A stretch of DNA of 64,000 bases from positions 1,054,001 to 1,118,000 of the forward strand of contig NZ_SOCA01000001.1 of NCBI RefSeq assembly GCF_004364345.1, given 5' to 3'. Positions within the stretch are counted from its first letter, which is position 1. The number at the start of each line of letters is the position of its first letter. This DNA comes from Prosthecobacter fusiformis. Its GTDB lineage: Bacteria > Verrucomicrobiota > Verrucomicrobiia > Verrucomicrobiales > Verrucomicrobiaceae. Below, piece after piece: positions 1 to 64,000 of this stretch. The notes under the pieces are model-generated. The model saw only the letters and a list, made by a program, of their open reading frames with translations. It had not been told where the DNA came from and ran no database searches. A program made the translations under genes and the position numbers.

Positions 1-461
1 TCTTGGAGCAGATGCTTTCATCGCGTTACATTTTGTTCGGGGAATGGCTGTATGCCCGCCACAGCGTGGCTTATCTCTCCCTGCCGCATTACTTCTTCGA
101 GTTCGATATTTATGACAAGGAAGAGTCGTGCTTCCTATCGCTGGCACGGCGTCTGGAGATGCTCGAAGGAACCGGGGTGCACACTGTTCCCGTGGTTCAT
201 CAGGGCGCAGCCAAGCCTGAGGTCCTGCTAGAAATGATCCAGGAATCTGCCTTTGAAGCTGTCTTTGACAATCCGCTGACGGGCAGGCCTGATGCACGAA
301 TGGAAGGTCTGTACCTGCGCATCGAAGCCGAAGGAAAAGCCATCGGACGCGCCAAAATCGTGCGGCCTGAATTTGTGGAAAAGGTCAAACAAAGCGAACA
401 TTGGCAGCATCAAAAAATGGTGCCCAATGAGCTGGCCGAGGGGGCGGACATCTGGTTATGA
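1..461 (+). CDS. RNA ligase, C-terminal part (truncated by window edge)
   Basis: The reading frame is open to the left edge, so the N-terminal part with the catalytic lysine lies outside the window. The visible 150 or so residues carry late nucleotidyltransferase motifs of an ATP-dependent RNA ligase: a motif III-like segment (GEWLYARHS...FFEFDIYD), a motif IV-like segment (MEGLYLRIE) and a motif V-like lysine segment ([10 protein letters not shown]). Such enzymes seal 3'-OH and 5'-phosphate ends through an adenylated intermediate. The stop codon overlaps the start of the HD-Pnk gene by 4 bp, so the two are probably translationally coupled and work as a sealing/healing pair. The apparent TTG at position 3 is unlikely to be the true start. 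Confidence 0.8.
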
Positions 462-1576
462 GATCGTGGGCAAACATTGAAAAGGCATCCAATGCTGAAA
501 TCATTGCCTGGGCGGAAGAGCAGCCCTGGGCAGGGCCAATGCGCCTATGCGGGCAGGATGCCGGATGGCATGCTGAAGGGGATGTGTGGACTCACACCCT
601 CATGGTGTACGAACAGGTAGAACAACTGGAGGTTTACTGTGAACTGCCACGGGCAGACCAATTGAAACTTCTGTTCACCGCCCTGCTTCATGATGCCGGA
701 AAACCGGCGACCACAGTCCTGGATCCCGAGACGCGCCGGACGCGCTCGCCCCGACATTCGATCATCGGCGCGGCCATGGCACGCGAGGTCTTGAGGGAGC
801 TGGGCTGTCCACTGGCCATGCGTGAGCACATCGTCAATCTGGTGCGCTACCATGGGCGACCGCCTTTCCTGCTGGAGCAGAAGGAGCCGGAACATGAAGT
901 GATCCGCCTTTCCTGCCTGCTTTCAAACAAGCTGCTTTATCTTTTTGCACTCGCCGATACCCGAGGGAGGAAAACGGCTGAAGTGACGCGGCCAGAAGAC
1001 CGTCTTCACCTCTGGCGCGACCTGTCCATGGAGCACGGTTGTTTTGTGGATGCCTATCCTTTCATCAATGCCCATGCGAGATTTCTGCTGTTCCGCCGGA
1101 CGCTGAGCAACCTGCACTATGCACCCCATGAGCAGTACCGCTGCACGGTCACGCTGATGAGCGGGCTGCCGGGAGCAGGCAAAGACACTTGGCTGAAAAG
1201 TCACAGATCCGAATTACCGGTCGTCTCACTGGATGGCATCCGCGAAGATCTCAAAATCGATGCCACAGACAATCAGGGTCAGGTCATCCAAGCAGCCCGG
1301 GAGCAGTGCAGGGAACATCTTCGGGCCGGACGTGATTTTGCTTTCAACGCGACTAACATCACGGCCCAGATGCGCCAGCGCTGGGTGGACCTGTTCGCAG
1401 ATTATGAAGCAAGGGTGGAGATGATCTATGTCGAGCCGCCCATGGCCACGATTCTCCGCCAGAACAAAGAACGCACCGACGCCATCCCTGAGAGCGTCAT
1501 TCATCGCTTGCTGAGCAAAATTGAGGTGCCCACGCTCGCAGAGGCTCATCAGGTGAGCCTGGTAGGAGTTGAGTAA
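458..1576 (+). CDS. HD-Pnk: HD-domain phosphatase fused to P-loop polynucleotide kinase
   Basis: A two-domain end-healing enzyme of 372 residues. The N-terminal HD domain has His46, the His78-Asp79 pair (LLHDAGKP) and His132 in a YHG motif, and would remove 2',3'-cyclic or 3' phosphates. The C-terminal kinase has a P-loop at residues 236-243 (GLPGAGKD), DGIRE at 259-263 and NATN at 297-300, as in 5'-OH polynucleotide kinases. The same architecture is known from Runella slithyformis HD-Pnk, which is also encoded beside a ligase. The 4-bp overlap with the upstream RNA ligase supports an RNA (or nucleic acid) repair unit. Its trigger and natural substrate cannot be told from sequence. Confidence 0.85.
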
Positions 1577-1782
1577 ATTCATGCCACAACCCTTGCATTT
1601 GACTAGATATAGAAGGGGCATCGGGACTCTACCTTTTCTGGCATTTTGCCATTCATTGAAATGAGCCACCCGGCATCTTGCAAGCAGGGTAGCCACTCGG
1701 AAAAGGCATCTACCCAGGTAGAAGCTCGTTTAAACGGTTGGCACAACGATTGCACAGGAGGAATCCGAATTCCCACTGCGCC

Positions 1783-2202
1783 ATGATTACCCCAGCAACA
1801 CTCCCTACCCTTCAGAATTTTCTGTTCATGCTGCCTGCCACCACGACATCGTCCGAACAGGAAGTCATTGTTAACCTGGCGCGTCGTCTGACGACACTGG
1901 GCTATGTTTACATCGCCAGTGCTCATGAGCGGACGATGGAAGATCGGGAAGACATTCGGTTCATGCCTTTTCATCAGGATTTGCTTCCTTCATTTGGCGT
2001 GATGGCCGGAGTGTTTGTTGTGCGGGATCAAAACATTGCCTCCGCTGCGCGCGAAGCTTATCCTGAAGCTCATGTGCTGGTGATCGACCCGGACCGAGTG
2101 GAAGAAGATCTGCCTGATTTTGAGCCTGAGGTGATCCGCTCCTGGCCTGTGCCACAAGCTTCACGTCCTGCTCTTCTGCGCGACTTGGCCGTTGCAGCCT
2201 GA
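1783..2202 (+). CDS. Hypothetical protein (139 aa)
   Basis: A soluble protein of unknown function. I chose the ATG at 1783; the frame also extends to a TTG at 1738. A purine-rich AGGAGG lies about 21 bases before the ATG, rather far for a ribosome binding site. There is no signal peptide or membrane segment. The sequence alternates predicted strands and helices (e.g. AGVFVVRDQN, HVLVIDPDRV), which suggests a small alpha/beta fold. It converges with the giant surface protein gene, leaving 2 bp between the stops. I do not recognise a family. Confidence 0.6.
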   Translation: MITPATLPTLQNFLFMLPATTTSSEQEVIVNLARRLTTLGYVYIASAHERTMEDREDIRFMPFHQDLLPSFGVMAGVFVVRDQNIASAAREAYPEAHVLVIDPDRVEEDLPDFEPEVIRSWPVPQASRPALLRDLAVAA

Positions 2203-2204
2203 TC

Positions 2205-5200
2205 TTATTCCCGCCGCCGACGGCGGAATAACAGACCCATCATTCCACCCAAAAGCAGCAATGCACGGGAAGGCTCAGGGATGATGGTGACAGATAGGAT
2301 ACCACTGCTGTTAAAAAGGGTGGTATCCCATTTCAGGCCGTCCGCCAGTATGGCATTGCTGAAGTCGAGATTATTGACCCAGTTGGTATCGCTGAGAGCA
2401 CCGAGACTGGTCCAATCAAAGAGATCAAAGATGTCACCTTCTTCCGCAGCGTAATTCAAAAGAATGCGCAGGCTGGCATTGGAATCGATGGTTAGAATAT
2501 TGAAGACGAGCTTGTCATTGCTGCCATCGGCGGTGAGGCGGAAATCGGTCTTGCTACCATTTTCCAACCGGGTCTGGCCAGTGAAAGTCAGGGTGCCCCT
2601 AGCTGCGGCGGTGCCGCCCTGGAGCGTGGCACCGCTGCGCAGGGTGGTATCCCCGGAAATGCTGCCAGTGCCCATGAGCCTGCCACCGCTGCCGATGACC
2701 ACTTGCCCACTGCCCGTACCGCTTCCAGTGGTATTGGCGATGATGAGGGTGCCTGCGTTGATGAGGGTGCCGCCTTGATAACTGTTAGCACCTCCTGTCA
2801 GCAACAGAGTCCCGGGACCTTTTTTGGTTAGGCCACCGACACCGGTGACATTGCCCGTGAAGGAGATGGTGCCGTTAATGGCCTCGGTACTGATGAGGGT
2901 GCTGGCACTGTTCAGGACGACTTCTTTGTCAAAAGCGCTCGTAAACACTTCGGGGGCATCTTCGACTCCCGCATTGTATTGGCGAAGGACTCCCTCGCCG
3001 CCACCATCTCCATTGAAGGTAAACTTACCGTTGGTGGCCAAGGTCCAGGTGCCAGCCACATCGTCATTGATGATGAGCTGAGCACCGCTCTGGATGGTCA
3101 TGTTTGTGGCTCTGGGAAGAACATTTCCAGTGAGCAGCAAGGAACCTTCGCGGATGTCGATGCTCCCAGCAAAAGCAGAAGTGCTGGAACTGACTTGAAG
3201 CCTTCCGCTGCCGATCTTGATCAAGTCACCTGAACCCGCGAAGCCGTTGCCGCCGAAGGTCTGGTTCACCCGGAAGTCCAACGTGCCACCAGATGCACCG
3301 ATGGTGATGGTCCGCCCAGTGGCAGTGTTGTTGACATTGCCAAGAGTGCTGGCTGTGAGCTGCAGGGTACCTCCATTGATGAGGACATCTGCGGCTGCAT
3401 TGCCCAGGGCGGTGGTGGACGCCACAGAAACGGTGCCGCTGTTGATGATGGTGAGGCCGGTGAAGGTATTCACCCCTCTGAGGAAGAGGGTGCCGCTGCC
3501 ATCCATCTGCAGAGGCCGGGTGGCCGCTCCGCTGATGATTCCGGATAATGTGACATCACCGCTGCCGATGATCTGGATGGAGCCTGGTGCGCTGGATGAA
3601 GCACTGGTATTGGCAGTCACACTGATGGCACCTGAATGCGTGACGGCATCCGAACGATTGAAGATCAAAGCGCCGCCGCTAAGAGTCACCGGGCTGGTGA
3701 TGCTGCCAGTGGTGCCTCCAGCTCCCAGTTGAAGTTTACCTGCACTCACGGTGGTGGCCCCTGTGTAGTCATTGTCCGTGGTCAGGGTAAGTGTGCCTGT
3801 GCCGGATTTGGCAAGGGTAGTCAAGCCTGTTATCTTGCCGGCACCACCGAAGGTATAACTGGATGTTGAATTAACAAAGACGCTGCCCGGAAGGAGCGCG
3901 GAGGTCAGGTTAACATTGAAAGTGGAAGCGGTGTCTGTGAAATAAACGACGTCCGTGGAAACAAAATTTGTGGAGGCCAGACTCGTATTGGTGATCCAGT
4001 TTTGCGTGCCGCCCACATTCACAGCCGTGCCAGCATCCCAATCCCCACTGACCGCGCCCGTCCAGCGGATGTCCTCTCCCTTCGTAATGGTGGCGGTAAT
4101 CTGCGTATTGGCGGTGTCATAGTTCAGCGTTCCTGTATAACGCCCTGCGACCTGCAAGGTATAACCGGAAGTGATGGCAGTGCCAGCATAGTCCAGAAGC
4201 CGGTAAACGCCATTGGCTAACACGCTGTTGTTGGTCAGGTAAAGAAGGGTATCACTCATGCCGGTGCGAGTGAGTCCGTTACTGCCAGTGACGCTGATCA
4301 AAGGGATGGTTGGCAGGGTGCTTGAATTGAGTTCAAAAGCCAGGGTGGAGCCTCCAGCGAGGGTGAGGGTGGGCACGGACAAGGAGGTGATGACGGCGTC
4401 GCTGTTGACGGCCAGCATGGTTCCATTTGAAAGGCTTAGCGAGCTGGCAACTGCAGTCGGCTTGAGACGCAGAGTGCCACCTGTGACGGATAGAGAACCC
4501 GTGGAGTTGAAGGCACCATTGATGTTCAACGTGCCGGCGCCAGATTTGATCAGCGGCCCAGTCCCGGAGACAGCACCTGTGAAAGTGAGGGCGTTCCCGG
4601 ATTCCACAATGTCCACCCGTCCACCACCTGCGGCAACGGTGATGCCACGGGAGGTGGATGAAGTGCCTGTGCCCTGGATCTGTAGTGTGCCCTGGGTGGT
4701 TGCTGTACCAAACTCGATCTTGGCCAGTACACCTGTGGTGAAGGTGGTGCCGGTGGCTGGCACGGAAGATGACTGCATGGCCAGGATGCCTTCACGAATT
4801 TGCACAGGCATTGAGGAACCAAACGTGGTGCCGCTGCCGACGGTGACAGTGCCGGAGGTTGTTTTGGCCAGCACACCACCGCCACCCTGGCTCAGAGCAC
4901 CACCCGTACCCGATGCTGTGAGAGAACCGGAACGGAGGTCAAAAATAATATCTCCCACATTGGCCGCAGTGCCGCCGCTGTTAGCGCTCGAAGCACGATA
5001 CTCCCCGCCATTGAGAATGAAGCCGCCATAAGATTCACCCGTGAAGATTTCGAAAAGGCCACCGGTGTTAATGGTAATGAATGTGCTGGTGGGCAGGTCT
5101 GGATTGGCATCGGGACCAAAGATAAACGTGCCCCCATTATTCACGACAATGGAGACGGCATCGATATCCCCCGCAGCGCCACGGTCGGTGAGCTGAACAA

Positions 5201-8200
5201 TGCCACCATTGATGTTCAGCGTGCCTGTAAAGTTGTGGTTCCCCAGTAGGGTGAGCTGACCTGTACCATTTTTGTTGATGATCCCACTCCCTGTGATGCC
5301 ACCGACCATATCCAGAGTGCCGGTGCCATCAAAGGTGAGCGTATTCAGCCCAAGGGCCAGGGTTGAATTCAACCTAACCGTGCCCGCCCCGTTCTGCCGG
5401 ATGGTATTGGAACCGGTCAGTGTCACCGCATTGGCAAAGGTGATGTCGTCCGAGCGATTAAATGTCAGCGTACTGTTGGTTAGGGAAAGTGCACCTGCGA
5501 TGCTGCCCTGAGTGCCTCCATTCCCCAATTGCAAGGAGCCACCCGTCACGGTTGTACCGCCGGTGTAGTCGTTGTTGGTGGCTAGAACCAGTGTGCCAAC
5601 CCCCGATTTGGTGAGGGAGGTGCTGCCGCTTATTTTCCCCGTGCCGACGAACTGATATTCAGAGGCCGTATTCACGGTGACCGACAACGGCTGCACGGCA
5701 ACGTCCAACTGCACAGTTCGATTGGCAGCCGTATCGTCAAAAAGGACGGTATCCCTGACGATGTAATTGGTGGCCGTGCCGCCAGTATTGAGCTTCCAGT
5801 TTTGAGTGCCTCCCACATTGGCCTCTGTGCCCTCATCCCAGGTACTGTTGACCGCGCCGGTCCATTTGATGGTATCCGTGCCGGTGACATTCATCTGAAT
5901 TTGGGTGTCAGCCGTGTTATAGATCAGAGTCGCTGCGGTGCGGCCAGCCAGCCTCAAATCAAATCCGCTGGTGATGCTGCTGCCCGCATAATCAATCAGG
6001 GTATAAAGACCGTTGGCAAATGGCTGCGAATTGGTCACGCGCAGGGTCACGTCCCCTGCAAGGGTCAACCCGTCGGTGCCTGTGACATTAGCTAGAGTCA
6101 CACCAGGCAGGGTGGAAGAAGCCAGCTCCAGTTGAAGGGTAGAGCCATCGGCCAAGTCAAGCGCAGGCACATTCAAAGTGACCGCCAGAGAACCATTTCC
6201 AACTGCCAGGACACCCGATCCCGAGGCACCCAAAGCACCGGTGACGGTGCCCGGCTTGATGCGCAGGATGCCTTCATTCACTGTGGTGAGGCCCGTGGAA
6301 CCCAGACTACCGGTTAGGCTCAGAGTACCCGCACCCGTTTTGGTCAATGTTCCGCTACCGGTGATTGCGCCACTGAATGTCAGCGCGGTGGCAGCTTCCA
6401 CCACATCCACGCGGCCTCCGCCTAAGGCGACAGAGATGTTGCGCGAACTGGTTGCACTGCCAGCACTGTGAATCTGCAAGGTACCTTCCGTGGTAGCGGT
6501 GCCGAAAACAATATTGGCAAGAGGCGTTCCTGTACCGTCCACCACCGTGCCAGTGGTCGGCACTGAGACTGTCGGCATGGAAAGTGTCCCTTCGCGGATC
6601 TGCAATGCTAGTGCAGAGTGAATCGCGGCCGTGCCTGTGAGTGTCACTGTTCCTGATGTGGTCTTTGCAAGCACCCCGCCGCCGCCTTGGACTAAAGCTC
6701 CCGTGGCCGTTCCGGTAAGTTCTGTGGTGATCGTGCCGGAACGCAGATCAAAAACGACATCCCCTATCGCAGCCGCCTCACCCGTGGAATTAACAGCAGC
6801 GGATGCCGAAGTGATGCGATATTCACCACCATTGAGGATGAAGCCACCGTAACTTTCACCCGTGCGCATGTTATAAAGACCGCCTGCATTCACCGTGACG
6901 ACGGTCGTCGTAGGAAGGTCAGGATTACCGCTGCCGCCGAAGATGAAAGTGCCGCCATTATTAACCACAATGGACTTGGCATCGAGATCCCCTCCTGCCC
7001 CGTCATCGGTGAGTTGAAGAATGCCGCCATTGATGTTGAGCGTACCGGTAAAGCCAACGTCACCGAGGAGATTGAGCTGACCGGTGCCGTTTTTATTGAT
7101 CGTGCCAGTGCCACTGATAGGCCCCATGATGTCAATGATACCACTGCCATCAAAAGTAAGTGTGTTGCTTCCAACAGACAGGCGGGAATTTAGAGTCACC
7201 GTGCCTGTTCCATTTTGCCGGATGGTATTGGAATTGGTTAGGTTGACCACATTGTCAAAAGTGAAGTCCGCAGAACGGTTGAATGCGAGAGTGCTGGCTG
7301 TGAGTGAAAGTGCGCTGGTGAAGCTGCCTTGTGTACCGCCGTCTCCAAGTTGCAGGGTGCCCGCAGTCACACTGGTCGCTCCGGTGTAGTCATTATCCGT
7401 GGCGAGGATGAGTGTGCCAGTGCCGAGCTTGCGCAAAAGGGTGCTGCCACTGATTTTTCCAGTGCCGCTAAAGCTGTATTCCGCAGCAGTATCCACCGTG
7501 ATCGAAAAAGGCAGAACGGTGCCTGCGATCTGAACGGATTTATTTGCGGCTGTGTCATCAAAGCGCACTGTGTCTGTGCTGATGAAATTTGTGGCCGTGC
7601 CACCTGTGACGAGCTGCCAGTTTTGAGTGCCGCCCACATTGGCCGCGCTGCCGGTATCCCAGGCGCTGCTGACAGCACCGCTCCATTTGAGCGTATCCGT
7701 TCCGGTGATGGCCATCTGGATACGGGTATTCTCGGTATCATAAATGAGGCTGCCGAGTGTGCGGCCTGCCAGGTGCAGGTTGAGGCCCGATTCGATGGGC
7801 GAACCACTTTCATAATCGAGGAGTGTGTAAGTCCCGTTTGCAAAATTCTGCGCATTTGTCACGCGGATGGTGGCACCATCGGAAAAGGTGAAAGCGCTAG
7901 AATTACGCACTGTGACCAATGAGTTCGAGGGAACGCTGGCCGTATTCAGTTCCAGCAAAAGCGTGCCTGTGCTCAATGAAAGTGTGGGGACGCTGAACTC
8001 ACTGCTGACGCTGCCTGCATTGACGGCCAGGGTAGTGCCGGAATTCAAGAAAAAGCCGCCCATTGCTGTCCCCGGATTCACTCGCAATGTTCCTTCGGAA
8101 ACAAGCGTGAAGCCAGTACCACTCAGCGTGCCGGTCAGATTCAAAGTCCCTGGACCCGTCTTCGTCAAGGACCCGGATCCAGTCTGATTTCCCGATAGAG

Positions 8201-9236
8201 TCAGGATGGTCGTCGGCTGGGTGACTTTCACAAAACCGCTTCCACCCGAGGCGCGGGTCAAAGCGCCCGTTTGGCTGCCTGTGCCGCCCTGGTATTCCAA
8301 AGTCCCTGTTGTACCGCTGCCGCCCAGGGAAAGAGGAGCGTTCGCCAGGTTGGTCGCATGGGACATGATCACGGTGCCTTCCATGATGTTCAGCCCACCT
8401 TGATTCGTCATGGCGACTGCACCGCTGATGGTAACAGTTCCAGATGTCGTCTTATTGATCGGGGCTGTGCCGGCCATGTTGTAAATGGTGCCCGTGTAAG
8501 CATTGCCAGTGACATTGCCATGGGTCCAAGACTGGGCAGCCAACCCGTTCGCCGTAGCCGTACCGGAAGTCAGAGAAAGCGTTCCGCCAAGCAAATGAAA
8601 GCCACCAAAGGTCTGCGTCTCCTGCCAACTGACCAGACCGCCTTCATTGGCGGTGATGTAGGTGGATATCGGCAGGTCGGGATTACCCGCTCCAATATTC
8701 CCAAACTGATAAGTACCGCCGTTGTTAACGATGATGGCAGCCGGAGTGAAATTGGTAACCGTGTTGGTTTCAGAGCGGTTCATAAACCTGCCCTCGTTGA
8801 TGATCAGCGTGCCTGTGAAATCCGCATTTAAGCTGTCGTGAATAAAAGTACCTGACCCCGTTTTGGTGATCGTGGCATTGCCAGCTAGGAGGCCAGTGAA
8901 TAGAGCAGTGCCCGTGATGTCCAACGTGGGATTAGCCCCGGCAAAGGTCAGTGTGTTGCCTGTGGAAGCGGCCAGAGTTAGCGTACCATTGCCGGTGTTG
9001 TTCACCGTCAGCCGGTTGAGTGTGAACGGCCCCAAGTTGTTGGTGGAGACGTAGGAGCCAGTGGCATTGAACTTCAGATGAAGGTCATTTGCGCTGACCG
9101 GCAGGGTGGCTGGCAACCAGTTTGCAGCCACATTCCAGTTGCCAGTGGTGACATTCCAGACGGACTGGGCATTCAAAAAGCTTCCTGAAAGCTGGAGTCC
9201 GAAGACCAGGATAGCAAAGCGGGATATCAGTTTCAT
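2205..9236 (-). CDS. Giant autotransporter-associated beta-strand repeat protein with PEP-CTERM tail
   Basis: An exported surface or matrix protein of 2343 residues. I start at MKLISRFAILVFG because it opens a clean signal peptide ending near LNAQ; the frame continues 43 codons upstream without signal-like sequence. The body is Gly/Thr/Ser/Asn-rich and full of 'GTGTLTL..N.YTG.T.V..GTL' units, the autotransporter-associated beta-strand repeat that builds a right-handed beta-helix. Superimposed are three large internal copies of about 600 residues, each containing NVGGTQNW followed by GKISGST-type blocks. The C-terminus is a PEP-CTERM signal: PEPSRALLLLGG, a hydrophobic stretch, then RRRRR. No autotransporter barrel is present, so sorting is expected through an exosortase-type pathway. 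Exact role (adhesion, matrix) is unknown. Confidence 0.9.
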   Translation of the reverse strand: MKLISRFAILVFGLQLSGSFLNAQSVWNVTTGNWNVAANWLPATLPVSANDLHLKFNATGSYVSTNNLGPFTLNRLTVNNTGNGTLTLAASTGNTLTFAGANPTLDITGTALFTGLLAGNATITKTGSGTFIHDSLNADFTGTLIINEGRFMNRSETNTVTNFTPAAIIVNNGGTYQFGNIGAGNPDLPISTYITANEGGLVSWQETQTFGGFHLLGGTLSLTSGTATANGLAAQSWTHGNVTGNAYTGTIYNMAGTAPINKTTSGTVTISGAVAMTNQGGLNIMEGTVIMSHATNLANAPLSLGGSGTTGTLEYQGGTGSQTGALTRASGGSGFVKVTQPTTILTLSGNQTGSGSLTKTGPGTLNLTGTLSGTGFTLVSEGTLRVNPGTAMGGFFLNSGTTLAVNAGSVSSEFSVPTLSLSTGTLLLELNTASVPSNSLVTVRNSSAFTFSDGATIRVTNAQNFANGTYTLLDYESGSPIESGLNLHLAGRTLGSLIYDTENTRIQMAITGTDTLKWSGAVSSAWDTGSAANVGGTQNWQLVTGGTATNFISTDTVRFDDTAANKSVQIAGTVLPFSITVDTAAEYSFSGTGKISGSTLLRKLGTGTLILATDNDYTGATSVTAGTLQLGDGGTQGSFTSALSLTASTLAFNRSADFTFDNVVNLTNSNTIRQNGTGTVTLNSRLSVGSNTLTFDGSGIIDIMGPISGTGTINKNGTGQLNLLGDVGFTGTLNINGGILQLTDDGAGGDLDAKSIVVNNGGTFIFGGSGNPDLPTTTVVTVNAGGLYNMRTGESYGGFILNGGEYRITSASAAVNSTGEAAAIGDVVFDLRSGTITTELTGTATGALVQGGGGVLAKTTSGTVTLTGTAAIHSALALQIREGTLSMPTVSVPTTGTVVDGTGTPLANIVFGTATTEGTLQIHSAGSATSSRNISVALGGGRVDVVEAATALTFSGAITGSGTLTKTGAGTLSLTGSLGSTGLTTVNEGILRIKPGTVTGALGASGSGVLAVGNGSLAVTLNVPALDLADGSTLQLELASSTLPGVTLANVTGTDGLTLAGDVTLRVTNSQPFANGLYTLIDYAGSSITSGFDLRLAGRTAATLIYNTADTQIQMNVTGTDTIKWTGAVNSTWDEGTEANVGGTQNWKLNTGGTATNYIVRDTVLFDDTAANRTVQLDVAVQPLSVTVNTASEYQFVGTGKISGSTSLTKSGVGTLVLATNNDYTGGTTVTGGSLQLGNGGTQGSIAGALSLTNSTLTFNRSDDITFANAVTLTGSNTIRQNGAGTVRLNSTLALGLNTLTFDGTGTLDMVGGITGSGIINKNGTGQLTLLGNHNFTGTLNINGGIVQLTDRGAAGDIDAVSIVVNNGGTFIFGPDANPDLPTSTFITINTGGLFEIFTGESYGGFILNGGEYRASSANSGGTAANVGDIIFDLRSGSLTASGTGGALSQGGGGVLAKTTSGTVTVGSGTTFGSSMPVQIREGILAMQSSSVPATGTTFTTGVLAKIEFGTATTQGTLQIQGTGTSSTSRGITVAAGGGRVDIVESGNALTFTGAVSGTGPLIKSGAGTLNINGAFNSTGSLSVTGGTLRLKPTAVASSLSLSNGTMLAVNSDAVITSLSVPTLTLAGGSTLAFELNSSTLPTIPLISVTGSNGLTRTGMSDTLLYLTNNSVLANGVYRLLDYAGTAITSGYTLQVAGRYTGTLNYDTANTQITATITKGEDIRWTGAVSGDWDAGTAVNVGGTQNWITNTSLASTNFVSTDVVYFTDTASTFNVNLTSALLPGSVFVNSTSSYTFGGAGKITGLTTLAKSGTGTLTLTTDNDYTGATTVSAGKLQLGAGGTTGSITSPVTLSGGALIFNRSDAVTHSGAISVTANTSASSSAPGSIQIIGSGDVTLSGIISGAATRPLQMDGSGTLFLRGVNTFTGLTIINSGTVSVASTTALGNAAADVLINGGTLQLTASTLGNVNNTATGRTITIGASGGTLDFRVNQTFGGNGFAGSGDLIKIGSGRLQVSSSTSAFAGSIDIREGSLLLTGNVLPRATNMTIQSGAQLIINDDVAGTWTLATNGKFTFNGDGGGEGVLRQYNAGVEDAPEVFTSAFDKEVVLNSASTLISTEAINGTISFTGNVTGVGGLTKKGPGTLLLTGGANSYQGGTLINAGTLIIANTTGSGTGSGQVVIGSGGRLMGTGSISGDTTLRSGATLQGGTAAARGTLTFTGQTRLENGSKTDFRLTADGSNDKLVFNILTIDSNASLRILLNYAAEEGDIFDLFDWTSLGALSDTNWVNNLDFSNAILADGLKWDTTLFNSSGILSVTIIPEPSRALLLLGGMMGLLFRRRRRE
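3961..7680 (-). repeat. About 1.8-kb tandem internal repeats in the giant surface protein gene
   Basis: The block encoding NVGGTQNW recurs with its antisense anchor TTTTGAGTGCC (or a close variant) at about 7621, 5800 and 4000. The spacings are 1821 and 1800 bp, both multiples of three (607 and 600 residues). The protein around each anchor is clearly alignable, with nearby TATNF/TATNY, DTAAN and GKISGS segments, but the copies have diverged in codons. The last copy is shorter and more divergent than the first two. This indicates duplication of a large beta-helix module. Confidence 0.85.
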
Positions 9237-9570
9237 TTGGGGGGGACCGCCCCATAATTCACCGCTCCCTCCTCGTCCGGCCCTGTAGTGCGACAAGATC
9301 GTCGCGCACATAAGGACATTCCTTGGATGCAACAAAGTGAGAGCGCAGGAGCCGCTAAAGCTCATCCTGAACTGCTATCCCCTTAATAACTTGCATCAAT
9401 GACCGGGTGCTCACTCTCCGAAATGGGAGGTTTTCTTCATTTGCTCGTGAAGTGAAGGTGTTTCCCTCGGGGTAACATAGTGGGGAGGAAATGATTGCTA
9501 ATACAAGTATAGGGATAGTCGTTTCGGGAGTAAAAGCTCTGTATCTCAATCTTCGCATGAGAGCATCGCG

Positions 9571-9599
9571 TTGACGTCAATCGGTTTGAGTAGTATGCT
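9571..9599 (+). promoter_or_regulatory. Strong sigma70-type promoter
   Basis: TTGACG at 9571-9576 and TATGCT at 9594-9599 are separated by exactly 17 bases. Transcription would be expected to begin near 9606, only a few bases before a GTG at 9609 and about 60 bases before the TTG start at 9668. The rest of the 370-base gap between the giant gene start (9236) and this promoter shows no gene. Confidence 0.6.
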
Positions 9600-9667
9600 T
9601 TCAAAGTCGTGAATTCGAAAAAAAAGGCACCCAAGCAAACACTCTCCAAGGAAGTGACCAAAACCAT

Positions 9668-10396
9668 TTGCTTGAGACCTTTTGCGACAGATTACGCCAC
9701 CTTTGTCCTGAGAACTTCACAAGTTCTGGGCGACAATGGTCCAGCCTCGCGCAAATCCAAGCCCAACAGGCGCTTGTTACAGCTAGCGAACTTGGACTTT
9801 TAATTAAAGCCGACGTTACCTGGGACCGCTTTAAGCACGACAATTCAGATCTCCATTACGGGACAGAGCATGTCGTTGAATCGACTGAATCCGGTGACTG
9901 GGTGGCAAAGATCACCATACTTCCTGCCTTTGGTCTTGCTCCCCGACTGATCGCGCACCCCAACGTCAATCTCCGAGACGACCCAACAGTGCCGTCTTAT
10001 CGTCAGGCCATTGAATTCCTTCCGGCCACTCCAATTGAATACTTACAGCGTTGGATTGCAGCCAAGGAGGTTTTCGAAGATGCAGTGCGGCTAACTTCGG
10101 TCGTTCAATGGGCCGATGGACTGGTTTCTTTCGGAATCAGTCAGCCACAATATCACGGCGAAGCTGCGTCTCCCCGCGACATTGATCGTTACTTCGAAGC
10201 ATCAGGCTGGACTCGTGTACGAGACCCGGGCGAATCTGGCCATGTCCTGTATTTCAATTATGCTTTTCAGGTCTTGGCGATTGATGCCTTGCCGAGAAAT
10301 TGCTATCTTCATGATGATGAATTGCTGCCTTTCGATGTCATTTTGAGCCGACCGGATGAGAGCCTTGAAAAGTTTCTTCAATTATATCCCGACTGA
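9668..10396 (+). CDS. Hypothetical protein (about 242 aa; start uncertain, possible frameshift)
   Basis: A soluble protein of unknown family, with many aromatic and acidic residues and no signal peptide. The TTG at 9668 is preceded by AAGGAAG about 14 bases upstream. An alternative is that translation starts at GTG 9609 in another frame, giving a Lys-rich N-terminus (MNSKKKAPKQTLSKEVTK); that frame would join this one if a single A were added in the AAAA run at about 9660-9663. The gene could thus be slightly damaged, contain a sequencing error, or simply start at TTG. It is followed by an inverted repeat and then by scpB. Confidence 0.6.
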   Translation: MLETFCDRLRHLCPENFTSSGRQWSSLAQIQAQQALVTASELGLLIKADVTWDRFKHDNSDLHYGTEHVVESTESGDWVAKITILPAFGLAPRLIAHPNVNLRDDPTVPSYRQAIEFLPATPIEYLQRWIAAKEVFEDAVRLTSVVQWADGLVSFGISQPQYHGEAASPRDIDRYFEASGWTRVRDPGESGHVLYFNYAFQVLAIDALPRNCYLHDDELLPFDVILSRPDESLEKFLQLYPD

Positions 10397-10397
10397 C

Positions 10398-10450
10398 GTC
10401 GGCTAAGAGGACAGGAATTAGACACAGGGACAAAGTGTTGCTTAGCCGAC
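10398..10450. repeat. Inverted repeat downstream of the orphan gene
   Basis: GTCGGCTAAG (10398-10407) is perfectly complementary to CTTAGCCGAC (10441-10450), with a 33-base loop. It begins immediately after the stop codon at 10396. There is no T-tract, so it is not a classical terminator; it could be an RNA-stabilising hairpin or a remnant of a mobile repeat. Confidence 0.55.
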
Positions 10451-10523
10451 CCTGGATGCCTCGGCAGGCTCCTGAAGCCCGGCTTGACTCCCCCCTCTGC
10501 CTCGCTTGGATACATAGCCCGTC

Positions 10524-11213
10524 ATGGAACTGTCCGCCATTGTTGAATCCCTGCTTTTTGCGACCCAGGAGCCCCTGCCCCTGACGCAGATGGTCACGGC
10601 GATCAAGGATACGGCAAAGGACATCCGGGAAGCCACACCTGAGGGAGAAACGGCACCCGAATGGGTGGAGCCCCTCCTGACGATTGACGAACTAAATGTG
10701 CGCGAGGCGATTGATGAACTGGTGGCCCATTACGAAAAAGATGGCCGCGCCTTCACCATCGTGGAGCGCACCCATGGCTGGCGGCTCTGCGCCAAGGCCG
10801 ATTACGTAGAATGGTGCCGTGCCCTGTATCCGGGGAAAAAGGTGCAGCGCCTCAGCCAGCCTGCGCTGGAGACGCTGGCTATCATCGCCTATCGCCAGCC
10901 CATCACCAAAGCCGGGGTGGAGGCGGTGCGAGGAGTGAGTGTGGATGCCATGGTGCAACAACTTGTGGACCGGGGGCTGGTGAAGATTGAAGGCCGTGCT
11001 GACCTGCCCGGGCGGCCGCTCCTCTACGGCACAACGGATGCTTTCCTGGACCACTTCAGCGTGCGCACGCTGGATGAACTGCCCAATGCCGCCGAACTGC
11101 GCCGAGTAAAACTGCCGACGCCAGATTCTGAACAACCGGGGGCCGCGCAACCTGAGGAAACTCAGCTTTCCCTGGCCCCGGCCGAACCCGCCGCCCCGGC
11201 AGCCTCCGAGTAA
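10524..11213 (+). CDS. scpB: Segregation and condensation protein B (ScpB)
   Basis: A 229-residue ScpB, the winged-helix subunit that joins ScpA and SMC in the chromosome-condensing complex. The recognisable core is the ALETLAIIAYRQPITKAGVEAVRG segment (shown here in parts: LETLAIIAYRQPI, then VEAVRGV) and the GRPLLYGTTDAFLDHFS-type block (GRPLLYGTT). The family is normally about 180-230 residues, so it is complete, with an extra Pro/Ala-rich acidic C-terminal tail. pheA follows 7 bases after the stop, suggesting one transcript. ScpA is not in the window. Confidence 0.93.
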   Translation: MELSAIVESLLFATQEPLPLTQMVTAIKDTAKDIREATPEGETAPEWVEPLLTIDELNVREAIDELVAHYEKDGRAFTIVERTHGWRLCAKADYVEWCRALYPGKKVQRLSQPALETLAIIAYRQPITKAGVEAVRGVSVDAMVQQLVDRGLVKIEGRADLPGRPLLYGTTDAFLDHFSVRTLDELPNAAELRRVKLPTPDSEQPGAAQPEETQLSLAPAEPAAPAASE

Positions 11214-11220
11214 AATTTCC

Positions 11221-12309
11221 ATGTCGCTCGACGAAACACGCATCAAGATTGACGCCATCGATCAACAACTGATCCGGTTGCTGAATGAACGCGCCGAGAT
11301 GGTGCATGTGATCGGCGAGATCAAGAAGAAGGATGGCCTGGACATTTATGTGCCGGGCCGTGAAGAAAAGCTCCTGCGCAAGCTGTGCGAACTGAATGCC
11401 GCCCAACAGGGTTTGCTCACAGAAAAGGCGATTCGGGCCATTTTCCGTGAGATCATGAGTGCGGCGCTGGCACTGGAAAACAGTCTGAGCATTGCCTACC
11501 TGGGCCCGGCAGGATCCTGGACACATCAGGTGGCGATCAATAAATTCGGCAACAGCGTCTCCTATGCCGCGGAGGCCAGCACGGAGGGCGTCTTTGCCCG
11601 GGTGGCCAGCCAGGGTGTGGACTATGGGGTGCTGCCCATTGAGCATTCCACCGAAGGCGCCGTCCACCATACGCTGGATCATCTGGTGGACTCGGATCTG
11701 CAAATCTATGCAGAGATCCTTTGGAAAGTGGAAACGGTGGTGATGGCCAAAGGAGATGCGGATTCCATCCACGTCATCTACGGCCTGCCGCAGATGCTGG
11801 CGCAGTGCCGCCCGTGGCTGACGCAGTGTTTTCCCAAAGCCTCCCTGGCTGCGAGCGCCTCCTCCAGCCTGGCAGCTACCCATGCAGAAAATGAGCCGGG
11901 GGCGGCCGCCATCGGCACTCCCCTGGGGGCGGAGTTGCATGGACTCCGAGTCCTCTCCACGTCTCCCCCAGAGCATGCCTCCCGTGCCCGTTTCATCATC
12001 CTGGGCAGACGCAGTGGTGCCCCGACCGGGCATGACAATACCATGCTCATGGTCCATGCGCGCGACCGTGTGGGTGCGCTGCTAGAGGTACTGCAGGTTT
12101 TTGCGAGCCGGAATGTCAATGTACGCCAGATTGAAAATCGCCCCGTACCAGGCGACCTAACGGGTGAGCAGGCGCGGTTTTTCCTGGAGATCAGCGGCCA
12201 TCATGAGGAGCCAGCTTTACAGGAGGCCATTCGTGATCTCACCGGCCAAGGTGCCAAGGTCAAAGTGCTGGGCAGCTACCCGGCTCCTGGCTGGGTGGAA
12301 GAAAGATAA
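11221..12309 (+). CDS. pheA: Bifunctional chorismate mutase / prephenate dehydratase (P-protein) with altered active-site motifs
   Basis: The first two committed steps of phenylalanine synthesis in one 362-residue protein: AroQ-type chorismate mutase (about 1-88, with Arg7, Arg24, the KKKDG stretch and Glu48/49), prephenate dehydratase (about 90-262, YLGPAGSWTHQ) and a C-terminal ACT regulatory domain (about 273-360, with GALLEVL and IENRPV). Two usually invariant dehydratase motifs differ: the family's PIENS reads PIEHS at 139-143, and the TRF motif reads ARF at 256-258, losing the Thr known to be important in the E. coli enzyme. The overall fold and neighbourhood still argue for a P-protein. 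Dehydratase activity is therefore probable but not certain. Confidence 0.9.
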   Translation: MSLDETRIKIDAIDQQLIRLLNERAEMVHVIGEIKKKDGLDIYVPGREEKLLRKLCELNAAQQGLLTEKAIRAIFREIMSAALALENSLSIAYLGPAGSWTHQVAINKFGNSVSYAAEASTEGVFARVASQGVDYGVLPIEHSTEGAVHHTLDHLVDSDLQIYAEILWKVETVVMAKGDADSIHVIYGLPQMLAQCRPWLTQCFPKASLAASASSSLAATHAENEPGAAAIGTPLGAELHGLRVLSTSPPEHASRARFIILGRRSGAPTGHDNTMLMVHARDRVGALLEVLQVFASRNVNVRQIENRPVPGDLTGEQARFFLEISGHHEEPALQEAIRDLTGQGAKVKVLGSYPAPGWVEER

Positions 12310-12317
12310 ACAGCGAA

Positions 12318-13028
12318 TCAAGCGGCATTGTCCGTGCGCAGTTTCTTCGCCATCTCCTGTTCCTCACTGGAAACGATGCTGCGTGACCATAACGAATCCT
12401 TCCAGCTTGCGGAAAGCAAGGGACAGTCGGCCAGTTCACGGGCCGCAGCTTTATCGGCACGCCGATGATGCATGATTTCATTCGCCAGGGCGATGGTCCA
12501 CTGTGGGAACGAGCGCTCCATCAAGGTGAATTCACTCCCCACATGCACTGTTCCGTGCCGTAGCACACGAAAGTAAAAACCTGTGTAGCCCGTGCGCTCT
12601 ACCTGAGCCGTCAGATCCTTGATCTGCCAGCGGCGGGCCAGCTTCCAGCAAGGCTGGCGCGGCTGCGAGACCTGCAGCAACGCACCTCCCAACGAATAGA
12701 CATCGCCGATGCAGACGCCCTTTTCCAAAAGCCCCTCGGTGGTGAAATTTTCCCCAAAAGCCCCGTGAGGCATCTCTGCCAGACCCAGCTTTTCCTGCCA
12801 GTAAGGGTAGTGCTCGACCCCATAGACACAGACAGCTTTTTCAGAACCGCCATGATAGCGGCGATCCGCCTGCTGATCCCCTTTCAGCCCCTCATAGCCT
12901 AACCAAAGGGGCTGCAAAACAGACTGCTTATAAAAGCCAGTGCTCCAGGGTTTGTCCCACCAGGAACCGGTTTCGCTAGAGGGGATGTCCTGAATCGCCG
13001 AAATCTGGATGGAAAGCAGTTTCATCAT
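12318..13028 (-). CDS. MOSC-domain protein, YiiM-like
   Basis: A 236-residue MOSC-domain protein resembling E. coli YiiM, which uses molybdenum cofactor to reduce N-hydroxylated compounds. Visible landmarks are GDQQADRRYHGGSEKAV near residue 50-66, FGENFTTEGL, and the conserved cysteine in QPRQPCWKLARR that would ligate molybdenum. It overlaps the upstream hypothetical gene by 4 bp (ATGA), so the two are cotranscribed. It converges with pheA with 8 bp between stops. Substrate is unknown. Confidence 0.85.
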   Translation of the reverse strand: MMKLLSIQISAIQDIPSSETGSWWDKPWSTGFYKQSVLQPLWLGYEGLKGDQQADRRYHGGSEKAVCVYGVEHYPYWQEKLGLAEMPHGAFGENFTTEGLLEKGVCIGDVYSLGGALLQVSQPRQPCWKLARRWQIKDLTAQVERTGYTGFYFRVLRHGTVHVGSEFTLMERSFPQWTIALANEIMHHRRADKAAARELADCPLLSASWKDSLWSRSIVSSEEQEMAKKLRTDNAA

Positions 13029-13405
13029 GAAATTATGCCGACTTGCTCAGCCTCATTCATCCGCTCATGTTCTAGCTGTAGACGTGATGTGAACCAATCG
13101 GGAATTTCCGGTTCGTCAAGCCTCGACAGCACCCATTGATGACGCTTGGCGTCACGGATCACGAGCTTTCCATCACAGAAATGGTACACATACGACTGCG
13201 GTTGATCTTGAAACCTTAGCCTCAATTGAAAGGTCTCGCCAGTATCCTCTTGAAGCCAATAACGAATGGCCATGCGCTGTCCCACCACCAATCCATGAGG
13301 GGTAAAGGTGACCACCCTTCCCCTGTCATGAAAATGATAATAATCCAAGGTATCCGGCATCCAGGGAGAAGGACACGCCCAGAGACCTTGGAGTTCCAGA
13401 TTCAT
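13025..13405 (-). CDS. Hypothetical protein (126 aa)
   Basis: A small soluble protein of unknown family with many aromatic residues (e.g. DYYHFHDRGRVVTFTPHG) and a strand-rich pattern that could form a lipocalin-like or beta-sandwich fold; this fold guess is inference only. It starts 12 bases after serS stops and overlaps the MOSC gene by 4 bp, so serS, this gene and the MOSC gene probably share a transcript. No signal peptide or membrane segment is seen. Confidence 0.7.
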   Translation of the reverse strand: MNLELQGLWACPSPWMPDTLDYYHFHDRGRVVTFTPHGLVVGQRMAIRYWLQEDTGETFQLRLRFQDQPQSYVYHFCDGKLVIRDAKRHQWVLSRLDEPEIPDWFTSRLQLEHERMNEAEQVGIIS

Positions 13406-13417
13406 GACATGCGAGAC

Positions 13418-14689
13418 TTATCCGATTTTATCGGCACCAAAATGACCGCGCAGCGCTGTAGGAATGAGGATGCTGCCATCCGCCTGCTGATACGTCTCCA
13501 CCAGGGCGACGAAGAGGCGGGCGAGGGCGGTGCCCGAACCATTTAAGGTATGAGGAACTCGGTTTTTACCGTTCTCGTCCTTATAGCGCAAGTTCATGCG
13601 GCGGGCCTGATAATCGCCAAAGTTCGAGCAGCTCGAAACTTCCAGATAGGTGCCCTGACCCGGTGCCCAGACCTCAATGTCATAGGTCTTGGCCGAGCCA
13701 AAACCGATGTCGCCAGTGCAGAGCTCGATGACGCGATAATGCAGGCCTAACAACTGAAGTACTTTTTCCGCATTGGCGGTCAGGCTTTCCAGTTCGGTCA
13801 TGCTGGTCTCCGGCGTGGTGATTTTCACCAGTTCCACTTTATCAAACTGATGCATGCGGATCAACCCGCGGGTGCCAAGACCGGCGCTGCCAGCCTCACG
13901 GCGGAAACAGGGAGTGTAGGCGGCATAATTCACGGGTAACTGCTCCATCTTCAAAATCTCATCGCGATGCAGGTTTGTGACCGGCACTTCAGCGGTGGGA
14001 ATGAGGTAAAGATTGTCTTCTGGGCTGTGGTAAACCTGATCCCCAAATTTCGGGAGCTGGCCTGTGCCAACTAAGCACTCGGGCTTCACCAGCAAAGGCG
14101 GGCTGATCTCTTCATAACCGTGCAAGGTGGTGTGAAGATCCAGCAAAAAGCTGATGAGACAACGCTCCAGACGGGCACCCTGACCGCGATAGACCACAAA
14201 GGCACTGCCTGTGATCTTGGCCCCGGCTTCAAAATCCAGCATGCCAAGCTGCTGTCCGAGGATGGTGTGGTCCTTGGGTTCAAATTCAAATTTAGGCTTG
14301 GCACCCCAAACACGGACCTCAGGATTCTCCTCGGCACTGTGCCCGACGGGGCAGGCATCATGGGGCAGGTTAGGCAGGCCGAGCAGAAGCTCGCGCTGAC
14401 GGATGTCCGCAGCATCGGCATCCTGGCCAATTTGCTCGATGCGCTCATTGATGCCGCGTACTTCGGCCTCAATAGCACCCGTGTCCTGGCCATTCTTTTT
14501 GGCGATGCCGATCTCCTTACTGATGCGGTTGCGGTCCCCCTGGAGCTTTTGCCGTTCAGTCTCAGCCGTGCGGCGGGCAGTATCAATGGACAGGACTTCA
14601 TCCACCACGGACGCATAGTCACCACTGCGAGTGGCGAGGCGTTCTTTGACCAGATCAGGGTTGTCGCGGATGAGGCGGATATCGAGCAT
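13418..14689 (-). CDS. serS: Seryl-tRNA synthetase
   Basis: Cytoplasmic class II aminoacyl-tRNA synthetase of 423 residues, the usual length. It begins MLDIRLIRDNPDLV, the standard SerRS N-terminus, followed by the long two-stranded coiled-coil arm (about residues 25-105). The catalytic core shows TAEVPVTNLHRDE, class II motif 2 (CFRREAGSAGLGTRG) and motif 3 (LNGSGTALARLFVALVE). It is the first gene of a minus-strand run with the hypothetical and MOSC genes, and is divergent from the exported-protein cluster starting at 14866. Confidence 0.97.
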   Translation of the reverse strand: MLDIRLIRDNPDLVKERLATRSGDYASVVDEVLSIDTARRTAETERQKLQGDRNRISKEIGIAKKNGQDTGAIEAEVRGINERIEQIGQDADAADIRQRELLLGLPNLPHDACPVGHSAEENPEVRVWGAKPKFEFEPKDHTILGQQLGMLDFEAGAKITGSAFVVYRGQGARLERCLISFLLDLHTTLHGYEEISPPLLVKPECLVGTGQLPKFGDQVYHSPEDNLYLIPTAEVPVTNLHRDEILKMEQLPVNYAAYTPCFRREAGSAGLGTRGLIRMHQFDKVELVKITTPETSMTELESLTANAEKVLQLLGLHYRVIELCTGDIGFGSAKTYDIEVWAPGQGTYLEVSSCSNFGDYQARRMNLRYKDENGKNRVPHTLNGSGTALARLFVALVETYQQADGSILIPTALRGHFGADKIG

Positions 14690-14865
14690 AGGGCGCGGAG
14701 ATTAGCGGGAGAATGCCCGTTGTCGAGTCCGTGGGCGACTTTGTCAGTGCTGCTGGACTCTCAATTCAAATGTCATCTTTAGCTTCAGCGTGCGTTAATC
14801 GTGCAAAAATCCTTATCTACTAATAAAGATTTACAAAACTACGGCTCTCTTTCATCTTTAGTGCC

Positions 14866-16386
14866 ATGAATGCTGAACCGATTTCATGCACAGCGGTAGT
14901 ATCAGCATGGCCTCAAGGCCGTCCTCTTAGTTTTTTCAAGCGTTTCCTGGCCACCCGATGGCTGGCAATCATCCTGTTGGGTGCCATTAACCCACTGTCC
15001 GCAGCACCCTCTGAGCGCGGAGATCAATTATTGATCACGCCAACGCCGCCGCCTCGTACGGTCACGCCCCCCAGGCCGGAGCCCAAACGCCCTTTCGAGG
15101 TCCGCCCTCCCGATATGCGGACGCCTGGTGCGCCGCTAAAACCTAATCAACCCAAGACCTTCGACAAAAACAAGGTCCGCTCTATTTTCGACAAAGCCAA
15201 AGATTCTCCAGAGCCGCCACCGAGGAAGAAAAAAGCCGCATCGTCTGTTGGCACCCAGACAGCCCAGGGAACCAGCAAGCCGCCTCAACAAAGGAACGAA
15301 ACGGTAACCGTCCCGCCAGCGGATGAGGAAGCCAAAGGTAAAACGGCGGAGATGGAAGTGATCAAAGAAGGTCTGCCTACCATCACCGCCGATGAAGCGA
15401 TCTTGGCTCCCCAGAGAGAATTCAGAACGTTAGACCCGAAAATTTACCAAGAACTGCCGGACCGGCCGGGCGTGGAACTGCCGAAGGGAGGTGCTCAATT
15501 ACCAGGCACGGGGCTCCCGGGAAAAGATGGCATTGGTGGTCTGAGAGGAGGGCTCCAAGGCGGATTGACCCGGCCAGAGATCGGCCATGATACCGGGGAA
15601 GAAGCCTATCAAGACGCTGCTCCTGGAGGTTACAATCCAGCCACGGATCCATCCGGGGCGATGGGAGAGGCAGGCGGCTGGCTGGGCACCGCAGGTCAGG
15701 CTTACGGAGGCAAGGGCGGCAAAACCATGGAACAAATTGGCGGCATCATGCAATCCGGCAGCGGAGGCGAGGCGGCTGGAAAAGGTGCGGATATTTTGCT
15801 GCCCGGCAGTGGTAAATTTGTCGAAGCGGCAGTGGGCGGTGACACGGCAGGAATGGTGAATGCGGGGGCTACTGCAGCAGGTCAGCTCGCTTCGGATCTT
15901 GTGATCGGACTGATCATTGGTTTTGCCGGTGGGGGGCTGATCGGCATGGCCGTGGGGTATGCATTGTCTGCCACAGGGGCAGGCAGGGCCATCGCAGACG
16001 GCGTCACGGCGGGCATCAAATGGATCGCGGAAAAAGTAGGCGTGGGTGGTAATCCCCCCCCGGAACCTCCGCCAGAGCCTGCTCCTTCACCCGACCCTGG
16101 CATGTATGACGAAAACCATTCGAAGAATAATGGTAAAAAAGGACCGTCCGTCATCAATGAAAACCAGATACGCCCGCTGCAGGATCAATTGAATGAAGAT
16201 CTGCTGGGTGAAAACCGCGATAAGGAACAATTCGTGGACACTTCAGACACCCCAGCACCACGAAAAGTCGCCTTTGCCCAAGGTTGTGATCCAGATGAAC
16301 TCGCTGGCAAAGGTGGTGGTTCCATCAATCTCAAAGACCCTTTCACCATCAAAGACATGGAGAAACCTGGCTACGACAAATATTGA
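14866..16386 (+). CDS. Exported Pro/Gly-rich protein with glycine-zipper hydrophobic segment
   Basis: A 506-residue protein of unknown family. It begins with a long N-terminal signal or anchor (basic FFKRFLATRW, then a hydrophobic stretch ending NPLSAA). Residues about 50-130 are Pro/Lys-rich (PTPPPRTVTPPRPEPKRP), the middle is Gly-rich (LPGTGLPGKDGIGG), and residues about 335-385 form a glycine-zipper-like hydrophobic segment (IIGFAGGGLIGMAVGYAL) that could insert into a membrane. The C-terminus is hydrophilic. It is first in a plus-strand series with a TPR/beta-barrel protein, a small exported protein and an NlpC/P60 lipoprotein. Low-complexity composition prevents a family call. Confidence 0.75.
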   Translation: MNAEPISCTAVVSAWPQGRPLSFFKRFLATRWLAIILLGAINPLSAAPSERGDQLLITPTPPPRTVTPPRPEPKRPFEVRPPDMRTPGAPLKPNQPKTFDKNKVRSIFDKAKDSPEPPPRKKKAASSVGTQTAQGTSKPPQQRNETVTVPPADEEAKGKTAEMEVIKEGLPTITADEAILAPQREFRTLDPKIYQELPDRPGVELPKGGAQLPGTGLPGKDGIGGLRGGLQGGLTRPEIGHDTGEEAYQDAAPGGYNPATDPSGAMGEAGGWLGTAGQAYGGKGGKTMEQIGGIMQSGSGGEAAGKGADILLPGSGKFVEAAVGGDTAGMVNAGATAAGQLASDLVIGLIIGFAGGGLIGMAVGYALSATGAGRAIADGVTAGIKWIAEKVGVGGNPPPEPPPEPAPSPDPGMYDENHSKNNGKKGPSVINENQIRPLQDQLNEDLLGENRDKEQFVDTSDTPAPRKVAFAQGCDPDELAGKGGGSINLKDPFTIKDMEKPGYDKY

Positions 16387-16423
16387 ATTCCCCATCCTTT
16401 TCCTGATTCCTCCTCCCATCTCT

Positions 16424-17800
16424 ATGCGTCTTCACACCCTCGTATCTCCAGGTCTATTCTTATTCACGCTGGCCTCTGTTTCACCCGCTTTGGCACAGCT
16501 CAGCCCCACTCATCAAAAGCTGGCCTATGTGGTGCGGGAAGGCGACCCCATCCGGACCATCGACGCGGCAGATTCAGTTTTAAAACAAACTCCGGAAGAC
16601 GTCACCGCTCTACGTGTAAAGGCCATTGCCCTGATGGACCAGGATCAATTGCCCGAAGCTATCTCCCTGCTGCGCCAAGCTGTGAAGATCGATCCTGAGA
16701 GCGTCGCTTGCCGCTACTACTTGGCGGAGGCATTGGCGACTAATGGCGAGCTCGCGGAGTCCCTGGTTTTGCTGGACCAGGTCAAGGTGCGCGCCCCTGA
16801 TTCCGAGTATGCACGAAGGGCCGACATTGTGCTGCCGGAGCTGCGTGAAATGGTCGTTCAGACTGGTGCGACCTATGATGAGACCATCGGCTCCGCCATG
16901 GTCCAGGTGACAACGGAGCCTCCAAAACGATTCAAGGCACAGATACGTGCGGCACTGGAATACGACGATAACGTCGCTGCCCGGTCCGATGATTCCTCGT
17001 TTTCAGGCCCGGAATCCTCCGGCCGCGGAGTGCTGGGTTGGGCGCTGGACTTCACCCCGCTGCAGCAGCAATTGGATGAATCGCCACTAACTCTCGGCCT
17101 AACTTACGATGGTTATCAGAGCTGGCATGAGCGCGGTCGCCTAACCGCTTTTGACGTGAATCAGAATATCCTGGGCGCTTACCTGGACCGCCAGGGGGAG
17201 CTGGCAGGCCTCCCCTACCGTGCGAGGCTGGGTGGAGCCTGGGAATACACTCAAGTTGGAGATGAATTCTTTAATTACGCACTGGGTTTACGTGCCCAAT
17301 TTGACCTGCAATGGAAGCCATGGACCCTGACATCTCTGCGCTATGATTATGATTACAAAAACTTCAGTGAGGATACGATCCTGCCTGCCACCTTTTCACG
17401 CGATGGATCTTATCACCATGCTGGAGTGGACCAGTATTTCTATCTTTGCCAAAACCGTCTGATCTTGGGCGTGGGGTATGCTTATCGCTGGGCCGATACA
17501 ACGGGAAAGCAATTTGAGACCAGTGCGCACACCGCCAACATTTCAATGCAGGTCGAACTGCCAGCGAAAATCACCTGGCGCGCGTCCGTCAACTACGCCA
17601 GCGAAGACTTCAACCAATACACTCCGGATCCCCAGCGTTTTGACAATGCCTGGATGTTTTCCACCTCGCTCTCCAGACCCATTTTCACCGATAACTTGAG
17701 CGTGGAACTCAGTTACAATTACACCATTGCCGACTCATCCGTCGCATTTGCCGAATACCAGCGGCAAGTCCTGGGTCTTGGTCTGCGCTACCGCTATTAA
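16424..17800 (+). CDS. Exported TPR protein with C-terminal outer-membrane beta-barrel
   Basis: A 458-residue protein. The ATG at 16424 gives a good signal peptide ending SPALAQ; the frame stays open further upstream inside the previous gene, but that part is not credible. Residues about 30-150 are TPR-like helices (ALRVKAIALMDQDQLPEAI, PESVACRYYLAEALATNGEL). From about 190 to the end, alternating aromatic strands (LTLGLTYDGYQSW, SLRYDYDYKNF, VELSYNYTIADSS) end in the terminal aromatic YRY, as in outer-membrane barrels. The layout resembles TPR-barrel surface-assembly proteins, but I do not identify a substrate. It lies 37 bp after the Gly-rich gene. Confidence 0.8.
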   Translation: MRLHTLVSPGLFLFTLASVSPALAQLSPTHQKLAYVVREGDPIRTIDAADSVLKQTPEDVTALRVKAIALMDQDQLPEAISLLRQAVKIDPESVACRYYLAEALATNGELAESLVLLDQVKVRAPDSEYARRADIVLPELREMVVQTGATYDETIGSAMVQVTTEPPKRFKAQIRAALEYDDNVAARSDDSSFSGPESSGRGVLGWALDFTPLQQQLDESPLTLGLTYDGYQSWHERGRLTAFDVNQNILGAYLDRQGELAGLPYRARLGGAWEYTQVGDEFFNYALGLRAQFDLQWKPWTLTSLRYDYDYKNFSEDTILPATFSRDGSYHHAGVDQYFYLCQNRLILGVGYAYRWADTTGKQFETSAHTANISMQVELPAKITWRASVNYASEDFNQYTPDPQRFDNAWMFSTSLSRPIFTDNLSVELSYNYTIADSSVAFAEYQRQVLGLGLRYRY

Positions 17801-17820
17801 TTCAATCACCGGATACCTTT

Positions 17821-18099
17821 ATGAAAATGACACTTTCTATCCTGGCCGTCGCGGCTGTGTTTCTCAGCACCATTCCGGCACAGGCTGGCACGGTGAAATC
17901 CGAGGAAGAATTCGACCGGGCTGCGGGCCTCTTCAAACGCACCTTGAAGCCAGCGGTCAAGCCTCCACAGATCCGCTTTTCCACACCTACTCCACCACAG
18001 GTCCGCCCGGTGCTGCCGCCTTGGTCACAGCAGCCGAAGGGCTCGCAGTTGGTGCCTGTCACAACAGGAATCTTCGACTACACTATTCCTGTTGTTTAA
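17821..18099 (+). CDS. Small exported Pro-rich protein (92 aa)
   Basis: A signal peptide (MKMTLSILAVAAVFLSTIPAQAG) precedes about 70 mature residues that are Pro-rich (KPAVKPPQIRFSTPTPPQ). There are no cysteines and no recognised family. It lies 20 bp after the TPR/barrel gene and 9 bp before the NlpC/P60 gene, so it belongs to the same unit. A periplasmic linker or accessory role is possible but unproven. Confidence 0.7.
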   Translation: MKMTLSILAVAAVFLSTIPAQAGTVKSEEEFDRAAGLFKRTLKPAVKPPQIRFSTPTPPQVRPVLPPWSQQPKGSQLVPVTTGIFDYTIPVV

Positions 18100-18108
18100 C
18101 CGCCTGTG

Positions 18109-18831
18109 ATGGCCTGGAAGACCGCAGGGCGACACCAAGTGATTTATGGTCCGCTCATTGGGATGCTGCTCACTGCCTGTGGCAGCAACCCCCTGGAGCA
18201 TTCCCCGCCACGTGAAACCATCCGTCGCAGTGAGGTCATCCAACGAGCTGAAGTGTATGCGCAGCACCGTTGGCGACCGACATCCGCCAATGTCCGCCAC
18301 GGTAGGGATGCCCAGGCCATTCAAGTGGACACGCCGGATGTAGGCTACGCTAAGTGCGGCTGGTGGAGGCCCGGCAGATGGAACCAGGGTATGCCCTACC
18401 AGTGGGGCGGATTTGACACCCCGACAGAATTTGACCAGAAGGTGAGGAGTGGCCTCGCTGCCGGGGACGTCTATACCGCAGCCAAGCGGGCAGGACTGGA
18501 TGCAGCGGTGAGCCGGGAGGCGGCTGGCATTGACTGCTCTGGTTTGATTTCACGCTGCTGGCAGCTTGAACGCTCCTACTCCACGCGGGAACTGCCCAGT
18601 CTATGCGTGCCACTGAGCAGTTATGACGAACTGCGACCCGGTGACATTCTGAATACGCACAATGCCCATGTGCTGCTGTTTGCAGACTGGGGGAATACCG
18701 CTGGCACTCAAATGTGGGTTTATGAGGCTGGCAGCTATCCTACGTGGAAGGTGCTGCGCAGGCAGGTGGACTGTTCTGCTTTGCGGGAAAAGGGCTACCT
18801 GCCTTTCCGTTATCGGCACATACTTGAGTGA
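18109..18831 (+). CDS. NlpC/P60-like peptidase, putative lipoprotein
   Basis: About 240 residues with a lipobox-like LLTAC at the end of a short hydrophobic stretch, so probably attached to a membrane. The catalytic part shows DCSGLISRCW (nucleophilic Cys) and, about 45 residues later, THNAHVLLFADW with the expected His. This pattern fits NlpC/P60 or CHAP-related cell-wall hydrolases that cut peptide bonds in peptidoglycan. A GTG three bases upstream is an alternative start. It ends the exported four-gene run, where it could open the wall for assembly of the other products; that is inference. Confidence 0.75.
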   Translation: MAWKTAGRHQVIYGPLIGMLLTACGSNPLEHSPPRETIRRSEVIQRAEVYAQHRWRPTSANVRHGRDAQAIQVDTPDVGYAKCGWWRPGRWNQGMPYQWGGFDTPTEFDQKVRSGLAAGDVYTAAKRAGLDAAVSREAAGIDCSGLISRCWQLERSYSTRELPSLCVPLSSYDELRPGDILNTHNAHVLLFADWGNTAGTQMWVYEAGSYPTWKVLRRQVDCSALREKGYLPFRYRHILE

Positions 18832-18876
18832 ATTTGAATCCGGCCAGGATTTTAGGACGAATAGATCCACACCCCA

Positions 18877-19401
18877 ATGAAACACACCATGCGCCTGCTT
18901 ACCGCCATTTTCACCGGTCTTTTCGGCAGTTCATGCGATGCCAAAGACACCCGCGTGGGCCAACCAGCGCCCCAAGTATCCGGTATCAACCAAGAAGGAA
19001 AGACGGTGGATTTTAACGATCTTTACCAAAAGGGGCCGACTGTGGTTTTCTTTTATCCCAAAGCCAGCACACCCGGCTGCACCGCCCAGGCCTGCTCGCT
19101 GAGGGATGCCTTTGCCGACCTAACCAAAGAAGGAGTGCAGGTCATCGGTGTTTCCCTGGACACCGTGGAAGCACAGAAAAAATTCAAGACTGATCGCAAG
19201 CTGCCCTATGACCTCATCGCCGATACGGAGGGCAAAGTTTTGGAGGCATTCAAAGTGGGCAAAGTCATGGGTGGACTTCTCTCCATGGCCCAACGCCAGT
19301 GCTTTCTGATCAAAGACAGCAAGATCGTCTGGCACGATGAAAGCGCCTCCACCAGCAGTCAGGCAAATGACATCAAGAAGGCGCTGGCGAGTTTGGAGTA
19401 A
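18877..19401 (+). CDS. bcp: Peroxiredoxin of the Bcp/PrxQ type, probably exported
   Basis: A thiol peroxidase of 174 residues. Peroxidatic Cys lies in the motif STPGCTAQAC, with the second Cys five residues later as in E. coli Bcp. VVFFYPKASTPG, GVSLDTVEAQKKF and the terminal thioredoxin-fold strands are typical. The N-terminus (MRLLTAIFTGLFGSSC) looks like a signal peptide, possibly a weak lipoprotein signal, whereas most Bcp proteins are cytoplasmic. It follows the NlpC/P60 gene by 45 bp and may be cotranscribed. Confidence 0.88.
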   Translation: MKHTMRLLTAIFTGLFGSSCDAKDTRVGQPAPQVSGINQEGKTVDFNDLYQKGPTVVFFYPKASTPGCTAQACSLRDAFADLTKEGVQVIGVSLDTVEAQKKFKTDRKLPYDLIADTEGKVLEAFKVGKVMGGLLSMAQRQCFLIKDSKIVWHDESASTSSQANDIKKALASLE

Positions 19402-19466
19402 AACGCACCAGAATTCTTTGTCTGGCAATAACATCAAAGTTGATGCTGGCAGCGCAGGAGTTAGCC

Positions 19467-19507
19467 AAAAAAGAATCCCCAGGCCCGCCGGAGCGGACCT
19501 GGGGATT
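19467..19507 (-). terminator. Rho-independent terminator for the Gfo/Idh/MocA gene
   Basis: Read on the minus strand, AATCCCCAGG pairs with CCTGGGGATT through a GC-rich inner stem (CCGC/GCGG), followed by CTTTTTT. The arms lie at 19498-19507 and 19474-19483 and the T-tract at 19467-19473. It sits 29 bp after the stop of the oxidoreductase gene. On the plus strand the hairpin could also limit read-through from the peroxiredoxin gene. Confidence 0.85.
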
Positions 19508-19535
19508 TGGGTATTTAACGGATCAACGAGTGTGA

Positions 19536-20987
19536 TCAGGCTTTCCAGCCGTCACGGTAGGCAGGGCGGGAGACGAACTTGTTCGGAGCTTCCACATTGC
19601 TGACTTTCATGCCTTGCTTGTCCCACTGGACGCTCTGCTGAGCACGCACGGCCAGGTTGCCCAGAAGCACGAACTCCGTCAGCGGGCAGCTGTAGTCGAA
19701 GTTGGAGCTTGGCAGACCGCCGTTGACGATGTGGTGAGCCCACTCGCCCTGCGGGTTGTTCGGCATCACGCTGCGGGTTTCGGTCTTCTTGATTTTGCCG
19801 GCCTTCATGTCGAGGCGCACCTGGGTGTAGCGCTCCTCGTTGTAGATGACGGGGCTGCCGCAATAGGCTTCACCTTCAAAGATGGTTCCTTCAGTGCCGA
19901 TGAACATCATGCCGCTGCTGGCTTTATCGAAAGCTTTTTTGGCCAGCTCACTGGTCATGTGCGGGGAGATTTCAGGCTTGTTAGGCTTGCCGTCCTTGGA
20001 GCCATCCTGCCAGGAGACTTTCATGGCAGCGTGTTTGCCAGCAGGCATGTGATAAACAAGGTCCGACCACACAGGGGCGCAGGTATCGGAAATAGGGCTG
20101 CTGGTAGCATCGATCTTCTCAGGGATGAGCTGACCGAGGATGCTGAAGGTAGCGTCCATGATGTGGCAACCCATGTCACCCAGGGCACCGGAGCCGAACT
20201 GCCACCAGCCACGCCAGTTGAAGGGGTGGATGCTGTTGCCGCGCTTGGCGCTCATGCCTTCAGGGATTTCAAATTCGAAATAAGGCTCGGTGGCTTCGCT
20301 GGAAAGCCAGAGGTCCCAATCGAGGCCAGCTGGCACTTCGGCAGCTTTTTTCACCAGCGGACCCTGAGGCCAGATGGGGCGGTTGGTCCACAGGCGGATT
20401 TCCTTGAGAGTACCGATGGCACCCTGCTCGACCCATTCTTTGGCCATGCGCTGGCCTTCCATGGTGCGGCCCTGGTTGCCCATCTGGGTAGTGATTTTTG
20501 CATCTGCGGCAGCTTTGTGCAGCTCGCGCACTTCACCGATGTAGTTGCACAAAGGCTTCTGAACGCAAACGTGCTTGTTATGCTTGATGGCATGCATGGC
20601 AGCCACGTAGTGCGTGTGGTCAGGAGTGGAGACGATGACGCCATCGATCTCGTTGGCCATTTCATCGAACATCTTGCGGAAGTCCTGATACAGCTTTGGC
20701 GCGGCAGGAGCCTGCTGGCCGGACTTCAAGTGGTGGTCTTCGCGCTTTTTGGCCGCTTCGTTGAGGCGGTTCATGTCCACGTCCACGAGGGCGACGATGT
20801 TGTGGTCCAGGGTCACGCCCTGGGTGTCGGACTGGCCTTTGCCGTTGGCACCGATGATGGCGAGGTTCAGCTTCTTACCAGCCGTATTCTGGCCACGGAG
20901 GAGAAGGTTAGGGCCTGCGAAGGCTCCTGCTGCGAGGCCGGCCGTGCGGCCGAGGAAATGACGGCGTGAGATGATGTTAAGACCCAT
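19536..20987 (-). CDS. Tat-exported Gfo/Idh/MocA-family oxidoreductase
   Basis: A 483-residue NAD(P)-dependent oxidoreductase of the type very abundant in Verrucomicrobia and Planctomycetes. The N-terminus carries a twin-arginine signal (SRRHFLGRTAGLAAGAF), so the folded protein would be exported. The Rossmann segment is LNLAIIGANGKGQ, followed by ALVDVD and STPDHTHYVAA. The usual EKP motif reads QKP (CVQKPLCNY), keeping the catalytic lysine. The C-terminal part (GDMGCHIMDATFSILG) matches sugar-dehydrogenase relatives. Substrate is probably a sugar or derivative but is not identifiable. It is monocistronic with a strong terminator. Confidence 0.92.
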   Translation of the reverse strand: MGLNIISRRHFLGRTAGLAAGAFAGPNLLLRGQNTAGKKLNLAIIGANGKGQSDTQGVTLDHNIVALVDVDMNRLNEAAKKREDHHLKSGQQAPAAPKLYQDFRKMFDEMANEIDGVIVSTPDHTHYVAAMHAIKHNKHVCVQKPLCNYIGEVRELHKAAADAKITTQMGNQGRTMEGQRMAKEWVEQGAIGTLKEIRLWTNRPIWPQGPLVKKAAEVPAGLDWDLWLSSEATEPYFEFEIPEGMSAKRGNSIHPFNWRGWWQFGSGALGDMGCHIMDATFSILGQLIPEKIDATSSPISDTCAPVWSDLVYHMPAGKHAAMKVSWQDGSKDGKPNKPEISPHMTSELAKKAFDKASSGMMFIGTEGTIFEGEAYCGSPVIYNEERYTQVRLDMKAGKIKKTETRSVMPNNPQGEWAHHIVNGGLPSSNFDYSCPLTEFVLLGNLAVRAQQSVQWDKQGMKVSNVEAPNKFVSRPAYRDGWKA

Positions 20988-21146
20988 GGGGTTGGTATTT
21001 TTGGTTGAGTTGGGGGAATCGAGATAAACGCGCTGATTTTCCCGAAATTACGCCCAGATGCTAGCAACCATGCGGTTTCCCGTCCAGCGGGCAATGTTGC
21101 ACGGCTATTTACAAAGGAATGTATTTCCGCTAAATTGCCCCTCCCC

Positions 21147-23279
21147 ATGAAGAAAAGCCGCCTTGCCACCCTGGCCTCCCTTGGTCTCGCTCTGATCTTT
21201 TCCCCCTTTGCAACCGCACAGGTGGATGATGCTGCCGAGCAGTTTTTCCGGGGTTACGTCATGAAAAAGGATGCTGAAAAGATGGAGGCTGATGGCAATT
21301 ACGCCGGCGCTTTGCAGGTCTATCAGCAAATGGGGCAGCTTTTTGACACAGTGGCCCAGAGCAATCCCGAGTGGCAGCCCGGCATGCTGGCCAATCGGCG
21401 AGGACTCACTCAGCAGGCCATCACCCGGGTGCAGGCCCGTCTTTCCCAGCCCGCTGCCGCAGCAGCCACGCCTGCACCGGCAGCTCCAGCAGCCGCGCTC
21501 CCCGCCCAGGCCCCGGCTCCCTCCATGCCCGTCTTCAGTGGCAGTACGGAGGCTCCGCCGCCAGGCATCCTGGCGGCTCCGGCAGGCACGATGCCCAGCC
21601 TGAGTGACGTGCTCTCCCAGTGGGAGCAGACTTACAGGCAGCGCATGCTGGCTCTGGAAACGCAGAATAACCAGATGCAGATGGATCTGACCAAGTGGCA
21701 GCAATGGTACCAGTGGGCCTCTGGTGAAATCAATTCCGCGCGCAGCGAGAAAGACGCGCTGGCCGGAAAAAGCGCCGCCCTGGAGCAGGCGATCGAAACC
21801 ATGAAGCAGGAAGTGGCTGCTGGCCGTGCGAACAGTGGCCAAATGGATGCCCTGCTAAAGGAAAAACTAAATCTCGAAGTGGAATATCGCAAGGTCTCCC
21901 AACGCCTGAAGGCAGCAGACGTCGCGGCCAAAGATGCTTCTCAAAAACTGGCAGATTCTTCCCTGCGTATCACCTCGTTAGAAAAAGAGCGCAATGAACT
22001 GCTGGCTGAGCGTGATGCCACCATCAAACAACGGGATGAAGCCATCGCCTCCCGCGATACGGCCATGCAGGAGCGTGACAAGCTGAGTGCCCAAAACCTG
22101 GGCATGCAGACAGAAATCGAGGCCATGAAAAAACGCGCACCGGCCAGTGATGAGGTCAAGACCATCATGGCTGAAAACGAGCGGCTGAAAACAGAACTGG
22201 CTACTGCGCAAAAACAGGTGGCCACCCTCCAGGCGGATGCCACCCGGAAGGACCAGGAGATCGCCCAGCTACGTGGTCAGCTCACAACTTTGCAGACTGA
22301 GATGACAGCTCTGCGCCAGCAGAGCGCCAGCTATCAGACCCAGGTCGCGGAGCTGACACTGCAAATGAAGAACCTCCAGGAGGGCAAGCCGGATGCCATG
22401 ACGCCGGAACTGGCCAAAGAAAATGAACTGCTACGGGAAATCGTGATGCGTCAACTCCGCAGCCAGTATCGCCAGCAGCAGGCTAAAGACCTGGTCCTGG
22501 CGGAATTGCAGAAAATGGAAGGTGTTTCCTCCCGGTTAATCGAGCAGGTGGAGGAGCTGCGTGGCAGCCGAATGACCCTTTCCCCAGAGGAAGAAAAACT
22601 GTTCTCCGATCCCTCCGTGCGTGAAATGCTGGGCGGTGACAGCATCCAGGGCACGCTCATCGCCAAAGTCTCTAAATCTGATGAGCCAGCTCCTGCTGAA
22701 AAGCCGGTAAACACCCTGCTGGACAAAGCCAACACGGCCTTCAGTGCGCAAAAATTTGCCGAAGCAGCCGCACTCTATGAAGATGCCCTCCGCACCGATC
22801 CAAAAAACACCACTGCCTTGGTCGGCCTGGGTTATTCACGCCAGCGCGAAAACAAACTCGGAGAAGCCGAGGCCGCTCTGAAGAAATGCCTGACCTATGA
22901 CCCAGGCAATGAACTGGCCGCATTCCACCTCGGGGTCACCCACTTCAAACAACAGCGCTGGAATGACGCCACAGGTGCCTTTGAAAAGGGGCTCGCCAAG
23001 AACCCGAAAAATGCCCGCGCTCGCCACTACCTGGGCATCATCTCGACCAAGCTGAATCTCCTGGACCGCGCCGAACGCGAATTCAAAACTGCTCTCGCCA
23101 TTGACCCGGCTTACGGCGAAGCCCATTTCAATCTGGCCGTCCTGTATGCCACCTGGAATCCTCCCCAGTGGGACAAAGCCAAGAGCGAGTATGATCTTGC
23201 GTTGAAAAAAGGCGTCAATCCGGACGAAGCCCTGGAAAAACTGCTCAAAGGCAACGGCAAATCGGTTTCCGCCCGGTGA
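21147..23279 (+). CDS. Exported coiled-coil and TPR protein (710 aa)
   Basis: A signal peptide (MKKSRLATLASLGLALIF, cut near FATAQ) supports the ATG at 21147; a TTG four codons upstream is less likely. Residues about 25-100 are helical, about 100-150 are Ala/Pro-rich, and about 160-440 form a long Glu/Lys/Gln-rich coiled coil (e.g. ITSLEKERNELLAERDATI). After that come about four TPR repeats (about 520-690: ALVGLGYSRQRENKLGEAEA, ARHYLGIISTKLNLLDRAER). It is likely a periplasmic scaffold. No enzymatic motif is seen. A short hairpin follows the stop. Confidence 0.85.
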   Translation: MKKSRLATLASLGLALIFSPFATAQVDDAAEQFFRGYVMKKDAEKMEADGNYAGALQVYQQMGQLFDTVAQSNPEWQPGMLANRRGLTQQAITRVQARLSQPAAAAATPAPAAPAAALPAQAPAPSMPVFSGSTEAPPPGILAAPAGTMPSLSDVLSQWEQTYRQRMLALETQNNQMQMDLTKWQQWYQWASGEINSARSEKDALAGKSAALEQAIETMKQEVAAGRANSGQMDALLKEKLNLEVEYRKVSQRLKAADVAAKDASQKLADSSLRITSLEKERNELLAERDATIKQRDEAIASRDTAMQERDKLSAQNLGMQTEIEAMKKRAPASDEVKTIMAENERLKTELATAQKQVATLQADATRKDQEIAQLRGQLTTLQTEMTALRQQSASYQTQVAELTLQMKNLQEGKPDAMTPELAKENELLREIVMRQLRSQYRQQQAKDLVLAELQKMEGVSSRLIEQVEELRGSRMTLSPEEEKLFSDPSVREMLGGDSIQGTLIAKVSKSDEPAPAEKPVNTLLDKANTAFSAQKFAEAAALYEDALRTDPKNTTALVGLGYSRQRENKLGEAEAALKKCLTYDPGNELAAFHLGVTHFKQQRWNDATGAFEKGLAKNPKNARARHYLGIISTKLNLLDRAEREFKTALAIDPAYGEAHFNLAVLYATWNPPQWDKAKSEYDLALKKGVNPDEALEKLLKGNGKSVSAR

Positions 23280-23286
23280 GGCAGGC

Positions 23287-23303
23287 GGGTGCAGAAGGCA
23301 CCC
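23287..23303 (+). terminator. Weak terminator-like hairpin
   Basis: GGGTGC and GCACCC form a 6-bp stem with a 5-base loop, 8 bp after the stop of the coiled-coil/TPR gene, followed by TTGTGATT rather than a strong T-tract. Confidence 0.35.
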
Positions 23304-23337
23304 TTGTGATTCCCCGTATCCGCATCATGCTGTGCGC

Positions 23338-24045
23338 ATGACTCATACTTGCGCGGTGACCGGCAGGCAGCATGGCAGCGGAAAATTGTGCCCCTTGGCG
23401 GCGCTGCCTCCTCAAATAGCCGATCTCATCCGGGCCCGGTCACCCCACCTGGATGACAGTTCCTTGATTGGCCCTGATGTGCTAAACGAGGCACGGCTGG
23501 ACTACGTGCGCCAGTTACTGCAAAACCAGTTAGGTGAGCTTTCTCATCTGGATGAAGAAGTGCTGCAAAGCCTGCACCGGCATGAAGTGCTCAGCGAGCA
23601 TCCGGAGAAAGAGGAGGACATTGAAAACTCTACACTGACCGTGGGCCAGAAGCTGTCTGACAAGCTCGCTGAATTTGGCGGCAGTTGGACTTTCATCATG
23701 TCCTTCGGCGGCTTTATGGCCGTCTGGATCTTGCTCAATGTCATCTTCCTGGCCAATCGTGGCTACGATCCTTATCCGTTCATTCTGCTGAACCTCATCC
23801 TTTCCTGTCTGGCATCCCTGCAGGCTCCCGTGATCATGATGAGCCAGAACCGCCAGGAAGCCCGTGACCGCAAGCGTGCCGAAGGAGACTACAAGATCAA
23901 TCTCAAGGCGGAACTCGAGATCCGCCATTTGCATGATAAGATGGACTACATGCTCCACCATCACGCCACGCGCCTGATGGAAGTGCAGCAAATCCAGTTA
24001 GAACTTTTGAGGGAGATGGCCAAAACAAGGACGCAGGGTGAATGA
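23338..24045 (+). CDS. DUF1003 membrane protein
   Basis: About 235 residues with the DUF1003 core: GQKLSDKLAEFGGSWTFIM leading into two transmembrane helices (GGFMAVWILLNVIFLA and ILLNLILSCLASLQAPVIMM) and the following MSQNRQEARDRKRAEGDYKI with HLHDKMDYMLHHH. The family has no established function. I start at ATG 23338; a GTG lies two codons upstream. Its stop overlaps the next gene's ATG by 4 bp, so it is translationally coupled to the AcvB-MprF fusion and may assist it in the membrane. Confidence 0.88.
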   Translation: MTHTCAVTGRQHGSGKLCPLAALPPQIADLIRARSPHLDDSSLIGPDVLNEARLDYVRQLLQNQLGELSHLDEEVLQSLHRHEVLSEHPEKEEDIENSTLTVGQKLSDKLAEFGGSWTFIMSFGGFMAVWILLNVIFLANRGYDPYPFILLNLILSCLASLQAPVIMMSQNRQEARDRKRAEGDYKINLKAELEIRHLHDKMDYMLHHHATRLMEVQQIQLELLREMAKTRTQGE

Positions 24046-26636
24046 TCGTGAAAAATGACAGCTGGCAGATGACGTTTCTTCCCTTACCTCCCATGCCTCC
24101 CCAGGTCCTCCGGCTGATTTTCCTCCTGTCTTTTTCGCTGATCATCTCTGCGCACGCACAAGACGCCGATGATGATGGCCCCACACCCAAGGCGAGCGTA
24201 CAGCTCACTCATGGAATGGCCAAAATCCGCCTCTATGAGCCGGATGAAATCCCGCCGCGCGCCATTGTCATTTTTGGTTCCGGTGATGGTGGCTGGTCAC
24301 CTTGGGAAGATTCCGTGGCCCATTGGCTACGCGGTCATGGTGCCTATGTAGTTGGATTTGACCTGCGGGCTTATGCCACCAAGGATTATGATCAAAGAAC
24401 GTTAGGCCTAGACATGGCCGCCCTGGCGGCTGAAGCAACCCGGCGCTGCGAGGGGGCGGAGGTGCCGATCATTTACAGCGGCTGGAGCATGGGAGCCGTC
24501 CAGGCTGTGGCTGCTGCCGGTGGCAAAGAACGGCCCGCCAGTCTGGCCGGGCTGCTGCTCTTCAGCGCAGACAGCCGTGGGCGCTATGGATTGCGGGAAA
24601 AAGATGAACTGGGCATCACCCCCCAGGGGCCGGGGACGTTCGGCCTGTCAGAGTTCAATGCGGCCATGAAAAATCTGCGCGTGGCCCAGTTCCATGGCGG
24701 TGCGGATTTCATGGCTTCTACCGCCTGGGTGCAGAGCCTCAAATCCCCCAAAGCCCTGTATCTGGTGCCTGGGGCCAATCATGGTTTTGATGGTCCGGAC
24801 GATTCCTTTGAAGAATGGGTGGCCAGGGGATTTAACTGGGTGCTGGGGGACAATGGAGCTTCATCCGCACCACCGGTGCATGACAGCAGCCTGCCGTGGG
24901 GACTTTCCCCTCTCTGGCCGGCAGCGGCCCTGGCCATAGTGCTGTCGCTCATTTTCATTTTCTCGCGCAAGCATTCTCTGCGGATTTTAGTCTGGGCCGT
25001 CACCATCATGGCCTGGCTGAATTTGCTGGAGGCCATGACGGTCAAGCCTCCCGAAGCCCTGGACTGGATGGACAACTGGCTGCCGCTGGGCATCAGCGAC
25101 AATAGCCGCATTCTCCTGCTTTTTTCCGGTATCGGTCTTCTAGCCCTGGCCCGTGGCTTGCGAAGGCACAAGCACATGGCCTGGCTGCTGGCGGTGATCA
25201 TGCTTTGTGTCTCGGTGATCGTCCATTTGACACGCGCTTTCCAATGGCACCACGCGCTGGCTGCGATGGTCCTGCTGGCCCCACTCATCCGCTGGCGCTC
25301 AACCTTCCTTGCACGGTCTGATGCACCATCTCTTCGTTTTGCCTTCATTAGCGTGCCTGTGCTTGCCCTGAGCCTGCTGATTTATGGAGTGACCGGCCTG
25401 CGCCAATTCAGTGAACGGGGGGAATTCGGCGAGGCTCTGAGCTGGACAGACTGCGTGAACGGCACCGCCTCCGCCATCATCCTGCAAAAGAGCAATCTGG
25501 ACACGGATGGCAGCCGCAATGTGCGGATCTTTCTCTCCAACGTCCGTGGTGGCAGTCTGCTCAGCGCCCTGGCGGTGGTGATTCTCATGCTCAGGCCAGT
25601 CTTGAAAAAACGCATGCCCGAGGCCACCGCTGAGGAAAGGGACCGCGTCGCCCGTCTCATTGACCAGCATGGGAAGGATCCCATGGACAGCTTTGCCCTG
25701 CTGGAGGACAAGCGGTATTTTTTCAGCCAGGATTCTTCAGGCTTCATCGCCTATGCCCTTTGGCGAAAATATGCCGTCGCCCTGGCAGACCCTGTTTGTG
25801 CCCAAGACATGCGGCCCGCGCTCATCATCGAATTTACCACCTACTGCGCCCGCCAGGATTGGGAACCCTTGTTTTACTGCGCCCATGTCAGCAACCGCCA
25901 GCTGTATGAAGAGGCTGGATTTGTCACCGTCAAAGTGGGTGAAGACGCCCGGCTGGAGACCGCTGATTTCAAGCTGGAGGGCGGCAAATTTCAGAACCTG
26001 CGCACGGCCCGCAACAAGGCTCGTAAAAACGGCCTGACCTACCAGTGGTATGATGCACGACCGGCACCGGATCACGGCCTGGAGGCTCAGTTGCAACTGC
26101 TCTCCCAAGACTGGCTGGAAAACAAACATGGCGGAGAAATGACCTTCGACCTGGGCAGCTTTGACATCCCGACCCTGCGCACCCATGGAGTCTCAATCGT
26201 GCGCAACCCGGAGGGCCGCATTGAGGCCTTCGCCACGTGGTGGCCTTACGCCCAGGGTAAAGGTCGCTGTCTGGATCTGATGCGCGGACGTGACGAGGTG
26301 CGGGATGTGATGGACTTCCTCATTGTGGAGGCCATTGATCATTTTAAAACCCTCGGCGTAGAACAGGTCAGCCTGGGGAATGCTCCCCTCGCCAACATTG
26401 ATGCCACCCAGGAAGATGCGAGCCTGAGCCGGGAGGAGAGGGCCGTAAAATTTCTTTTCGACAACTTTGACCGCTTCTATGGCTATAAGAGCCTGTTCAA
26501 TTTCAAAAAGAAGTACCAGCCAGAATGGCAAGGCCGCTATCTGGCCTATCAACCCCGCACCCGCCTGGCCATGGTGGCTCTGGCAGTCGCAGGTGTCCAC
26601 CTGCCCCGGGGTTTCAAAGGACTCATCGGATCGTGA
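24042..26636 (+). CDS. AcvB/VirJ-like hydrolase fused to MprF-type lysyl/aminoacyl-phosphatidylglycerol synthase
   Basis: An 864-residue fusion. After a signal peptide ending ISAHAQ, residues about 45-270 are an alpha/beta hydrolase of the VirJ/AcvB kind (FGSGDGGWSPWED; nucleophile in GWSMGAV near 148; His in GANHGFDG near 245). Residues about 285-530 contain roughly seven membrane helices. Residues about 530-850 are the DUF2156 aminoacyl-transferase domain (AYALWRKYAVALADPVC, NLRTARNKARKNGL, FNFKKKYQPEWQGRYLAY). AcvB of Agrobacterium hydrolyses lysyl-phosphatidylglycerol and is encoded near the synthase LpiA. Here both are in one chain, with the hydrolase predicted periplasmic and the synthase cytoplasmic. 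The amino acid used is not predictable. Confidence 0.88.
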   Translation: MIVKNDSWQMTFLPLPPMPPQVLRLIFLLSFSLIISAHAQDADDDGPTPKASVQLTHGMAKIRLYEPDEIPPRAIVIFGSGDGGWSPWEDSVAHWLRGHGAYVVGFDLRAYATKDYDQRTLGLDMAALAAEATRRCEGAEVPIIYSGWSMGAVQAVAAAGGKERPASLAGLLLFSADSRGRYGLREKDELGITPQGPGTFGLSEFNAAMKNLRVAQFHGGADFMASTAWVQSLKSPKALYLVPGANHGFDGPDDSFEEWVARGFNWVLGDNGASSAPPVHDSSLPWGLSPLWPAAALAIVLSLIFIFSRKHSLRILVWAVTIMAWLNLLEAMTVKPPEALDWMDNWLPLGISDNSRILLLFSGIGLLALARGLRRHKHMAWLLAVIMLCVSVIVHLTRAFQWHHALAAMVLLAPLIRWRSTFLARSDAPSLRFAFISVPVLALSLLIYGVTGLRQFSERGEFGEALSWTDCVNGTASAIILQKSNLDTDGSRNVRIFLSNVRGGSLLSALAVVILMLRPVLKKRMPEATAEERDRVARLIDQHGKDPMDSFALLEDKRYFFSQDSSGFIAYALWRKYAVALADPVCAQDMRPALIIEFTTYCARQDWEPLFYCAHVSNRQLYEEAGFVTVKVGEDARLETADFKLEGGKFQNLRTARNKARKNGLTYQWYDARPAPDHGLEAQLQLLSQDWLENKHGGEMTFDLGSFDIPTLRTHGVSIVRNPEGRIEAFATWWPYAQGKGRCLDLMRGRDEVRDVMDFLIVEAIDHFKTLGVEQVSLGNAPLANIDATQEDASLSREERAVKFLFDNFDRFYGYKSLFNFKKKYQPEWQGRYLAYQPRTRLAMVALAVAGVHLPRGFKGLIGS

Positions 26637-26693
26637 GATCAAATCCACAAAAAGGCGCCTTGTCAGGGGCGGGTTCGTAAGCTCAGGATTCAC

Positions 26694-27710
26694 GTGCCCG
26701 CTTCCTCTCTAGCCGCTGATCTCGTCTCCTGGTTCCACCAGACCGGGCGCGTGTATCCCTGGCGGCAGACACGTGATCCCTATGCGATTCTGGTCTCGGA
26801 AGTCATGCTGCAGCAGACCCAGATCAGCACCGTACTAGGCCGTGGATACTATGCCCGGTGGCTGTTGCGCTTTCCAGATTTCGCCACGCTGGCGGCTGCC
26901 TCGGAGAGCGATATCCTCACGGCCTGGGAAGGGCTGGGGTATTATCGTCGCGCACGGAATTTGCAGAAACTGGCTCAGGTGGTGATGGCAGAGCATGCTG
27001 GCATTTTCCCCCAGGAGCCTGCCGCCATTCTGGCTCTACCAGGCATCGGTCCTTATACGGCGGGGGCTATTTCGAGTTTTGCCTTCGGTCTGAATGAACC
27101 CATCGTGGATGGCAATGTGGCCCGGGTTTTGTCTCGTCTGGACAATGATGCGACGCCCATTGATTCCACAGCCGGGAGCAAGCGCCTTTGGGAACGGGCC
27201 ACGGAACTGGTCCGCGCTACGGATGATCCTCGTGCCTTAAATTCTGCCCTCATGGAACTGGGGCAGACGATCTGCAAACCAGCACTGCCCCAGTGTCCTG
27301 ACTGCCCGGTAAAGAAACATTGCCACGCCATTGATCCCTCCGGCCTGCCGGTCAAATCTAACAAGACCCAGATCACGGAAGTGACTGAACGGGTGATCTT
27401 TCTCCAGACTCCTCAAGGCGTGCTGCTGGAACAGGAAACTGGGGCACGGCGCACCGGCCTCTGGAAGCTGCCTGCGCTGCCGGAGGATGCCGAGCCAACG
27501 CCTCCCCTGCTGCTAAAGACCACCTATGGCATCACCCGCTACAAGGTGACCCTGTGGGTTCATGAGGCCCCGCCTAACCAAATGCATGAATGGCCAGCCT
27601 CTCATCGCCTCATTCCCCATGCTGAACTGGCAACGACGGCCATGCCCAGCCCGTATCGCCGGGCGCTGGAGAAGCTGCTGAAAAATTCCCTGTTCCGCCT
27701 GGAGTCCTGA
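26694..27710 (+). CDS. mutY: A/G-specific adenine glycosylase MutY
   Basis: DNA glycosylase removing adenine opposite 8-oxoguanine. The 338-residue protein has the catalytic Glu in SEVMLQQTQ (about residue 35), the helix-hairpin-helix LPGIGPYTAGAI, the catalytic Asp in VDGNVARVLSR (about 138), four iron-sulfur cysteines in the pattern C-x6-C-x2-C-x5-C (about 193-209), and a short C-terminal NUDIX-like 8-oxoG recognition domain (TGLWKLPALP). The GTG at 26694 is the start in this frame. It lies 57 bp after the lipid gene and 62 bp before metX. Confidence 0.95.
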   Translation: MPASSLAADLVSWFHQTGRVYPWRQTRDPYAILVSEVMLQQTQISTVLGRGYYARWLLRFPDFATLAAASESDILTAWEGLGYYRRARNLQKLAQVVMAEHAGIFPQEPAAILALPGIGPYTAGAISSFAFGLNEPIVDGNVARVLSRLDNDATPIDSTAGSKRLWERATELVRATDDPRALNSALMELGQTICKPALPQCPDCPVKKHCHAIDPSGLPVKSNKTQITEVTERVIFLQTPQGVLLEQETGARRTGLWKLPALPEDAEPTPPLLLKTTYGITRYKVTLWVHEAPPNQMHEWPASHRLIPHAELATTAMPSPYRRALEKLLKNSLFRLES

Positions 27711-27772
27711 CGTCTCCCCAGGGCCACCTTGCACCTTGAATCAAGCCCTGCCTGCTGCTACTTCCTCTCCTT

Positions 27773-28978
27773 ATGTCAAAAGGTCAGGGCAAAACCGCCA
27801 CGCATTTCTTCCATCTCGGCTCCGAATCAGAGCCCTTCCTCTTTGCCAATGGCGATTCGCTGCCTGGCATCACGGTGGCCTATGAGATGTATGGCAAGCT
27901 GAATGCCAAAAAGAACAACGCCATCCTGCTCTTTCACGCCCTCTCCGGCAGCCAGCATGCCGCCGGCCGCACCGAAGAGATCGAAGGTCTCGGGGAACGA
28001 TGGACCGATGACGTCAAGCCCGGCTGGTGGGACCTTTTTATCGGACCTGGCAAGGCACTGGATACCACCCGTTACTGCATCATTTGTGCGAATTACCTCG
28101 GCGGCTGTTACGGCAGCAGCGGCCCCACTTCCATCAATCCCGCCACTGGAAAACCCTATGGCAAGAGTTTCCCCCCCGTGCTTTCCAGCGATGTCGTGCG
28201 CAGCCAGATCGCCCTGCTGGACCATCTGGGCATCAGCCAGTTGCACGCAGTTATCGGGGCGAGCGTGGGCGGACTCCTGGCGCTGAATCTGGCCACATTA
28301 TACCCTGAGCGGGTGCGCATCATCATCCCGGTGGCCACCGGCTTGAAGACCACCGTGCTTACCCGGCTGACCTTGTTTGAACAGGTCATGGCCATTGAAA
28401 ACGACCCCCATTTCCATGGCGGAGATTATTACGAAGGTCCCGCCCCCGAATACGGCCTAGCCCTGGCACGCATGATCTCTCACAAGACATTTGTCCACCT
28501 GGACGCCATTGAAAAGCGGGCCAAAACCACGGTCAGCCAGCCCAATGGCCAGCTCTCCTGGTATAAGGTGGGCCATAATGTGGAAAGCTACATGCTGCAT
28601 CAGGGAAAAAAATTCGTGAAGCGCTTCGATGCCAACAGCTATCTGCGCATCATTAACATGTGGCTGCGCTTTGACCCGCTGCGGGATGCCGGAGTGGACA
28701 GTTATGAGCAGCTCTTCGCCCGCAGCACCGCTGCAGGACATCATTACTTGGTCTTCAGCATTGATTCTGATTTCTGCTTTTATCCTGAGGAGCAGGCCGA
28801 AATGGTCTCCGCCCTGGAAAGGGCGGAAGTATCCTCCATGCACATCACCGTGCACTCCACCAAAGGTCACGATTCTTTCCTCCTGGAGCCTGAACTTTAT
28901 ACCCCCCACCTCGTCTATACACTCGAAGGCCGCTGGCAGAAAAGCTCGCTGGATGGCGAGGTGCAGGAGGTGGAGTGA
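27773..28978 (+). CDS. metX: Homoserine O-acetyltransferase
   Basis: Alpha/beta-hydrolase-fold acyltransferase that activates homoserine for methionine synthesis, 401 residues. Family signatures include VAYEMYGKLNAKKNNAIL, HALSGSQHAAGR, NYLGGCYGSSGPTSINP, the catalytic Asp in SIDSDFCFYPEEQ and the His in TKGHDSFLLEP. The nucleophile elbow reads GASVGG (Ser near 164) instead of the usual GGSMGG, a mild variation. Acetyl or succinyl preference cannot be decided by eye. The stop is one base from the convergent PIN toxin gene. Confidence 0.93.
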   Translation: MSKGQGKTATHFFHLGSESEPFLFANGDSLPGITVAYEMYGKLNAKKNNAILLFHALSGSQHAAGRTEEIEGLGERWTDDVKPGWWDLFIGPGKALDTTRYCIICANYLGGCYGSSGPTSINPATGKPYGKSFPPVLSSDVVRSQIALLDHLGISQLHAVIGASVGGLLALNLATLYPERVRIIIPVATGLKTTVLTRLTLFEQVMAIENDPHFHGGDYYEGPAPEYGLALARMISHKTFVHLDAIEKRAKTTVSQPNGQLSWYKVGHNVESYMLHQGKKFVKRFDANSYLRIINMWLRFDPLRDAGVDSYEQLFARSTAAGHHYLVFSIDSDFCFYPEEQAEMVSALERAEVSSMHITVHSTKGHDSFLLEPELYTPHLVYTLEGRWQKSSLDGEVQEVE

Positions 28979-28979
28979 A

Positions 28980-29405
28980 TTATTCTAACCAGTTTTCAAA
29001 TCGGAGATTAGGCACCTGAATAAAGTCTCGCTTGTTGGCAGTAAGTAACAAAGCATTATTTACCAAGGCTATAGAAGCCATTTTCAAGTCCATAGATCCA
29101 ACGCGGAGCTTTTGACCGCGCAGGGACTCGAAGCGGGAAGCTGCAAGATCATCAAAATCCACAACATTCCACCTGGCAAAAAAGCGGGAAATCCCGGCTA
29201 GCTCATGGTATGCTGACACTTGACGAGAAATCTGAGACGTCCTGGCGATCAATCCCAACCAGCCTCTCATTTGTTCCTCGAAGGCAATCACCGTTGTGCC
29301 GATGCCTTCATCGGCATGCTCTTTCAACCGTTTAGATAATGAAAGACAGCGTGGATGTTCACGATACTTCAAAACCGCCAAGTGATTCGAATCAAGCAGT
29401 ATCAC
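28980..29405 (-). CDS. PIN-domain (VapC-like) ribonuclease toxin
   Basis: A 141-residue PIN nuclease. Conserved acidic residues are Asp5 in MILLDSNHLAVL, a central Glu (FEEQMRGWL), the Asp in GSMDLKMASIAL, and the terminal LTANKRDF. VapC toxins cut tRNA or rRNA using magnesium held by these residues. Its ATG overlaps the stop of a small upstream gene by 4 bp, the usual antitoxin-toxin order. The target RNA is unknown. Confidence 0.88.
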   Translation of the reverse strand: MILLDSNHLAVLKYREHPRCLSLSKRLKEHADEGIGTTVIAFEEQMRGWLGLIARTSQISRQVSAYHELAGISRFFARWNVVDFDDLAASRFESLRGQKLRVGSMDLKMASIALVNNALLLTANKRDFIQVPNLRFENWLE

Positions 29406-29608
29406 ATTCCACTCAGTTCATGTTTTGTTTGTTCACGCCTTAAGCGTGCACCCTCAGCATCGATTTCCTTCATCAATTCATCTCCACTGAACATGCCTAT
29501 GGTGCTCATCCAAGCCCTTGGGTCAGGCTTGCTACTACCTCCCACATTAGTCTCCCAATCGGCGGCTTCGGCCGCAGGGCTAACCATTGTTGGGAAAGTG
29601 CTATCCAT
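29402..29608 (-). CDS. Putative antitoxin for the PIN toxin (68 aa)
   Basis: A small protein directly upstream of and overlapping the PIN toxin by 4 bp. I use the ATG at 29608 (MDSTFPTMV); a TTG eleven codons upstream is an alternative. The C-terminal part is charged and helical (GDELMKEIDAEGARLRREQ) and could wrap around the toxin. No clear DNA-binding domain is seen, unlike many VapB proteins. The call rests mainly on position and size. Confidence 0.7.
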   Translation of the reverse strand: MDSTFPTMVSPAAEAADWETNVGGSSKPDPRAWMSTIGMFSGDELMKEIDAEGARLRREQTKHELSGM

Positions 29609-29647
29609 GTAGAAAAATATGGCGTTTTTGTCCAAAATCAACCCTGA

Positions 29648-31954
29648 TTACAGCCCCATGGGCTGGTCTTCACCGATGACTTTGACCTCCATCTCCAGTT
29701 GCACCCCACGCTCACGCTGGGCGATTTCCTGGATCTCGGCCACAAGGTCTAAAACTTCCCGGGCGGTAGCACCACCGGAGTTGACAATGAAGTTGCCATG
29801 GATGTCAGAAACTATGGCCTTGCCCACGCTGCGGCCTTTGAGTCCCAGTTCATCAATGAGTTTGCCTGCACCGCAGACCTCAGGGTTTTTGAAAGCGCAA
29901 CCTGCACTGGCCCCCACGGGCTGGCTGGTGCGACGTTTTTGGTGGGAAGCGGCGAGCTTGATATCAATCTCATCCTGAGGAGCAGGAGTGCCCTTGAGAA
30001 CCGCAGAGACGATGTAACGCTCTTCAAACTCCGGCACGTTACGATAATGGTGCTCGATCTCGGCCAGGGGCTTTTCCTGGATCTGTCCATCGGTATCAAT
30101 GAACCGTATGCTGACGATCTGATCAAAAGTCTCCGTTCCCATGGCACCGGCATTCATGCGGATGGCACCACCGAGATTTCCCGGCACGCCTTCCATCCAT
30201 TCAAAGCCGCCTAACCCTGCATTGCGGGCACTGCTGGCGATCTTTTTCAACCGTGCACCGACGCCTACAACAAGCGTCTCGCCTTCCACCCGCACGTCTT
30301 CAAATTCCCCCTTTGCAGGATGAATGACTGCGCCACGAATGCCGCCATCCCGGACCAGCAGATTGGAGCCACGACCAATGACCCGGATGGGGACGGTATG
30401 GCTGCGCAGGTAGCGCACTACTTCAGCGAAACCTTCCACGCTGCGCGGCTCCACCCAATACTGAGCTGGCCCGCCAATGAGGAAGGTGGTGTGGCGATTC
30501 ATCGGCTCATACAGCCGGGCTGTACCGCCGCCGTGGGCCTCAAGAAGAGAACAGAGTTTTTCTAAAACAGGCAGGTCACGGGCGATGCAACGCCCCACTT
30601 CATGCACGTTACCAGCACCGAGTGTGATAAGGAGATCTCCAGGCCGCAGCGCATTTCCAACCTTGTCTCGGGAGAGCAGCAGTGTCGGGGTGGACTGGGC
30701 CTTGGTCGCAGATTGGGCCATCACTTCCTCCACGATGGTTTCGCCACTCACACCTGGCAGTGGCTTCTCACTGGCGGCATAGACATCCGTCACGAAAAGT
30801 TCATCCACGTCCCCAAAACTGGCTCCGAATTCCTTCTTCAGGAGCTGAGTTCGGCTATACCGGTGCGGCTGAAAAAGACAGACGATACGCTTGGGTTGCA
30901 GCCCCTTCGCCGTGGCTAGGGTGGCGGCAATTTCGCTGGGGTGATGACCGTAGTCATCCACCACGGTGAAGAGCTCCCCGCTGTGTCGGATCTCAAACCG
31001 GCGCTTCGCCCCACGGAAACTTTTCAGGGCATGCTGGATGTTTTCAAAGGGAACACCCAGCTTCGTTGCCAGGGCGATGGCGGCGAGGGCATTGGAAACA
31101 TTGTGTTTTCCTGGAATACCCAAGGTGGCCACGCCTAACAAACGATCCTTCTGATAGACTTCGAAATCGGAACGGTCTGGCTTCATGGCCAGGATGTTGG
31201 CCGAGAAATCAAAGTCCTGGGACCAGCCGTAGCTCACCCCTTGCGGACCGGAGCAGACCTCCCGCGCCACGGGGTCTTCGGCGCAATGCACCCAATGGCC
31301 TGGTGTCTGGGACAGAAGCTGGCGGAACACGGTTTTGATCGCCTCAATGCCATCGTAGAAATCCAGGTGCTCCGCCTCAATGTTCAGGATGATGGAATGC
31401 TCCGGATGGAAGTTCACCAGGGTCCCGTCGCTTTCATCCCCTTCAGCCACAAAAAGCTCCCCCTCCGCATCCCAATGCGCATTCGCACCCAGGATGGGGA
31501 TTTCTGCGCCGACGTAGTGGCTGGGCTTCAGCCCCCCCTGGCGCAGGACGTGAGCCGTGAGTGCGGAGGTGGTTGTCTTGCCGTGCGTTCCCCCGACTAC
31601 GACCCCCTTTTTGTTGGCCATGACAGCTGCCAGTGCCTCTGCCCGGCGCACCAGCGGGATGCCCTGCTTATAAGCGGCTTCATAGGCGACATTTCCTGGC
31701 TTGATGGCACTGGAGTAGATGACCATGTCGCATTCCTCCACTTCCTTTTCGGAGTGGGGGGAAAAAAACTGCAGCCCCAGTTTGACCAAGCGGTCCGTCT
31801 CCAGGGTAGTGACCTTGTCTGACCCACTGACCCGGTGACCCAGTGCCAGCAGCAGCGAAGCCAGCCCGCTCATCCCTGACCCGGCAACGCCGATGAGGTC
31901 AATGCGCATGGGGTGACGGCTTTCTTTGAGGAGGCTGAGGACGGCGTGGGACAT
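29648..31954 (-). CDS. murC/murB: MurC-MurB fusion (UDP-MurNAc-L-alanine ligase / UDP-GlcNAc-enolpyruvate reductase)
   Basis: Two cytoplasmic peptidoglycan-precursor enzymes in one chain of about 768 residues. The N-terminal MurC has DLIGVAGSGMSGLA, the ATP-binding VGGTHGKTTTSALTA (about residue 119) and HPSEIAATLATAK. From about residue 480 comes MurB, with the FAD-binding VIGRGSNLLVRDGG and GVPGNLGGAIRMNAGAMG, and the C-terminal SAGCAFKNP and VSDIHGNFIVNSGGAT of type I MurB. Starts at 32002 (GTG) and 31909 (ATG) are alternatives. The order is reversed relative to the chemistry (MurB acts before MurC). No other mur genes are adjacent. Confidence 0.95.
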   Translation of the reverse strand: MSHAVLSLLKESRHPMRIDLIGVAGSGMSGLASLLLALGHRVSGSDKVTTLETDRLVKLGLQFFSPHSEKEVEECDMVIYSSAIKPGNVAYEAAYKQGIPLVRRAEALAAVMANKKGVVVGGTHGKTTTSALTAHVLRQGGLKPSHYVGAEIPILGANAHWDAEGELFVAEGDESDGTLVNFHPEHSIILNIEAEHLDFYDGIEAIKTVFRQLLSQTPGHWVHCAEDPVAREVCSGPQGVSYGWSQDFDFSANILAMKPDRSDFEVYQKDRLLGVATLGIPGKHNVSNALAAIALATKLGVPFENIQHALKSFRGAKRRFEIRHSGELFTVVDDYGHHPSEIAATLATAKGLQPKRIVCLFQPHRYSRTQLLKKEFGASFGDVDELFVTDVYAASEKPLPGVSGETIVEEVMAQSATKAQSTPTLLLSRDKVGNALRPGDLLITLGAGNVHEVGRCIARDLPVLEKLCSLLEAHGGGTARLYEPMNRHTTFLIGGPAQYWVEPRSVEGFAEVVRYLRSHTVPIRVIGRGSNLLVRDGGIRGAVIHPAKGEFEDVRVEGETLVVGVGARLKKIASSARNAGLGGFEWMEGVPGNLGGAIRMNAGAMGTETFDQIVSIRFIDTDGQIQEKPLAEIEHHYRNVPEFEERYIVSAVLKGTPAPQDEIDIKLAASHQKRRTSQPVGASAGCAFKNPEVCGAGKLIDELGLKGRSVGKAIVSDIHGNFIVNSGGATAREVLDLVAEIQEIAQRERGVQLEMEVKVIGEDQPMGL

Positions 31955-32029
31955 GGAGTTGACCACGGTACGCGGAAGCGCAGCCTGGGCAAGGGGGAGC
32001 ACGCACTGTTGCGGGCAATGGGAAGAGGC

Positions 32030-32434
32030 TCAGTCCCAGTCGCCATCCTGAATCAAAATCTGCCGCAGCTCCACACGACGTGGGGCGTTCATCTGTAACA
32101 GCCAAACAGTCGTCCTTCCGATTGCGGTCATTCCCAAGATTCGAGGGCCATCCATGGTAAAGTGATCTTCCCAGCGCTGATCGCGGGGATGAAAGAGCAT
32201 TTCAACGATTCCAGTATCGGGGTCGCGCGAGGTCAAATTGGGGCCTTTGAACGCGTTGCACTTTCCGCATGAAAGAGCCAAATTTTGCAAAAGGCTCTCT
32301 CCGCGATGCTGGAGCGCAATAATATGCTCTATATGAAAACTCTGGGCGGTTTCGTGCTCCTGCTTCAGGCGGCAGTATTCACAACGACCTACCGCCCTCT
32401 GCACGACAAGTTGGCGAGTTCGTGAATCAATCAC
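32030..32434 (-). CDS. HNH endonuclease
   Basis: A 134-residue HNH nuclease. The core has CEYCRLKQE, HIEHIIALQHRG (the His-containing metal site), NLALSCGKCNAFKG and a following RDPDTG. Two CxxC pairs suggest a structural zinc. Its start overlaps the upstream 87-residue gene by 4 bp, so the pair is coupled. Such HNH/small-protein pairs occur scattered in environmental bacteria; role (defence, mobile element, or repair) is not shown. Confidence 0.88.
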   Translation of the reverse strand: MIDSRTRQLVVQRAVGRCEYCRLKQEHETAQSFHIEHIIALQHRGESLLQNLALSCGKCNAFKGPNLTSRDPDTGIVEMLFHPRDQRWEDHFTMDGPRILGMTAIGRTTVWLLQMNAPRRVELRQILIQDGDWD

Positions 32435-32694
32435 AACTTTCCAGCTTTACGCAGCACACGGCGAGCGTGGGCCTGCATTAGAGAAATCATTGCCACAGTG
32501 TCAGCATAAGATTCGTACTGGCGCTGCTCCTGGTCAGTCAACTGGCCTTCGCGCGATTTGTGTGCCATCACTTCGGCCAGCTCCTGCATTTCAGGTGAAG
32601 ACCGCAGGCCTAAAATCGCCTGCGCGGCATCCTCGTTCATCATGCCAGCAAACGGATCAAGCAGACCTTCTTGGGGTTCAGTGATCGTTGTCAT
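32431..32694 (-). CDS. Small helical partner of the HNH nuclease (87 aa)
   Basis: A helical, Glu/Gln/Ala-rich protein (AEVMAHKSREGQLTDQEQRQYE) with no membrane segment or DNA-binding motif I recognise. It immediately precedes the HNH gene with a 4-bp overlap and would be made in equal or greater amount, which resembles an antitoxin or adaptor. It is probably the first gene of the pair. Confidence 0.7.
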   Translation of the reverse strand: MTTITEPQEGLLDPFAGMMNEDAAQAILGLRSSPEMQELAEVMAHKSREGQLTDQEQRQYESYADTVAMISLMQAHARRVLRKAGKL

Positions 32695-32792
32695 GAGAGA
32701 ATGTTAAACGGAAGATGATCGCAAGGCAAGCTGGCTTTAAGGCCCACTCCTCCTCGTAAAACAACCAGATCCTAGTTTGATTACTGATACAG

Positions 32793-33074
32793 TTACCCCT
32801 TCAGCCGCACCCACGTGGCACCCCAGCCGCCGGATCTTTCCCCTGCGGGCCAGGCGAAGGATTCGACCATTTTCATGCGGGATAAAGCGGCATGCACTCC
32901 TGTGCGCAGGGTGCCGGTGCCTTTGCCATGGATGACGCGAACATTCAAAATGCCTAGTTTCTGGCACTCCTCGAGGTAGTCCACAAGCAGGTCCCCGACC
33001 TCGTTAGGGCGGAATGTGTGCAGGTCCAGTTCATCCGTGATAGGAATGCGGACAGGCTCCTCCTCTTCTTCCAT
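32793..33074 (-). CDS. Smr-domain protein (93 aa)
   Basis: A short stand-alone Smr domain, related to the C-terminus of MutS2. It shows the two diagnostic motifs: ELDLHTFRPNEV and VRVIHGKGTGTLR. Smr domains nick or bind nucleic acid; some act on RNA or stalled ribosomes. I start at the ATG before EEEEEP; the frame continues into the end of the upstream TauE gene. It sits at the 3' end of the sulfur operon but is probably functionally separate. Confidence 0.85.
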   Translation of the reverse strand: MEEEEEPVRIPITDELDLHTFRPNEVGDLLVDYLEECQKLGILNVRVIHGKGTGTLRTGVHAALSRMKMVESFAWPAGERSGGWGATWVRLKG

Positions 33075-33081
33075 CTTTCCA

Positions 33082-33831
33082 TTAAACCATGGACTGCCAG
33101 CTTTGCCAGAGGACATAGGTTCCTGTGGCCAAAACCAGGAGTGCAAAACCCTGCTGCAATCTTTTTACCGGTAGGCGGCTGGACAAATAGCTGCCCGCCA
33201 GAACACCGGCAATCGCGATGGAGGCAAAAAGCAGGGCCAGAGGCCAGCGAGGCGGGGCCTCACCAAGGTGACTGAGGAAACCTGCGGCTGAATTAAAAGC
33301 GATGACCGCCAACGAGGTGCCTGTGGCCATACGCAGTGGCAGCCGACCAAATTTGATCAACGCGGGCACCAGCAAAAATCCGCCACCTACGCCGATGAAA
33401 CCTGTCAGCACCCCCACACCCAGGCCGGCCAACAGGCAGCGGTATGGACGGCACTCTACAGGCAGGACAAGCTCCCGCCTTGCCCCTAACAATAAATTTA
33501 AAGCCACCGCCACCATCAGCACAGCAAAAAGGATCATCAGGATAGGCGCAGGTACGAGCGGGGTCAGGCGCGCGCCGCCTACCGCCCCGGCCATGCCAGA
33601 TAAAGCAAACATCAGGGCTGCGGGTAGGTGAAAATCCCCGGCACGCCCCCTCTGCACAGCCCCTACCAGCGATGCTGTGCCGACGACGAAAAGACTGATG
33701 CCCACCGCTTCACGGGCAGGCAGACCTGCCAGATAAACCAGCACTGGCAGTGTGATGATGCTGCCACCCGCACCCGTGAGTCCCAGGGACAGGCCGATAA
33801 AAATTGCGCCAAAAAGGCTGAGCATGTTCAT
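33082..33831 (-). CDS. TauE/SafE-family (TSUP) sulfite/organosulfur exporter
   Basis: A 249-residue membrane protein with about eight helices in two repeats. Each repeat contains the family's Gly-rich motif: SLGLTGAGGSIITLPVLVY and LTGFIGVGGGFLLVPALIK. TSUP members export sulfite, sulfoacetate or take up thiosulfate. Its start overlaps the upstream rhodanese by 4 bp. In this operon, export of sulfite produced by the persulfide dioxygenase is the likely job; this is inferred from context. Confidence 0.92.
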   Translation of the reverse strand: MNMLSLFGAIFIGLSLGLTGAGGSIITLPVLVYLAGLPAREAVGISLFVVGTASLVGAVQRGRAGDFHLPAALMFALSGMAGAVGGARLTPLVPAPILMILFAVLMVAVALNLLLGARRELVLPVECRPYRCLLAGLGVGVLTGFIGVGGGFLLVPALIKFGRLPLRMATGTSLAVIAFNSAAGFLSHLGEAPPRWPLALLFASIAIAGVLAGSYLSSRLPVKRLQQGFALLVLATGTYVLWQSWQSMV

Positions 33832-34361
33832 GGCTGACGGCGCTCCCGCTTCAATAGACGGGAAAAAAGGCGGTGATAAGAATGGACGGCCTGCACTGCT
33901 TGGCCATCACGCTGCACGGGGTGTCCAGCATTTGCCCAAGCGAAGATGCCGCCTTCCAGATTAGTCACCTGAGGAATGCCCGCCTGATGCAACCGACGGG
34001 CAAGATTGCAAGCACGGTATCCGGCGGAGCAATAAACCACGTATTGCTGCTGCGGGTCCCATTTTCTTAATGCCTCATCCTCCACCGTTTCAGCGTCCAC
34101 ATGCAGGGCTCCTGCCAGATGACTAACGGCATATTCTTCATCCGAACGTGCATCCACCAGCACCGGAACTGCACGTGCCTCATCCGTCAGCCATTCTCGA
34201 AGCCCGGTCGGTGATACTTGGGCCACATCGGGAAAACGGTCACGGATGACCGATACGGCCCATGCAGTCCCCCGGCGGTGATCCATCAGCCACCAAAGCA
34301 GGGCAAGTCCTGCGGCGAGACCGAGAAATGCATAAAGGGCGAATGGCAGCCAGGCTCGCAT
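33828..34361 (-). CDS. Membrane-anchored rhodanese
   Basis: A single N-terminal transmembrane helix (FALYAFLGLAAGLALLWWLM) is followed by a rhodanese domain of about 110 residues with the active-site loop VVYCSAGYRACNLARRL, whose Cys carries the persulfide. The domain probably faces the periplasm. It lies 12 bp after the DsrE-like gene and overlaps tauE by 4 bp. Function would be sulfur transfer at the membrane. Confidence 0.9.
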   Translation of the reverse strand: MRAWLPFALYAFLGLAAGLALLWWLMDHRRGTAWAVSVIRDRFPDVAQVSPTGLREWLTDEARAVPVLVDARSDEEYAVSHLAGALHVDAETVEDEALRKWDPQQQYVVYCSAGYRACNLARRLHQAGIPQVTNLEGGIFAWANAGHPVQRDGQAVQAVHSYHRLFSRLLKRERRQP

Positions 34362-34373
34362 GAAAGGATTTCA

Positions 34374-34880
34374 CTACTCAAACTTGATGTAGGCGTGCCC
34401 CAACAGTTGCAGGTCCACCAGCCTTGGAAATGCACCCACTACCAGCTTCACACCAGGCATCAGTTCTGTGGATTTAACGCCTTTTTGCTGCATCGTATTT
34501 TCACATAGTTCGATCTGGACTCCACGCCCCACCAGCTCGGCCAAAATTTCCCCATTGGGATTATCGGCAGTTTCTGCTTTTAGCCGGGCACGTGCGGCAG
34601 GATTCACCACGGCATGAAGCCCCGTGCCATGATAGACCAGATGCAGTTTCACCTGATCCGCTGTGATACCCTGCTTTTCATACGTGTTGATGAGCTTGCG
34701 GGCATAAAATAGGCCCTTGTTGACGCCTTCGTACTGAAGGTCATCCGTCACCTGATAAACAATGCGCAAATTCTCCCGAATCTGGATTGGGATGACCGAC
34801 ACAGCAGCGTCCTCAGCTTGTAGCCATGAAGAACTAAATGCGACGAATAAGACCAGGGGGAAAAGGAGTGCACGCATCAT
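34374..34880 (-). CDS. Exported DsrE/DsrF-like protein
   Basis: A 168-residue protein with a signal peptide ending WLQAED. The body has the DsrE-type alpha/beta fold (RIVYQVTDDL, VKLHLVYHGTGLHAVV, VQIELCENTM). The Cys in VQIELCENTM is where related proteins carry sulfur. DsrE proteins shuttle persulfide sulfur. It sits 6 bp after the persulfide dioxygenase gene. Periplasmic location would match the anchored rhodanese downstream. Confidence 0.82.
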   Translation of the reverse strand: MMRALLFPLVLFVAFSSSWLQAEDAAVSVIPIQIRENLRIVYQVTDDLQYEGVNKGLFYARKLINTYEKQGITADQVKLHLVYHGTGLHAVVNPAARARLKAETADNPNGEILAELVGRGVQIELCENTMQQKGVKSTELMPGVKLVVGAFPRLVDLQLLGHAYIKFE

Positions 34881-34886
34881 AGAAGA

Positions 34887-36338
34887 TTAAAATTTGGCTT
34901 TGGCAGTGGTTTTCAAAGAGCTGGCGATTTTCTCAAAAGCACCGTCCACCAAGACGACATCGCGTCCCTGCTGAGCCAGATACGCCGTGGCCAAACTGGC
35001 CCGTAGTCCGCTGCCACAGTGGACATAAAGACGCCGATCCGCAGACAGCTCTTGGATGCGAGCCGCCAGGCGGGTATGGGGGATGTTTAAGGCTCCCTCC
35101 ACATGCCTTTCGGCGTATTCATCCGCTCCGCGTACATCCAGCACCTGCGCCTCGGGCTGAGTGTCCAGCGCCTCATGAAGCTGGTCCGTCGTGATGTATG
35201 CCTGCGTGGTCATCAGAGCATCACTGGCCTCTTGGATTTCCGCCAGCGTCATCCATGCCGCCACATCATCCAGACCGATGCGGATCAACTGACGCACCGC
35301 CGCCCCTACCTCCGAGGGGTCATGCACAATCAACAGGATCTGTGCTCCCTCTTCTACATAGGACCCAGCCGCAATGGGTAGCTTGCCCCCTGCCAGGGGT
35401 GCCAGCAGAGCCCCTTTTACATGCCTTTGCATGAAGGCGGTTCGATCCGAGCGCAAATCCAGAACCACCGACTTCACCCCACCAAGAAAGACGGACAATT
35501 CGGCCACCGAAAGATGCTTCGGCTGCGGCAGCTTACCTTCCGGGAGGAGGACCGGTCCGGCTCTGTTATCCCGCTTCATCCGCGCAAAGTAGAGGGGCGG
35601 CGCGGGTTGCCCCGCCAGGATGTCCTTCACAAATTCGTCTTCCCCCTCGGTCAGCGCCTTTTTGAAAGCCGGGTTAAAGAGGCGCTCATAACCCATCACA
35701 CTATTGGGGATGGCCCCCAAAGATTTGCCACAGGCACTCCCTGCACCATGCGCAGGCAGGATCTGCAAATGTTCTGGAAGGTCCTCCGTAGCGCGTAAGT
35801 TGGCATAAAGGACTCGTGCGCTTGATTCCATCACCCCTTTCTGGCCCGCCGCGCTTTCCAAAAGGTCTGGACGCCCCACACCCCCCACAAAGATAAAGTC
35901 TCCACTCAGCAGGCCCATCGGCAATGTCGCCCCGCCGCCGTGATCGGTCACCAGATAGCTCAGATGTTCCGGCGTATGTCCGGCGGTCAGCAGCGCTTTG
36001 AACTCGATCTTGCCCACATGAAAAGAATCCCCGTCGCGGAGGAAATGCGCCTTGGGATTCCCATGCGCCCATTCAAACTGCCAGTCCGGGCCACCTTCTG
36101 CGGAAAGATAGGCCTCCACTCCATGATGTGTGACCAGCTCCCGCGCACCGCTGAGGTAATCCGCATGAATGTGCGTTTCGGCAACGGCAGTGATGCGCAG
36201 GTCATTTTCTGCCGCCAGCTTTAAATAGCGGTCCACATCACGCTCAGGATCCACGATTACAGCTTCGCCGGTGCGCTGGCAGCCGATGAGGTAAGCATTT
36301 TGAGCCAGGGATGAATCAGTGATCTGTCGAAGAAACAT
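34887..36338 (-). CDS. CstB-like persulfide dioxygenase-rhodanese
   Basis: A 483-residue fusion. The N-terminal metallo-beta-lactamase domain (about 1-250) has the persulfide-dioxygenase metal motif ETHIHADYLSGAREL, TAGHTPEHLSYL and LLSGDFIFVGGVGRPDLL. Two rhodanese domains follow. The first (about 260-370) has no Cys in its loop (LLIVHDPSEVG) and is probably structural. The last has the active loop LYVHCGSGLRASLATAYL. This order matches Staphylococcus CstB and the Blh enzymes, which oxidise persulfide to sulfite or make thiosulfate. I use the ATG at 36338 (MFLRQITDSS); the frame extends into the upstream gene. Confidence 0.92.
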   Translation of the reverse strand: MFLRQITDSSLAQNAYLIGCQRTGEAVIVDPERDVDRYLKLAAENDLRITAVAETHIHADYLSGARELVTHHGVEAYLSAEGGPDWQFEWAHGNPKAHFLRDGDSFHVGKIEFKALLTAGHTPEHLSYLVTDHGGGATLPMGLLSGDFIFVGGVGRPDLLESAAGQKGVMESSARVLYANLRATEDLPEHLQILPAHGAGSACGKSLGAIPNSVMGYERLFNPAFKKALTEGEDEFVKDILAGQPAPPLYFARMKRDNRAGPVLLPEGKLPQPKHLSVAELSVFLGGVKSVVLDLRSDRTAFMQRHVKGALLAPLAGGKLPIAAGSYVEEGAQILLIVHDPSEVGAAVRQLIRIGLDDVAAWMTLAEIQEASDALMTTQAYITTDQLHEALDTQPEAQVLDVRGADEYAERHVEGALNIPHTRLAARIQELSADRRLYVHCGSGLRASLATAYLAQQGRDVVLVDGAFEKIASSLKTTAKAKF

Positions 36339-36373
36339 GGTTGTGGAGGGGTAAAATTTGAAGAGTGCGAAGG

Positions 36374-36928
36374 TCAGGCCGAACAATTCTTTGCGGAGCC
36401 GCAGCTCTGTCCAGACACACGATTCCATGGCATTTTAGAAAGCAGGATGGCCAGTCCGCACCATCCCGTGCTACCGGCCAGCATCAGTCCCGCTCCAAAA
36501 AAAGCGCTCAGGAACACCCAATAAGGATGCACCGTCAGTGACAAGGCTGCGCCGGTCAGCACGCCTGTGCCGATGGTTAATTGAACCTGTTGCATGAGAG
36601 GAAAGACCTTTTTGTCCGCACTCGCCACGGGCAGTCCCGCTGCCTTCCAGGCTTCAATGCCGCCTTCCAAATTTTGCACTTGGTCAAAGCCGAGCTGCTT
36701 CAGTTTCTCCTGGGCCTTTGTACCGCGTTTACCGCTTTTGCAGTGAATGACCAAGGATTTATCTTTGGGGAGCTCGGACGCGCGTTTTTCCAATTCGCCC
36801 AAGGGGATGAGCCGGGCGGCGCTGATGTGTTCCTCGGCATGCTCGACTGGCTCGCGCACATCCACCAAGTGGCAGCGCCCCTCGGTGATGAGCTGTTTCA
36901 GTTCCGCAGGGGTGATTTGGGTTTGCAT
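36374..36928 (-). CDS. Rhodanese fused to a two-helix membrane domain (DUF2892-like)
   Basis: The N-terminal rhodanese (about 1-100) has VDVREPVEHAEEHI and the catalytic loop LVIHCKSGKRGTKAQEKL. The C-terminus has two transmembrane helices (GTGVLTGAALSLTV and FLSAFFGAGLMLAGSTGWCGLAIL), typical of the DUF2892 module often joined to rhodaneses. A Cys-containing tail (SCGSAKNCSA) follows. It is the first gene of the sulfur operon, divergent from the ArsR repressor, and so the most directly controlled by the palindrome between them. Confidence 0.9.
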   Translation of the reverse strand: MQTQITPAELKQLITEGRCHLVDVREPVEHAEEHISAARLIPLGELEKRASELPKDKSLVIHCKSGKRGTKAQEKLKQLGFDQVQNLEGGIEAWKAAGLPVASADKKVFPLMQQVQLTIGTGVLTGAALSLTVHPYWVFLSAFFGAGLMLAGSTGWCGLAILLSKMPWNRVSGQSCGSAKNCSA

Positions 36929-36974
36929 TGCGATGAAAAGTTATGGGGTTAAACTCCTTATGCTCATCAATACC

Positions 36975-36994
36975 ATATTGCTATATAGCGATAT
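36975..36994. promoter_or_regulatory. Palindromic operator between the sulfur operon and arsR
   Basis: ATATTGCTATATAGCGATAT is a 20-bp palindrome with one mismatched pair, in an AT-rich gap between two divergent genes (start 36928 minus, start 37012 plus). Position and symmetry fit a winged-helix dimer site that would overlap both promoters, giving autoregulation and repression of the sulfur genes. Confidence 0.7.
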
Positions 36995-37011
36995 ATAAAT
37001 ATGTTTGTTTC

Positions 37012-37377
37012 ATGCTCCGCAAAAAAGAATCTGAATCCCCGCCGACATTGATGTCTGACATGGCGCTGGAGTTGATCGCATTCCGTTTTCGAGCTCTGTC
37101 CGAACCGATGCGGTTGAAGCTGCTAAACCTGCTAATGCAGGGTGAACGCACCGTCGGACAGCTTGTGGAAGCTTCTGGCTCCGGTCAGGCAAACGTCTCC
37201 AAACATCTGGCTGTGTTGCGAGATGCGGGGATGATTGGCATGCGTAAAGAAGGGCTGTCCACATACTGTTATATCGCCGACGCGATGGTGAATGAGCTCT
37301 GCGAAATGATGTGCCGCCGTCTGCGTGAAGAAATGGAGGCCCGGGCCAGAGCGCTGGCCTTTGATCCCAAGATCTGA
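37012..37377 (+). CDS. ArsR-family transcriptional repressor (probable reactive-sulfur sensor)
   Basis: A 121-residue winged-helix regulator. The recognition helix segment is ASGSGQANVSKHLAVLRDAG. Cysteines are at 86, 97 and 101 (STYCYIAD, NELCEMMC). The known persulfide sensors BigR and SqrR use one Cys near 41-42 and one near 107-108; this protein lacks the first, so sensing would have to use a different pair (97/101 or 86/97). I use the ATG at 37012; an upstream extension would run through the operator. Divergent position relative to the sulfur operon sets its likely target. Confidence 0.88.
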   Translation: MLRKKESESPPTLMSDMALELIAFRFRALSEPMRLKLLNLLMQGERTVGQLVEASGSGQANVSKHLAVLRDAGMIGMRKEGLSTYCYIADAMVNELCEMMCRRLREEMEARARALAFDPKI

Positions 37378-37390
37378 TCTCTTTGACTGC

Positions 37391-38458
37391 ATGATGGAAC
37401 TCAAAACTCTGCTCATCGCCAAAGCTCACGAGCTGGGATTTGCCGACTGCCGCATCGCGCCTGCAAAACCAGCCGCGCATCGGGAGCTTTATGAGCAATG
37501 GGTGGCGGAGGGCAAGTATGGGGACATGGCCTGGATGGCGCGAAACATGGACCGCCGCACAGATCCCACCATCGTCCAGCCGGGGGCGAAAACCGTCATC
37601 GTCCTGGCCATGAATTACTTCCAGGGGCCCGCGCCTGCGACCGCTGCGGGGGGGTACAGGATCGCCCGTTATGCCTGGAATGAGGACTACCATGACCTCA
37701 TTGTAAAAAAGCTCAAAGACCTGGATGCCTTCCTCATCCAGCAGGGCGGCACGCAGCGGTACTATGTGGACACCGGCCCGGTGCTTGAGCGGGACTTCGC
37801 CAGTGAGGCCGGCCTGGGCTGGGGCGGGAAAAGCACCATGCAGATCCACCGCCAGTTAGGCACCTGGTTCTTCCTGGCGGAACTCATCACCACCCTGGAT
37901 CTGCCCGTGGACACACCCGCCAGGGATCTCTGTGGTAAATGCACCCGCTGCATGGTGGCCTGCCCCACACAGGCCATCACCGCGCCCCGGCGCATGGATG
38001 CGCGCCGCTGTGTGAGCTACCTCACCATCGAAAGCAAAGGCCCCATCCCGCTCGAATTCCGCCGGGCCATGGGGGACCGCATCTATGGTTGCGATGACTG
38101 CCTGAGCGCCTGCCCCTGGAACAAGTTTGCCCAGGTTTCCCATGAGGCCACTTTTCAAGCCAGGGAATCCGTCTTTAACAAAAAGCTGTCCGATTTTCTG
38201 ACGCTCACGGATGAGGACTTCCGCACCCTCTTTGCCAAATCACCCATCAAACGCATCAAGCGACCAGCCTTCATCCGCAATGTCTGTGTGGCCCTGGGCA
38301 ATGTCGGCAACCTGGAGGATCTGCCCTTGCTGGAAGCCGCCACTCATGATGAACATCCCCTCATCTCCGAGCACGCCCTCTGGGCAGTGGAAGAAATCCA
38401 TCGGCGTCATGCGGAGAGTCTAACAGCGTCGGCTGCCGTCGGCGACACGGCTTTTTAA
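37391..38458 (+). CDS. queG: Epoxyqueuosine reductase QueG
   Basis: Last step of queuosine tRNA modification: cobalamin- and iron-sulfur-dependent reduction of epoxyqueuosine. The 355-residue protein has ADCRIAP near the N-terminus, DTGPVLERDFASEAGLGW, and two [4Fe-4S] motifs, CGKCTRCMVACPTQAI and CDDCLSACPWNKF. A C-terminal HEAT-like part (IRNVCVALGNVGNLEDLPLL) is as expected. Start is one of two consecutive ATGs (37391 or 37394); the open frame upstream overlaps arsR and is not used. Confidence 0.95.
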   Translation: MMELKTLLIAKAHELGFADCRIAPAKPAAHRELYEQWVAEGKYGDMAWMARNMDRRTDPTIVQPGAKTVIVLAMNYFQGPAPATAAGGYRIARYAWNEDYHDLIVKKLKDLDAFLIQQGGTQRYYVDTGPVLERDFASEAGLGWGGKSTMQIHRQLGTWFFLAELITTLDLPVDTPARDLCGKCTRCMVACPTQAITAPRRMDARRCVSYLTIESKGPIPLEFRRAMGDRIYGCDDCLSACPWNKFAQVSHEATFQARESVFNKKLSDFLTLTDEDFRTLFAKSPIKRIKRPAFIRNVCVALGNVGNLEDLPLLEAATHDEHPLISEHALWAVEEIHRRHAESLTASAAVGDTAF

Positions 38459-38501
38459 GCAATCCTAATTGCTCTAGAGCGGAGGCTTTTCACTGTAGGC
38501 C

Positions 38502-38756
38502 ATGCCTGATATTTCACCTGACGCGGTTATTGCTCTCATTTTAGAGCATCACATCGTGGAAACAAATGAACCTCTAACACCCGATTCAGACCTGTTTTCA
38601 AGAGGTCTGGATTCACTGGCCATGATGCAGTTGATGCTGCAATTGGAGCGCCAGTTCGGCGTACGCATTTCGCCTTCTGAAATGACACGCAATCATTTTG
38701 CCACGGCGACGGTACTGGCCACCTGGCTATCGCATCCTAACCGTTCCATGTCATGA
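38502..38756 (+). CDS. Acyl carrier protein-like protein (84 aa)
   Basis: A small carrier protein with the phosphopantetheine attachment site in SRGLDSLAMMQLMLQLE (Ser near residue 32 of the GLDSL motif) and the four-helix pattern. It differs from housekeeping AcpP (DSLDTVEL). Its stop overlaps the start of an FAD-dependent oxidoreductase by 4 bp, so the carrier and the enzyme are coupled; a carrier-bound substrate is suggested. It lies 43 bp after queG. Confidence 0.85.
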   Translation: MPDISPDAVIALILEHHIVETNEPLTPDSDLFSRGLDSLAMMQLMLQLERQFGVRISPSEMTRNHFATATVLATWLSHPNRSMS

Positions 38757-39967
38757 ACATGCGGGCGGACGTGATCGTCGCAGGAGGAGGCAGCGCAGGT
38801 CTGGCCGCCGCGTTGGCCGCAGCCCGGAAAGGCGCCCGGACCGTACTCCTGGAGCGGCAGACAAAACTGGGCGGCATGGGCACCAATGCCCTTGTGCATA
38901 CCTTTTGTGGGCTTTTCCACCCCGATGCGAGCCAGCCCTGGGCCTGGTTAAATCCTGGTATTCCCACAGAGATTGGCCAGTCCATGATGGAGCGCACCAG
39001 CCAGACGGCCCCGGACCTGATGGGAAAGGTGTATGTGCTGCGGCAGCACCCGTCCCTCTACGCTCGGATCGCCGATGAGATGTGCCTTGCAGAGCCTCAG
39101 TTAACGGTCCTTAGCGGAACCGAATGGACCGGGCTGAAACAAGGAGAAGCCGGATGGGAATTAGACATCATCACCCGTGGCAACTGCCAAGAGCTGAATG
39201 CAAAAGCCCTGGTGGACACGACGGGCGATGCCACAGGAGCCCGCCTCCTGAACCCGGTCTGGTGTGAGCAAACCGAAGGGGCACGTTTATACAGGCCCGC
39301 CTATATTTGCGCCTTCCACGGAATGACCGGCACCCACGATGACGGGTGGCGCTTGCAAGTGGGAGCTCTCATCGTCAGGGCGGTGCGCGATGGCTTGCTA
39401 CCCGTCGCATCCATGGGGGCCGGATTTCGTGATTCGCCCTTCCCAGGAGAAACCTTTCTCACCGTGGATCTTGAGGCCGGCCAGGGTGAATGGGACCCCT
39501 TTGACCCAGTGAAGCGAGCACGTGTGGAGCAGGAAGGAAGGGAAATAGCCATGGCACTGTGGTCTTTCCTGCGCAGCAAACACGCAGATTTTAGCGAATG
39601 TCCGCCACCCATGCTCCCGACAAAAGCAGGCATCCGGGAGACTGCCCGCTACATTGGAGACTATGTGATCACCGGAGATGATCTGGCGACCAGCCGCAGG
39701 TTCGACGATGACATCGCCCTAGCCGGATGGCCGATGGAAAAGCGGGAAAATGCCCGTGGCCCGAAGTTCCGCTTTTTTGATGAAGCCAAGCCCGCCGGCA
39801 TCCCTGCCCGCTGTCTTTTCCGCCAGGATGTCCCCGGCCTATACTTCGCCGGGCGCTGCATGTCTGCGGACCATGAAGCCCTGGCGTCCCTGCGGGTCAT
39901 GGGCACCTGCATGGCCACTGGGCAGTCAGCGGGAGAATTGGCAGCAAAACATGCCAGTCAGCACTGA
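38753..39967 (+). CDS. FAD-dependent oxidoreductase (FAD_oxidored family)
   Basis: A 404-residue flavoprotein. FAD binding is shown by DVIVAGGGSAGLAAALAAARKGARTVLLER at the N-terminus (key part VAGGGSAGLAAA), then KLGGMGTNALVHTFCG, ALVDTTGDATGARLL and the C-terminal LYFAGRCMSADHEALASLRVMGTC (key part YFAGRCMSADHE). This family oxidises varied small molecules. It lacks a signal peptide, unlike the paralogue at 60.7 kb. Coupling to the ACP gene suggests oxidation of a thioester-bound substrate. Stop is 28 bp from convergent ggt. Confidence 0.88.
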   Translation: MNMRADVIVAGGGSAGLAAALAAARKGARTVLLERQTKLGGMGTNALVHTFCGLFHPDASQPWAWLNPGIPTEIGQSMMERTSQTAPDLMGKVYVLRQHPSLYARIADEMCLAEPQLTVLSGTEWTGLKQGEAGWELDIITRGNCQELNAKALVDTTGDATGARLLNPVWCEQTEGARLYRPAYICAFHGMTGTHDDGWRLQVGALIVRAVRDGLLPVASMGAGFRDSPFPGETFLTVDLEAGQGEWDPFDPVKRARVEQEGREIAMALWSFLRSKHADFSECPPPMLPTKAGIRETARYIGDYVITGDDLATSRRFDDDIALAGWPMEKRENARGPKFRFFDEAKPAGIPARCLFRQDVPGLYFAGRCMSADHEALASLRVMGTCMATGQSAGELAAKHASQH

Positions 39968-39995
39968 AGAAAGACCAGGAGATTTTGCTCCGCCA

Positions 39996-41666
39996 TCATA
40001 GCCCAGATGCCTTGCCTGGTACACGGGGATCATGTGCTGGCACCAGCAGCTTCCTTTGGTCATCCCACATCACTGCCTGGCAGGCACCGAATCCTGGGGA
40101 CTCACTCAGTTTGTGCCCCAGCGCCTCCACCCGCTTGCGAGTACTGCGATCAAATTGAGTTTCGATTTTCAGTTCGTCCGGGCTCCATTGATGATGAAAG
40201 CGTGGCTCTGCCAGGGCGGCGTTGGGCTCCATCCCATCGTCAATCACATGACTGATCAGTAGCAAAGTCTGCGTTATGATCGTCGGCCCTCCTGCCGCCC
40301 CCACCGATAGCATCGGCTGCCCCTCTTTAAAGACCAGCGTGGGACTCATGCTGGAAAGCGGACGCTTGCCCGGCGCGATGGAATTGGCCTCAGCTCCCAC
40401 CAGCTTAAAAGCATTCGGCACCCCTGGCTGCACGGCAAAATCATCCATCTCATTGTTTAGCAGCACGCCCGTGCCCGGAATCACCACCTTGCTGCCAAAT
40501 GCCGTATTGATTGTCTGATTCAAGGCCACCCAGTTACCCTCCGCATCCGCTGTGGAAAGATGCGTGGTGTGCTTCCCGAAGATGTCGCCTTCCCAACGCG
40601 GCGGGGTATTGTGACCAGGCACAGAGGTGGCGTGATCCAGATCAATTTTACGGCTCAGTTCCGCTGCGTATTCCTTGTCCACCAGTCCTTTGGGCACCTG
40701 GGCAAAGTCGGGGTCTCCCAGCCAGTGTGCGCGGTCAGCAAAGGCCAGTTTCATAGCCTCCGTCACGACATGGATCCGGCTGCTGGCGCGGAAATGGCGG
40801 ATGGGAAAATGCTCCAGGATGTTCAAGATCTGCGCCACATGCACCCCGCCGCTGCTCGGCGGCGGCATGCAGACGATTTCGTATCCGCGGTAACTGGAGC
40901 GGATGGGTTCACGCTCCACCGCTTTATAATTCCGAAAGTCCTCCACGGTGGCGATCCCTCCATTTTCCTTCATCCACTCCTCGGTCTTGCGTGCGAACTC
41001 TCCTCCGTAAAACCATTCGAGACCATGCTCGGCAATGGCGCGATAGGTTTTTGCGAGGTCTTTTTGCACCAGCGTATCCCCTTCTTTGAATGCGGAACCA
41101 TCTGCTTTTAAAAAGATGGACGCTGAGGCTGGAAAAAGACGCAATTTGTCAGCCGTGGCCTCCAGTTTGCGAGCATACACCGCATCCATCTGAAATCCCT
41201 TTTCGGCCAATTCAGCCGCAGTTTTCAAGTGATCTGCCAGAGTCAGTCGGCCATGTTTTTTTAATGCCAGATCATAGGCCTTCAAAACACCAGGGATGCC
41301 GGATGCCAGCGCCCCGGTCTTGCTAGCTTCATCATCAAGTTTGCCCGCCTTAAGATACATGTCACGATGGGCCTTTGCAGGAGCCATTTCCCGGCCATCA
41401 ATGGCGGTCAGACTGCCATTGGCCGCACGGATGACCAAAAAACAGCCACCGCCAATTCCAGAATTATGTCCGTCCACGATGCCCAACGTCAGCCCCGCCG
41501 CCACCGCAGCATCCACGGCATTCCCCCCTTTGGCATAAGCAGCGCTGGCAGCATCTGTCGCAAGTGGATGCACAGTAGCCGCAGCAAATTTGGCATACCC
41601 CGCCTCCTCCGCCAAAGCGTTGACTGACAACAATCCGACGAAAATAAAACAAAACAGCGATTTCAT
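39996..41666 (-). CDS. ggt: Gamma-glutamyltranspeptidase
   Basis: An exported 556-residue Ntn-hydrolase that removes gamma-glutamyl from glutathione and related peptides. Signal peptide ends near NALAEE. The N-terminal region has ATDAASAAYAKGGNAVDAAVA and NSGIGGGCFLVIRAANG. Autocleavage would occur before the Thr in KHTTHLSTADAEGNWV (about residue 370), giving large and small subunits. PLSSMSPTLVF and the terminal SVGAAGGPTIITQTL are typical. Periplasmic location is expected. Confidence 0.95.
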   Translation of the reverse strand: MKSLFCFIFVGLLSVNALAEEAGYAKFAAATVHPLATDAASAAYAKGGNAVDAAVAAGLTLGIVDGHNSGIGGGCFLVIRAANGSLTAIDGREMAPAKAHRDMYLKAGKLDDEASKTGALASGIPGVLKAYDLALKKHGRLTLADHLKTAAELAEKGFQMDAVYARKLEATADKLRLFPASASIFLKADGSAFKEGDTLVQKDLAKTYRAIAEHGLEWFYGGEFARKTEEWMKENGGIATVEDFRNYKAVEREPIRSSYRGYEIVCMPPPSSGGVHVAQILNILEHFPIRHFRASSRIHVVTEAMKLAFADRAHWLGDPDFAQVPKGLVDKEYAAELSRKIDLDHATSVPGHNTPPRWEGDIFGKHTTHLSTADAEGNWVALNQTINTAFGSKVVIPGTGVLLNNEMDDFAVQPGVPNAFKLVGAEANSIAPGKRPLSSMSPTLVFKEGQPMLSVGAAGGPTIITQTLLLISHVIDDGMEPNAALAEPRFHHQWSPDELKIETQFDRSTRKRVEALGHKLSESPGFGACQAVMWDDQRKLLVPAHDPRVPGKASGL

Positions 41667-41716
41667 CGGTCTCTAAATAGCTATTTTCTGCATCCGCGTC
41701 CATCACTCCCCATGAA

Positions 41717-42487
41717 ATGATTTATCGTCTATTTCTCTGCCTTCTGCTCCTGCCGTGGCTCATCTCATGCAGTTCCTTGCAGCGACTGGCCAAAGCCGGT
41801 GCAGCCAAACCTTCGCCTTTCCTCGCCCACGCTGGGGAACTGAAAAAGACCCAGGCAAAGCATGACCCCTTTTTGCGGGTCTGGCGCAATTCATCCCGCA
41901 AAGTCTGGGAAGAGGCTGAAAAGAAAAAGAATCTCTACATCGCCCCTGTCTCCCTGGAGCATCTGCGGCCCATGACCAAGCCTCTTTCACGTGTCGAGGT
42001 GCGGGAAAAAACACGCCAGAAGGAAGCCCGCGAAATGGGCGAATACGCGCGGGAACAATTTGCCAAAGCCTTCCGGGCCTCCGCCAACCCCCATTATCAA
42101 ATCGTGGATGCTCCTGCAAAAGACGCTTTGAATTTGGAACTCGCGATCATCGAATTCAATCCCAATGCCATCAGTGCAGGCCTCACCCGCCGTGCCATCA
42201 ACATCCTGGCGGTACCAGGGGCAGAATCACTGGTCGGGCGCCCTCTCAAAGGAAACATCGCAATTGAAGGCCGGGTATGGGACCCTCACCAGAAAGAGAG
42301 CCTGTATGAATTTGCCGATGCGGAGCATAACCGCTCCGCCTTGATCCTTTCCATCCACGACTACAATCCATACAGCGCTGCCCGCAAAATCATTCGCGAA
42401 TGGGCATCGCAGTTTGAGCAAATCACCCGCACCCCAGCTGGGGGCCGGGTAAAAGACAGCCCGGCGTTCACGATTTGGCTGTGGTAA
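41717..42487 (+). CDS. DUF3313-like lipoprotein
   Basis: A 256-residue lipoprotein with a lipobox ISCSS after a hydrophobic MIYRLFLCLLLLPWL. The rest is hydrophilic and resembles DUF3313 outer-membrane lipoproteins (AIIEFNPNAISAGL, IAIEGRVWDPHQKESLYEFAD). Function is unknown. It is divergent from ggt (50 bp) and its stop abuts the stop of the PEP-CTERM gene. Confidence 0.75.
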   Translation: MIYRLFLCLLLLPWLISCSSLQRLAKAGAAKPSPFLAHAGELKKTQAKHDPFLRVWRNSSRKVWEEAEKKKNLYIAPVSLEHLRPMTKPLSRVEVREKTRQKEAREMGEYAREQFAKAFRASANPHYQIVDAPAKDALNLELAIIEFNPNAISAGLTRRAINILAVPGAESLVGRPLKGNIAIEGRVWDPHQKESLYEFADAEHNRSALILSIHDYNPYSAARKIIREWASQFEQITRTPAGGRVKDSPAFTIWLW

Positions 42488-42712
42488 TCAGTCCTTACGT
42501 TTCAAATTGATCCAGGCCTTCCGGTAGGTGAACGCAATGGCCATGATCCCAATTCCCAGCAATACGGCTCGGGAAGGTTCAGGCACAGGAAGAGCATTCA
42601 GTTGAGAAGCTGGGGTCCACAATATTTCAGCAGCGTCATCACCCTGCTCTGAAGCACCCGCAGCCAGTACGGCAATCGCGAGTGAAGTCAGCCAGTAGAA
42701 AAATTTGCGCAT
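42488..42712 (-). CDS. Minimal PEP-CTERM protein (74 aa)
   Basis: A very short exported protein: signal peptide MRKFFYWLTSLAIAVLAAG, only about 25 mature residues (ASEQGDDAAEILWTPAS...), then a PEP-CTERM signal (PEPSRAVLLGIGIMAIAF followed by basic KAWINLKRK). I use the ATG at 42712 because it starts the signal peptide. With so little left after both cuts it may be a sorting-tag carrier, peptide or degenerate gene. It lies 90 bp downstream of opgG. Confidence 0.8.
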   Translation of the reverse strand: MRKFFYWLTSLAIAVLAAGASEQGDDAAEILWTPASQLNALPVPEPSRAVLLGIGIMAIAFTYRKAWINLKRKD

Positions 42713-42802
42713 AAGATCGGAGGAAAAATCTATGGGCTTCATCCAACCAAAAAAGGCCTGTCATGACAAGGCAAAAACCGTCATGACGCCCACGCACCCC
42801 AC

Positions 42803-44335
42803 TCAGCGCCGCCACTGGTACATCCAGCGCTCAGAGATCACTTTATCCCCGTCTTTCATTTCACACATCATCTCCAGGAGATTGGTCTTAGGCGGAACAT
42901 CCAGCTTGAAGAAGGCCCGCCAGCCACCTGTTTCGCGGTTATGCATCACGCGCTTGTCCAGAATTTTGGCGTCTCCATTGCTGATCACCACTTCCAGTTC
43001 AGGCACCCAGTCCTGCGGCTTTTTCAGATTCAGCCCGCCTTTGGTGAAATCCACCACATATTCGTGATCCTCCTTTTTCATCACAAACCCGCGTCGGGTG
43101 GAAATGACTTTGCAAAGCAGACCGGGGAGTTGTTCCTCCAGCCAGGCCAGGCGATACTCCACATTGAGTGGCTCTTCAGGTGACTTGGGCAGTTCCGCGG
43201 GTCTCCACATGGCCACAATGTTATCCCAAGTCTCTTCCCCTGTAGAAAGCTCAACAAGGACGACCGAGCCCTTTGTGAATCCTTTGATCGGCTCCACCCA
43301 CACAGCCGGGCGGTTATGATACATGGCTTCCAAGTCCTGGAAATTGTTGAAGTCACGATCCCGCTCACCCAGGCCAAAGCCTTTCAGCTTGTCGGTTTCG
43401 AAAATGCTCAGTCGCAGGTCACGGCTGACATCCAGCGGACGCCAGATAGAGGGACCATCGGCGATCTCAATCTGCAAGCCATCACTGTCATGTACTTCAG
43501 GACGGAAATCGTAAGGCTTGGGATGGCTGTTTTCGCCGAACCAAAACATGCTGGAAAACGGGGCGATGCCCAGCATTTCCACCGGCTGCCGCAGATGCAG
43601 CGTTGCCTTCACCAGCATGTCCGTTGTCTTCCCGGGGGAAGTATCGAACTGATAAGCCCCAGTGATGCTGGGACCATTCAGCAGAGCCAGGATGCGAAAG
43701 TATTTTTCACCGGGCTTAGGCTGCTGAAACCAGAAGTGCGTGAAGTCTGGAAATTCCTCAGGCTTGCCGCCGATGGTATTGACCGCTACACCACGGGCAC
43801 TGATGCCGTAGCCAAGTTCCGTCGTCACCGCACGGTAGTAGCTGGCACCCATGAAGACCATGAATTCAAACCGCTTATCCATCAGCGAATGCGGTGCCAA
43901 AACGCGAAAACCTGCATACCCCTCTGGCTTCTTGAAATTTTCCGGCAGTTTTAGATCTGCGTAGTCAAAGAGTTCGGGATTAAACGGCACGGGCGTGCTG
44001 GCAGCACCGTCCACACGATAGAATTCTACCGGCTTTTTGAACATCCAGCCTGGGTGAAAAAACTGGACGCGGTAAGATTCCTTGTCCTCCGAATAAAGAG
44101 CTTTCTCTTCCCGAAACCGGATCTTCCGGTGGCCGTCGTATTTAAGGGATTCAAAAAATGGATCCAACTGCTGCGAAGGTGCCTCATAGGGTTTCAGCGC
44201 CAACTGGGCAGCCAGCTTCTGCAACGACTCAAAGTCCGTTACATCCGCCAATGTCAAATCAGCGGCATGGGTGGCAAGACAGGCGGCTGTACAAAGAGAC
44301 AGAATCAGGGACCCTGAGGAACGGGGAGCAATCAT
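42803..44335 (-). CDS. opgG: Periplasmic glucan biosynthesis protein OpgG/MdoG
   Basis: A 510-residue periplasmic protein needed for osmoregulated beta-glucan backbone branching. Signal peptide ends near ATHAAD. Family features include KPYEAPSQQLDPFFESLKYD (parts), YDGHRKIRFREEKALY, FHPGWMFKKPVEFY, APFSSMFWFGEN, and SDGLQIEIADG. Length matches E. coli MdoG (about 511). The membrane glucosyltransferase OpgH is not adjacent. Confidence 0.95.
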   Translation of the reverse strand: MIAPRSSGSLILSLCTAACLATHAADLTLADVTDFESLQKLAAQLALKPYEAPSQQLDPFFESLKYDGHRKIRFREEKALYSEDKESYRVQFFHPGWMFKKPVEFYRVDGAASTPVPFNPELFDYADLKLPENFKKPEGYAGFRVLAPHSLMDKRFEFMVFMGASYYRAVTTELGYGISARGVAVNTIGGKPEEFPDFTHFWFQQPKPGEKYFRILALLNGPSITGAYQFDTSPGKTTDMLVKATLHLRQPVEMLGIAPFSSMFWFGENSHPKPYDFRPEVHDSDGLQIEIADGPSIWRPLDVSRDLRLSIFETDKLKGFGLGERDRDFNNFQDLEAMYHNRPAVWVEPIKGFTKGSVVLVELSTGEETWDNIVAMWRPAELPKSPEEPLNVEYRLAWLEEQLPGLLCKVISTRRGFVMKKEDHEYVVDFTKGGLNLKKPQDWVPELEVVISNGDAKILDKRVMHNRETGGWRAFFKLDVPPKTNLLEMMCEMKDGDKVISERWMYQWRR

Positions 44336-44403
44336 AGAGAACGCTGGGGAGCGGCGCTAGAATGCTCTCTGGCTACGAGCAGTCAACAAAGGGATGCAAG
44401 TTA

Positions 44404-45081
44404 TCAATCTTCTACACCTAGACTGGCCTTCAAACGGGCCATCTGGGATTTCAGAAGCTGGATTTCAATTTCCATGCGTTCTTTCCACTCCTGATCCTCA
44501 GTCGAGGGTGGGGACGCCGGAGCAGCCGGAACGATGATCTCCTCCTGCGGTGCGATCCCTCCAGGTTCACCTGTTAAGAGCTGAGCATACAATGCTACCC
44601 GGCGGCCAGGCCCCGCTGGCAGGCAGGCTACCACCGGACCCTCTGGATAACTGATGAGGCCTGTTAGCTCCGCCTCCACACTTTCCAGGTCTGGAAAAGT
44701 CTGCAAGCGGTCCGTGCGCTGGCGCAATTCACCCACCGTCTGGGCTCCGCGCAGCATCAGCACGGCCAGGAGGGCGGTGGCGGGCTTCTCCAGCCGGGGC
44801 AGCTTGCCCTTCAAGTTATGTCGGAATTTTTGCACCCGCGCCCCTGCCACAGTCACCTGGAAGACCCACCCACGGGTTTTCAGGTTTTCCAGCGCACGCT
44901 GTACCGTGGATTCATCCAGGCTCATCACCGGATCCCGGTTGGTGGACTGATTGCAGGCTGAAACCAGGGAATTAAGGGTCAGCGGGTAATAATCCGGGAG
45001 CGTGATCTCTTTTTCGACCAGACAGCCGAGGATGCGAGCCTCGACAGGCGTGAGTTGGGGAGGAGTGGCGGTTGTTTCCAT
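44404..45081 (-). CDS. DUF480 protein, YceH-like
   Basis: A 225-residue member of DUF480. The N-terminal part is a duplicated winged-helix region: LTPVEARILGCLVEKEITLPDYYPLTLN (key part LGCLVEKEITLPDYYPL), SACNQSTNRDPVMSLDE and LMLRGAQTVGELRQRTDRL. The C-terminal part is a helical stretch (LLKSQMARLKASLG). I use the ATG at 45081; the frame runs further upstream without family similarity. Function is unestablished; possibly nucleic-acid binding. Confidence 0.92.
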   Translation of the reverse strand: METTATPPQLTPVEARILGCLVEKEITLPDYYPLTLNSLVSACNQSTNRDPVMSLDESTVQRALENLKTRGWVFQVTVAGARVQKFRHNLKGKLPRLEKPATALLAVLMLRGAQTVGELRQRTDRLQTFPDLESVEAELTGLISYPEGPVVACLPAGPGRRVALYAQLLTGEPGGIAPQEEIIVPAAPASPPSTEDQEWKERMEIEIQLLKSQMARLKASLGVED

Positions 45082-45245
45082 GTCATATCCTGGCCCGCGA
45101 TTCCATCCCCTGCAAGACTCCGGGCGATTCTCTCCCTCGTAACGAAACGAATTTCCCTTTGCACCAGGGCGGCGTATCCCGCATACATCCTCCCCCTCAC
45201 ATCTAACCAGCAAACCCCGGTTCGATTCTCAAGGAGCCCAACCCT

Positions 45246-45539
45246 ATGCCTACCTACGAATACGAATGCCAGACTTGTGGCCATCAATTCGAAACACGCC
45301 AGTCCATGAAGGACCCACATTTGACGGATTGCCCCGTCGAAGCATGCGCGGGTCCGGTGAAACGCAAAATCGGCCTCGGTTCCGGCCTGATTTTCAAAGG
45401 CAGTGGTTTTTACATCACCGACTACCGCAGTGACTCCTACAAGGCCGCCGCGAAAAAGGATTCCGCTGCCTCCAGTACTTCCAGCACCCCGGCAGCAGCC
45501 CCCAGCACCCCTGCCCCGCCGAAACCTTCAGGAGCGTAA
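45246..45539 (+). CDS. FmdB-type zinc-ribbon protein
   Basis: A 97-residue protein with the FmdB zinc ribbon: MPTYEYECQTCGHQFE (first CxxC), DCPVEACAGPVKRKIG (second pair), and GSGFYITDYRS. The remainder is an Ala/Ser/Pro-rich tail (SSTSSTPAAAPSTPAPP). Often annotated as a putative regulatory protein; function is unknown. Zinc binding is the only secure prediction. It is divergent from yceH. Confidence 0.9.
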   Translation: MPTYEYECQTCGHQFETRQSMKDPHLTDCPVEACAGPVKRKIGLGSGLIFKGSGFYITDYRSDSYKAAAKKDSAASSTSSTPAAAPSTPAPPKPSGA

Positions 45540-45545
45540 GCCCCC

Positions 45546-46031
45546 TCAGGGCCATTCGATTTCATTCGTCAGCATCGAATCATCATCGAAGAGAAATCTG
45601 CCGATGAAGTCCTTCTTTTCGATGAGCAGTTCCGCGAGCCAAAAGCGGTCATCCGCCCACATTTCCTCAAAAGGCAGCGCATGGAGTGACGTCCACAGCG
45701 GCACCGCCTCCGGTGTCTCAATGGCCTCCCCTTGCCATTCCGTGGCCCGGTAAACATCCACATGGAGGGCCAGCCCGTCCACAAACTGGAACCATAGTTC
45801 CCCGTGCTTGACGGGATTGAGGGCCGTAACGCCGAGTTCCTCCTGGGTTTCCCGGATGGCGCACTCAATGGAAGTTTCCCCAGGATCCATTTTTCCCCCT
45901 GGCCCATTGATTTTACCTGCGCCCAGACCCCTCTTTTTGCGAATGAGGAGCACTTGTTCCCTGGCCTCATCCACGATGAACATGAGGGTGGCGCGGATGC
46001 CAGGTTGCCAGTGGGTCCAGTCAGGGGTCAT
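45546..46031 (-). CDS. NUDIX hydrolase, MTH1/MutT-like
   Basis: A 161-residue NUDIX enzyme with the box starting GGKMDPGETSIECAIRE and ending TQEELGV, matching G-x5-E-x7-REUxEExGU. KINGPGGKMDPG and LWFQFVDGLALHVDVYRA resemble oxidised purine triphosphatases of the MTH1 kind, which sanitise the nucleotide pool. I choose the ATG at 46031 (MTPDWTHWQPG); the frame extends to 46097, overlapping the upstream mutarotase by 4 bp, so 46097 is a real alternative. Confidence 0.9.
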   Translation of the reverse strand: MTPDWTHWQPGIRATLMFIVDEAREQVLLIRKKRGLGAGKINGPGGKMDPGETSIECAIRETQEELGVTALNPVKHGELWFQFVDGLALHVDVYRATEWQGEAIETPEAVPLWTSLHALPFEEMWADDRFWLAELLIEKKDFIGRFLFDDDSMLTNEIEWP

Positions 46032-46093
46032 AAGGGAGCGCGGAGGATGGCATGCTGCGGACAGAATGCCACCCTGGATGTCCTGGGCGGATA

Positions 46094-46954
46094 TCAAAGA
46101 CTGATCACGGTCTGGAGCGTATTTGCGGCACCGGGTGCAATGCGAACAACCGCCTCACCAGCATTTGCGGCTTCGACACAAAGAAACTGAAGGTAGGCCT
46201 CATCTGGCAGGTCCCCTAACCGTTTGGATTTTTCGATCCAGGGATTCCACACCACCGTCGTCTGACTCCCAGCTTTTTCGATGCTCAGCGTACGGCCCAG
46301 TGCAGGGTCTTCCACCTTCACAGTGCCTGTGCTGACGTATTGGCGGTCCACTTCACGGTCAAATGTGATGTCCCCCGTCTGATGCCGCATCGTCCGCTCA
46401 CCGACGGTGTCCAGGTACTCCGCGTCTGCGAGTCCCTTCACGGTCACTTGGCCGATATCTCCCACCGTGAGGTAAGTATGCAACGCGTCCGCCACCAGAA
46501 GCTCCGTTCCGCTTTTGTTGATGGTTTGAAGAGAAACATCCAGCTTGGCTCCCAGAATCACGGTCACATGAGCTTCGAATTCATGCGGCCAGAGTTCATG
46601 CGTGCTCGGATCGCTGCAAAGGACAAAGGACATCTTCACCCCTTCCTCAGATTCGCTGGCTTCCATCAGCTTCCAGGGACGCGTGCGCGCAAAGCCATGC
46701 ATTGGCTTGCTCTCATCGGAAGGATGCGGGCCGAACCAAGGCCAGCAGACCGGAATGCCCCCACGGATGGGTTTTCCCGGCTCCAACAAGGCCTGTGGGC
46801 TGAGGTAAAGCACCGGGGAATGACCGGACGGTGCCCACTCCATCACGTGCGCACCATGGAGGGCGATACGGGCCGTACAGGCGGGGTGTTGAATCACAAA
46901 GACCGGATAATCCGGAATAGCTTCCGAAAGGATGATGGAGGCAGGGAGCGACAT
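46094..46954 (-). CDS. D-hexose-6-phosphate mutarotase (YeaD-like)
   Basis: A 286-residue aldose-epimerase-fold protein that interconverts anomers of glucose-6-phosphate. Landmarks are LHGAHVMEWAP, FEPGKP-like LEPGKPIRGGIPVCWPWFGPH (key part RGGIPVCWPWFG), the His in MHGFARTRPWKL, LHTYLTVGD and VVWNPWIEKS. Length is normal. It lies 10 bp after the mtnP gene and just before the NUDIX gene, so the three likely share a transcript. Confidence 0.92.
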   Translation of the reverse strand: MSLPASIILSEAIPDYPVFVIQHPACTARIALHGAHVMEWAPSGHSPVLYLSPQALLEPGKPIRGGIPVCWPWFGPHPSDESKPMHGFARTRPWKLMEASESEEGVKMSFVLCSDPSTHELWPHEFEAHVTVILGAKLDVSLQTINKSGTELLVADALHTYLTVGDIGQVTVKGLADAEYLDTVGERTMRHQTGDITFDREVDRQYVSTGTVKVEDPALGRTLSIEKAGSQTTVVWNPWIEKSKRLGDLPDEAYLQFLCVEAANAGEAVVRIAPGAANTLQTVISL

Positions 46955-46964
46955 AAGGGGCAGT

Positions 46965-47837
46965 TTAAATGAAACGTTGAAGAAGCGGCTTCAGGCTTTG
47001 GACGATTTTCTCTGGCCACAGCTTGCGGTCAGTCATGATGGCACCATCCAGTGCCCGATGCTCGGGCCATTTAGGTTCCAGGGGAATACGTGGGATGACT
47101 TTCGCAATGATTGCCTTGGCCATCGCCGCATTGGCGGAGACATGGGCCATCACCGCATCGGCAGTGACATGAGCTTCATCCGTTTTCCAGCAGTCGTAGT
47201 CAGTGATCATGGCCAGGGTGGCCAGAGAGATCTCAGCCTCGCGGGCCAGCTTGGCTTCCGGCAGGTTGGTCATGCCGATGACATCGAAGCCGAGCTGCCG
47301 GTTGGCATTGGACTCTGCCCGAGTAGAAAAAGCCGGCCCATCCATGTTCACATACGTGCCGCCATTGTGCACCGTGGCACCAGCTGCCCGCGCCTCCTGG
47401 GCCAGCAGATTGCGTAAACCCGCGCTGATGGGATCCGCAAAAGCCACATGTGCAACCAACCCACGACCAAAAAAAGTATGGTGCTCGCGGCGGCTGGTAC
47501 GATCATAAAACTGGTCCGGCAGCAGCACGTCACGGGGTTTATACTCCTCCTTGAGACTGCCCACGGCCGTCACAGCGATGATCCAGCGCACATTCAGGGA
47601 GCGCATGGCCCAGATGTTCGCCCGGTGGTTGAGCTCCGTCGGGAGTATGCGGTGGCCTTTGGCATGGCGCGGCAGGAAATAGACCCGGCGACCAGCAAAG
47701 GTGCCGCTGACGATTTTGTCCGAAGGGGTGCCGTAGGGAGTAATGACCTCGATTTCCCGGCATCCTTCGAACCCATCGAAATCATATAGGCCGGAGCCGC
47801 CAATGATGCCGATTGCTGGGGTAAAGGGATCTGACAT
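46965..47837 (-). CDS. mtnP: S-methyl-5'-thioadenosine phosphorylase
   Basis: A 290-residue purine-nucleoside-phosphorylase-type enzyme that splits methylthioadenosine with phosphate in methionine salvage. AIGIIGGSGLYDF at the N-terminus, FLPRHAKGHRILPTELNHRAN, YVNMDGPAFSTRAESN and ITDYDCWKTDEAHVT are diagnostic. I use the ATG at 47837; the frame runs upstream into the divergent DUF2721 gene. Methionine salvage partners are not in the window. Confidence 0.94.
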   Translation of the reverse strand: MSDPFTPAIGIIGGSGLYDFDGFEGCREIEVITPYGTPSDKIVSGTFAGRRVYFLPRHAKGHRILPTELNHRANIWAMRSLNVRWIIAVTAVGSLKEEYKPRDVLLPDQFYDRTSRREHHTFFGRGLVAHVAFADPISAGLRNLLAQEARAAGATVHNGGTYVNMDGPAFSTRAESNANRQLGFDVIGMTNLPEAKLAREAEISLATLAMITDYDCWKTDEAHVTADAVMAHVSANAAMAKAIIAKVIPRIPLEPKWPEHRALDGAIMTDRKLWPEKIVQSLKPLLQRFI

Positions 47838-47931
47838 GCCTGTTATCATAGGGTTTAGGGAGACTGGGTTCAAGGACACGCCAAGGAAAAGACTTCGTTT
47901 CCTTGCTCCTTCGCCTGCTTTAGTATGGAGA

Positions 47932-48336
47932 ATGACGCTGTCCGAGATCCCTATTTCCACCCCGTCGCTTCTGTTTCCGGCCATTTCGCTGCTCATGCTG
48001 GCCTATACCAACCGCTTCCTGGCCCTGGCGACCATCATCCGCAATCTCCACGCTTCCTGGCGTGAGAACCACGACCCTCTGCTGGAAGCCCAGATCAGCA
48101 ATCTGCGCCGTCGCATCGTCCTCATCCGCAACATGCAGACCGCTGGCGTCGTCAGCCTCATCGCCTGCACCATCAGCATGGTGTTCCTGTTTTTTAGCCA
48201 TCAGCTTGGCGGACAGGTGTTCTTCTTCATCAGCCTGATTTTCATGATTGTCTCCCTCAGTCTCACTTTAAACGAAGTGGTCATTTCTGGACGGGCGTTG
48301 GATATGCAGTTGAGTGATATGGAGCCAAAGGCGTGA
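47932..48336 (+). CDS. DUF2721 membrane protein
   Basis: A 134-residue inner-membrane protein with three hydrophobic segments: STPSLLFPAISLLMLAYTNR, VSLIACTISMVFLFF, and VFFFISLIFMIVSLSLTL. RFLALATIIRNL and QISNLRRRIVLIRNMQ between the first two are typical of DUF2721. Function is unknown. It is divergent from mtnP, with 94 bp between starts. Confidence 0.85.
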   Translation: MTLSEIPISTPSLLFPAISLLMLAYTNRFLALATIIRNLHASWRENHDPLLEAQISNLRRRIVLIRNMQTAGVVSLIACTISMVFLFFSHQLGGQVFFFISLIFMIVSLSLTLNEVVISGRALDMQLSDMEPKA

Positions 48337-48365
48337 AAGGTGAATATTGGATTTTTCACCTATGC

Positions 48366-48383
48366 AATCATTCCGGAATGATT
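48366..48383. promoter_or_regulatory. Perfect 18-bp palindrome upstream of the DUF3592-like gene
   Basis: AATCATTCCGGAATGATT is fully symmetric, 55 bp before the ATG at 48439. A second hairpin (AGGTGAA/TTCACCT, 48338-48361) follows directly after the DUF2721 stop and may help terminate it. The palindrome could be an operator for the downstream gene. Confidence 0.45.
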
Positions 48384-48438
48384 ATTCGGCTTGATATCAA
48401 AACGGCGTCTGGATAAAAACGCCCCTCATTCCAAAAAT

Positions 48439-48900
48439 ATGATTCAGAAATCCACCCAGGCCAAAATCGTTGCCGTTGTCCTTGTCATCGCGGGTCCCCT
48501 CATTGCCTATCAGGGTTACCAGGACGGTCAACGCCTGGATAAAATCGAAAAAGAAGGCATCACGGTGGATGGAAACATCAACGGCGGTGAGTCGAAGCGC
48601 TCTGGCAAACGTTCCCGCAGTTATAATTTCAACGCCACCTTCACTCCTCAGGGCGGTTCTCCGGTGACAAAAGATTTCCAGGTCACCTCCAGTTTCTTTT
48701 CTTCACGCACCAGCGAGGACTCCATCACAGATCCTGCCATCCAGGTCCGCTACCTCGCCGCTGATGTTGAGAATAGCGCCATCATCGTCGGTGGCTCCAA
48801 GGACATGAAGATCAATGTGAAGATCGGCATCGGTACCTTGGTCGTCGGCCTCGGCATCTTCCTTTATTTCCTCATTCGCAAAAGCTCGGTGGCAGGCTAA
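48439..48900 (+). CDS. DUF3592-like membrane protein
   Basis: A 153-residue protein with an N-terminal helix (KIVAVVLVIAGPLIAYQGYQ), a strand-rich middle (YNFNATFTPQGGSPVTKDF; VRYLAADVENSAII) and a C-terminal helix (IGTLVVGLGIFLYFLIRK). This is the layout of DUF3592 proteins, whose role is unknown. Both ends are membrane-embedded, with the middle outside or inside as a small beta domain. Its stop overlaps the convergent SNF2 gene by 4 bp. Confidence 0.72.
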   Translation: MIQKSTQAKIVAVVLVIAGPLIAYQGYQDGQRLDKIEKEGITVDGNINGGESKRSGKRSRSYNFNATFTPQGGSPVTKDFQVTSSFFSSRTSEDSITDPAIQVRYLAADVENSAIIVGGSKDMKINVKIGIGTLVVGLGIFLYFLIRKSSVAG

Positions 48901-51608
48901 CCCAGCGCCGCGTTCACATCCAGCGAAACAAAGTGCAGCAGTTCCTCCGTGCTCATTTCGGTGAGAAGGGACTCTGCACTGCCCTCTTGGGAAAGCAGCG
49001 CGTCTGAAAGGGCGGTCTTCTTTTCCAGGAGGGCATCAATGCGCTGTTCAATGGTGCCCTGGCAGATGAACTTGTGCACCAGCACATTCTTCTTCTGGCC
49101 GATGCGGAAGGCACGGTCTGTGGCTTGGTTTTCAATCGCCGGATTCCACCAGCGGTCGAAGTGAATGACATGGCTCGCCGCCGTGAGCGTGAGTCCCGTG
49201 CCCCCGGCCTTGACACTGATGACCATGAACGGCGGTCCATCCGGCTGCTGAAAGGCGTCCACCAATTGAGGACGCTTTTTCACGGGCGTACCTCCATGTA
49301 AAACCAACCCTTCCCGGCCAAACACCCGCGCCAGGAAACGGGCCAGCGGATCACAGGTTTCCTGAAACTGAGTGAACACCAGCACCCGCTCCCGACGCTC
49401 CGCGATCTGGCTGCAAATTTCCGCCAGCCGATTAAATTTGCCGCTGTCCTCCCCTCCCCAGACCCCGTCACCATTCCAGTGACTGGGATGATTGCAGACC
49501 TGTTTAAACTGAATCAGGAAACTGAGCACCAACCCTTGTCGGCGGATGGGATCCATCGTGGCATCCGCCATCAGTTTGGCCATCTGGTCCACCAGCTTCG
49601 CATAAATAGTGGTCTGCCTTTTGGTTAGGCCACACCAAGCCTTCACCTCCGTCTTTTCCGGCAAGTCAGTGATGACGGATTTGTCCGTCTTCATTCGCCG
49701 CAGGATGTACGGCTGCACCAGACGACGCAGCGGAGCGTATCCGTCACGGCCTGTGGCGCACTGTTTCACCACCTGGGCAAAAACGGAAGCCGGGCCTAAC
49801 AATCCCGGATTGAGGAAATCGAAGAGACTCCAAAGATCCCCTGGCCGATTCTCGATCGGCGTGCCCGTGAGCGCGATGCGGCATGGAGCCTGCAGACGTT
49901 TCACCGCCTGCGTGCTGCCACTCGCAGGATTCTTGATGGCCTGGGCCTCATCCAAAATAACGAGGCTCCAGGGATGCATCTGCCAGCTCTCTGTTCGCTG
50001 TAAAAAAGTATAGGTGGTCAGCATCACATCGCAGCCTTTGAGCATAGCCGCAGGAGACCTCACCAGACGGTCCAGATCTTGACGCTCCATCACCGACGGA
50101 TGCGCCACCCGCAGTTTCAAATCCGGCGCAAATTTCGCGACTTCTCCCTGCCAGTTTCCCACCAGCGATGCAGGCACCACCAGCAAAGCCGGTTCCTTCA
50201 CCTGCCCTTGTCGCAACAGCAGCAGCGCGATCACCTGCAATGTTTTACCCAGGCCCATGTCATCCGCCAGACACGCCCCTAACCCCAAGCGTGTCATGAA
50301 ATGCAGCCAAGCCAGACCTTTCTGCTGATACGGCCGCAGCGTCGCACGCAGGTTCGCCGGAGGCTCCACCTGGGCAGGATCCAGCATCTTTTCCAGCACC
50401 TCCGCCAGGCCCTTCCCCGCCACGATGTCCGACCAATCATAGAGCGTCTCCGCATCGGCAGCCTCCTCAGCCGTGGCCTTCGGCACATACCGCGCCAGCA
50501 GCCGCATCCCATCCAGAAAGCCGATCAGCCCCTCCCCCACCGCATTCTGCACCCGCGTCCAATGCTCGATCACCTGCTGCAGCTTCGCCCCCTGCACCTC
50601 CACCCACTGACCGCGCAGTGAAACCAGACCCGTTTCAGCACTCAGCAGCTTTTCCCATTCCGCCTCCGTCAGCGGACTGCCCTGCAGCGCCTTATCCACT
50701 CGGAAAGAAAGCATTCCCCCCGCATGCAGCCCGCCGCCCTCTTGCGGAGCATCAATGGTCACCTGCACCGTCGGTCGCGTCCCCTTCCCCTCACGCCACC
50801 AGTTAGGCAGCTTCACCACGATGCCACTTTCCTGGAAAAGATGGCTGTCACGCAGCCAGCGGTAGGCCTCCTGAGGATCCAGCGCCAGTGGTTGAAACAG
50901 CCGCCGCGTTTCCAGCCACTCCCTCAGCAGCGCACTCTGCGCCGCCGCCGTGCGCACCGGCTCCAGCAGCGCCTGCATCGCCGCCTGGTCCTTCTGCCCG
51001 GAATACATCTGCAAAGCCCGCGCCAAAGGGAGATGCTGCACCTGACCACTGGCGCTCAGCTTCTCCGTAAAAGTCGCCAAAAACGCAAAAGGCCTCTGCG
51101 GGTCCGTCTTGTTTTCCGCCAGGTGAAACGTCACCCGCCCCACCACATGCCATGCCGGATTCGCCTCCTTCAGCCAACCTTCCAGCCCCCCAGCATGCCC
51201 CGCCATCTTTTGCGCCACATACCCCGCCATCCCCAGCCACCACTGCTCCAGCATCTCAGGCGAAAGAGACTCCACGCCAGGAAAAGGCGGCACCTTGGCC
51301 ATCATTCCCCGCCGCTGCTCCACCTCCGGCACCGGCATCATCCGGACATCCTTCGTCTGGCAGAGTCGAGTCAGAAAAAGCTGGGCCCAACTGCGTAGCC
51401 ACCGCCAGGGCATCTCCACTTCCGCCAGCAAAAGCCCCGTCCCCAGCCCAATCAAAAGCGCCCCCGGCCCTTCCCGGCTCAGCGCCAAAATCTGCCTCTC
51501 CTCCCCAGTCACCGCCTCCCCCTCCGTGAGGAGAAGACCATCTGGAGTCAGCACTGGTTGCAGCATGCCGCCTAGTGCCTGAAAAAAGATCTGCGGGCAA
51601 GCAAGCAC
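48897..51608 (-). CDS. SNF2-family DNA-dependent ATPase/helicase
   Basis: A 903-residue Snf2/Rad54-like translocase. Motif I is DDMGLGKTLQVIALLLL (about 450), motif II DEAQAIKN (about 552), motif III LTGTPIENRPGDLWSLFDFL (key part TGTPIENRPGDLWS), then VFTQFQ, VISVKAGGTGLTLTAAS, WWNPAIENQATDRAFRIGQ. The N-terminal 400 residues are divergent and may bind partners or nucleic acid. Start is GTG at 51608, with an ATG at 51566 as an alternative. Bacterial members have roles in transcription or repair; the exact role is not predictable. Confidence 0.93.
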   Translation of the reverse strand: MLACPQIFFQALGGMLQPVLTPDGLLLTEGEAVTGEERQILALSREGPGALLIGLGTGLLLAEVEMPWRWLRSWAQLFLTRLCQTKDVRMMPVPEVEQRRGMMAKVPPFPGVESLSPEMLEQWWLGMAGYVAQKMAGHAGGLEGWLKEANPAWHVVGRVTFHLAENKTDPQRPFAFLATFTEKLSASGQVQHLPLARALQMYSGQKDQAAMQALLEPVRTAAAQSALLREWLETRRLFQPLALDPQEAYRWLRDSHLFQESGIVVKLPNWWREGKGTRPTVQVTIDAPQEGGGLHAGGMLSFRVDKALQGSPLTEAEWEKLLSAETGLVSLRGQWVEVQGAKLQQVIEHWTRVQNAVGEGLIGFLDGMRLLARYVPKATAEEAADAETLYDWSDIVAGKGLAEVLEKMLDPAQVEPPANLRATLRPYQQKGLAWLHFMTRLGLGACLADDMGLGKTLQVIALLLLRQGQVKEPALLVVPASLVGNWQGEVAKFAPDLKLRVAHPSVMERQDLDRLVRSPAAMLKGCDVMLTTYTFLQRTESWQMHPWSLVILDEAQAIKNPASGSTQAVKRLQAPCRIALTGTPIENRPGDLWSLFDFLNPGLLGPASVFAQVVKQCATGRDGYAPLRRLVQPYILRRMKTDKSVITDLPEKTEVKAWCGLTKRQTTIYAKLVDQMAKLMADATMDPIRRQGLVLSFLIQFKQVCNHPSHWNGDGVWGGEDSGKFNRLAEICSQIAERRERVLVFTQFQETCDPLARFLARVFGREGLVLHGGTPVKKRPQLVDAFQQPDGPPFMVISVKAGGTGLTLTAASHVIHFDRWWNPAIENQATDRAFRIGQKKNVLVHKFICQGTIEQRIDALLEKKTALSDALLSQEGSAESLLTEMSTEELLHFVSLDVNAALG

Positions 51609-51701
51609 GTAACTCCATTTTTTCCAAATTCCGTCCTATTCCCTCAATCATCAGTGCTCCAGCTCTGAGACTGAAACACGGATCCTATGACCAGGAATTT
51701 T

Positions 51702-51760
51702 GTCAAAAAGATGCTGGGTAAAAAATGAACTCATGATCTTTTACCAACCATCTTTTTGAC
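51702..51760. repeat. Long imperfect inverted repeat upstream of argG
   Basis: Left arm 51702-51723 (begins GTCAAAAAGATG) and right arm 51739-51760 (ends CATCTTTTTGAC) are complementary over 22 bases with two mismatches, separated by 15 bases. It lies in the divergent gap between the SNF2 gene and argG. It may be an operator, a hairpin in the argG leader, or a remnant of a small mobile repeat. There is no T-tract. Confidence 0.7.
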
Positions 51761-51835
51761 ACTCCCCCCGCCCCCTCTTCTCTCCATTCGACATTCCCGC
51801 CGGACCGCTTATCCTCCGCGCTCCTTTCCCCACAC

Positions 51836-53080
51836 ATGAAAAAGAAAATCGTCCTCGCTTATTCCGGCGGCCTCGACACCTCCGTCCTGCTCTCCTGGAT
51901 CAAAGAAACCTATGATGCCGAAGTCATCGCCTTCTGCGCCAACATCGGTCAGGACGACGAGCTCAAAGGCCTCAACGCCAAAGCCAAAAAAACCGGCGCT
52001 CTCAAAATCTATGTGGACGACCTCCAGGAGGAGTTCGCCAAAGACTTCATCTTCCCCATGATGCAGGCCGGGGCCATCTATGAAGGCCAGTACTTCCTCG
52101 GCACCTCCATCGCCCGCCCCCTCATCGCCAAGCGCATGGTCGAGATCGCCAAGCTCGAAGGTGCCTCCGCCATCGGCCACGGTGCCACCGGCAAAGGCAA
52201 CGACCAGGTCCGCTTCGAGCTCACCACCGCCGCCCTCGCCCCGGATCTCGAAATCATCGCGCCTTGGCGTGACGAGCGTTTCCGCACCCAGTTCCCTGGC
52301 CGTGCCGAAATGATCGCCTACTGCGAAGAGAAAAACATCCCCATCCAGGCCAGCGCCAAAAAGCCCTTCTCCATGGACCGCAACCTCCTGCACATCAGCT
52401 ATGAGGCCGGCATCCTAGAGGACCCCTGGTTCAACGCCGGCGACGTCAAATACCGCGACTACTTCACCACCCTCTCCGTCTTCCCTGAAGACGCCCCGGA
52501 CAAATCCGAATACGTCGTGCTCGACTTCGACAAAGGCAATTGCGTCGCCGTCAACAGCAAACCCATGAACCCCCTCCAGGTCATGAAAGCCCTGAACAAA
52601 CTCGGCGGCAAGCACGGCGTCGGCCGCGTGGACATGGTGGAAAACCGCTTCGTCGGCATGAAGAGCCGCGGCGTCTATGAGACCCCCGGCGGAGCCATCC
52701 TCCACTTCGCCCATCGCCAGATCGAGTCCCTCACCATGGACCGCGAAGTCATGCACCTCCGCGACAGCCTCATCCCCGAGTACGCCAAGCTCGTGTACAA
52801 CGGCTTCTGGTACGCCCCCGAGCGCCTCGCCCTCCAGGCCCTCGTCACCGAGAGCCAAAAGAACGTCTCCGGCACCGTCCGTGTGAAGCTGTACAAAGGC
52901 GGCATCCACGCCGCCGGCCGCCAGAGCCAGTTCAGCATGTACAACCCCCACATCGCCACCATGGAAGCCGACCCAACGAAAGCCTACAACCAAGACGACG
53001 CCACCGGCTTCATCCGCCTCAACGGCCTCCGTCTGCGCGTGAATTCGCAGGTCAATGGTGCAGCGAACATCGGCGGTTAA
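51836..53080 (+). CDS. argG: Argininosuccinate synthase
   Basis: Joins citrulline and aspartate in arginine synthesis. The 414-residue protein starts [20 protein letters not shown] with the ATP-binding P-loop YSGGLDTS; later blocks include [33 protein letters not shown], and EYGVLD-type elements. Codon use is strongly C-ending, sharper than in the neighbours, suggesting high expression. It has its own terminator and no adjacent arg genes. Confidence 0.96.
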
Positions 53081-53107
53081 AATTAAACAATTTCCCAAAT
53101 CCTCACC

Positions 53108-53140
53108 AGCCCGGACGCCGCAAGGTTTCCGGGCTTTTTT
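53108..53140 (+). terminator. Rho-independent terminator of argG
   Basis: AGCCCGGA (53108-53115) pairs with TCCGGGCT (53128-53135), followed by a run of T and TATTA. It lies 28 bp after the argG stop. Confidence 0.9.
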
Positions 53141-53400
53141 ATTATGGTATTCTTCAAATCAAGTGCACTTGTGGTCGTGGATGCCTCTTTCAAACAATCC
53201 TTTTGAGCTGCCTCCCTATTTTTCATCAGCACATACATCGTAATCTTGATGGTTAGCCTAGAAAGTTCCGCTCTGAAAGGAATGCCGATCCGCAGCTTGA
53301 CTCTTAGGCGTGATTTCCGCAATATTGATTTTTTGTGGAAGAGCGTTAAATATATAATATATTAAATGTCTTATATAAGAACTACATAACTTCGGTAAAA
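53141..53400. other. AT-rich gap before the TIR gene
   Basis: No gene is supported in this gap. It becomes visibly AT-rich towards its 3' end (TAAATATATAATATATTAAA just before 53400), unlike the GC-rich argG. The change in composition starts here and continues through the TIR gene and the small gene after it. The A/T stretches may contain the TIR promoter, but no convincing -35/-10 pair is singled out. Confidence 0.5.
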
Positions 53401-54210
53401 ATGAAAAAAGACGAAATAATCGAAGAACTTAAAACTCTTAAAGCCCGGCTTCGCGGCGAAGTGGTCAACGCCTACAAGGAACGGGGGGCTGCGTTTGGTG
53501 ACGAACGCTTTAATGCTTGGCGAAGAAAATTAACCTCATTTTTGTCTGATCATCTTCCTCGCGAGGTTTCAGTTCTCAATGAGAAGCTGACGCACAATGT
53601 TTTTTCGATTAATCCTCATGATTCCGATGTTACGGCATTTTGGAACTTGGACGGCGAGAATATGAACTCTTATCTGGAATCACTGATCTTGGATATTCAA
53701 AACGATGAGCATGATTTTCGAGAAATGCCCGTTGAACCGGAACCAGACAAGAAGAAAATAAAAGACACTTCCAAAGTCTTTATTGTTCATGGACATGACG
53801 GAGAGGCCAAAGAACGGACGGCGCGCTTCATCGAGAAGTTGGGCTTTGCCGCAATCATTCTTCATGAACAGCCCAACCAGGGGCGAACTATCATAGAAAA
53901 GATTGAAGAGTTCTCAAATGTAGGGTTTGGAATCGTACTTTACACACCAGATGATTTAGGAAATGTCAAAACTGAAGCGAGCATTGGTAACCTCCGGCCT
54001 CGTGCGCGACAAAATGTTGTATTCGAGCACGGCTATTTAATGGCGAAGATTGGTAGAAATAACGTGGCAGCTTTAGTAACAGCGGACATCGAGCTGCCAA
54101 ATGATATCAGTGGAGTTGTTTACATTTCAGATAAAGATTGGCAGGTGGACATAGCGAAAGAGATGAAAGCTTCCGGTTACGCAATTGACTTTAATGTAAT
54201 ATTACAATAA
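53401..54210 (+). CDS. TIR-domain effector (CAP12/Pycsar-type TIR, PF10137-like)
   Basis: A 269-residue cytoplasmic protein. Residues about 1-115 are a helical N-terminal domain; about 124-235 form a TIR-like nucleotide-hydrolase domain with KVFIVHGHDGEAKERTARF, IILHEQPNQGRTIIEKIEE, YTPDDLG and RQNVVFEHGYLMAKIGR. The Glu209 in VFEHGY matches the NADase catalytic position. This family includes stand-alone and CBASS/Pycsar effectors that deplete NAD+ in phage defence. No cyclase gene lies nearby, so the trigger is unknown. Base composition is clearly more AT-rich than argG, suggesting transfer. Confidence 0.85.
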   Translation: MKKDEIIEELKTLKARLRGEVVNAYKERGAAFGDERFNAWRRKLTSFLSDHLPREVSVLNEKLTHNVFSINPHDSDVTAFWNLDGENMNSYLESLILDIQNDEHDFREMPVEPEPDKKKIKDTSKVFIVHGHDGEAKERTARFIEKLGFAAIILHEQPNQGRTIIEKIEEFSNVGFGIVLYTPDDLGNVKTEASIGNLRPRARQNVVFEHGYLMAKIGRNNVAALVTADIELPNDISGVVYISDKDWQVDIAKEMKASGYAIDFNVILQ

Positions 54211-54334
54211 AACATATAAGCAAGAACAGGTTAGATCACCGCCTTTGATTTGTTTCAGCAATTAACGTCCCTATAATCTAAATTTGCCCTTAATGGCCTG
54301 AATGTTAATATTGTTTGAAACTACATAAAATCTT

Positions 54335-54616
54335 ATGTCTCGCCACAATTCACGCAAAGAAGAAGATAAACGTTTCGCTATGGAACGTAAAAGGGAGAAA
54401 GATACAGTCTATTTTTTGGAATTTACACCGAAAAATGGTGGGGCAGCTGGATACTCTACTCTTTTAGACAACCCTTGGTGTGTTCGGCTTTGGAAGAATT
54501 CAATGGGTGATGCCGATCTTAAGGAAGCGATCCGAACTTTTGAAACCAGGCATGGCGTCGATCTGTGGACCGAAGTGGCTTCAGGCTACAAGGTCAATAG
54601 CTTCTGGTATTCTTAA
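54335..54616 (+). CDS. Hypothetical protein (93 aa)
   Basis: A small, charged soluble protein (RHNSRKEEDKRFAMERKREK at the N-terminus, then VYFLEFTPKNGG and HGVDLWTEVASGYKVNSFWY). I do not recognise a family. It lies 124 bp after the TIR gene in the same orientation, with similar AT-rich composition, so it could be acquired with it. Whether it modulates the TIR protein is unknown. Confidence 0.6.
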   Translation: MSRHNSRKEEDKRFAMERKREKDTVYFLEFTPKNGGAAGYSTLLDNPWCVRLWKNSMGDADLKEAIRTFETRHGVDLWTEVASGYKVNSFWYS

Positions 54617-54674
54617 TTACCAAAATAAGATTCCAAGTGAATTATAACTGAAAACTCCTGTTGAACAAAAAACC

Positions 54675-55343
54675 ATGAATACGAAAGCCAGCCAGTTCGC
54701 TCATGCGTTTTGCGAGGTGTTAAACGATTTGATGCCCGGCTGGTCGGTCTTTGACGAAGCTATTTTCGGCCCTGATGATGCGGTGATTCGCTTTTCCGAA
54801 CAACACAAAGTTGATTCCGATGGCCATGTAGATGTCGCTTTTAGCTTCCAGGATTCCGATCCTAGCGGCTTGATACTCTGGGATTGCGTGAGTGGCTTTG
54901 GTGAGAGCACCGCAGATTGCGCATCTTCAGCAGCCCAACTCTGGGGAGGCACGAGCGCCGCAGCGCTACTGGAACTTAAGTACTCCCGAAGCGGTCAGTT
55001 TGCTGACCACTTGCACGGCCATGAAGAAGGGGGGATGACGGGGTGGCATTGCATATGCAGCCCAATCATGGGTTACGGTCTCGGGGAAAGTGGAAATGCA
55101 CTTCAGGATTGGTGGCTATCGCGACAGACCGTTTTACCCGCCATTTCGACATCCCTCTCTGATCTGCAAGATGGAGTTCCTCACGCCATCAAGATTTTCT
55201 TTGGTGGACTCAATATCGCCGAAGTCCGGGTGGACGGAGAAATACATGAGCGCGCGTCCTCCACTCTTCTATCCCTCGATTGGCCACGGATTGAACCTTT
55301 CGGATTCCTCCGAGTTTTTGTCATCGCACTCCACCGAGAATGA
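54675..55343 (+). CDS. DUF6348-like protein, possible immunity protein
   Basis: A 222-residue soluble protein. The central part (HLHGHEEGGMTGWHCICSPIMGYG) resembles, from memory, DUF6348, a family found with immunity-type genes; the key fragment here is GGMTGWHCICSPIMG. Acidic composition and isolation fit a stray immunity gene, but no cognate toxin is visible. It lies 58 bp after the 93-residue gene. Confidence 0.6.
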   Translation: MNTKASQFAHAFCEVLNDLMPGWSVFDEAIFGPDDAVIRFSEQHKVDSDGHVDVAFSFQDSDPSGLILWDCVSGFGESTADCASSAAQLWGGTSAAALLELKYSRSGQFADHLHGHEEGGMTGWHCICSPIMGYGLGESGNALQDWWLSRQTVLPAISTSLSDLQDGVPHAIKIFFGGLNIAEVRVDGEIHERASSTLLSLDWPRIEPFGFLRVFVIALHRE

Positions 55344-55486
55344 ACCGCTTCTAATATCATGGGCACCTGGGAAAAAAGATGCCAGGCTAAATATAGCGAT
55401 AATTCACTAAAACATTGTGTCATTCATCTCAGCCCGCGTTGAGTTGCGCGACCAAGGGGACAGCGCCCTTTTCCCGCTTCAGATCA

Positions 55487-55573
55487 GCCCCAACGGGGCG
55501 AAACAACAAAGCCCAGGGCAACGCCCTGGGTAGCCGGACACCCCTTCTCAGATTCCTCAAGTCCTGAAAGGAC
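55487..55573. repeat. Array of short hairpins with three-base loops
   Basis: Three small perfect stems occur in a row: GCCCC-AAC-GGGGC (55487-55499), CCCAGGGC-AAC-GCCCTGGG (55512-55530) and GTCCT-GAA-AGGAC (55561-55573). All have three-base loops. A fourth (GGATGCC-AGA-GGCATCC) lies at about 55675-55691 in the next repeat. No gene is supported in 55344-55937; this structured DNA fills much of it. Confidence 0.75.
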
Positions 55574-55660
55574 GAGACACCACATGTCCGTTCATCGCTT
55601 CCGTGTCCCCACCTCCAAATCTCTGCGCCAGACCTGAAGTCCTGATGGGTGATTTTTCCC

Positions 55661-55820
55661 GTCTTCACCGCCCCGGATGCCAGAGGCATCCCAGCCAGTA
55701 GCTAGGCGGTAAGGGAGCCTCAGCAACCGCACCCCTGGTCACACGCGAAACGGAACTAGCCCATCAACGCCGCATCCTGGAGAATGCCAGTGGTGCCACA
55801 TCTTATAGCCGCGAAGATGC
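55661..55820. repeat. Dispersed intergenic repeat, copy A
   Basis: A GC-rich block with GGATGCC-AGA-GGCATCC, then CAGCCAGTAGCTAGGCGGTA, AGCAACCGCACCCCTGGT and GAATGCCAGTGGTGCCACA. The same ordered elements recur at 58541-58703 with scattered changes. It contains no credible gene. Confidence 0.75.
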
Positions 55821-55937
55821 ACGTACAAAGTCCCATGCCATTCAGCGGCTTGGACCCCGCTTGATTTTTCCCCTGTTTCAGCTACTCTCGCCCATAAGGG
55901 AGTGTAAAAATTAAGGGCAACAGCTTGAAGCGACATC

Positions 55938-56492
55938 ATGAGTAACAGGGGCATTTCTTGGGTTGGCACGATCTCCGAGGATTTGGCCGACAGAGGTCCA
56001 GCGGCATTTGCGCGACGGAAACTTGAAAAACAGGACCACCTATTCGCTCATCGATCCGCACTTTTTTATACTCCGACAGAAAATATCCCTGCCAAACATG
56101 TTGGGAGCGGCCCTCTGGATGTCATGTTGCCGATAACTTCGCCCGATTATACGGACCTTGCAGAAATTCGTGCGTATGGCAGTCCTCGTTTCTGGGTGGA
56201 TCTGATTCAGCGACAAACTGGCAAATTGCGCTGGACACCAATATCACCCGCTCGGGTAGTCTTTATCCGTTACGATAGTTTTACCATTCGCCAGGACCAC
56301 CTCGCCATAGGCACGAAAGGGCTTCTCGATGCCCTTAAACTGCGCACCACGGGGAGGCGTGATCGACTTTATCTACATTATTTTGGCGCGATTCTCGATG
56401 ATGGTCCTGGTTTCGTGGACATAACATGGGAACAGGAAATTGTGGCCCATCCCAAAGATGCGGGAGTAAGGATTCAAGTGGTGCAAAAATGA
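55938..56492 (+). CDS. RusA-like resolvase-fold protein (tentative)
   Basis: A 184-residue protein. The C-terminal half reads DHLAIGTKGLLDALKL, then YFGAILDDGPGFVDITWEQE and AGVRIQV. This resembles RusA-type Holliday-junction endonucleases, where acidic residues in a 'D-N---K-llDAL' segment and in a 'gii-DD-p' segment bind metal. The first Asp-Asn pair is here QDH, so activity is uncertain. Its stop overlaps the following HNH gene by 4 bp. The family call is by eye and needs a profile search. Confidence 0.5.
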   Translation: MSNRGISWVGTISEDLADRGPAAFARRKLEKQDHLFAHRSALFYTPTENIPAKHVGSGPLDVMLPITSPDYTDLAEIRAYGSPRFWVDLIQRQTGKLRWTPISPARVVFIRYDSFTIRQDHLAIGTKGLLDALKLRTTGRRDRLYLHYFGAILDDGPGFVDITWEQEIVAHPKDAGVRIQVVQK

Positions 56493-57145
56493 AACCGACA
56501 ATAAACATTAAAACCTGCTATTTATGCGGTTCAGCTAATCCAACAACGAGAGACCATGTTCCTCCAAGGGGTTTCTTTCCCGAGCCTCGTCCGTCTAACC
56601 TTATTACTTTGCCATGCTGCGATGCATGCAATCACTCATACTCCATGGATGATGAAGCCATGCGTGTGCTCCTCGCGATGGGCCTTGGTCATACGGATGC
56701 AGCAAAGTGGATTATTCAGAACAAGGTGTTTCCGGGAACGCTGACACGAAGTGTCGCGCTTCGGGTTGAGATCCGCAAGTCAATGGAGAATGTGATAATC
56801 ACAGATGAAGACGGGCAACCCATGGAGGTTGTAAAATACTCCATGGATCGCGCACGGACTGAGCGCTTTATCATCCGGGTTACCAAAGGTCTCCTACGCC
56901 ATTACTATCCTCATTACGATGCTTCCGAAGATCGATGGACGGCAATTCACATGGGACTTGAATTAGCAGAGCTAGCCAAAATCGAGACACTCAAAGATCA
57001 GCTTCCTCACTTTGATGAGCGAGGAAACGGCGTTGTCTGCTATAAATTCGGTTTCACGCAGGAGGGACTGACGGGTATTTGGCTGGTACTTTTCTATGGA
57101 ACAACTTTATTTTTAGTGACCCACACACACGGCAGCACGATCTAG
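56489..57145 (+). CDS. HNH-type endonuclease with zinc finger
   Basis: A 218-residue protein with an N-terminal HNH core: CYLCGSANPTTRDHVPPRGFF, ITLPCCDACNHSYSMDDE. CxxC pairs bracket a His-containing DHVPP motif, as in HNH nucleases. The rest is uncharacterised, with a hydrophobic C-terminus (GIWLVLFYGTTLFLVTH). I use the ATG at 56489, which overlaps the previous stop by 4 bp; the frame also runs further upstream. The pair with the RusA-like gene looks like one unit. Confidence 0.75.
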   Translation: MKPTINIKTCYLCGSANPTTRDHVPPRGFFPEPRPSNLITLPCCDACNHSYSMDDEAMRVLLAMGLGHTDAAKWIIQNKVFPGTLTRSVALRVEIRKSMENVIITDEDGQPMEVVKYSMDRARTERFIIRVTKGLLRHYYPHYDASEDRWTAIHMGLELAELAKIETLKDQLPHFDERGNGVVCYKFGFTQEGLTGIWLVLFYGTTLFLVTHTHGSTI

Positions 57146-57201
57146 CGCTATCTAACATCCTGCCCAGACCAACTTTGATCCCAAAAAGTCCAAATCTACC
57201 C

Positions 57202-57708
57202 ATGAAATTACACCTGTTCGCAGCAGTGACGTTTGTCATGAGCCTGCTTCAAATGGCAGAAGCTTTTGAGCCACCAATCCCAAGCTCTGCCATTTTCAAT
57301 TTCGACGACGAAAAAAGGTCCACCTTGGAGTCCTACAATCAAAAGCACCTTCAAGGGCACGGACTTTATAAAAACATCCCCCTCAATGAGGAAGACGCCA
57401 GCTTTGGCGACGAGCTAACCGTAAAGGGATTGGATGTCCTGACCGGTTACAAAACCGCCTGTGCAGCCTTCATCCCCAAGAAGTTTCAACACGCCCTGCA
57501 ACTGCCCAAGAAAGACGGAGAGCTGACATTCGCCAAGTTCGCCGAACAGGATCCGTTCACCTCCATGACCGTGAAGGCCAAATACTTCAAAATAGATCTG
57601 CTGGAGTCAGTCGAAATCACCGTGAGTCAGGAAGGCGGGGATCACATCATCACCATTGAAATTGTTGACGGCGGCATCAGAATCCGCTGCATGTCTTCTC
57701 TGCCCTGA
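57202..57708 (+). CDS. Exported hypothetical protein (168 aa)
   Basis: A signal peptide (MKLHLFAAVTFVMSLLQMAEA) precedes a mature domain of about 147 residues with alternating strands and helices (DELTVKGLDVLTGYKTACAAF, KAKYFKIDLLESVEITV). There is no lipobox. Family is not recognised. It lies 56 bp after the HNH gene. Base composition is ordinary for the window. Confidence 0.65.
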   Translation: MKLHLFAAVTFVMSLLQMAEAFEPPIPSSAIFNFDDEKRSTLESYNQKHLQGHGLYKNIPLNEEDASFGDELTVKGLDVLTGYKTACAAFIPKKFQHALQLPKKDGELTFAKFAEQDPFTSMTVKAKYFKIDLLESVEITVSQEGGDHIITIEIVDGGIRIRCMSSLP

Positions 57709-57769
57709 GAGGGCCGCAACCAAAGCTGGAAGCCCCGAGAAACTCGCTCAAATATCACCGCTGACTCTA

Positions 57770-58063
57770 ATGATTTCCAGCGAACATCATGCGAGGTTTG
57801 AGCAGGCACTAGGGAGCCTTGATCCGGCAGCTAGGATGTACCAGCTAGCAACCACCTTGCGTGACGAAGGCGTGTCGCAGATTGATTTGTACACGCTGTT
57901 CTCACACTATCTGCAGAAGACCTCTGGCAAGGACCCTCTTTACGATGCTATTGCAGATCCTATGGACATCATCCATGGAGGACCCTGGGCCAAGGGCCAG
58001 GATCTTTACCCAGAGCCGTTGACCGAAGAAATCATTAAATCGGAAAGAAAAGTCTACCTATGA
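57770..58063 (+). CDS. Hypothetical protein (97 aa)
   Basis: A small acidic helical protein (RMYQLATTLRDEGVSQIDLY; KDPLYDAIADPMDIIHGG). I use the ATG at 57770; the frame extends upstream across the end of the previous gene. It overlaps the next gene by 4 bp, so they form a pair. It has an immunity-like size and composition, but no family is assigned. Confidence 0.6.
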   Translation: MISSEHHARFEQALGSLDPAARMYQLATTLRDEGVSQIDLYTLFSHYLQKTSGKDPLYDAIADPMDIIHGGPWAKGQDLYPEPLTEEIIKSERKVYL

Positions 58064-58452
58064 CCAGAGATGAACTCACCAAAAAGGTTAGCCAAATAGC
58101 CAGTGCAGTTGTCATGGACAGGCGCTGGAATAACCAAGCCCTGGAGGTTTCGATTCTTGGAATGCTGCTCTACGGTTATGCCTTGGCGGTGGGTCGAATC
58201 GTCATGCTCCTTGAACTTGAAGACATTGAAGCCGCCGTCCTTCAGACCATGATACGCACTGTGGGCTCCGCAGAGAAATGGAGCGCAGGGCTGGTCGCGG
58301 ACGCGAGCAAGTCAGCGTTCGATAAGGCTCACCACCCTGGCCAGCATGAACTCATCGGCGTTGGTCATTCCTACTTTGGTGCCAAAGATCAGGCTGTGAT
58401 AGTAGAAAACATCTTTGTAAATTTTGCCCGTTTTCGTGACCAGGCTCGCTAA
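58060..58452 (+). CDS. Hypothetical protein (130 aa)
   Basis: A helical soluble protein (MLLYGYALAVGRIVMLLELE; SAGLVADASKSAFDKAHHPG) that ends FARFRDQAR. The start overlaps the preceding gene by 4 bp. No family is recognised. It is followed by a 290-base gene-free stretch containing the second copy of a dispersed repeat. Confidence 0.6.
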   Translation: MTRDELTKKVSQIASAVVMDRRWNNQALEVSILGMLLYGYALAVGRIVMLLELEDIEAAVLQTMIRTVGSAEKWSAGLVADASKSAFDKAHHPGQHELIGVGHSYFGAKDQAVIVENIFVNFARFRDQAR

Positions 58453-58540
58453 CCCTGCTCCCACCCAACACCGCAGCGTATAGAAGACCGCAGAGGTGAA
58501 CAAAAAGATATTCTCTGCAGTGTTAAACTCCCCCTGATGC

Positions 58541-58703
58541 CGTCCTCCCGCCCCCGGATGCCGGAGACATCCCAGCCGGTAGCCAAGCGGTCAGGGAGCC
58601 CCAGCGACCGCACCCCTGGTTAGGCGAAATGGAAATAACTCATCCATCCACATCCTGGAAGGATGCCAGCGGTGCCACTACTCCCACCCGTAAAGATGCC
58701 CGG
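58541..58703. repeat. Dispersed intergenic repeat, copy B
   Basis: The ordered elements match copy A at 55661-55820: CGGATGCCGGAGACATCCCA, CCGGTAGCCAAGCGGTCAGG, GCGACCGCACCCCTGGTTAG and GGATGCCAGCGGTGCCACTA. CATCC-TGGAA-GGATG forms a short stem inside. Same orientation as copy A, about 2.9 kb apart. The rest of 58453-58742 shows no gene. Confidence 0.75.
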
Positions 58704-58742
58704 ATAAGATTCCACGTCCTCCACCGTTCCCCATCCATCGCC

Positions 58743-58958
58743 ATGACCTACGCCGAATTTAGAACCCACATCCAGCGTCATCTGGAAAAGCAATCCCGCG
58801 GAGCCACCTGGCAGGAACTTCGGGACACCCTCAAGCTGCCTTATGAGCGGCCCTGTCCAGAATGGACACGCAGGCTAGAAGAAGAGATCGGGCTGGTCAG
58901 GCGCAAAGGCCACGGCCGCAGTCTTCACTGGACGCTCGCTTCATTCAACCATTCCTAA
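58743..58958 (+). CDS. Small basic helical protein (71 aa)
   Basis: Short protein MTYAEFRTHIQRHLEKQSRG with a helix-turn-helix-like middle (TWQELRDTLKLPYERPCPEW) and a basic C-terminus (LVRRKGHGRSLHW). It could bind DNA as a small winged helix, but this is inference. It starts directly after repeat copy B, and the upstream extension of its frame runs through the repeat, so I use the ATG at 58743. Confidence 0.6.
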   Translation: MTYAEFRTHIQRHLEKQSRGATWQELRDTLKLPYERPCPEWTRRLEEEIGLVRRKGHGRSLHWTLASFNHS

Positions 58959-58982
58959 ATCGCACGTTTGACCTTGTCCAAG

Positions 58983-59558
58983 ATGCAAATCGAGCCTGCT
59001 CACTTTTCCGACCAAGTCTATGCTGCCCTGAAGGCAGCCTTTTCTGAACTCCTGCAAGCCAATCCGGACCAGAGCTTTTACGCGTTTGCCCTGTTCACCG
59101 ACGATTCACTTCAGTTCCTGCACGCCGTTGCCAATAGCGAGGAGGGACTGACCTCGACGGTCAAGCACTATAGAAAGACCGTGGATCCGAAATACGGGAC
59201 CACCTCCACCCGGTCCGGAATGCGCTGGTCTTATGGCGACTGGAGCTTCTTTCCTGAAGTCGGCGCAGCACATTTTGGGGAAATCAATGAGGCCCTTCGT
59301 GCAAACTTTGACAATGATGAGGAGACCTTTAACCAGGTGACAGAGTCGCTTTGGCCCGCGATTCTGAAAGCTTTTCAGCGGTTGGAAGACGAACACTTTT
59401 TCGATGCAGGCCCCGCGCGAACCAAGATCACGTTGCTGCCAGTCGGCGACCTTCCGTCTGAATTGATAGACCACTGGGTACTGACCCTGAACCCCCCGGA
59501 CGTTGCACACCGCTTCATTCATTGGGACACTGAGGCCATGGATGATACGTCCGTGTGA
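58983..59558 (+). CDS. DUF4303-like protein
   Basis: A 191-residue soluble protein resembling DUF4303: [53 protein letters not shown]. These proteins are common among immunity and SUKH-like gene neighbours, but function is unknown. A TTG at 58968 is an alternative start. It lies 24 bp after the 71-residue gene. Confidence 0.72.
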
Positions 59559-59590
59559 AATGCCGCACCCTAACTCTGCCTCCCACCCCC

Positions 59591-59944
59591 ATGCCCACCA
59601 AACACCGCATCTTCACCACCCCCTTCGCGGACGTCTATCCCCACTACATCGCCAAGGCGGAAAAGAAGGGCCGCACCCAAGCCGAGGTGGATGCCATCAT
59701 CCGCTGGCTAACGGGCTACACCCAGCAGGATCTAGAAGCCCAGTTGGAAAACCAGACCGACTTTGAAACCTTCTTCCAGCAAGCCCCCAAGATGCATCCT
59801 TCCCGGACCCTGATCAAAGGCACCATCTGCGGCATCCGCGTGGAAGACATCCAAGACCCCACCATGCAAGAAATCCGTTACCTGGACAAACTCGTCGATG
59901 AACTCGCCAAGGGAAAACCCATGGACAAGATTTTGCGCGCCTGA
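59591..59944 (+). CDS. DUF2200 protein
   Basis: A 117-residue protein matching DUF2200: [59 protein letters not shown] and [18 protein letters not shown]. The family is widespread and uncharacterised. The ATG at 59591 gives the normal family length; the frame continues upstream over the end of the DUF4303 gene. The GNAT gene follows. Confidence 0.9.
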
Positions 59945-59979
59945 CCGTGGGCTCCACACTCCCCGTCCTGTTTCCAACT

Positions 59980-60486
59980 ATGTCCCTACCCTCACTGGTA
60001 TTTGCGGAGATCAGTCCTGAGAGCGAAGGCGAGGCTGTCGCCAGCTTCCTGTCATGCCACACATGGCCCTTTCACGCGCGCAGCACGCTGACCGTAGACC
60101 TTGCGCGAAAGATCAAGCTTGGTCCTGCCGCGGAGGTGCGCGCCTTCTGGATCAACGAGCACGGTTCACCCGTCGGAATCGTGCGCATCATGGATCTCGA
60201 TGATTCCGACGATGGCAGCGTAATGTTCGATCTCCGACTGGCGGGCGGGAGCAGAGGCCGCGGTATCGGCCGCGCCGCCGTGGCCTGGCTGGTGGTCTGG
60301 CTCTTTGCCGAATACCCCGCCCTGTTTCGCATCGAGGCAGCCACGCGCATCGACAACCACGCCATGCGACGCGTCCTTGAGCTCAACCACTTTGTTCTTG
60401 AAGGACAGCTCCGCCAGACCTGGCGTAGTGAAGAGGGAATTCGCCATGACACCGCTCTCTATGGGCGCCTTCGCCATGACGCCTGA
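59980..60486 (+). CDS. GNAT-family N-acetyltransferase
   Basis: A 168-residue acetyltransferase with the acetyl-CoA-binding loop SRGRGIGRAAVAWLVVWLF and the following EAATRIDNHAMRRVLELNHF, LEGQLRQTWR, typical of RimJ/RimL-type proteins. Substrate is not predictable. A GTG at 59947 is an alternative start, just after the DUF2200 stop. Confidence 0.85.
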   Translation: MSLPSLVFAEISPESEGEAVASFLSCHTWPFHARSTLTVDLARKIKLGPAAEVRAFWINEHGSPVGIVRIMDLDDSDDGSVMFDLRLAGGSRGRGIGRAAVAWLVVWLFAEYPALFRIEAATRIDNHAMRRVLELNHFVLEGQLRQTWRSEEGIRHDTALYGRLRHDA

Positions 60487-60681
60487 CACTCAGGATCCCC
60501 CCAGCGACCGCAAGATCACTCGAAAAGCAACCTAACCTCTCTGGGATGACCCGTCTCGTCATCCTTCACTTTCAATCCAAAAAGAACCGTCGGAGTCCGA
60601 GAAGCTTGTCGCCCCGAAGAGGCGTCATCACCGCCTGCTTCATCTTGCTGCCGAGGTGATCTTTTGCTTCACTGGCTTTTA

Positions 60682-62307
60682 ATGAATCGAAGAACTCTAG
60701 CTTTCTACACCTGCGCGGCGGCCGCTCTGTCACTCACCTTGGCTCCATCCAGGGTTGCTGCGGACACTCACGAGGCCGATATCGTCGTCTATGGCGGCGT
60801 TCCCTGCGGCATCGCAGCGGCCATCACCGCAGCCCGGGAAGGCGTGAAGGTCATACTCATCGAGCCGACCAAACACGTCGGCGGACTCAGCACCAGCGGC
60901 ATCAACACGGCCGAGAGCGAGCACATGCTGAAGTGGACCATCGGCGGTTTTGCCGATGAGTTTTATCGCCGACTCGGTGATCACTATGGCAGCGGCAAGC
61001 CTGAGTATTACTTCGAATCATCCGTGGCCGAAAAGGTGTATCTCGAAATGCTCCAGGAAGCCAAGGTGGACGTACGCTATGGCGCGAGTGTAGAAGCAGT
61101 AACCAAGGATGGAACCAAGATCACCGCCATCACGCTGACCGATGGCACCCAGCTTACGGCTAAGGTCTTTGTAGACGCTGGTTATGAGGGCGATCTCATG
61201 GCCCGCGCGGGAGTGAAGTATGCTGTGGGCCGCGAGTCGAAAGCCGAGTTTGGCGAGGAAGCCGCCGGCATCCGTTTCGACAAGGAGCCGCGCAAGGCAC
61301 GCACCGTGGATGCAGAGGGCAAGCTGCTCCCCGGCATCAGCGCCTGGGCAAAGGACCTCAAAGAAGGCAACGCCCACCGCGCGCCTATGAACTACAACTT
61401 CCGCTTCACCGTGGCGAAGGATCCCGCTCTACAGGTACCCATCCCGAAGCCCAAGCATTACGATGCTTCACGTTATGCTCTCTTGGGCGGCTGGCTGCGC
61501 AACCAGACAGCCCAGGGGAAGGAGGTCAAGCTGAAGGACATTGTGGATCCCTACAAACGGCGGAACGGTAAGTTTGAGCTGAATAACAAACAGTCCGCCA
61601 TCTTTTCACTCGGCCATTTCGGCGGTCAGTTTGACTGGCCGGATGCCAGCTACGCCGAGCGCGCACGCATTTATGAGGATCACATGGATTACACCCTGGG
61701 CCTGCTGCATTACCTGGCTCATGACGAAGCCGTGCCACCCAATGTGCAGGAGGAAATGAAAGGCCTGGGATTGCACAAGGATGAATTCGCAGACAACGGC
61801 CACCTTCCCTATCAACTCTACGTTCGCGAAGCCCGCCGCATGCGCGGTGTCTATGTGATGAAGCAGCAGGATGTGCAGACCGATCTGCGCAAGCCAGACA
61901 GCATCGGCATGAGCAGCCACTTCATTGACTGCCATCACGTGCAGCGCGTGGCACTCAATGAGGACGAGTTCGTCAATGAAGGCCGCATCTGGCGCATGGG
62001 TTATGCGAACGAAATCCCCTATCGTGCCCTCACGCCTCAGCCCACCGAATGCACCAACCTGCTGGTCCCCGGAGCCGCCAGCTATACTCACGTCGCCTTC
62101 TGCACCCTGCGACTGGAAAGCGTCTGGATGATCACCGGCCATGCCGCAGGCATCGCCTCAGCCATGGCCGCAAAGGAGAACAGCGAAGTCCAAAAAGTAA
62201 ACGTCCCCGCCCTCCAGGAAAAACTCCGCGCCCAAAACCAAGTCGTCAACTTCATCCCCGGCCTCCCCGAAAAGTGCGAACACCTGAACGGCCCCCCCGA
62301 ATTTTGA
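60682..62307 (+). CDS. Exported FAD-dependent oxidoreductase (FAD_oxidored family)
   Basis: A 541-residue flavoprotein with a signal peptide (MNRRTLAFYTCAAAALSLTL, ending SRVAAD). The FAD fold has DIVVYGGVPCGIAAAITAAR and VGGLSTSGINTAE; FVDAGYEGDLMARAGVKYAVG and PGAASYTHVAFCTLRLESVW follow. This 'exported FAD_oxidored' type is common in Verrucomicrobia and Planctomycetes. It is a distant relative of the ACP-linked enzyme at 38.75 kb. I use the ATG at 60682; a TTG-type start lies six codons upstream. Confidence 0.87.
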   Translation: MNRRTLAFYTCAAAALSLTLAPSRVAADTHEADIVVYGGVPCGIAAAITAAREGVKVILIEPTKHVGGLSTSGINTAESEHMLKWTIGGFADEFYRRLGDHYGSGKPEYYFESSVAEKVYLEMLQEAKVDVRYGASVEAVTKDGTKITAITLTDGTQLTAKVFVDAGYEGDLMARAGVKYAVGRESKAEFGEEAAGIRFDKEPRKARTVDAEGKLLPGISAWAKDLKEGNAHRAPMNYNFRFTVAKDPALQVPIPKPKHYDASRYALLGGWLRNQTAQGKEVKLKDIVDPYKRRNGKFELNNKQSAIFSLGHFGGQFDWPDASYAERARIYEDHMDYTLGLLHYLAHDEAVPPNVQEEMKGLGLHKDEFADNGHLPYQLYVREARRMRGVYVMKQQDVQTDLRKPDSIGMSSHFIDCHHVQRVALNEDEFVNEGRIWRMGYANEIPYRALTPQPTECTNLLVPGAASYTHVAFCTLRLESVWMITGHAAGIASAMAAKENSEVQKVNVPALQEKLRAQNQVVNFIPGLPEKCEHLNGPPEF

Positions 62308-62338
62308 TCCTCAATCAACTCAGTTCAGCCCATCGTAG

Positions 62339-62402
62339 GGCGGGTTTGTCCGGCGTCATCGAGCATCGTTATCTTGCGCATTACCCCGCCGGATAACCCG
62401 CC
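62339..62402. repeat. Inverted repeat, REP-like
   Basis: GGCGGGTTTGTCCGGCG (62339-62355) is nearly complementary to CGCCGGATAACCCGCC (62387-62402), with a 31-base loop. GC-rich imperfect stems like this are typical of REP/BIME elements. It is just downstream of the FAD enzyme gene. A short open frame on the minus strand across it is not credible. Confidence 0.7.
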
Positions 62403-62564
62403 TTTCCCTGAAGGCACGGAGTCCATAAAGACATCCCCCACCTCCCAACCAACCCTTGCCAACCATGCATCCATAACGGATATTTTACACCATCCTTTAT
62501 CATCCCATACGTCCTTCTTTGCCTGGTATCTGATCACACGCCCTCACCTTCTCCCATCCCCCAA

Positions 62565-62655
62565 ATTTCCCCATGGGGAAATGCATCCCCATGAAATCCC
62601 CATCGTAACCCCCTGAAAATCAATCCATTACCCGCCAAATCCCCAAATGGGGAAA
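62565..62655. repeat. Cluster of CCCCAT palindromes
   Basis: ATTTCCCCATGGGGAAAT (62565-62582) is a perfect 18-bp palindrome. CCCCAAATGGGG follows near 62642, and further single copies of CCCCAT lie at about 62587, 62600, 62672 and 62678. The gap from 62308 to 62756 contains no gene other than these repeats and the leader of the next gene. Confidence 0.65.
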
Positions 62656-62720
62656 AATTAAAAACCATTCCCCATCCCCATCAAAGCGGCGCAAAACCGC
62701 CTTGGCAGAAAATCGCCCTC

Positions 62721-62782
62721 CTCTAACCTTCACAGCGAACCCACACGCAGGAAGCTATGAAATCCAAAAATTCCAATTCCGC
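62721..62782 (+). repeat. Duplicated leader and start, copy 1
   Basis: A 62-base block beginning CTCTAACCTTCACAGCGAAC, through GGAAGCTATG and the first codons (MKSKNSNSA), that is nearly identical to 63318-63379. It covers the ribosome-binding region and the first nine codons of the Cys-rich gene. Confidence 0.9.
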
Positions 62783-63263
62783 TGAGACAAGCCTTGCTTC
62801 TACGTCGTCCCTGCTAAGCAGCAATCAACCTTCACAAGCAGGCCCGAAATCCGGGGAAAAGGTTAAATGGCAGATCTACTGTGTGAACTGTGGTCGTGTA
62901 ATCTCCGCTCCAGTTGAGGAATTGCCAGTTTCTTGGCAGGTCAGTGAAAAATGTGAGGTCTCACTTGTTCCAAAAGGACAGTTTTGGCGAGTCCATAATT
63001 TCTGGGACTCGACCCCTGATGGAGTGATCGTAGTACATAGGAAGGATGTCCTGGATTTAAATAAGCACCCCGATTCCAATCGCCATGCGGGATGCTGTGG
63101 AGAAGGTGGATATCAAGGTCCTAATCTGGTATGCCCGTGCGGAAATGAAGTTGCTACGGAGGTTTCTGATTGCTGCACCCCACACTTCATTCACTTTCTC
63201 CCCGAGGCCACTGATATAGAACATCAACCTTTGCAACGCAATGACCTGGAGGCTGACAAATGA
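62757..63263 (+). CDS. Cys-rich hypothetical protein (168 aa)
   Basis: The N-terminal nine residues (MKSKNSNSA) are shared with the next gene and probably come with a duplicated leader. The rest is unrelated to it. Cysteines occur in IYCVNCGR, HAGCCGEGG, LVCPCGNE and VSDCCTPHF, suggesting one or more zinc sites. No family is recognised. GGAAG lies at a good distance before the ATG. It is followed, 90 bp later, by the DUF1801 gene. Confidence 0.7.
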   Translation: MKSKNSNSAETSLASTSSLLSSNQPSQAGPKSGEKVKWQIYCVNCGRVISAPVEELPVSWQVSEKCEVSLVPKGQFWRVHNFWDSTPDGVIVVHRKDVLDLNKHPDSNRHAGCCGEGGYQGPNLVCPCGNEVATEVSDCCTPHFIHFLPEATDIEHQPLQRNDLEADK

Positions 63264-63317
63264 GACCCCTCAAATATCAGGCTTAGACTAATGAGTTCGG
63301 CAAACAACAGCCAACCG

Positions 63318-63379
63318 CTCTAACCTTCACAGCGAACCCAACCGCCGGAAGCCATGAAATCCAAAAATTCCAATTCCGC
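63318..63379 (+). repeat. Duplicated leader and start, copy 2
   Basis: The second copy of the 62-base block, with only about four differences from 62721-62782. It covers the leader and first codons of the DUF1801 gene. The DUF1801 N-terminus continues with Lys-rich codons (KDLPAPKAAMKK). Confidence 0.9.
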
Positions 63380-63884
63380 AAAAGACCTCCCCGCCCCCAA
63401 GGCGGCAATGAAAAAAACGACGTGCCCCATTAAACCTGCGACCCAAGCCCCGGCAAAAAAGTTGCAGAAAAACGAGCAAGGCATCGTACTCCTTTCCGGC
63501 GGCAATCCGCAGATCGCCAAGGCGGATGGTGATGCGCCCGTGCAGGCCTACATCGCCGCCATGCCCGGCTGGAAAAGCGATCTTGGCAAGCGCCTGGATG
63601 CCATCATCACCCGCACCGTGCCCAACGTGCGCAAAGCCGTGAAATGGAACTCTCCCTTTTATGGCAGCGCAGATCAGGGCTGGTTCGTGTCCTTCCACGT
63701 GCTCACCCGTTACGTCAAAGTCACCTTCTTCGATGGCACCTCACTAGATCCCATTCCGCCCGGCGGCACTCCAAAGAGTAAAGAAGCCCGCTGGCTGGAC
63801 ATCTATGAAGACGATGTGCTTGACGAAGCCCAAATGACATCCTGGGTCAAACAAGCTGCTTCACTTCCTGGTTGGCTGCCCTAA
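63354..63884 (+). CDS. DUF1801 protein
   Basis: A 176-residue protein. The first 60 residues are Lys/Ala-rich and probably disordered; the DUF1801 (YdhG-like) core follows: VQAYIAAMPGWKSDLGKRLD, VRKAVKWNSPFYGS, WFVSFHVLTRYVKVTFFDG, ARWLDIYEDDVLDEAQ. The family is uncharacterised. The N-terminus matches the gene before it because of the duplicated leader. Stop is 6 bp before the convergent outer-membrane gene. Confidence 0.9.
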   Translation: MKSKNSNSAKDLPAPKAAMKKTTCPIKPATQAPAKKLQKNEQGIVLLSGGNPQIAKADGDAPVQAYIAAMPGWKSDLGKRLDAIITRTVPNVRKAVKWNSPFYGSADQGWFVSFHVLTRYVKVTFFDGTSLDPIPPGGTPKSKEARWLDIYEDDVLDEAQMTSWVKQAASLPGWLP

Positions 63885-63890
63885 CCATGC

Positions 63891-64000
63891 TCAAAACGCA
63901 AAGCCGACGGTCACGTGCAGCATACCGCTTTTTTCTCCCTCACGCGCATCCAAGTTATGACCGTAGTCGATACGGATGGGGCCAAAGGGAAGTTTATACC
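63891..64000 (-). CDS. BamA/Omp85-family outer-membrane protein, C-terminal tail (partial)
   Basis: Only the last 35 codons are in the window, on the minus strand. They read YKLPFGPIRIDYGHNL, then LHVTVGFAF and a stop. GPIRIDYGHNL and a terminal Phe-ending strand are the classic end of BamA/TamA/Toc75-type barrels: the last strands and the beta-signal. It cannot be told which Omp85 member this is, because the POTRA domains lie outside the window. BamA inserts barrels into the outer membrane. Confidence 0.8.
   Translation of the reverse strand, partial: YKLPFGPIRIDYGHNLDAREGEKSGMLHVTVGFAF

Follow-up and report, generated by a model that had tools for sequence, protein, structure and literature searches.

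In Prosthecobacter fusiformis, a VirJ/AcvB-family alpha/beta hydrolase and an aminoacyl-lipid synthase domain are encoded within one uninterrupted reading frame, and the product is probably a tethered bifunctional enzyme that writes and erases an aminoacyl phospholipid. The frame lies in the window, by which we mean the whole 64,000-nucleotide stretch of DNA analysed, and all positions refer to it. From the N- to the C-terminus, the protein consists of a signal-peptide-like start, the hydrolase, seven predicted membrane helices, and the MprF-type synthase domain. The gene, its N-terminal part and its upstream neighbour are as follows.

24042..26636, + strand: hydrolase-synthase fusion gene, a single open frame of 864 aa; 16 intact fused proteins were aligned, including that of the window
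24042..24158, + strand: signal-peptide-like N-terminus, aa 1–39
23332..24045, + strand: DUF1003 gene upstream of the fusion (PF06210, 135.7 bits)

Integrity of the fusion gene

The sequence-only reading of this DNA had placed both enzymes in one polypeptide, and this was borne out by matches of the 864-aa frame to VirJ (PF06057) and LPG_synthase_C (PF09924). The signal peptide that it had proposed is compatible with the hydropathy profile, in which residues 21–39 were hydrophobic, and with an AHA preceding QD, a putative cleavage site assigned by eye. A downstream in-frame ATG may be the real start codon of the gene. The stop codon of the DUF1003 gene and the start codon of the fusion gene share four bases (24042–24045), and a DUF1003 gene adjoins 5 of the 16 aligned fused genes, the window's included, as a recurrent neighbour. 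Unfused relatives of the two parts are neighbouring genes whose frames often overlap, as would suit a merger of two adjacent genes by sequencing or assembly error; however, the identical in-frame fusion, with a membrane helix at the junction, was intact in 16 aligned genomes, and five further long frames held both parts. The artefact was therefore rejected as practically impossible.

Hydrolase domain and its conserved residues

The domain and the positions compared with Agrobacterium AcvB are listed below. Conservation was counted over the 16 fused proteins, which are 45–79% identical to the window's protein, 7 separate divergent relatives, and 2 canonical VirJ proteins; a second alignment (A2) combined 11 of the 16 fused rows with the 7 separate rows.

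24189..24851, + strand: VirJ/AcvB-family alpha/beta-hydrolase domain, about aa 50–270 (PF06057; AcvB 9xhm/9xhn; predicted fold)
24279..24296, + strand: SGDGGW motif, aa 80–85, aligned with AcvB Ser269-Gly-Asp271; all six positions invariant in the 16 fused rows
24486..24488, + strand: Ser149, nucleophile in GWSMG (AcvB Ser336); 16/16 fused, 7/7 separate
24498..24500, + strand: Val153, at the AcvB Asp340 position; V, A or T in 16/16 fused, E in 6/7 and Q in 1/7 separate, D in 2/2 canonical VirJ
24582..24584, + strand: Arg181, aligned with AcvB Asp370; R in 16/16 fused and 7/7 separate, D and E in the two canonical VirJ
24705..24707, + strand: Asp222, putative triad acid; D in 16/16 fused and 7/7 separate, E and D in the two canonical VirJ
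24780..24782, + strand: His247, putative triad histidine; 16/16 fused, 7/7 separate, 2/2 canonical VirJ

In a Pfam profile search, residues 75–153 scored 36.9 bits for VirJ PF06057, for which the curated cut-off is 22, and so passed the test on which the earlier assignment could have fallen. The similarity to VirJ is remote, the match covering just positions 3–79 of the 191 in the profile. A search of PDB sequences retrieved AcvB (9xhm) with an E-value of 5.6e-6 for the whole protein and 1.2e-7 for the N-terminal 287 aa. The GWSMG motif predicted earlier was present and contains Ser149. His247 aligned with a histidine of the HHF motif in the two canonical VirJ proteins; its equivalence rests on that alignment, AcvB His433 lying beyond the AcvB alignments shown. 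Dead copies do exist in this family, since the N-terminal domain of AcvB has the fold with no activity shown and that of Brucella VirJ is without the triad, and the domain might accordingly hold or sense something without catalysis. The invariance of Ser149, Asp222, His247 and SGDGGW in all 16 fused rows makes such a dead or structural domain very improbable.

The acidic lysine pocket of AcvB was not found. Position 153 was V, A or T and position 181 was R in all 16 fused proteins, and among the AcvB residues for lysyl-phosphatidylglycerol (PG), Asp271 was retained as Asp82; the alignment with AcvB near Asp370 is gap-free but of low identity. At the position of AcvB Trp378 the fused rows had E, K or L, so the Trp of the membrane loop is absent, and at that of Leu379 they had L, I, V or M, the second half of the loop still being hydrophobic. 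The 'lysyl' in the original description was thus not upheld, because the two acidic positions on which AcvB relies for lysine were both replaced, one of them by an invariant Arg. Even homologues from organisms that make alanyl-PG are said to retain Asp340, so its loss here suggests that the substrate of the hydrolase domain may differ from that of AcvB.

Structural modeling of the hydrolase domain from a two-row alignment gave a mean pLDDT of 64.5 and a pTM of 0.71. The fold matches listed were general lipases, esterases and thioesterases, with monoglyceride lipases and feruloyl esterases close by; AcvB was not among the matches listed, which excludes nothing. The full-length model, from a three-row alignment, was poor (mean pLDDT 38.9) and was taken for helix positions only.

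Synthase domain and loss of the flippase core

The C-terminal half of the protein contains the following features.

24903..24959, + strand: junction membrane helix, aa 288–306; best 17-residue hydropathy 1.6–2.6 in 16/16 fused proteins
24975..25613, + strand: six further membrane helices, about aa 312–524 (MprF Subdomain 2, TM9–14), from hydropathy and MprF homology
25653..26549, + strand: aminoacyl-lipid synthase domain LPG_synthase_C, aa 538–836 (PF09924; PDB 4v34, 9goe, 5vrv)

The match to PF09924 was complete (246 bits, profile positions 2–298 of 298) and, like that to VirJ, exceeded the curated Pfam cut-off, and the PDB sequence search retrieved MprF/LpiA-type proteins with a best E-value of 9.2e-48; by sequence, the closest solved relatives are AcvB, a Lys-PG hydrolase, and the MprF synthases. 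An invariant Asp745 in a DLMR motif is probably the counterpart of LpiA Asp750. The NCBIfam model of bifunctional MprF, whose cut-off is 600 bits, scored 370.9, and its match began at position 318 of 841, which indicated that the protein lacks the initial part of MprF. No PF03706 match was found in the fusion at E-values up to 1. The proposal that the hydrolase replaces the start of the usual flippase therefore held and extended to the whole flippase core (Subdomain 1, TM1–8). The genome holds two separate PF03706 proteins, and nothing ties them to the fusion gene. Without Subdomain 1, the lipid product may fail to reach the outside.

Acyltransferases exist among alpha/beta-hydrolase folds, and the outer domain might instead be a transacylase that hands the amino acid of the lipid to another envelope molecule. 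A pocket unlike that of AcvB, with Asp340 replaced by Val, Ala or Thr and Asp370 by Arg, together with an eraser fixed to the writer and the lost flippase core, would fit such directed handing-on; however, the nearest characterised relative is a plain hydrolase, there is no known acceptor, and no acceptor-making gene was seen among the compared neighbours, which are mostly without identification. We regard this relay as improbable.

Membrane topology

The seven helices after the hydrolase were assigned from hydropathy and homology, and five MprF chains from the PDB sequence search aligned starting at residues 323–331; the low-confidence full-length model also showed helix positions for the six that follow the junction. 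The junction helix was clear in none of six unfused short synthases (one, G351, was borderline at 1.4). With this additional helix in the fused proteins, the hydrolase would be outside and the synthase inside, as the sequence-only reading had also predicted. The charge of the short loops points the same way: those placed inside carried 2.6–4.8 Lys and Arg per loop, more than those placed outside (0–1.1). The long loop 453–502, by contrast, gives no such support, its basic and acidic residues being equal in number. The odd helix count depends on the weak fifth helix, 402–420 (hydropathy 0.9–1.4), which is supported mainly by MprF homology, and without which both domains would be on the same side.

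Distribution and coupling of the two genes

We surveyed 326 genomes of the order and 387 genomes of the phylum. Dropped before the counts on individual genes were a frame-broken gene (G063), genes at contig ends (G064 and L004), and hydrolases at contig ends (L036 and L050); L035 was treated as the same gene as L003 on the basis of frame length and identities, L003 being used in the alignment (A1) and L035 in the trees. A synthase match was present in 43 genomes of the order sample: 21 with a short synthase, 16 with a full-length MprF, 5 with a paralogue of 380–415 aa only (G013, G019, G046, G467, and G530), and one with fragments (G509). All 21 genomes with a short synthase also had the hydrolase, and 19 had both parts in one intact frame, the remaining two being frame-broken and split between contig ends, respectively. 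A hydrolase match occurred in 42 genomes of this sample, four of them without a synthase match (G001, at a contig end, and the weak G525, G567, and G617). In the phylum sample, 12 of 12 short synthases were fused or adjacent to a hydrolase, and the unfused ones found in the phylum had the hydrolase gene directly alongside, in agreement with the earlier expectation that the two enzymes occur elsewhere as paired separate genes. As to how widespread the fusion is, the 16 intact copies and the five additional long frames were found, and the fusion occurred in three families (f1, f2, and f23) within a single phylum.

Full-length MprF was recognised by its frame length, 855–915 aa (708 aa where the contig ended), and by a hydrolase match lying outside that frame. 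It had a hydrolase match nearby on the same strand in 15 of 16 genomes, one match being weak; adjacency was read from coordinates, and helices were checked for G018 and G302 only. A fusion of the hydrolase to full-length MprF was seen in none of these 16 genomes. For five other full-length MprF genes (L077–L081), the stretches read contained no hydrolase, and the MprF family thus does not require the pairing. VirJ-type matches adjoining no synthase were found in two frames, L044 and L057. Beyond these samples, 48 stretches of viral contigs matched the search pattern and contained no relatives, and a scan of genome contigs with the single protein, a method that picks up close relatives only, gave 14 matching stretches and two loci. 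Among plasmids, 135 records had a match, none covering 80% of the query, and thus no full-length fusion was detected there.

On plasmids of Chroococcidiopsis and Rubrobacter (L063 and L064), a PF00756 esterase gene with no detectable VirJ similarity precedes a short synthase, which shows that pairing with an esterase is not peculiar to VirJ. These loci, and a predicted fold near monoglyceride lipases and feruloyl esterases, would suit a hydrolase that cuts another ester (a lysolipid, a lipoprotein, or an ester-containing antimicrobial) and was fused for joint regulation of envelope defence rather than to undo the synthase. Against this stand the membership of the VirJ family and the AcvB-LpiA precedent, and in the order sample all 21 short synthases come with the hydrolase, which fits a common substrate better than a common stimulus; we consider a different ester unlikely.

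In the phylogenetic tree of the hydrolases, the fused rows formed one side of a branch (support 94/85; 90% of 200 bootstrap trees). In the tree of the synthases, they required two label changes and formed one side of a branch in 13% of bootstrap trees. Long branches occur in both trees. The fusion likely arose once.

Comparison with known systems

In the LpiA-AcvB operon of Agrobacterium tumefaciens (PMC13197417, PMC13135905), an aminoacyl-PG synthase is likewise paired with a periplasmic VirJ/AcvB hydrolase, and the catalytic Ser and the SGD motif are common to AcvB and the fusion. AcvB and LpiA, there two proteins, were shown to bind to one another, with LpiA increasing the membrane association of AcvB, and a cooperative module of synthesis and hydrolysis was proposed (2026; PMC13197417), so that the pairing of the two enzymes is already known; our literature search found no report of a hydrolase-synthase fusion. 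The window encodes one protein instead of two that bind each other, LpiA retains the flippase that the fusion is without, and AcvB has two hydrolase-fold domains and the acidic lysine pocket, which is not conserved in the fusion. MprF of Rhizobium tropici and Staphylococcus aureus (PMC8131360) has the synthase domain and TM9–14 (Subdomain 2) in common with the fusion, in which flippase Subdomain 1 (residues 24–325 in R. tropici; PMC8131360) is replaced by a hydrolase predicted to be exported and one extra helix. LysX2 of Mycobacterium tuberculosis (PMC8974105) is also related to MprF, with a small number of membrane segments (four are predicted) and an unusual topology, but its MprF-like domain is itself outside, whereas in the fusion the synthase is predicted inside and the hydrolase outside. 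The Chroococcidiopsis and Rubrobacter loci resemble the fusion in that an alpha/beta-hydrolase gene is immediately followed by a short synthase; they differ in that the genes are separate, the hydrolase is not detectably VirJ, and a PF03706 flippase-like gene is present.

Proposed function and significance

We favor the bifunctional writer and eraser, and in the mechanism that we infer, as regards both activities, the identity of the lipid and the effect on the leaflets, the C-terminal domain would move an amino acid from aminoacyl-tRNA onto a phospholipid, with phosphatidylglycerol as the candidate, on the inside. Outside, the VirJ-type hydrolase, anchored at the membrane through the junction helix, would cut the ester of any aminoacyl lipid arriving at the outer leaflet, regenerating the lipid and releasing the amino acid. 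The two enzymes would be held at a fixed 1:1 ratio. With a hydrolase in the place of the missing MprF flippase core, the modified lipid would likely be kept at a tightly set level, low or biased to the inner leaflet; local control of surface charge, as originally suggested, is retained as a proposal. More tentatively, these proteins might form a separate class of transmembrane writer-erasers with an exported hydrolase in the place of the flippase, acting on an aminoacyl lipid other than lysyl-PG, as the reversed pocket charge with its invariant Arg would suggest, with the lipid kept on the inner leaflet or its amino acid passed to an envelope acceptor.

The natural fusion in three families, together with the added helix, provides independent evidence for a synthesis-hydrolysis module of the AcvB-LpiA type and offers a one-gene system in which such a module can be tested. 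A hydrolase at the place where MprF has its flippase would question the view that aminoacyl lipids always serve display on the outside. If the favored mechanism is true, opposing enzymes of one reaction would be placed on opposite faces of the membrane in a single chain, and one molecule would allow the cell to adjust its surface charge.

Domain composition of the fusion protein

The gene was read as one open frame of the window:

24042–26636, + strand: hydrolase–synthase fusion gene, 864 aa, one open frame

The sequence-only reading had joined a VirJ/AcvB-type hydrolase and an MprF-type lysyl-phosphatidylglycerol (Lys-PG) synthase in this protein, and at the family level both identities were borne out. 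Pfam searches placed VirJ (PF06057) at residues 75–153, with 36.9 bits against a cut-off of 22, and LPG_synthase_C (PF09924) at residues 538–836, with 246 bits. A search against proteins of known structure matched the N-terminal part to AcvB, the Lys-PG hydrolase of Agrobacterium tumefaciens (9xhm, E = 1.2e-7; 9xhn, 7.2e-6), and a profile built from 18 relatives reached 9xhm at 2.4e-17, with general serine hydrolases next, from 7e-7. Almost the entire C-terminal part aligned with synthase domains for alanyl-PG and lysyl-PG. The model of the hydrolase domain (pLDDT 64.5, pTM 0.71) had an alpha/beta-hydrolase fold; its best Foldseek match was monoglyceride lipase 3jwe_A (E = 6.5e-9), and its top VIA-align Z, 17.1, was to 7d78_D (205 residues superposed at rmsd 3.2).

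An alignment of 16 intact fused proteins, in which the other 15 shared 45–79% identity with that of the window, ruled out an assembly or sequencing artefact as the source of the fusion. One of the aligned rows, L003, was from Verrucomicrobium sp. BvORR106; its contig appeared to be identical to the one from G065, a genome of the family sample.

Active site and substrate

Ser149, the SGDGGW motif with Asp82, Asp222, and His247 were invariant in the 16 fused rows. In seven separate divergent relatives, Ser149, Asp222, and His247 were kept in all, Asp82 in six, and Ser80 in five. Ser149 and Asp82 are the counterparts of AcvB Ser336 and Asp271; AcvB Ser336Ala is described as inactive, and Asp271Ala as causing strong Lys-PG accumulation (PMC13197417). 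Docking in that study placed AcvB Asp340 near the alpha-amino group of lysine and Asp370 near the epsilon-amino group; Asp340 was kept in the homologues named there, and Asp370 was lost in those from alanyl-PG makers (PMC13197417). Whereas AcvB has these acidic residues and Trp378, the Asp340 position was Val, Ala, or Thr in all fused rows (Glu in six and Gln in one of the separate relatives; Asp in both canonical VirJs), the Asp370 position was Arg in all 23 fused and separate rows, and the Trp378 position was never Trp in fused rows. The lysyl part of the sequence-only reading was therefore dropped, and the fusion may handle an amino acid other than lysine.

Membrane topology

Hydropathy and homology gave a signal-peptide-like stretch (residues 21–39), the hydrolase, and then seven helices, whose places were the same in a predicted structure of low confidence. 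The first, the junction helix (residues 288–306), was clear in all 16 fused proteins (hydropathy 1.6–2.6) and in none of six unfused short synthases (four from the same phylum, one cyanobacterial, and one actinobacterial). In one unfused short synthase, G351, a 55-residue mechanical extension overlapping the hydrolase gene reached a hydropathy of 1.4. Short loops assigned inside carried on average 2.6–4.8 Lys and Arg, versus 0–1.1 for those assigned outside; the long outer loop (residues 453–502) had 6.1, offset by 6.4 acidic residues. Because the fifth helix was weak (0.9–1.4), helix parity rests partly on homology. With the junction helix, the hydrolase part of the fusion would lie outside and the synthase domain inside; a synthase with six helices begins and ends inside.

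The six later helices were the counterparts of TM9–14 of MprF. In Rhizobium tropici MprF, Subdomain 1 comprises residues 24–325 and Subdomain 2 residues 334–530, and flipping by Staphylococcus aureus MprF is described as needing Subdomain 1 (PMC8131360). It follows that the hydrolase occupies the place of the N-terminal flippase core of MprF. Consistent with the earlier proposal that the N-terminal domain replaces the start of the flippase, the match to the NCBIfam bifunctional MprF model began only at model position 318 of 841 (370.9 bits, below the cut-off of 600).

Distribution of fused and separate forms

The fusion was intact in 11 of 68 genomes of the family sample and 19 of 326 of the order sample. 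In the family sample, the hydrolase occurred in 15 genomes and PF09924 matches in 17. Fourteen of these 17 had an MprF-type synthase, and all 14 had the hydrolase: besides the intact frames, G063 was frame-broken, G064 was split across contig ends, and in G018 the hydrolase was a gene of its own adjoining a full-length MprF. The fifteenth hydrolase (G001) sat at a contig end, and the other three genomes with PF09924 matches had only a paralogue of 380–412 aa, without hydrolase. Fisher's exact test gave 1.2e-13 for these counts, which come from related and hence not independent genomes. The fused gene of G063 (L040 5907–8598) consisted of frames of 822 and 132 aa, the result either of an error in sequencing or of gene decay.

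In the order sample, a short synthase (>600 bits) was found in 21 genomes, each with the hydrolase; the intact frames were of 852–914 aa, and the two others were G063 and G064. Full-length MprF, assigned by frame length, occurred in 16 genomes (88–165 bits); by coordinates, 15 had a hydrolase match nearby on the same strand (weak in G493, 27 bits), and G522 had only a weak match on the opposite strand. None of these 16 in the 326 genomes was fused to the hydrolase. In the phylum sample (387 genomes), 12 synthase matches above 400 bits were of the short kind, eight fused (including the split G064) and four adjoining a hydrolase. The unfused short pairs L051, L052, L053, and L055 had overlapping frames, hydrolase first, with mechanical start positions. 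Full-length MprF can occur alone, as in five genes (L077–L081) without hydrolase within the stretches examined.

In the synthase tree, fused and adjacent short synthases were set apart from full-length MprF (100/100), and in the hydrolase tree the fused hydrolases formed one side of a branch (94/85). The hydrolase tree favours a single origin of the fusion, a question that the synthase tree does not decide.

Neighbouring genes and other architectures

Directly upstream of the fusion gene, overlapping it by four bases, was a second gene:

23332–24045, + strand: DUF1003 (PF06210) gene

Such a gene also adjoined four more of the 16 aligned fused genes (L003/L035, L031, L032, and L038), lay next to the end of a full-length MprF in L043, and was found near a cyanobacterial cluster (L063). 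It is a recurrent partner of these synthases. Plasmids of Chroococcidiopsis (L063 3055–7042) and Rubrobacter (L064 1734–5489) carried, in order, a PF00756 esterase, a short synthase, and a separate PF03706 gene; as in the fusion, a short synthase is paired with an alpha/beta-hydrolase, but one from another Pfam family.

The sole hydrolase match in the genome was that of the window; the genome had a second LPG_synthase_C gene (385 aa; G000:C10:167266–168165, – strand; L002), and paralogues of 380–412 aa were found in several family members. In G018, at L044 5032–8877, a second, free-standing hydrolase copy preceded genes for a histidine kinase and a sigma-54 response regulator, neighbours that hint at envelope-stress control. 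A 594-aa frame (L057 5586–7370, – strand) had a VirJ match at residues 373–453 and no other Pfam domain at E up to 0.01; it is perhaps a further architecture of this hydrolase, or its mechanical start lies too far upstream.

Proposed function

The pairing of synthase and hydrolase and their opposed action are already known. AcvB is described as binding the synthase LpiA mostly via its catalytic domain, with its membrane association increased by LpiA, and the authors proposed a cooperative module (PMC13197417). We found no report of the fusion, the accompanying loss of the flippase core, or the added helix in searches of open-licence PubMed Central papers. Two PF03706 proteins encoded elsewhere in the genome may or may not be flippases of the lipid of the fusion; PF03706 was also present in 11 of 14 control genomes. 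The best reading, from sequence comparison and with support from the AcvB–LpiA precedent, is that the fusion would be a writer–eraser of an aminoacyl lipid in a single chain, in which the C-terminal synthase would aminoacylate the lipid inside the cell and the hydrolase domain of the same chain would cleave the ester outside.
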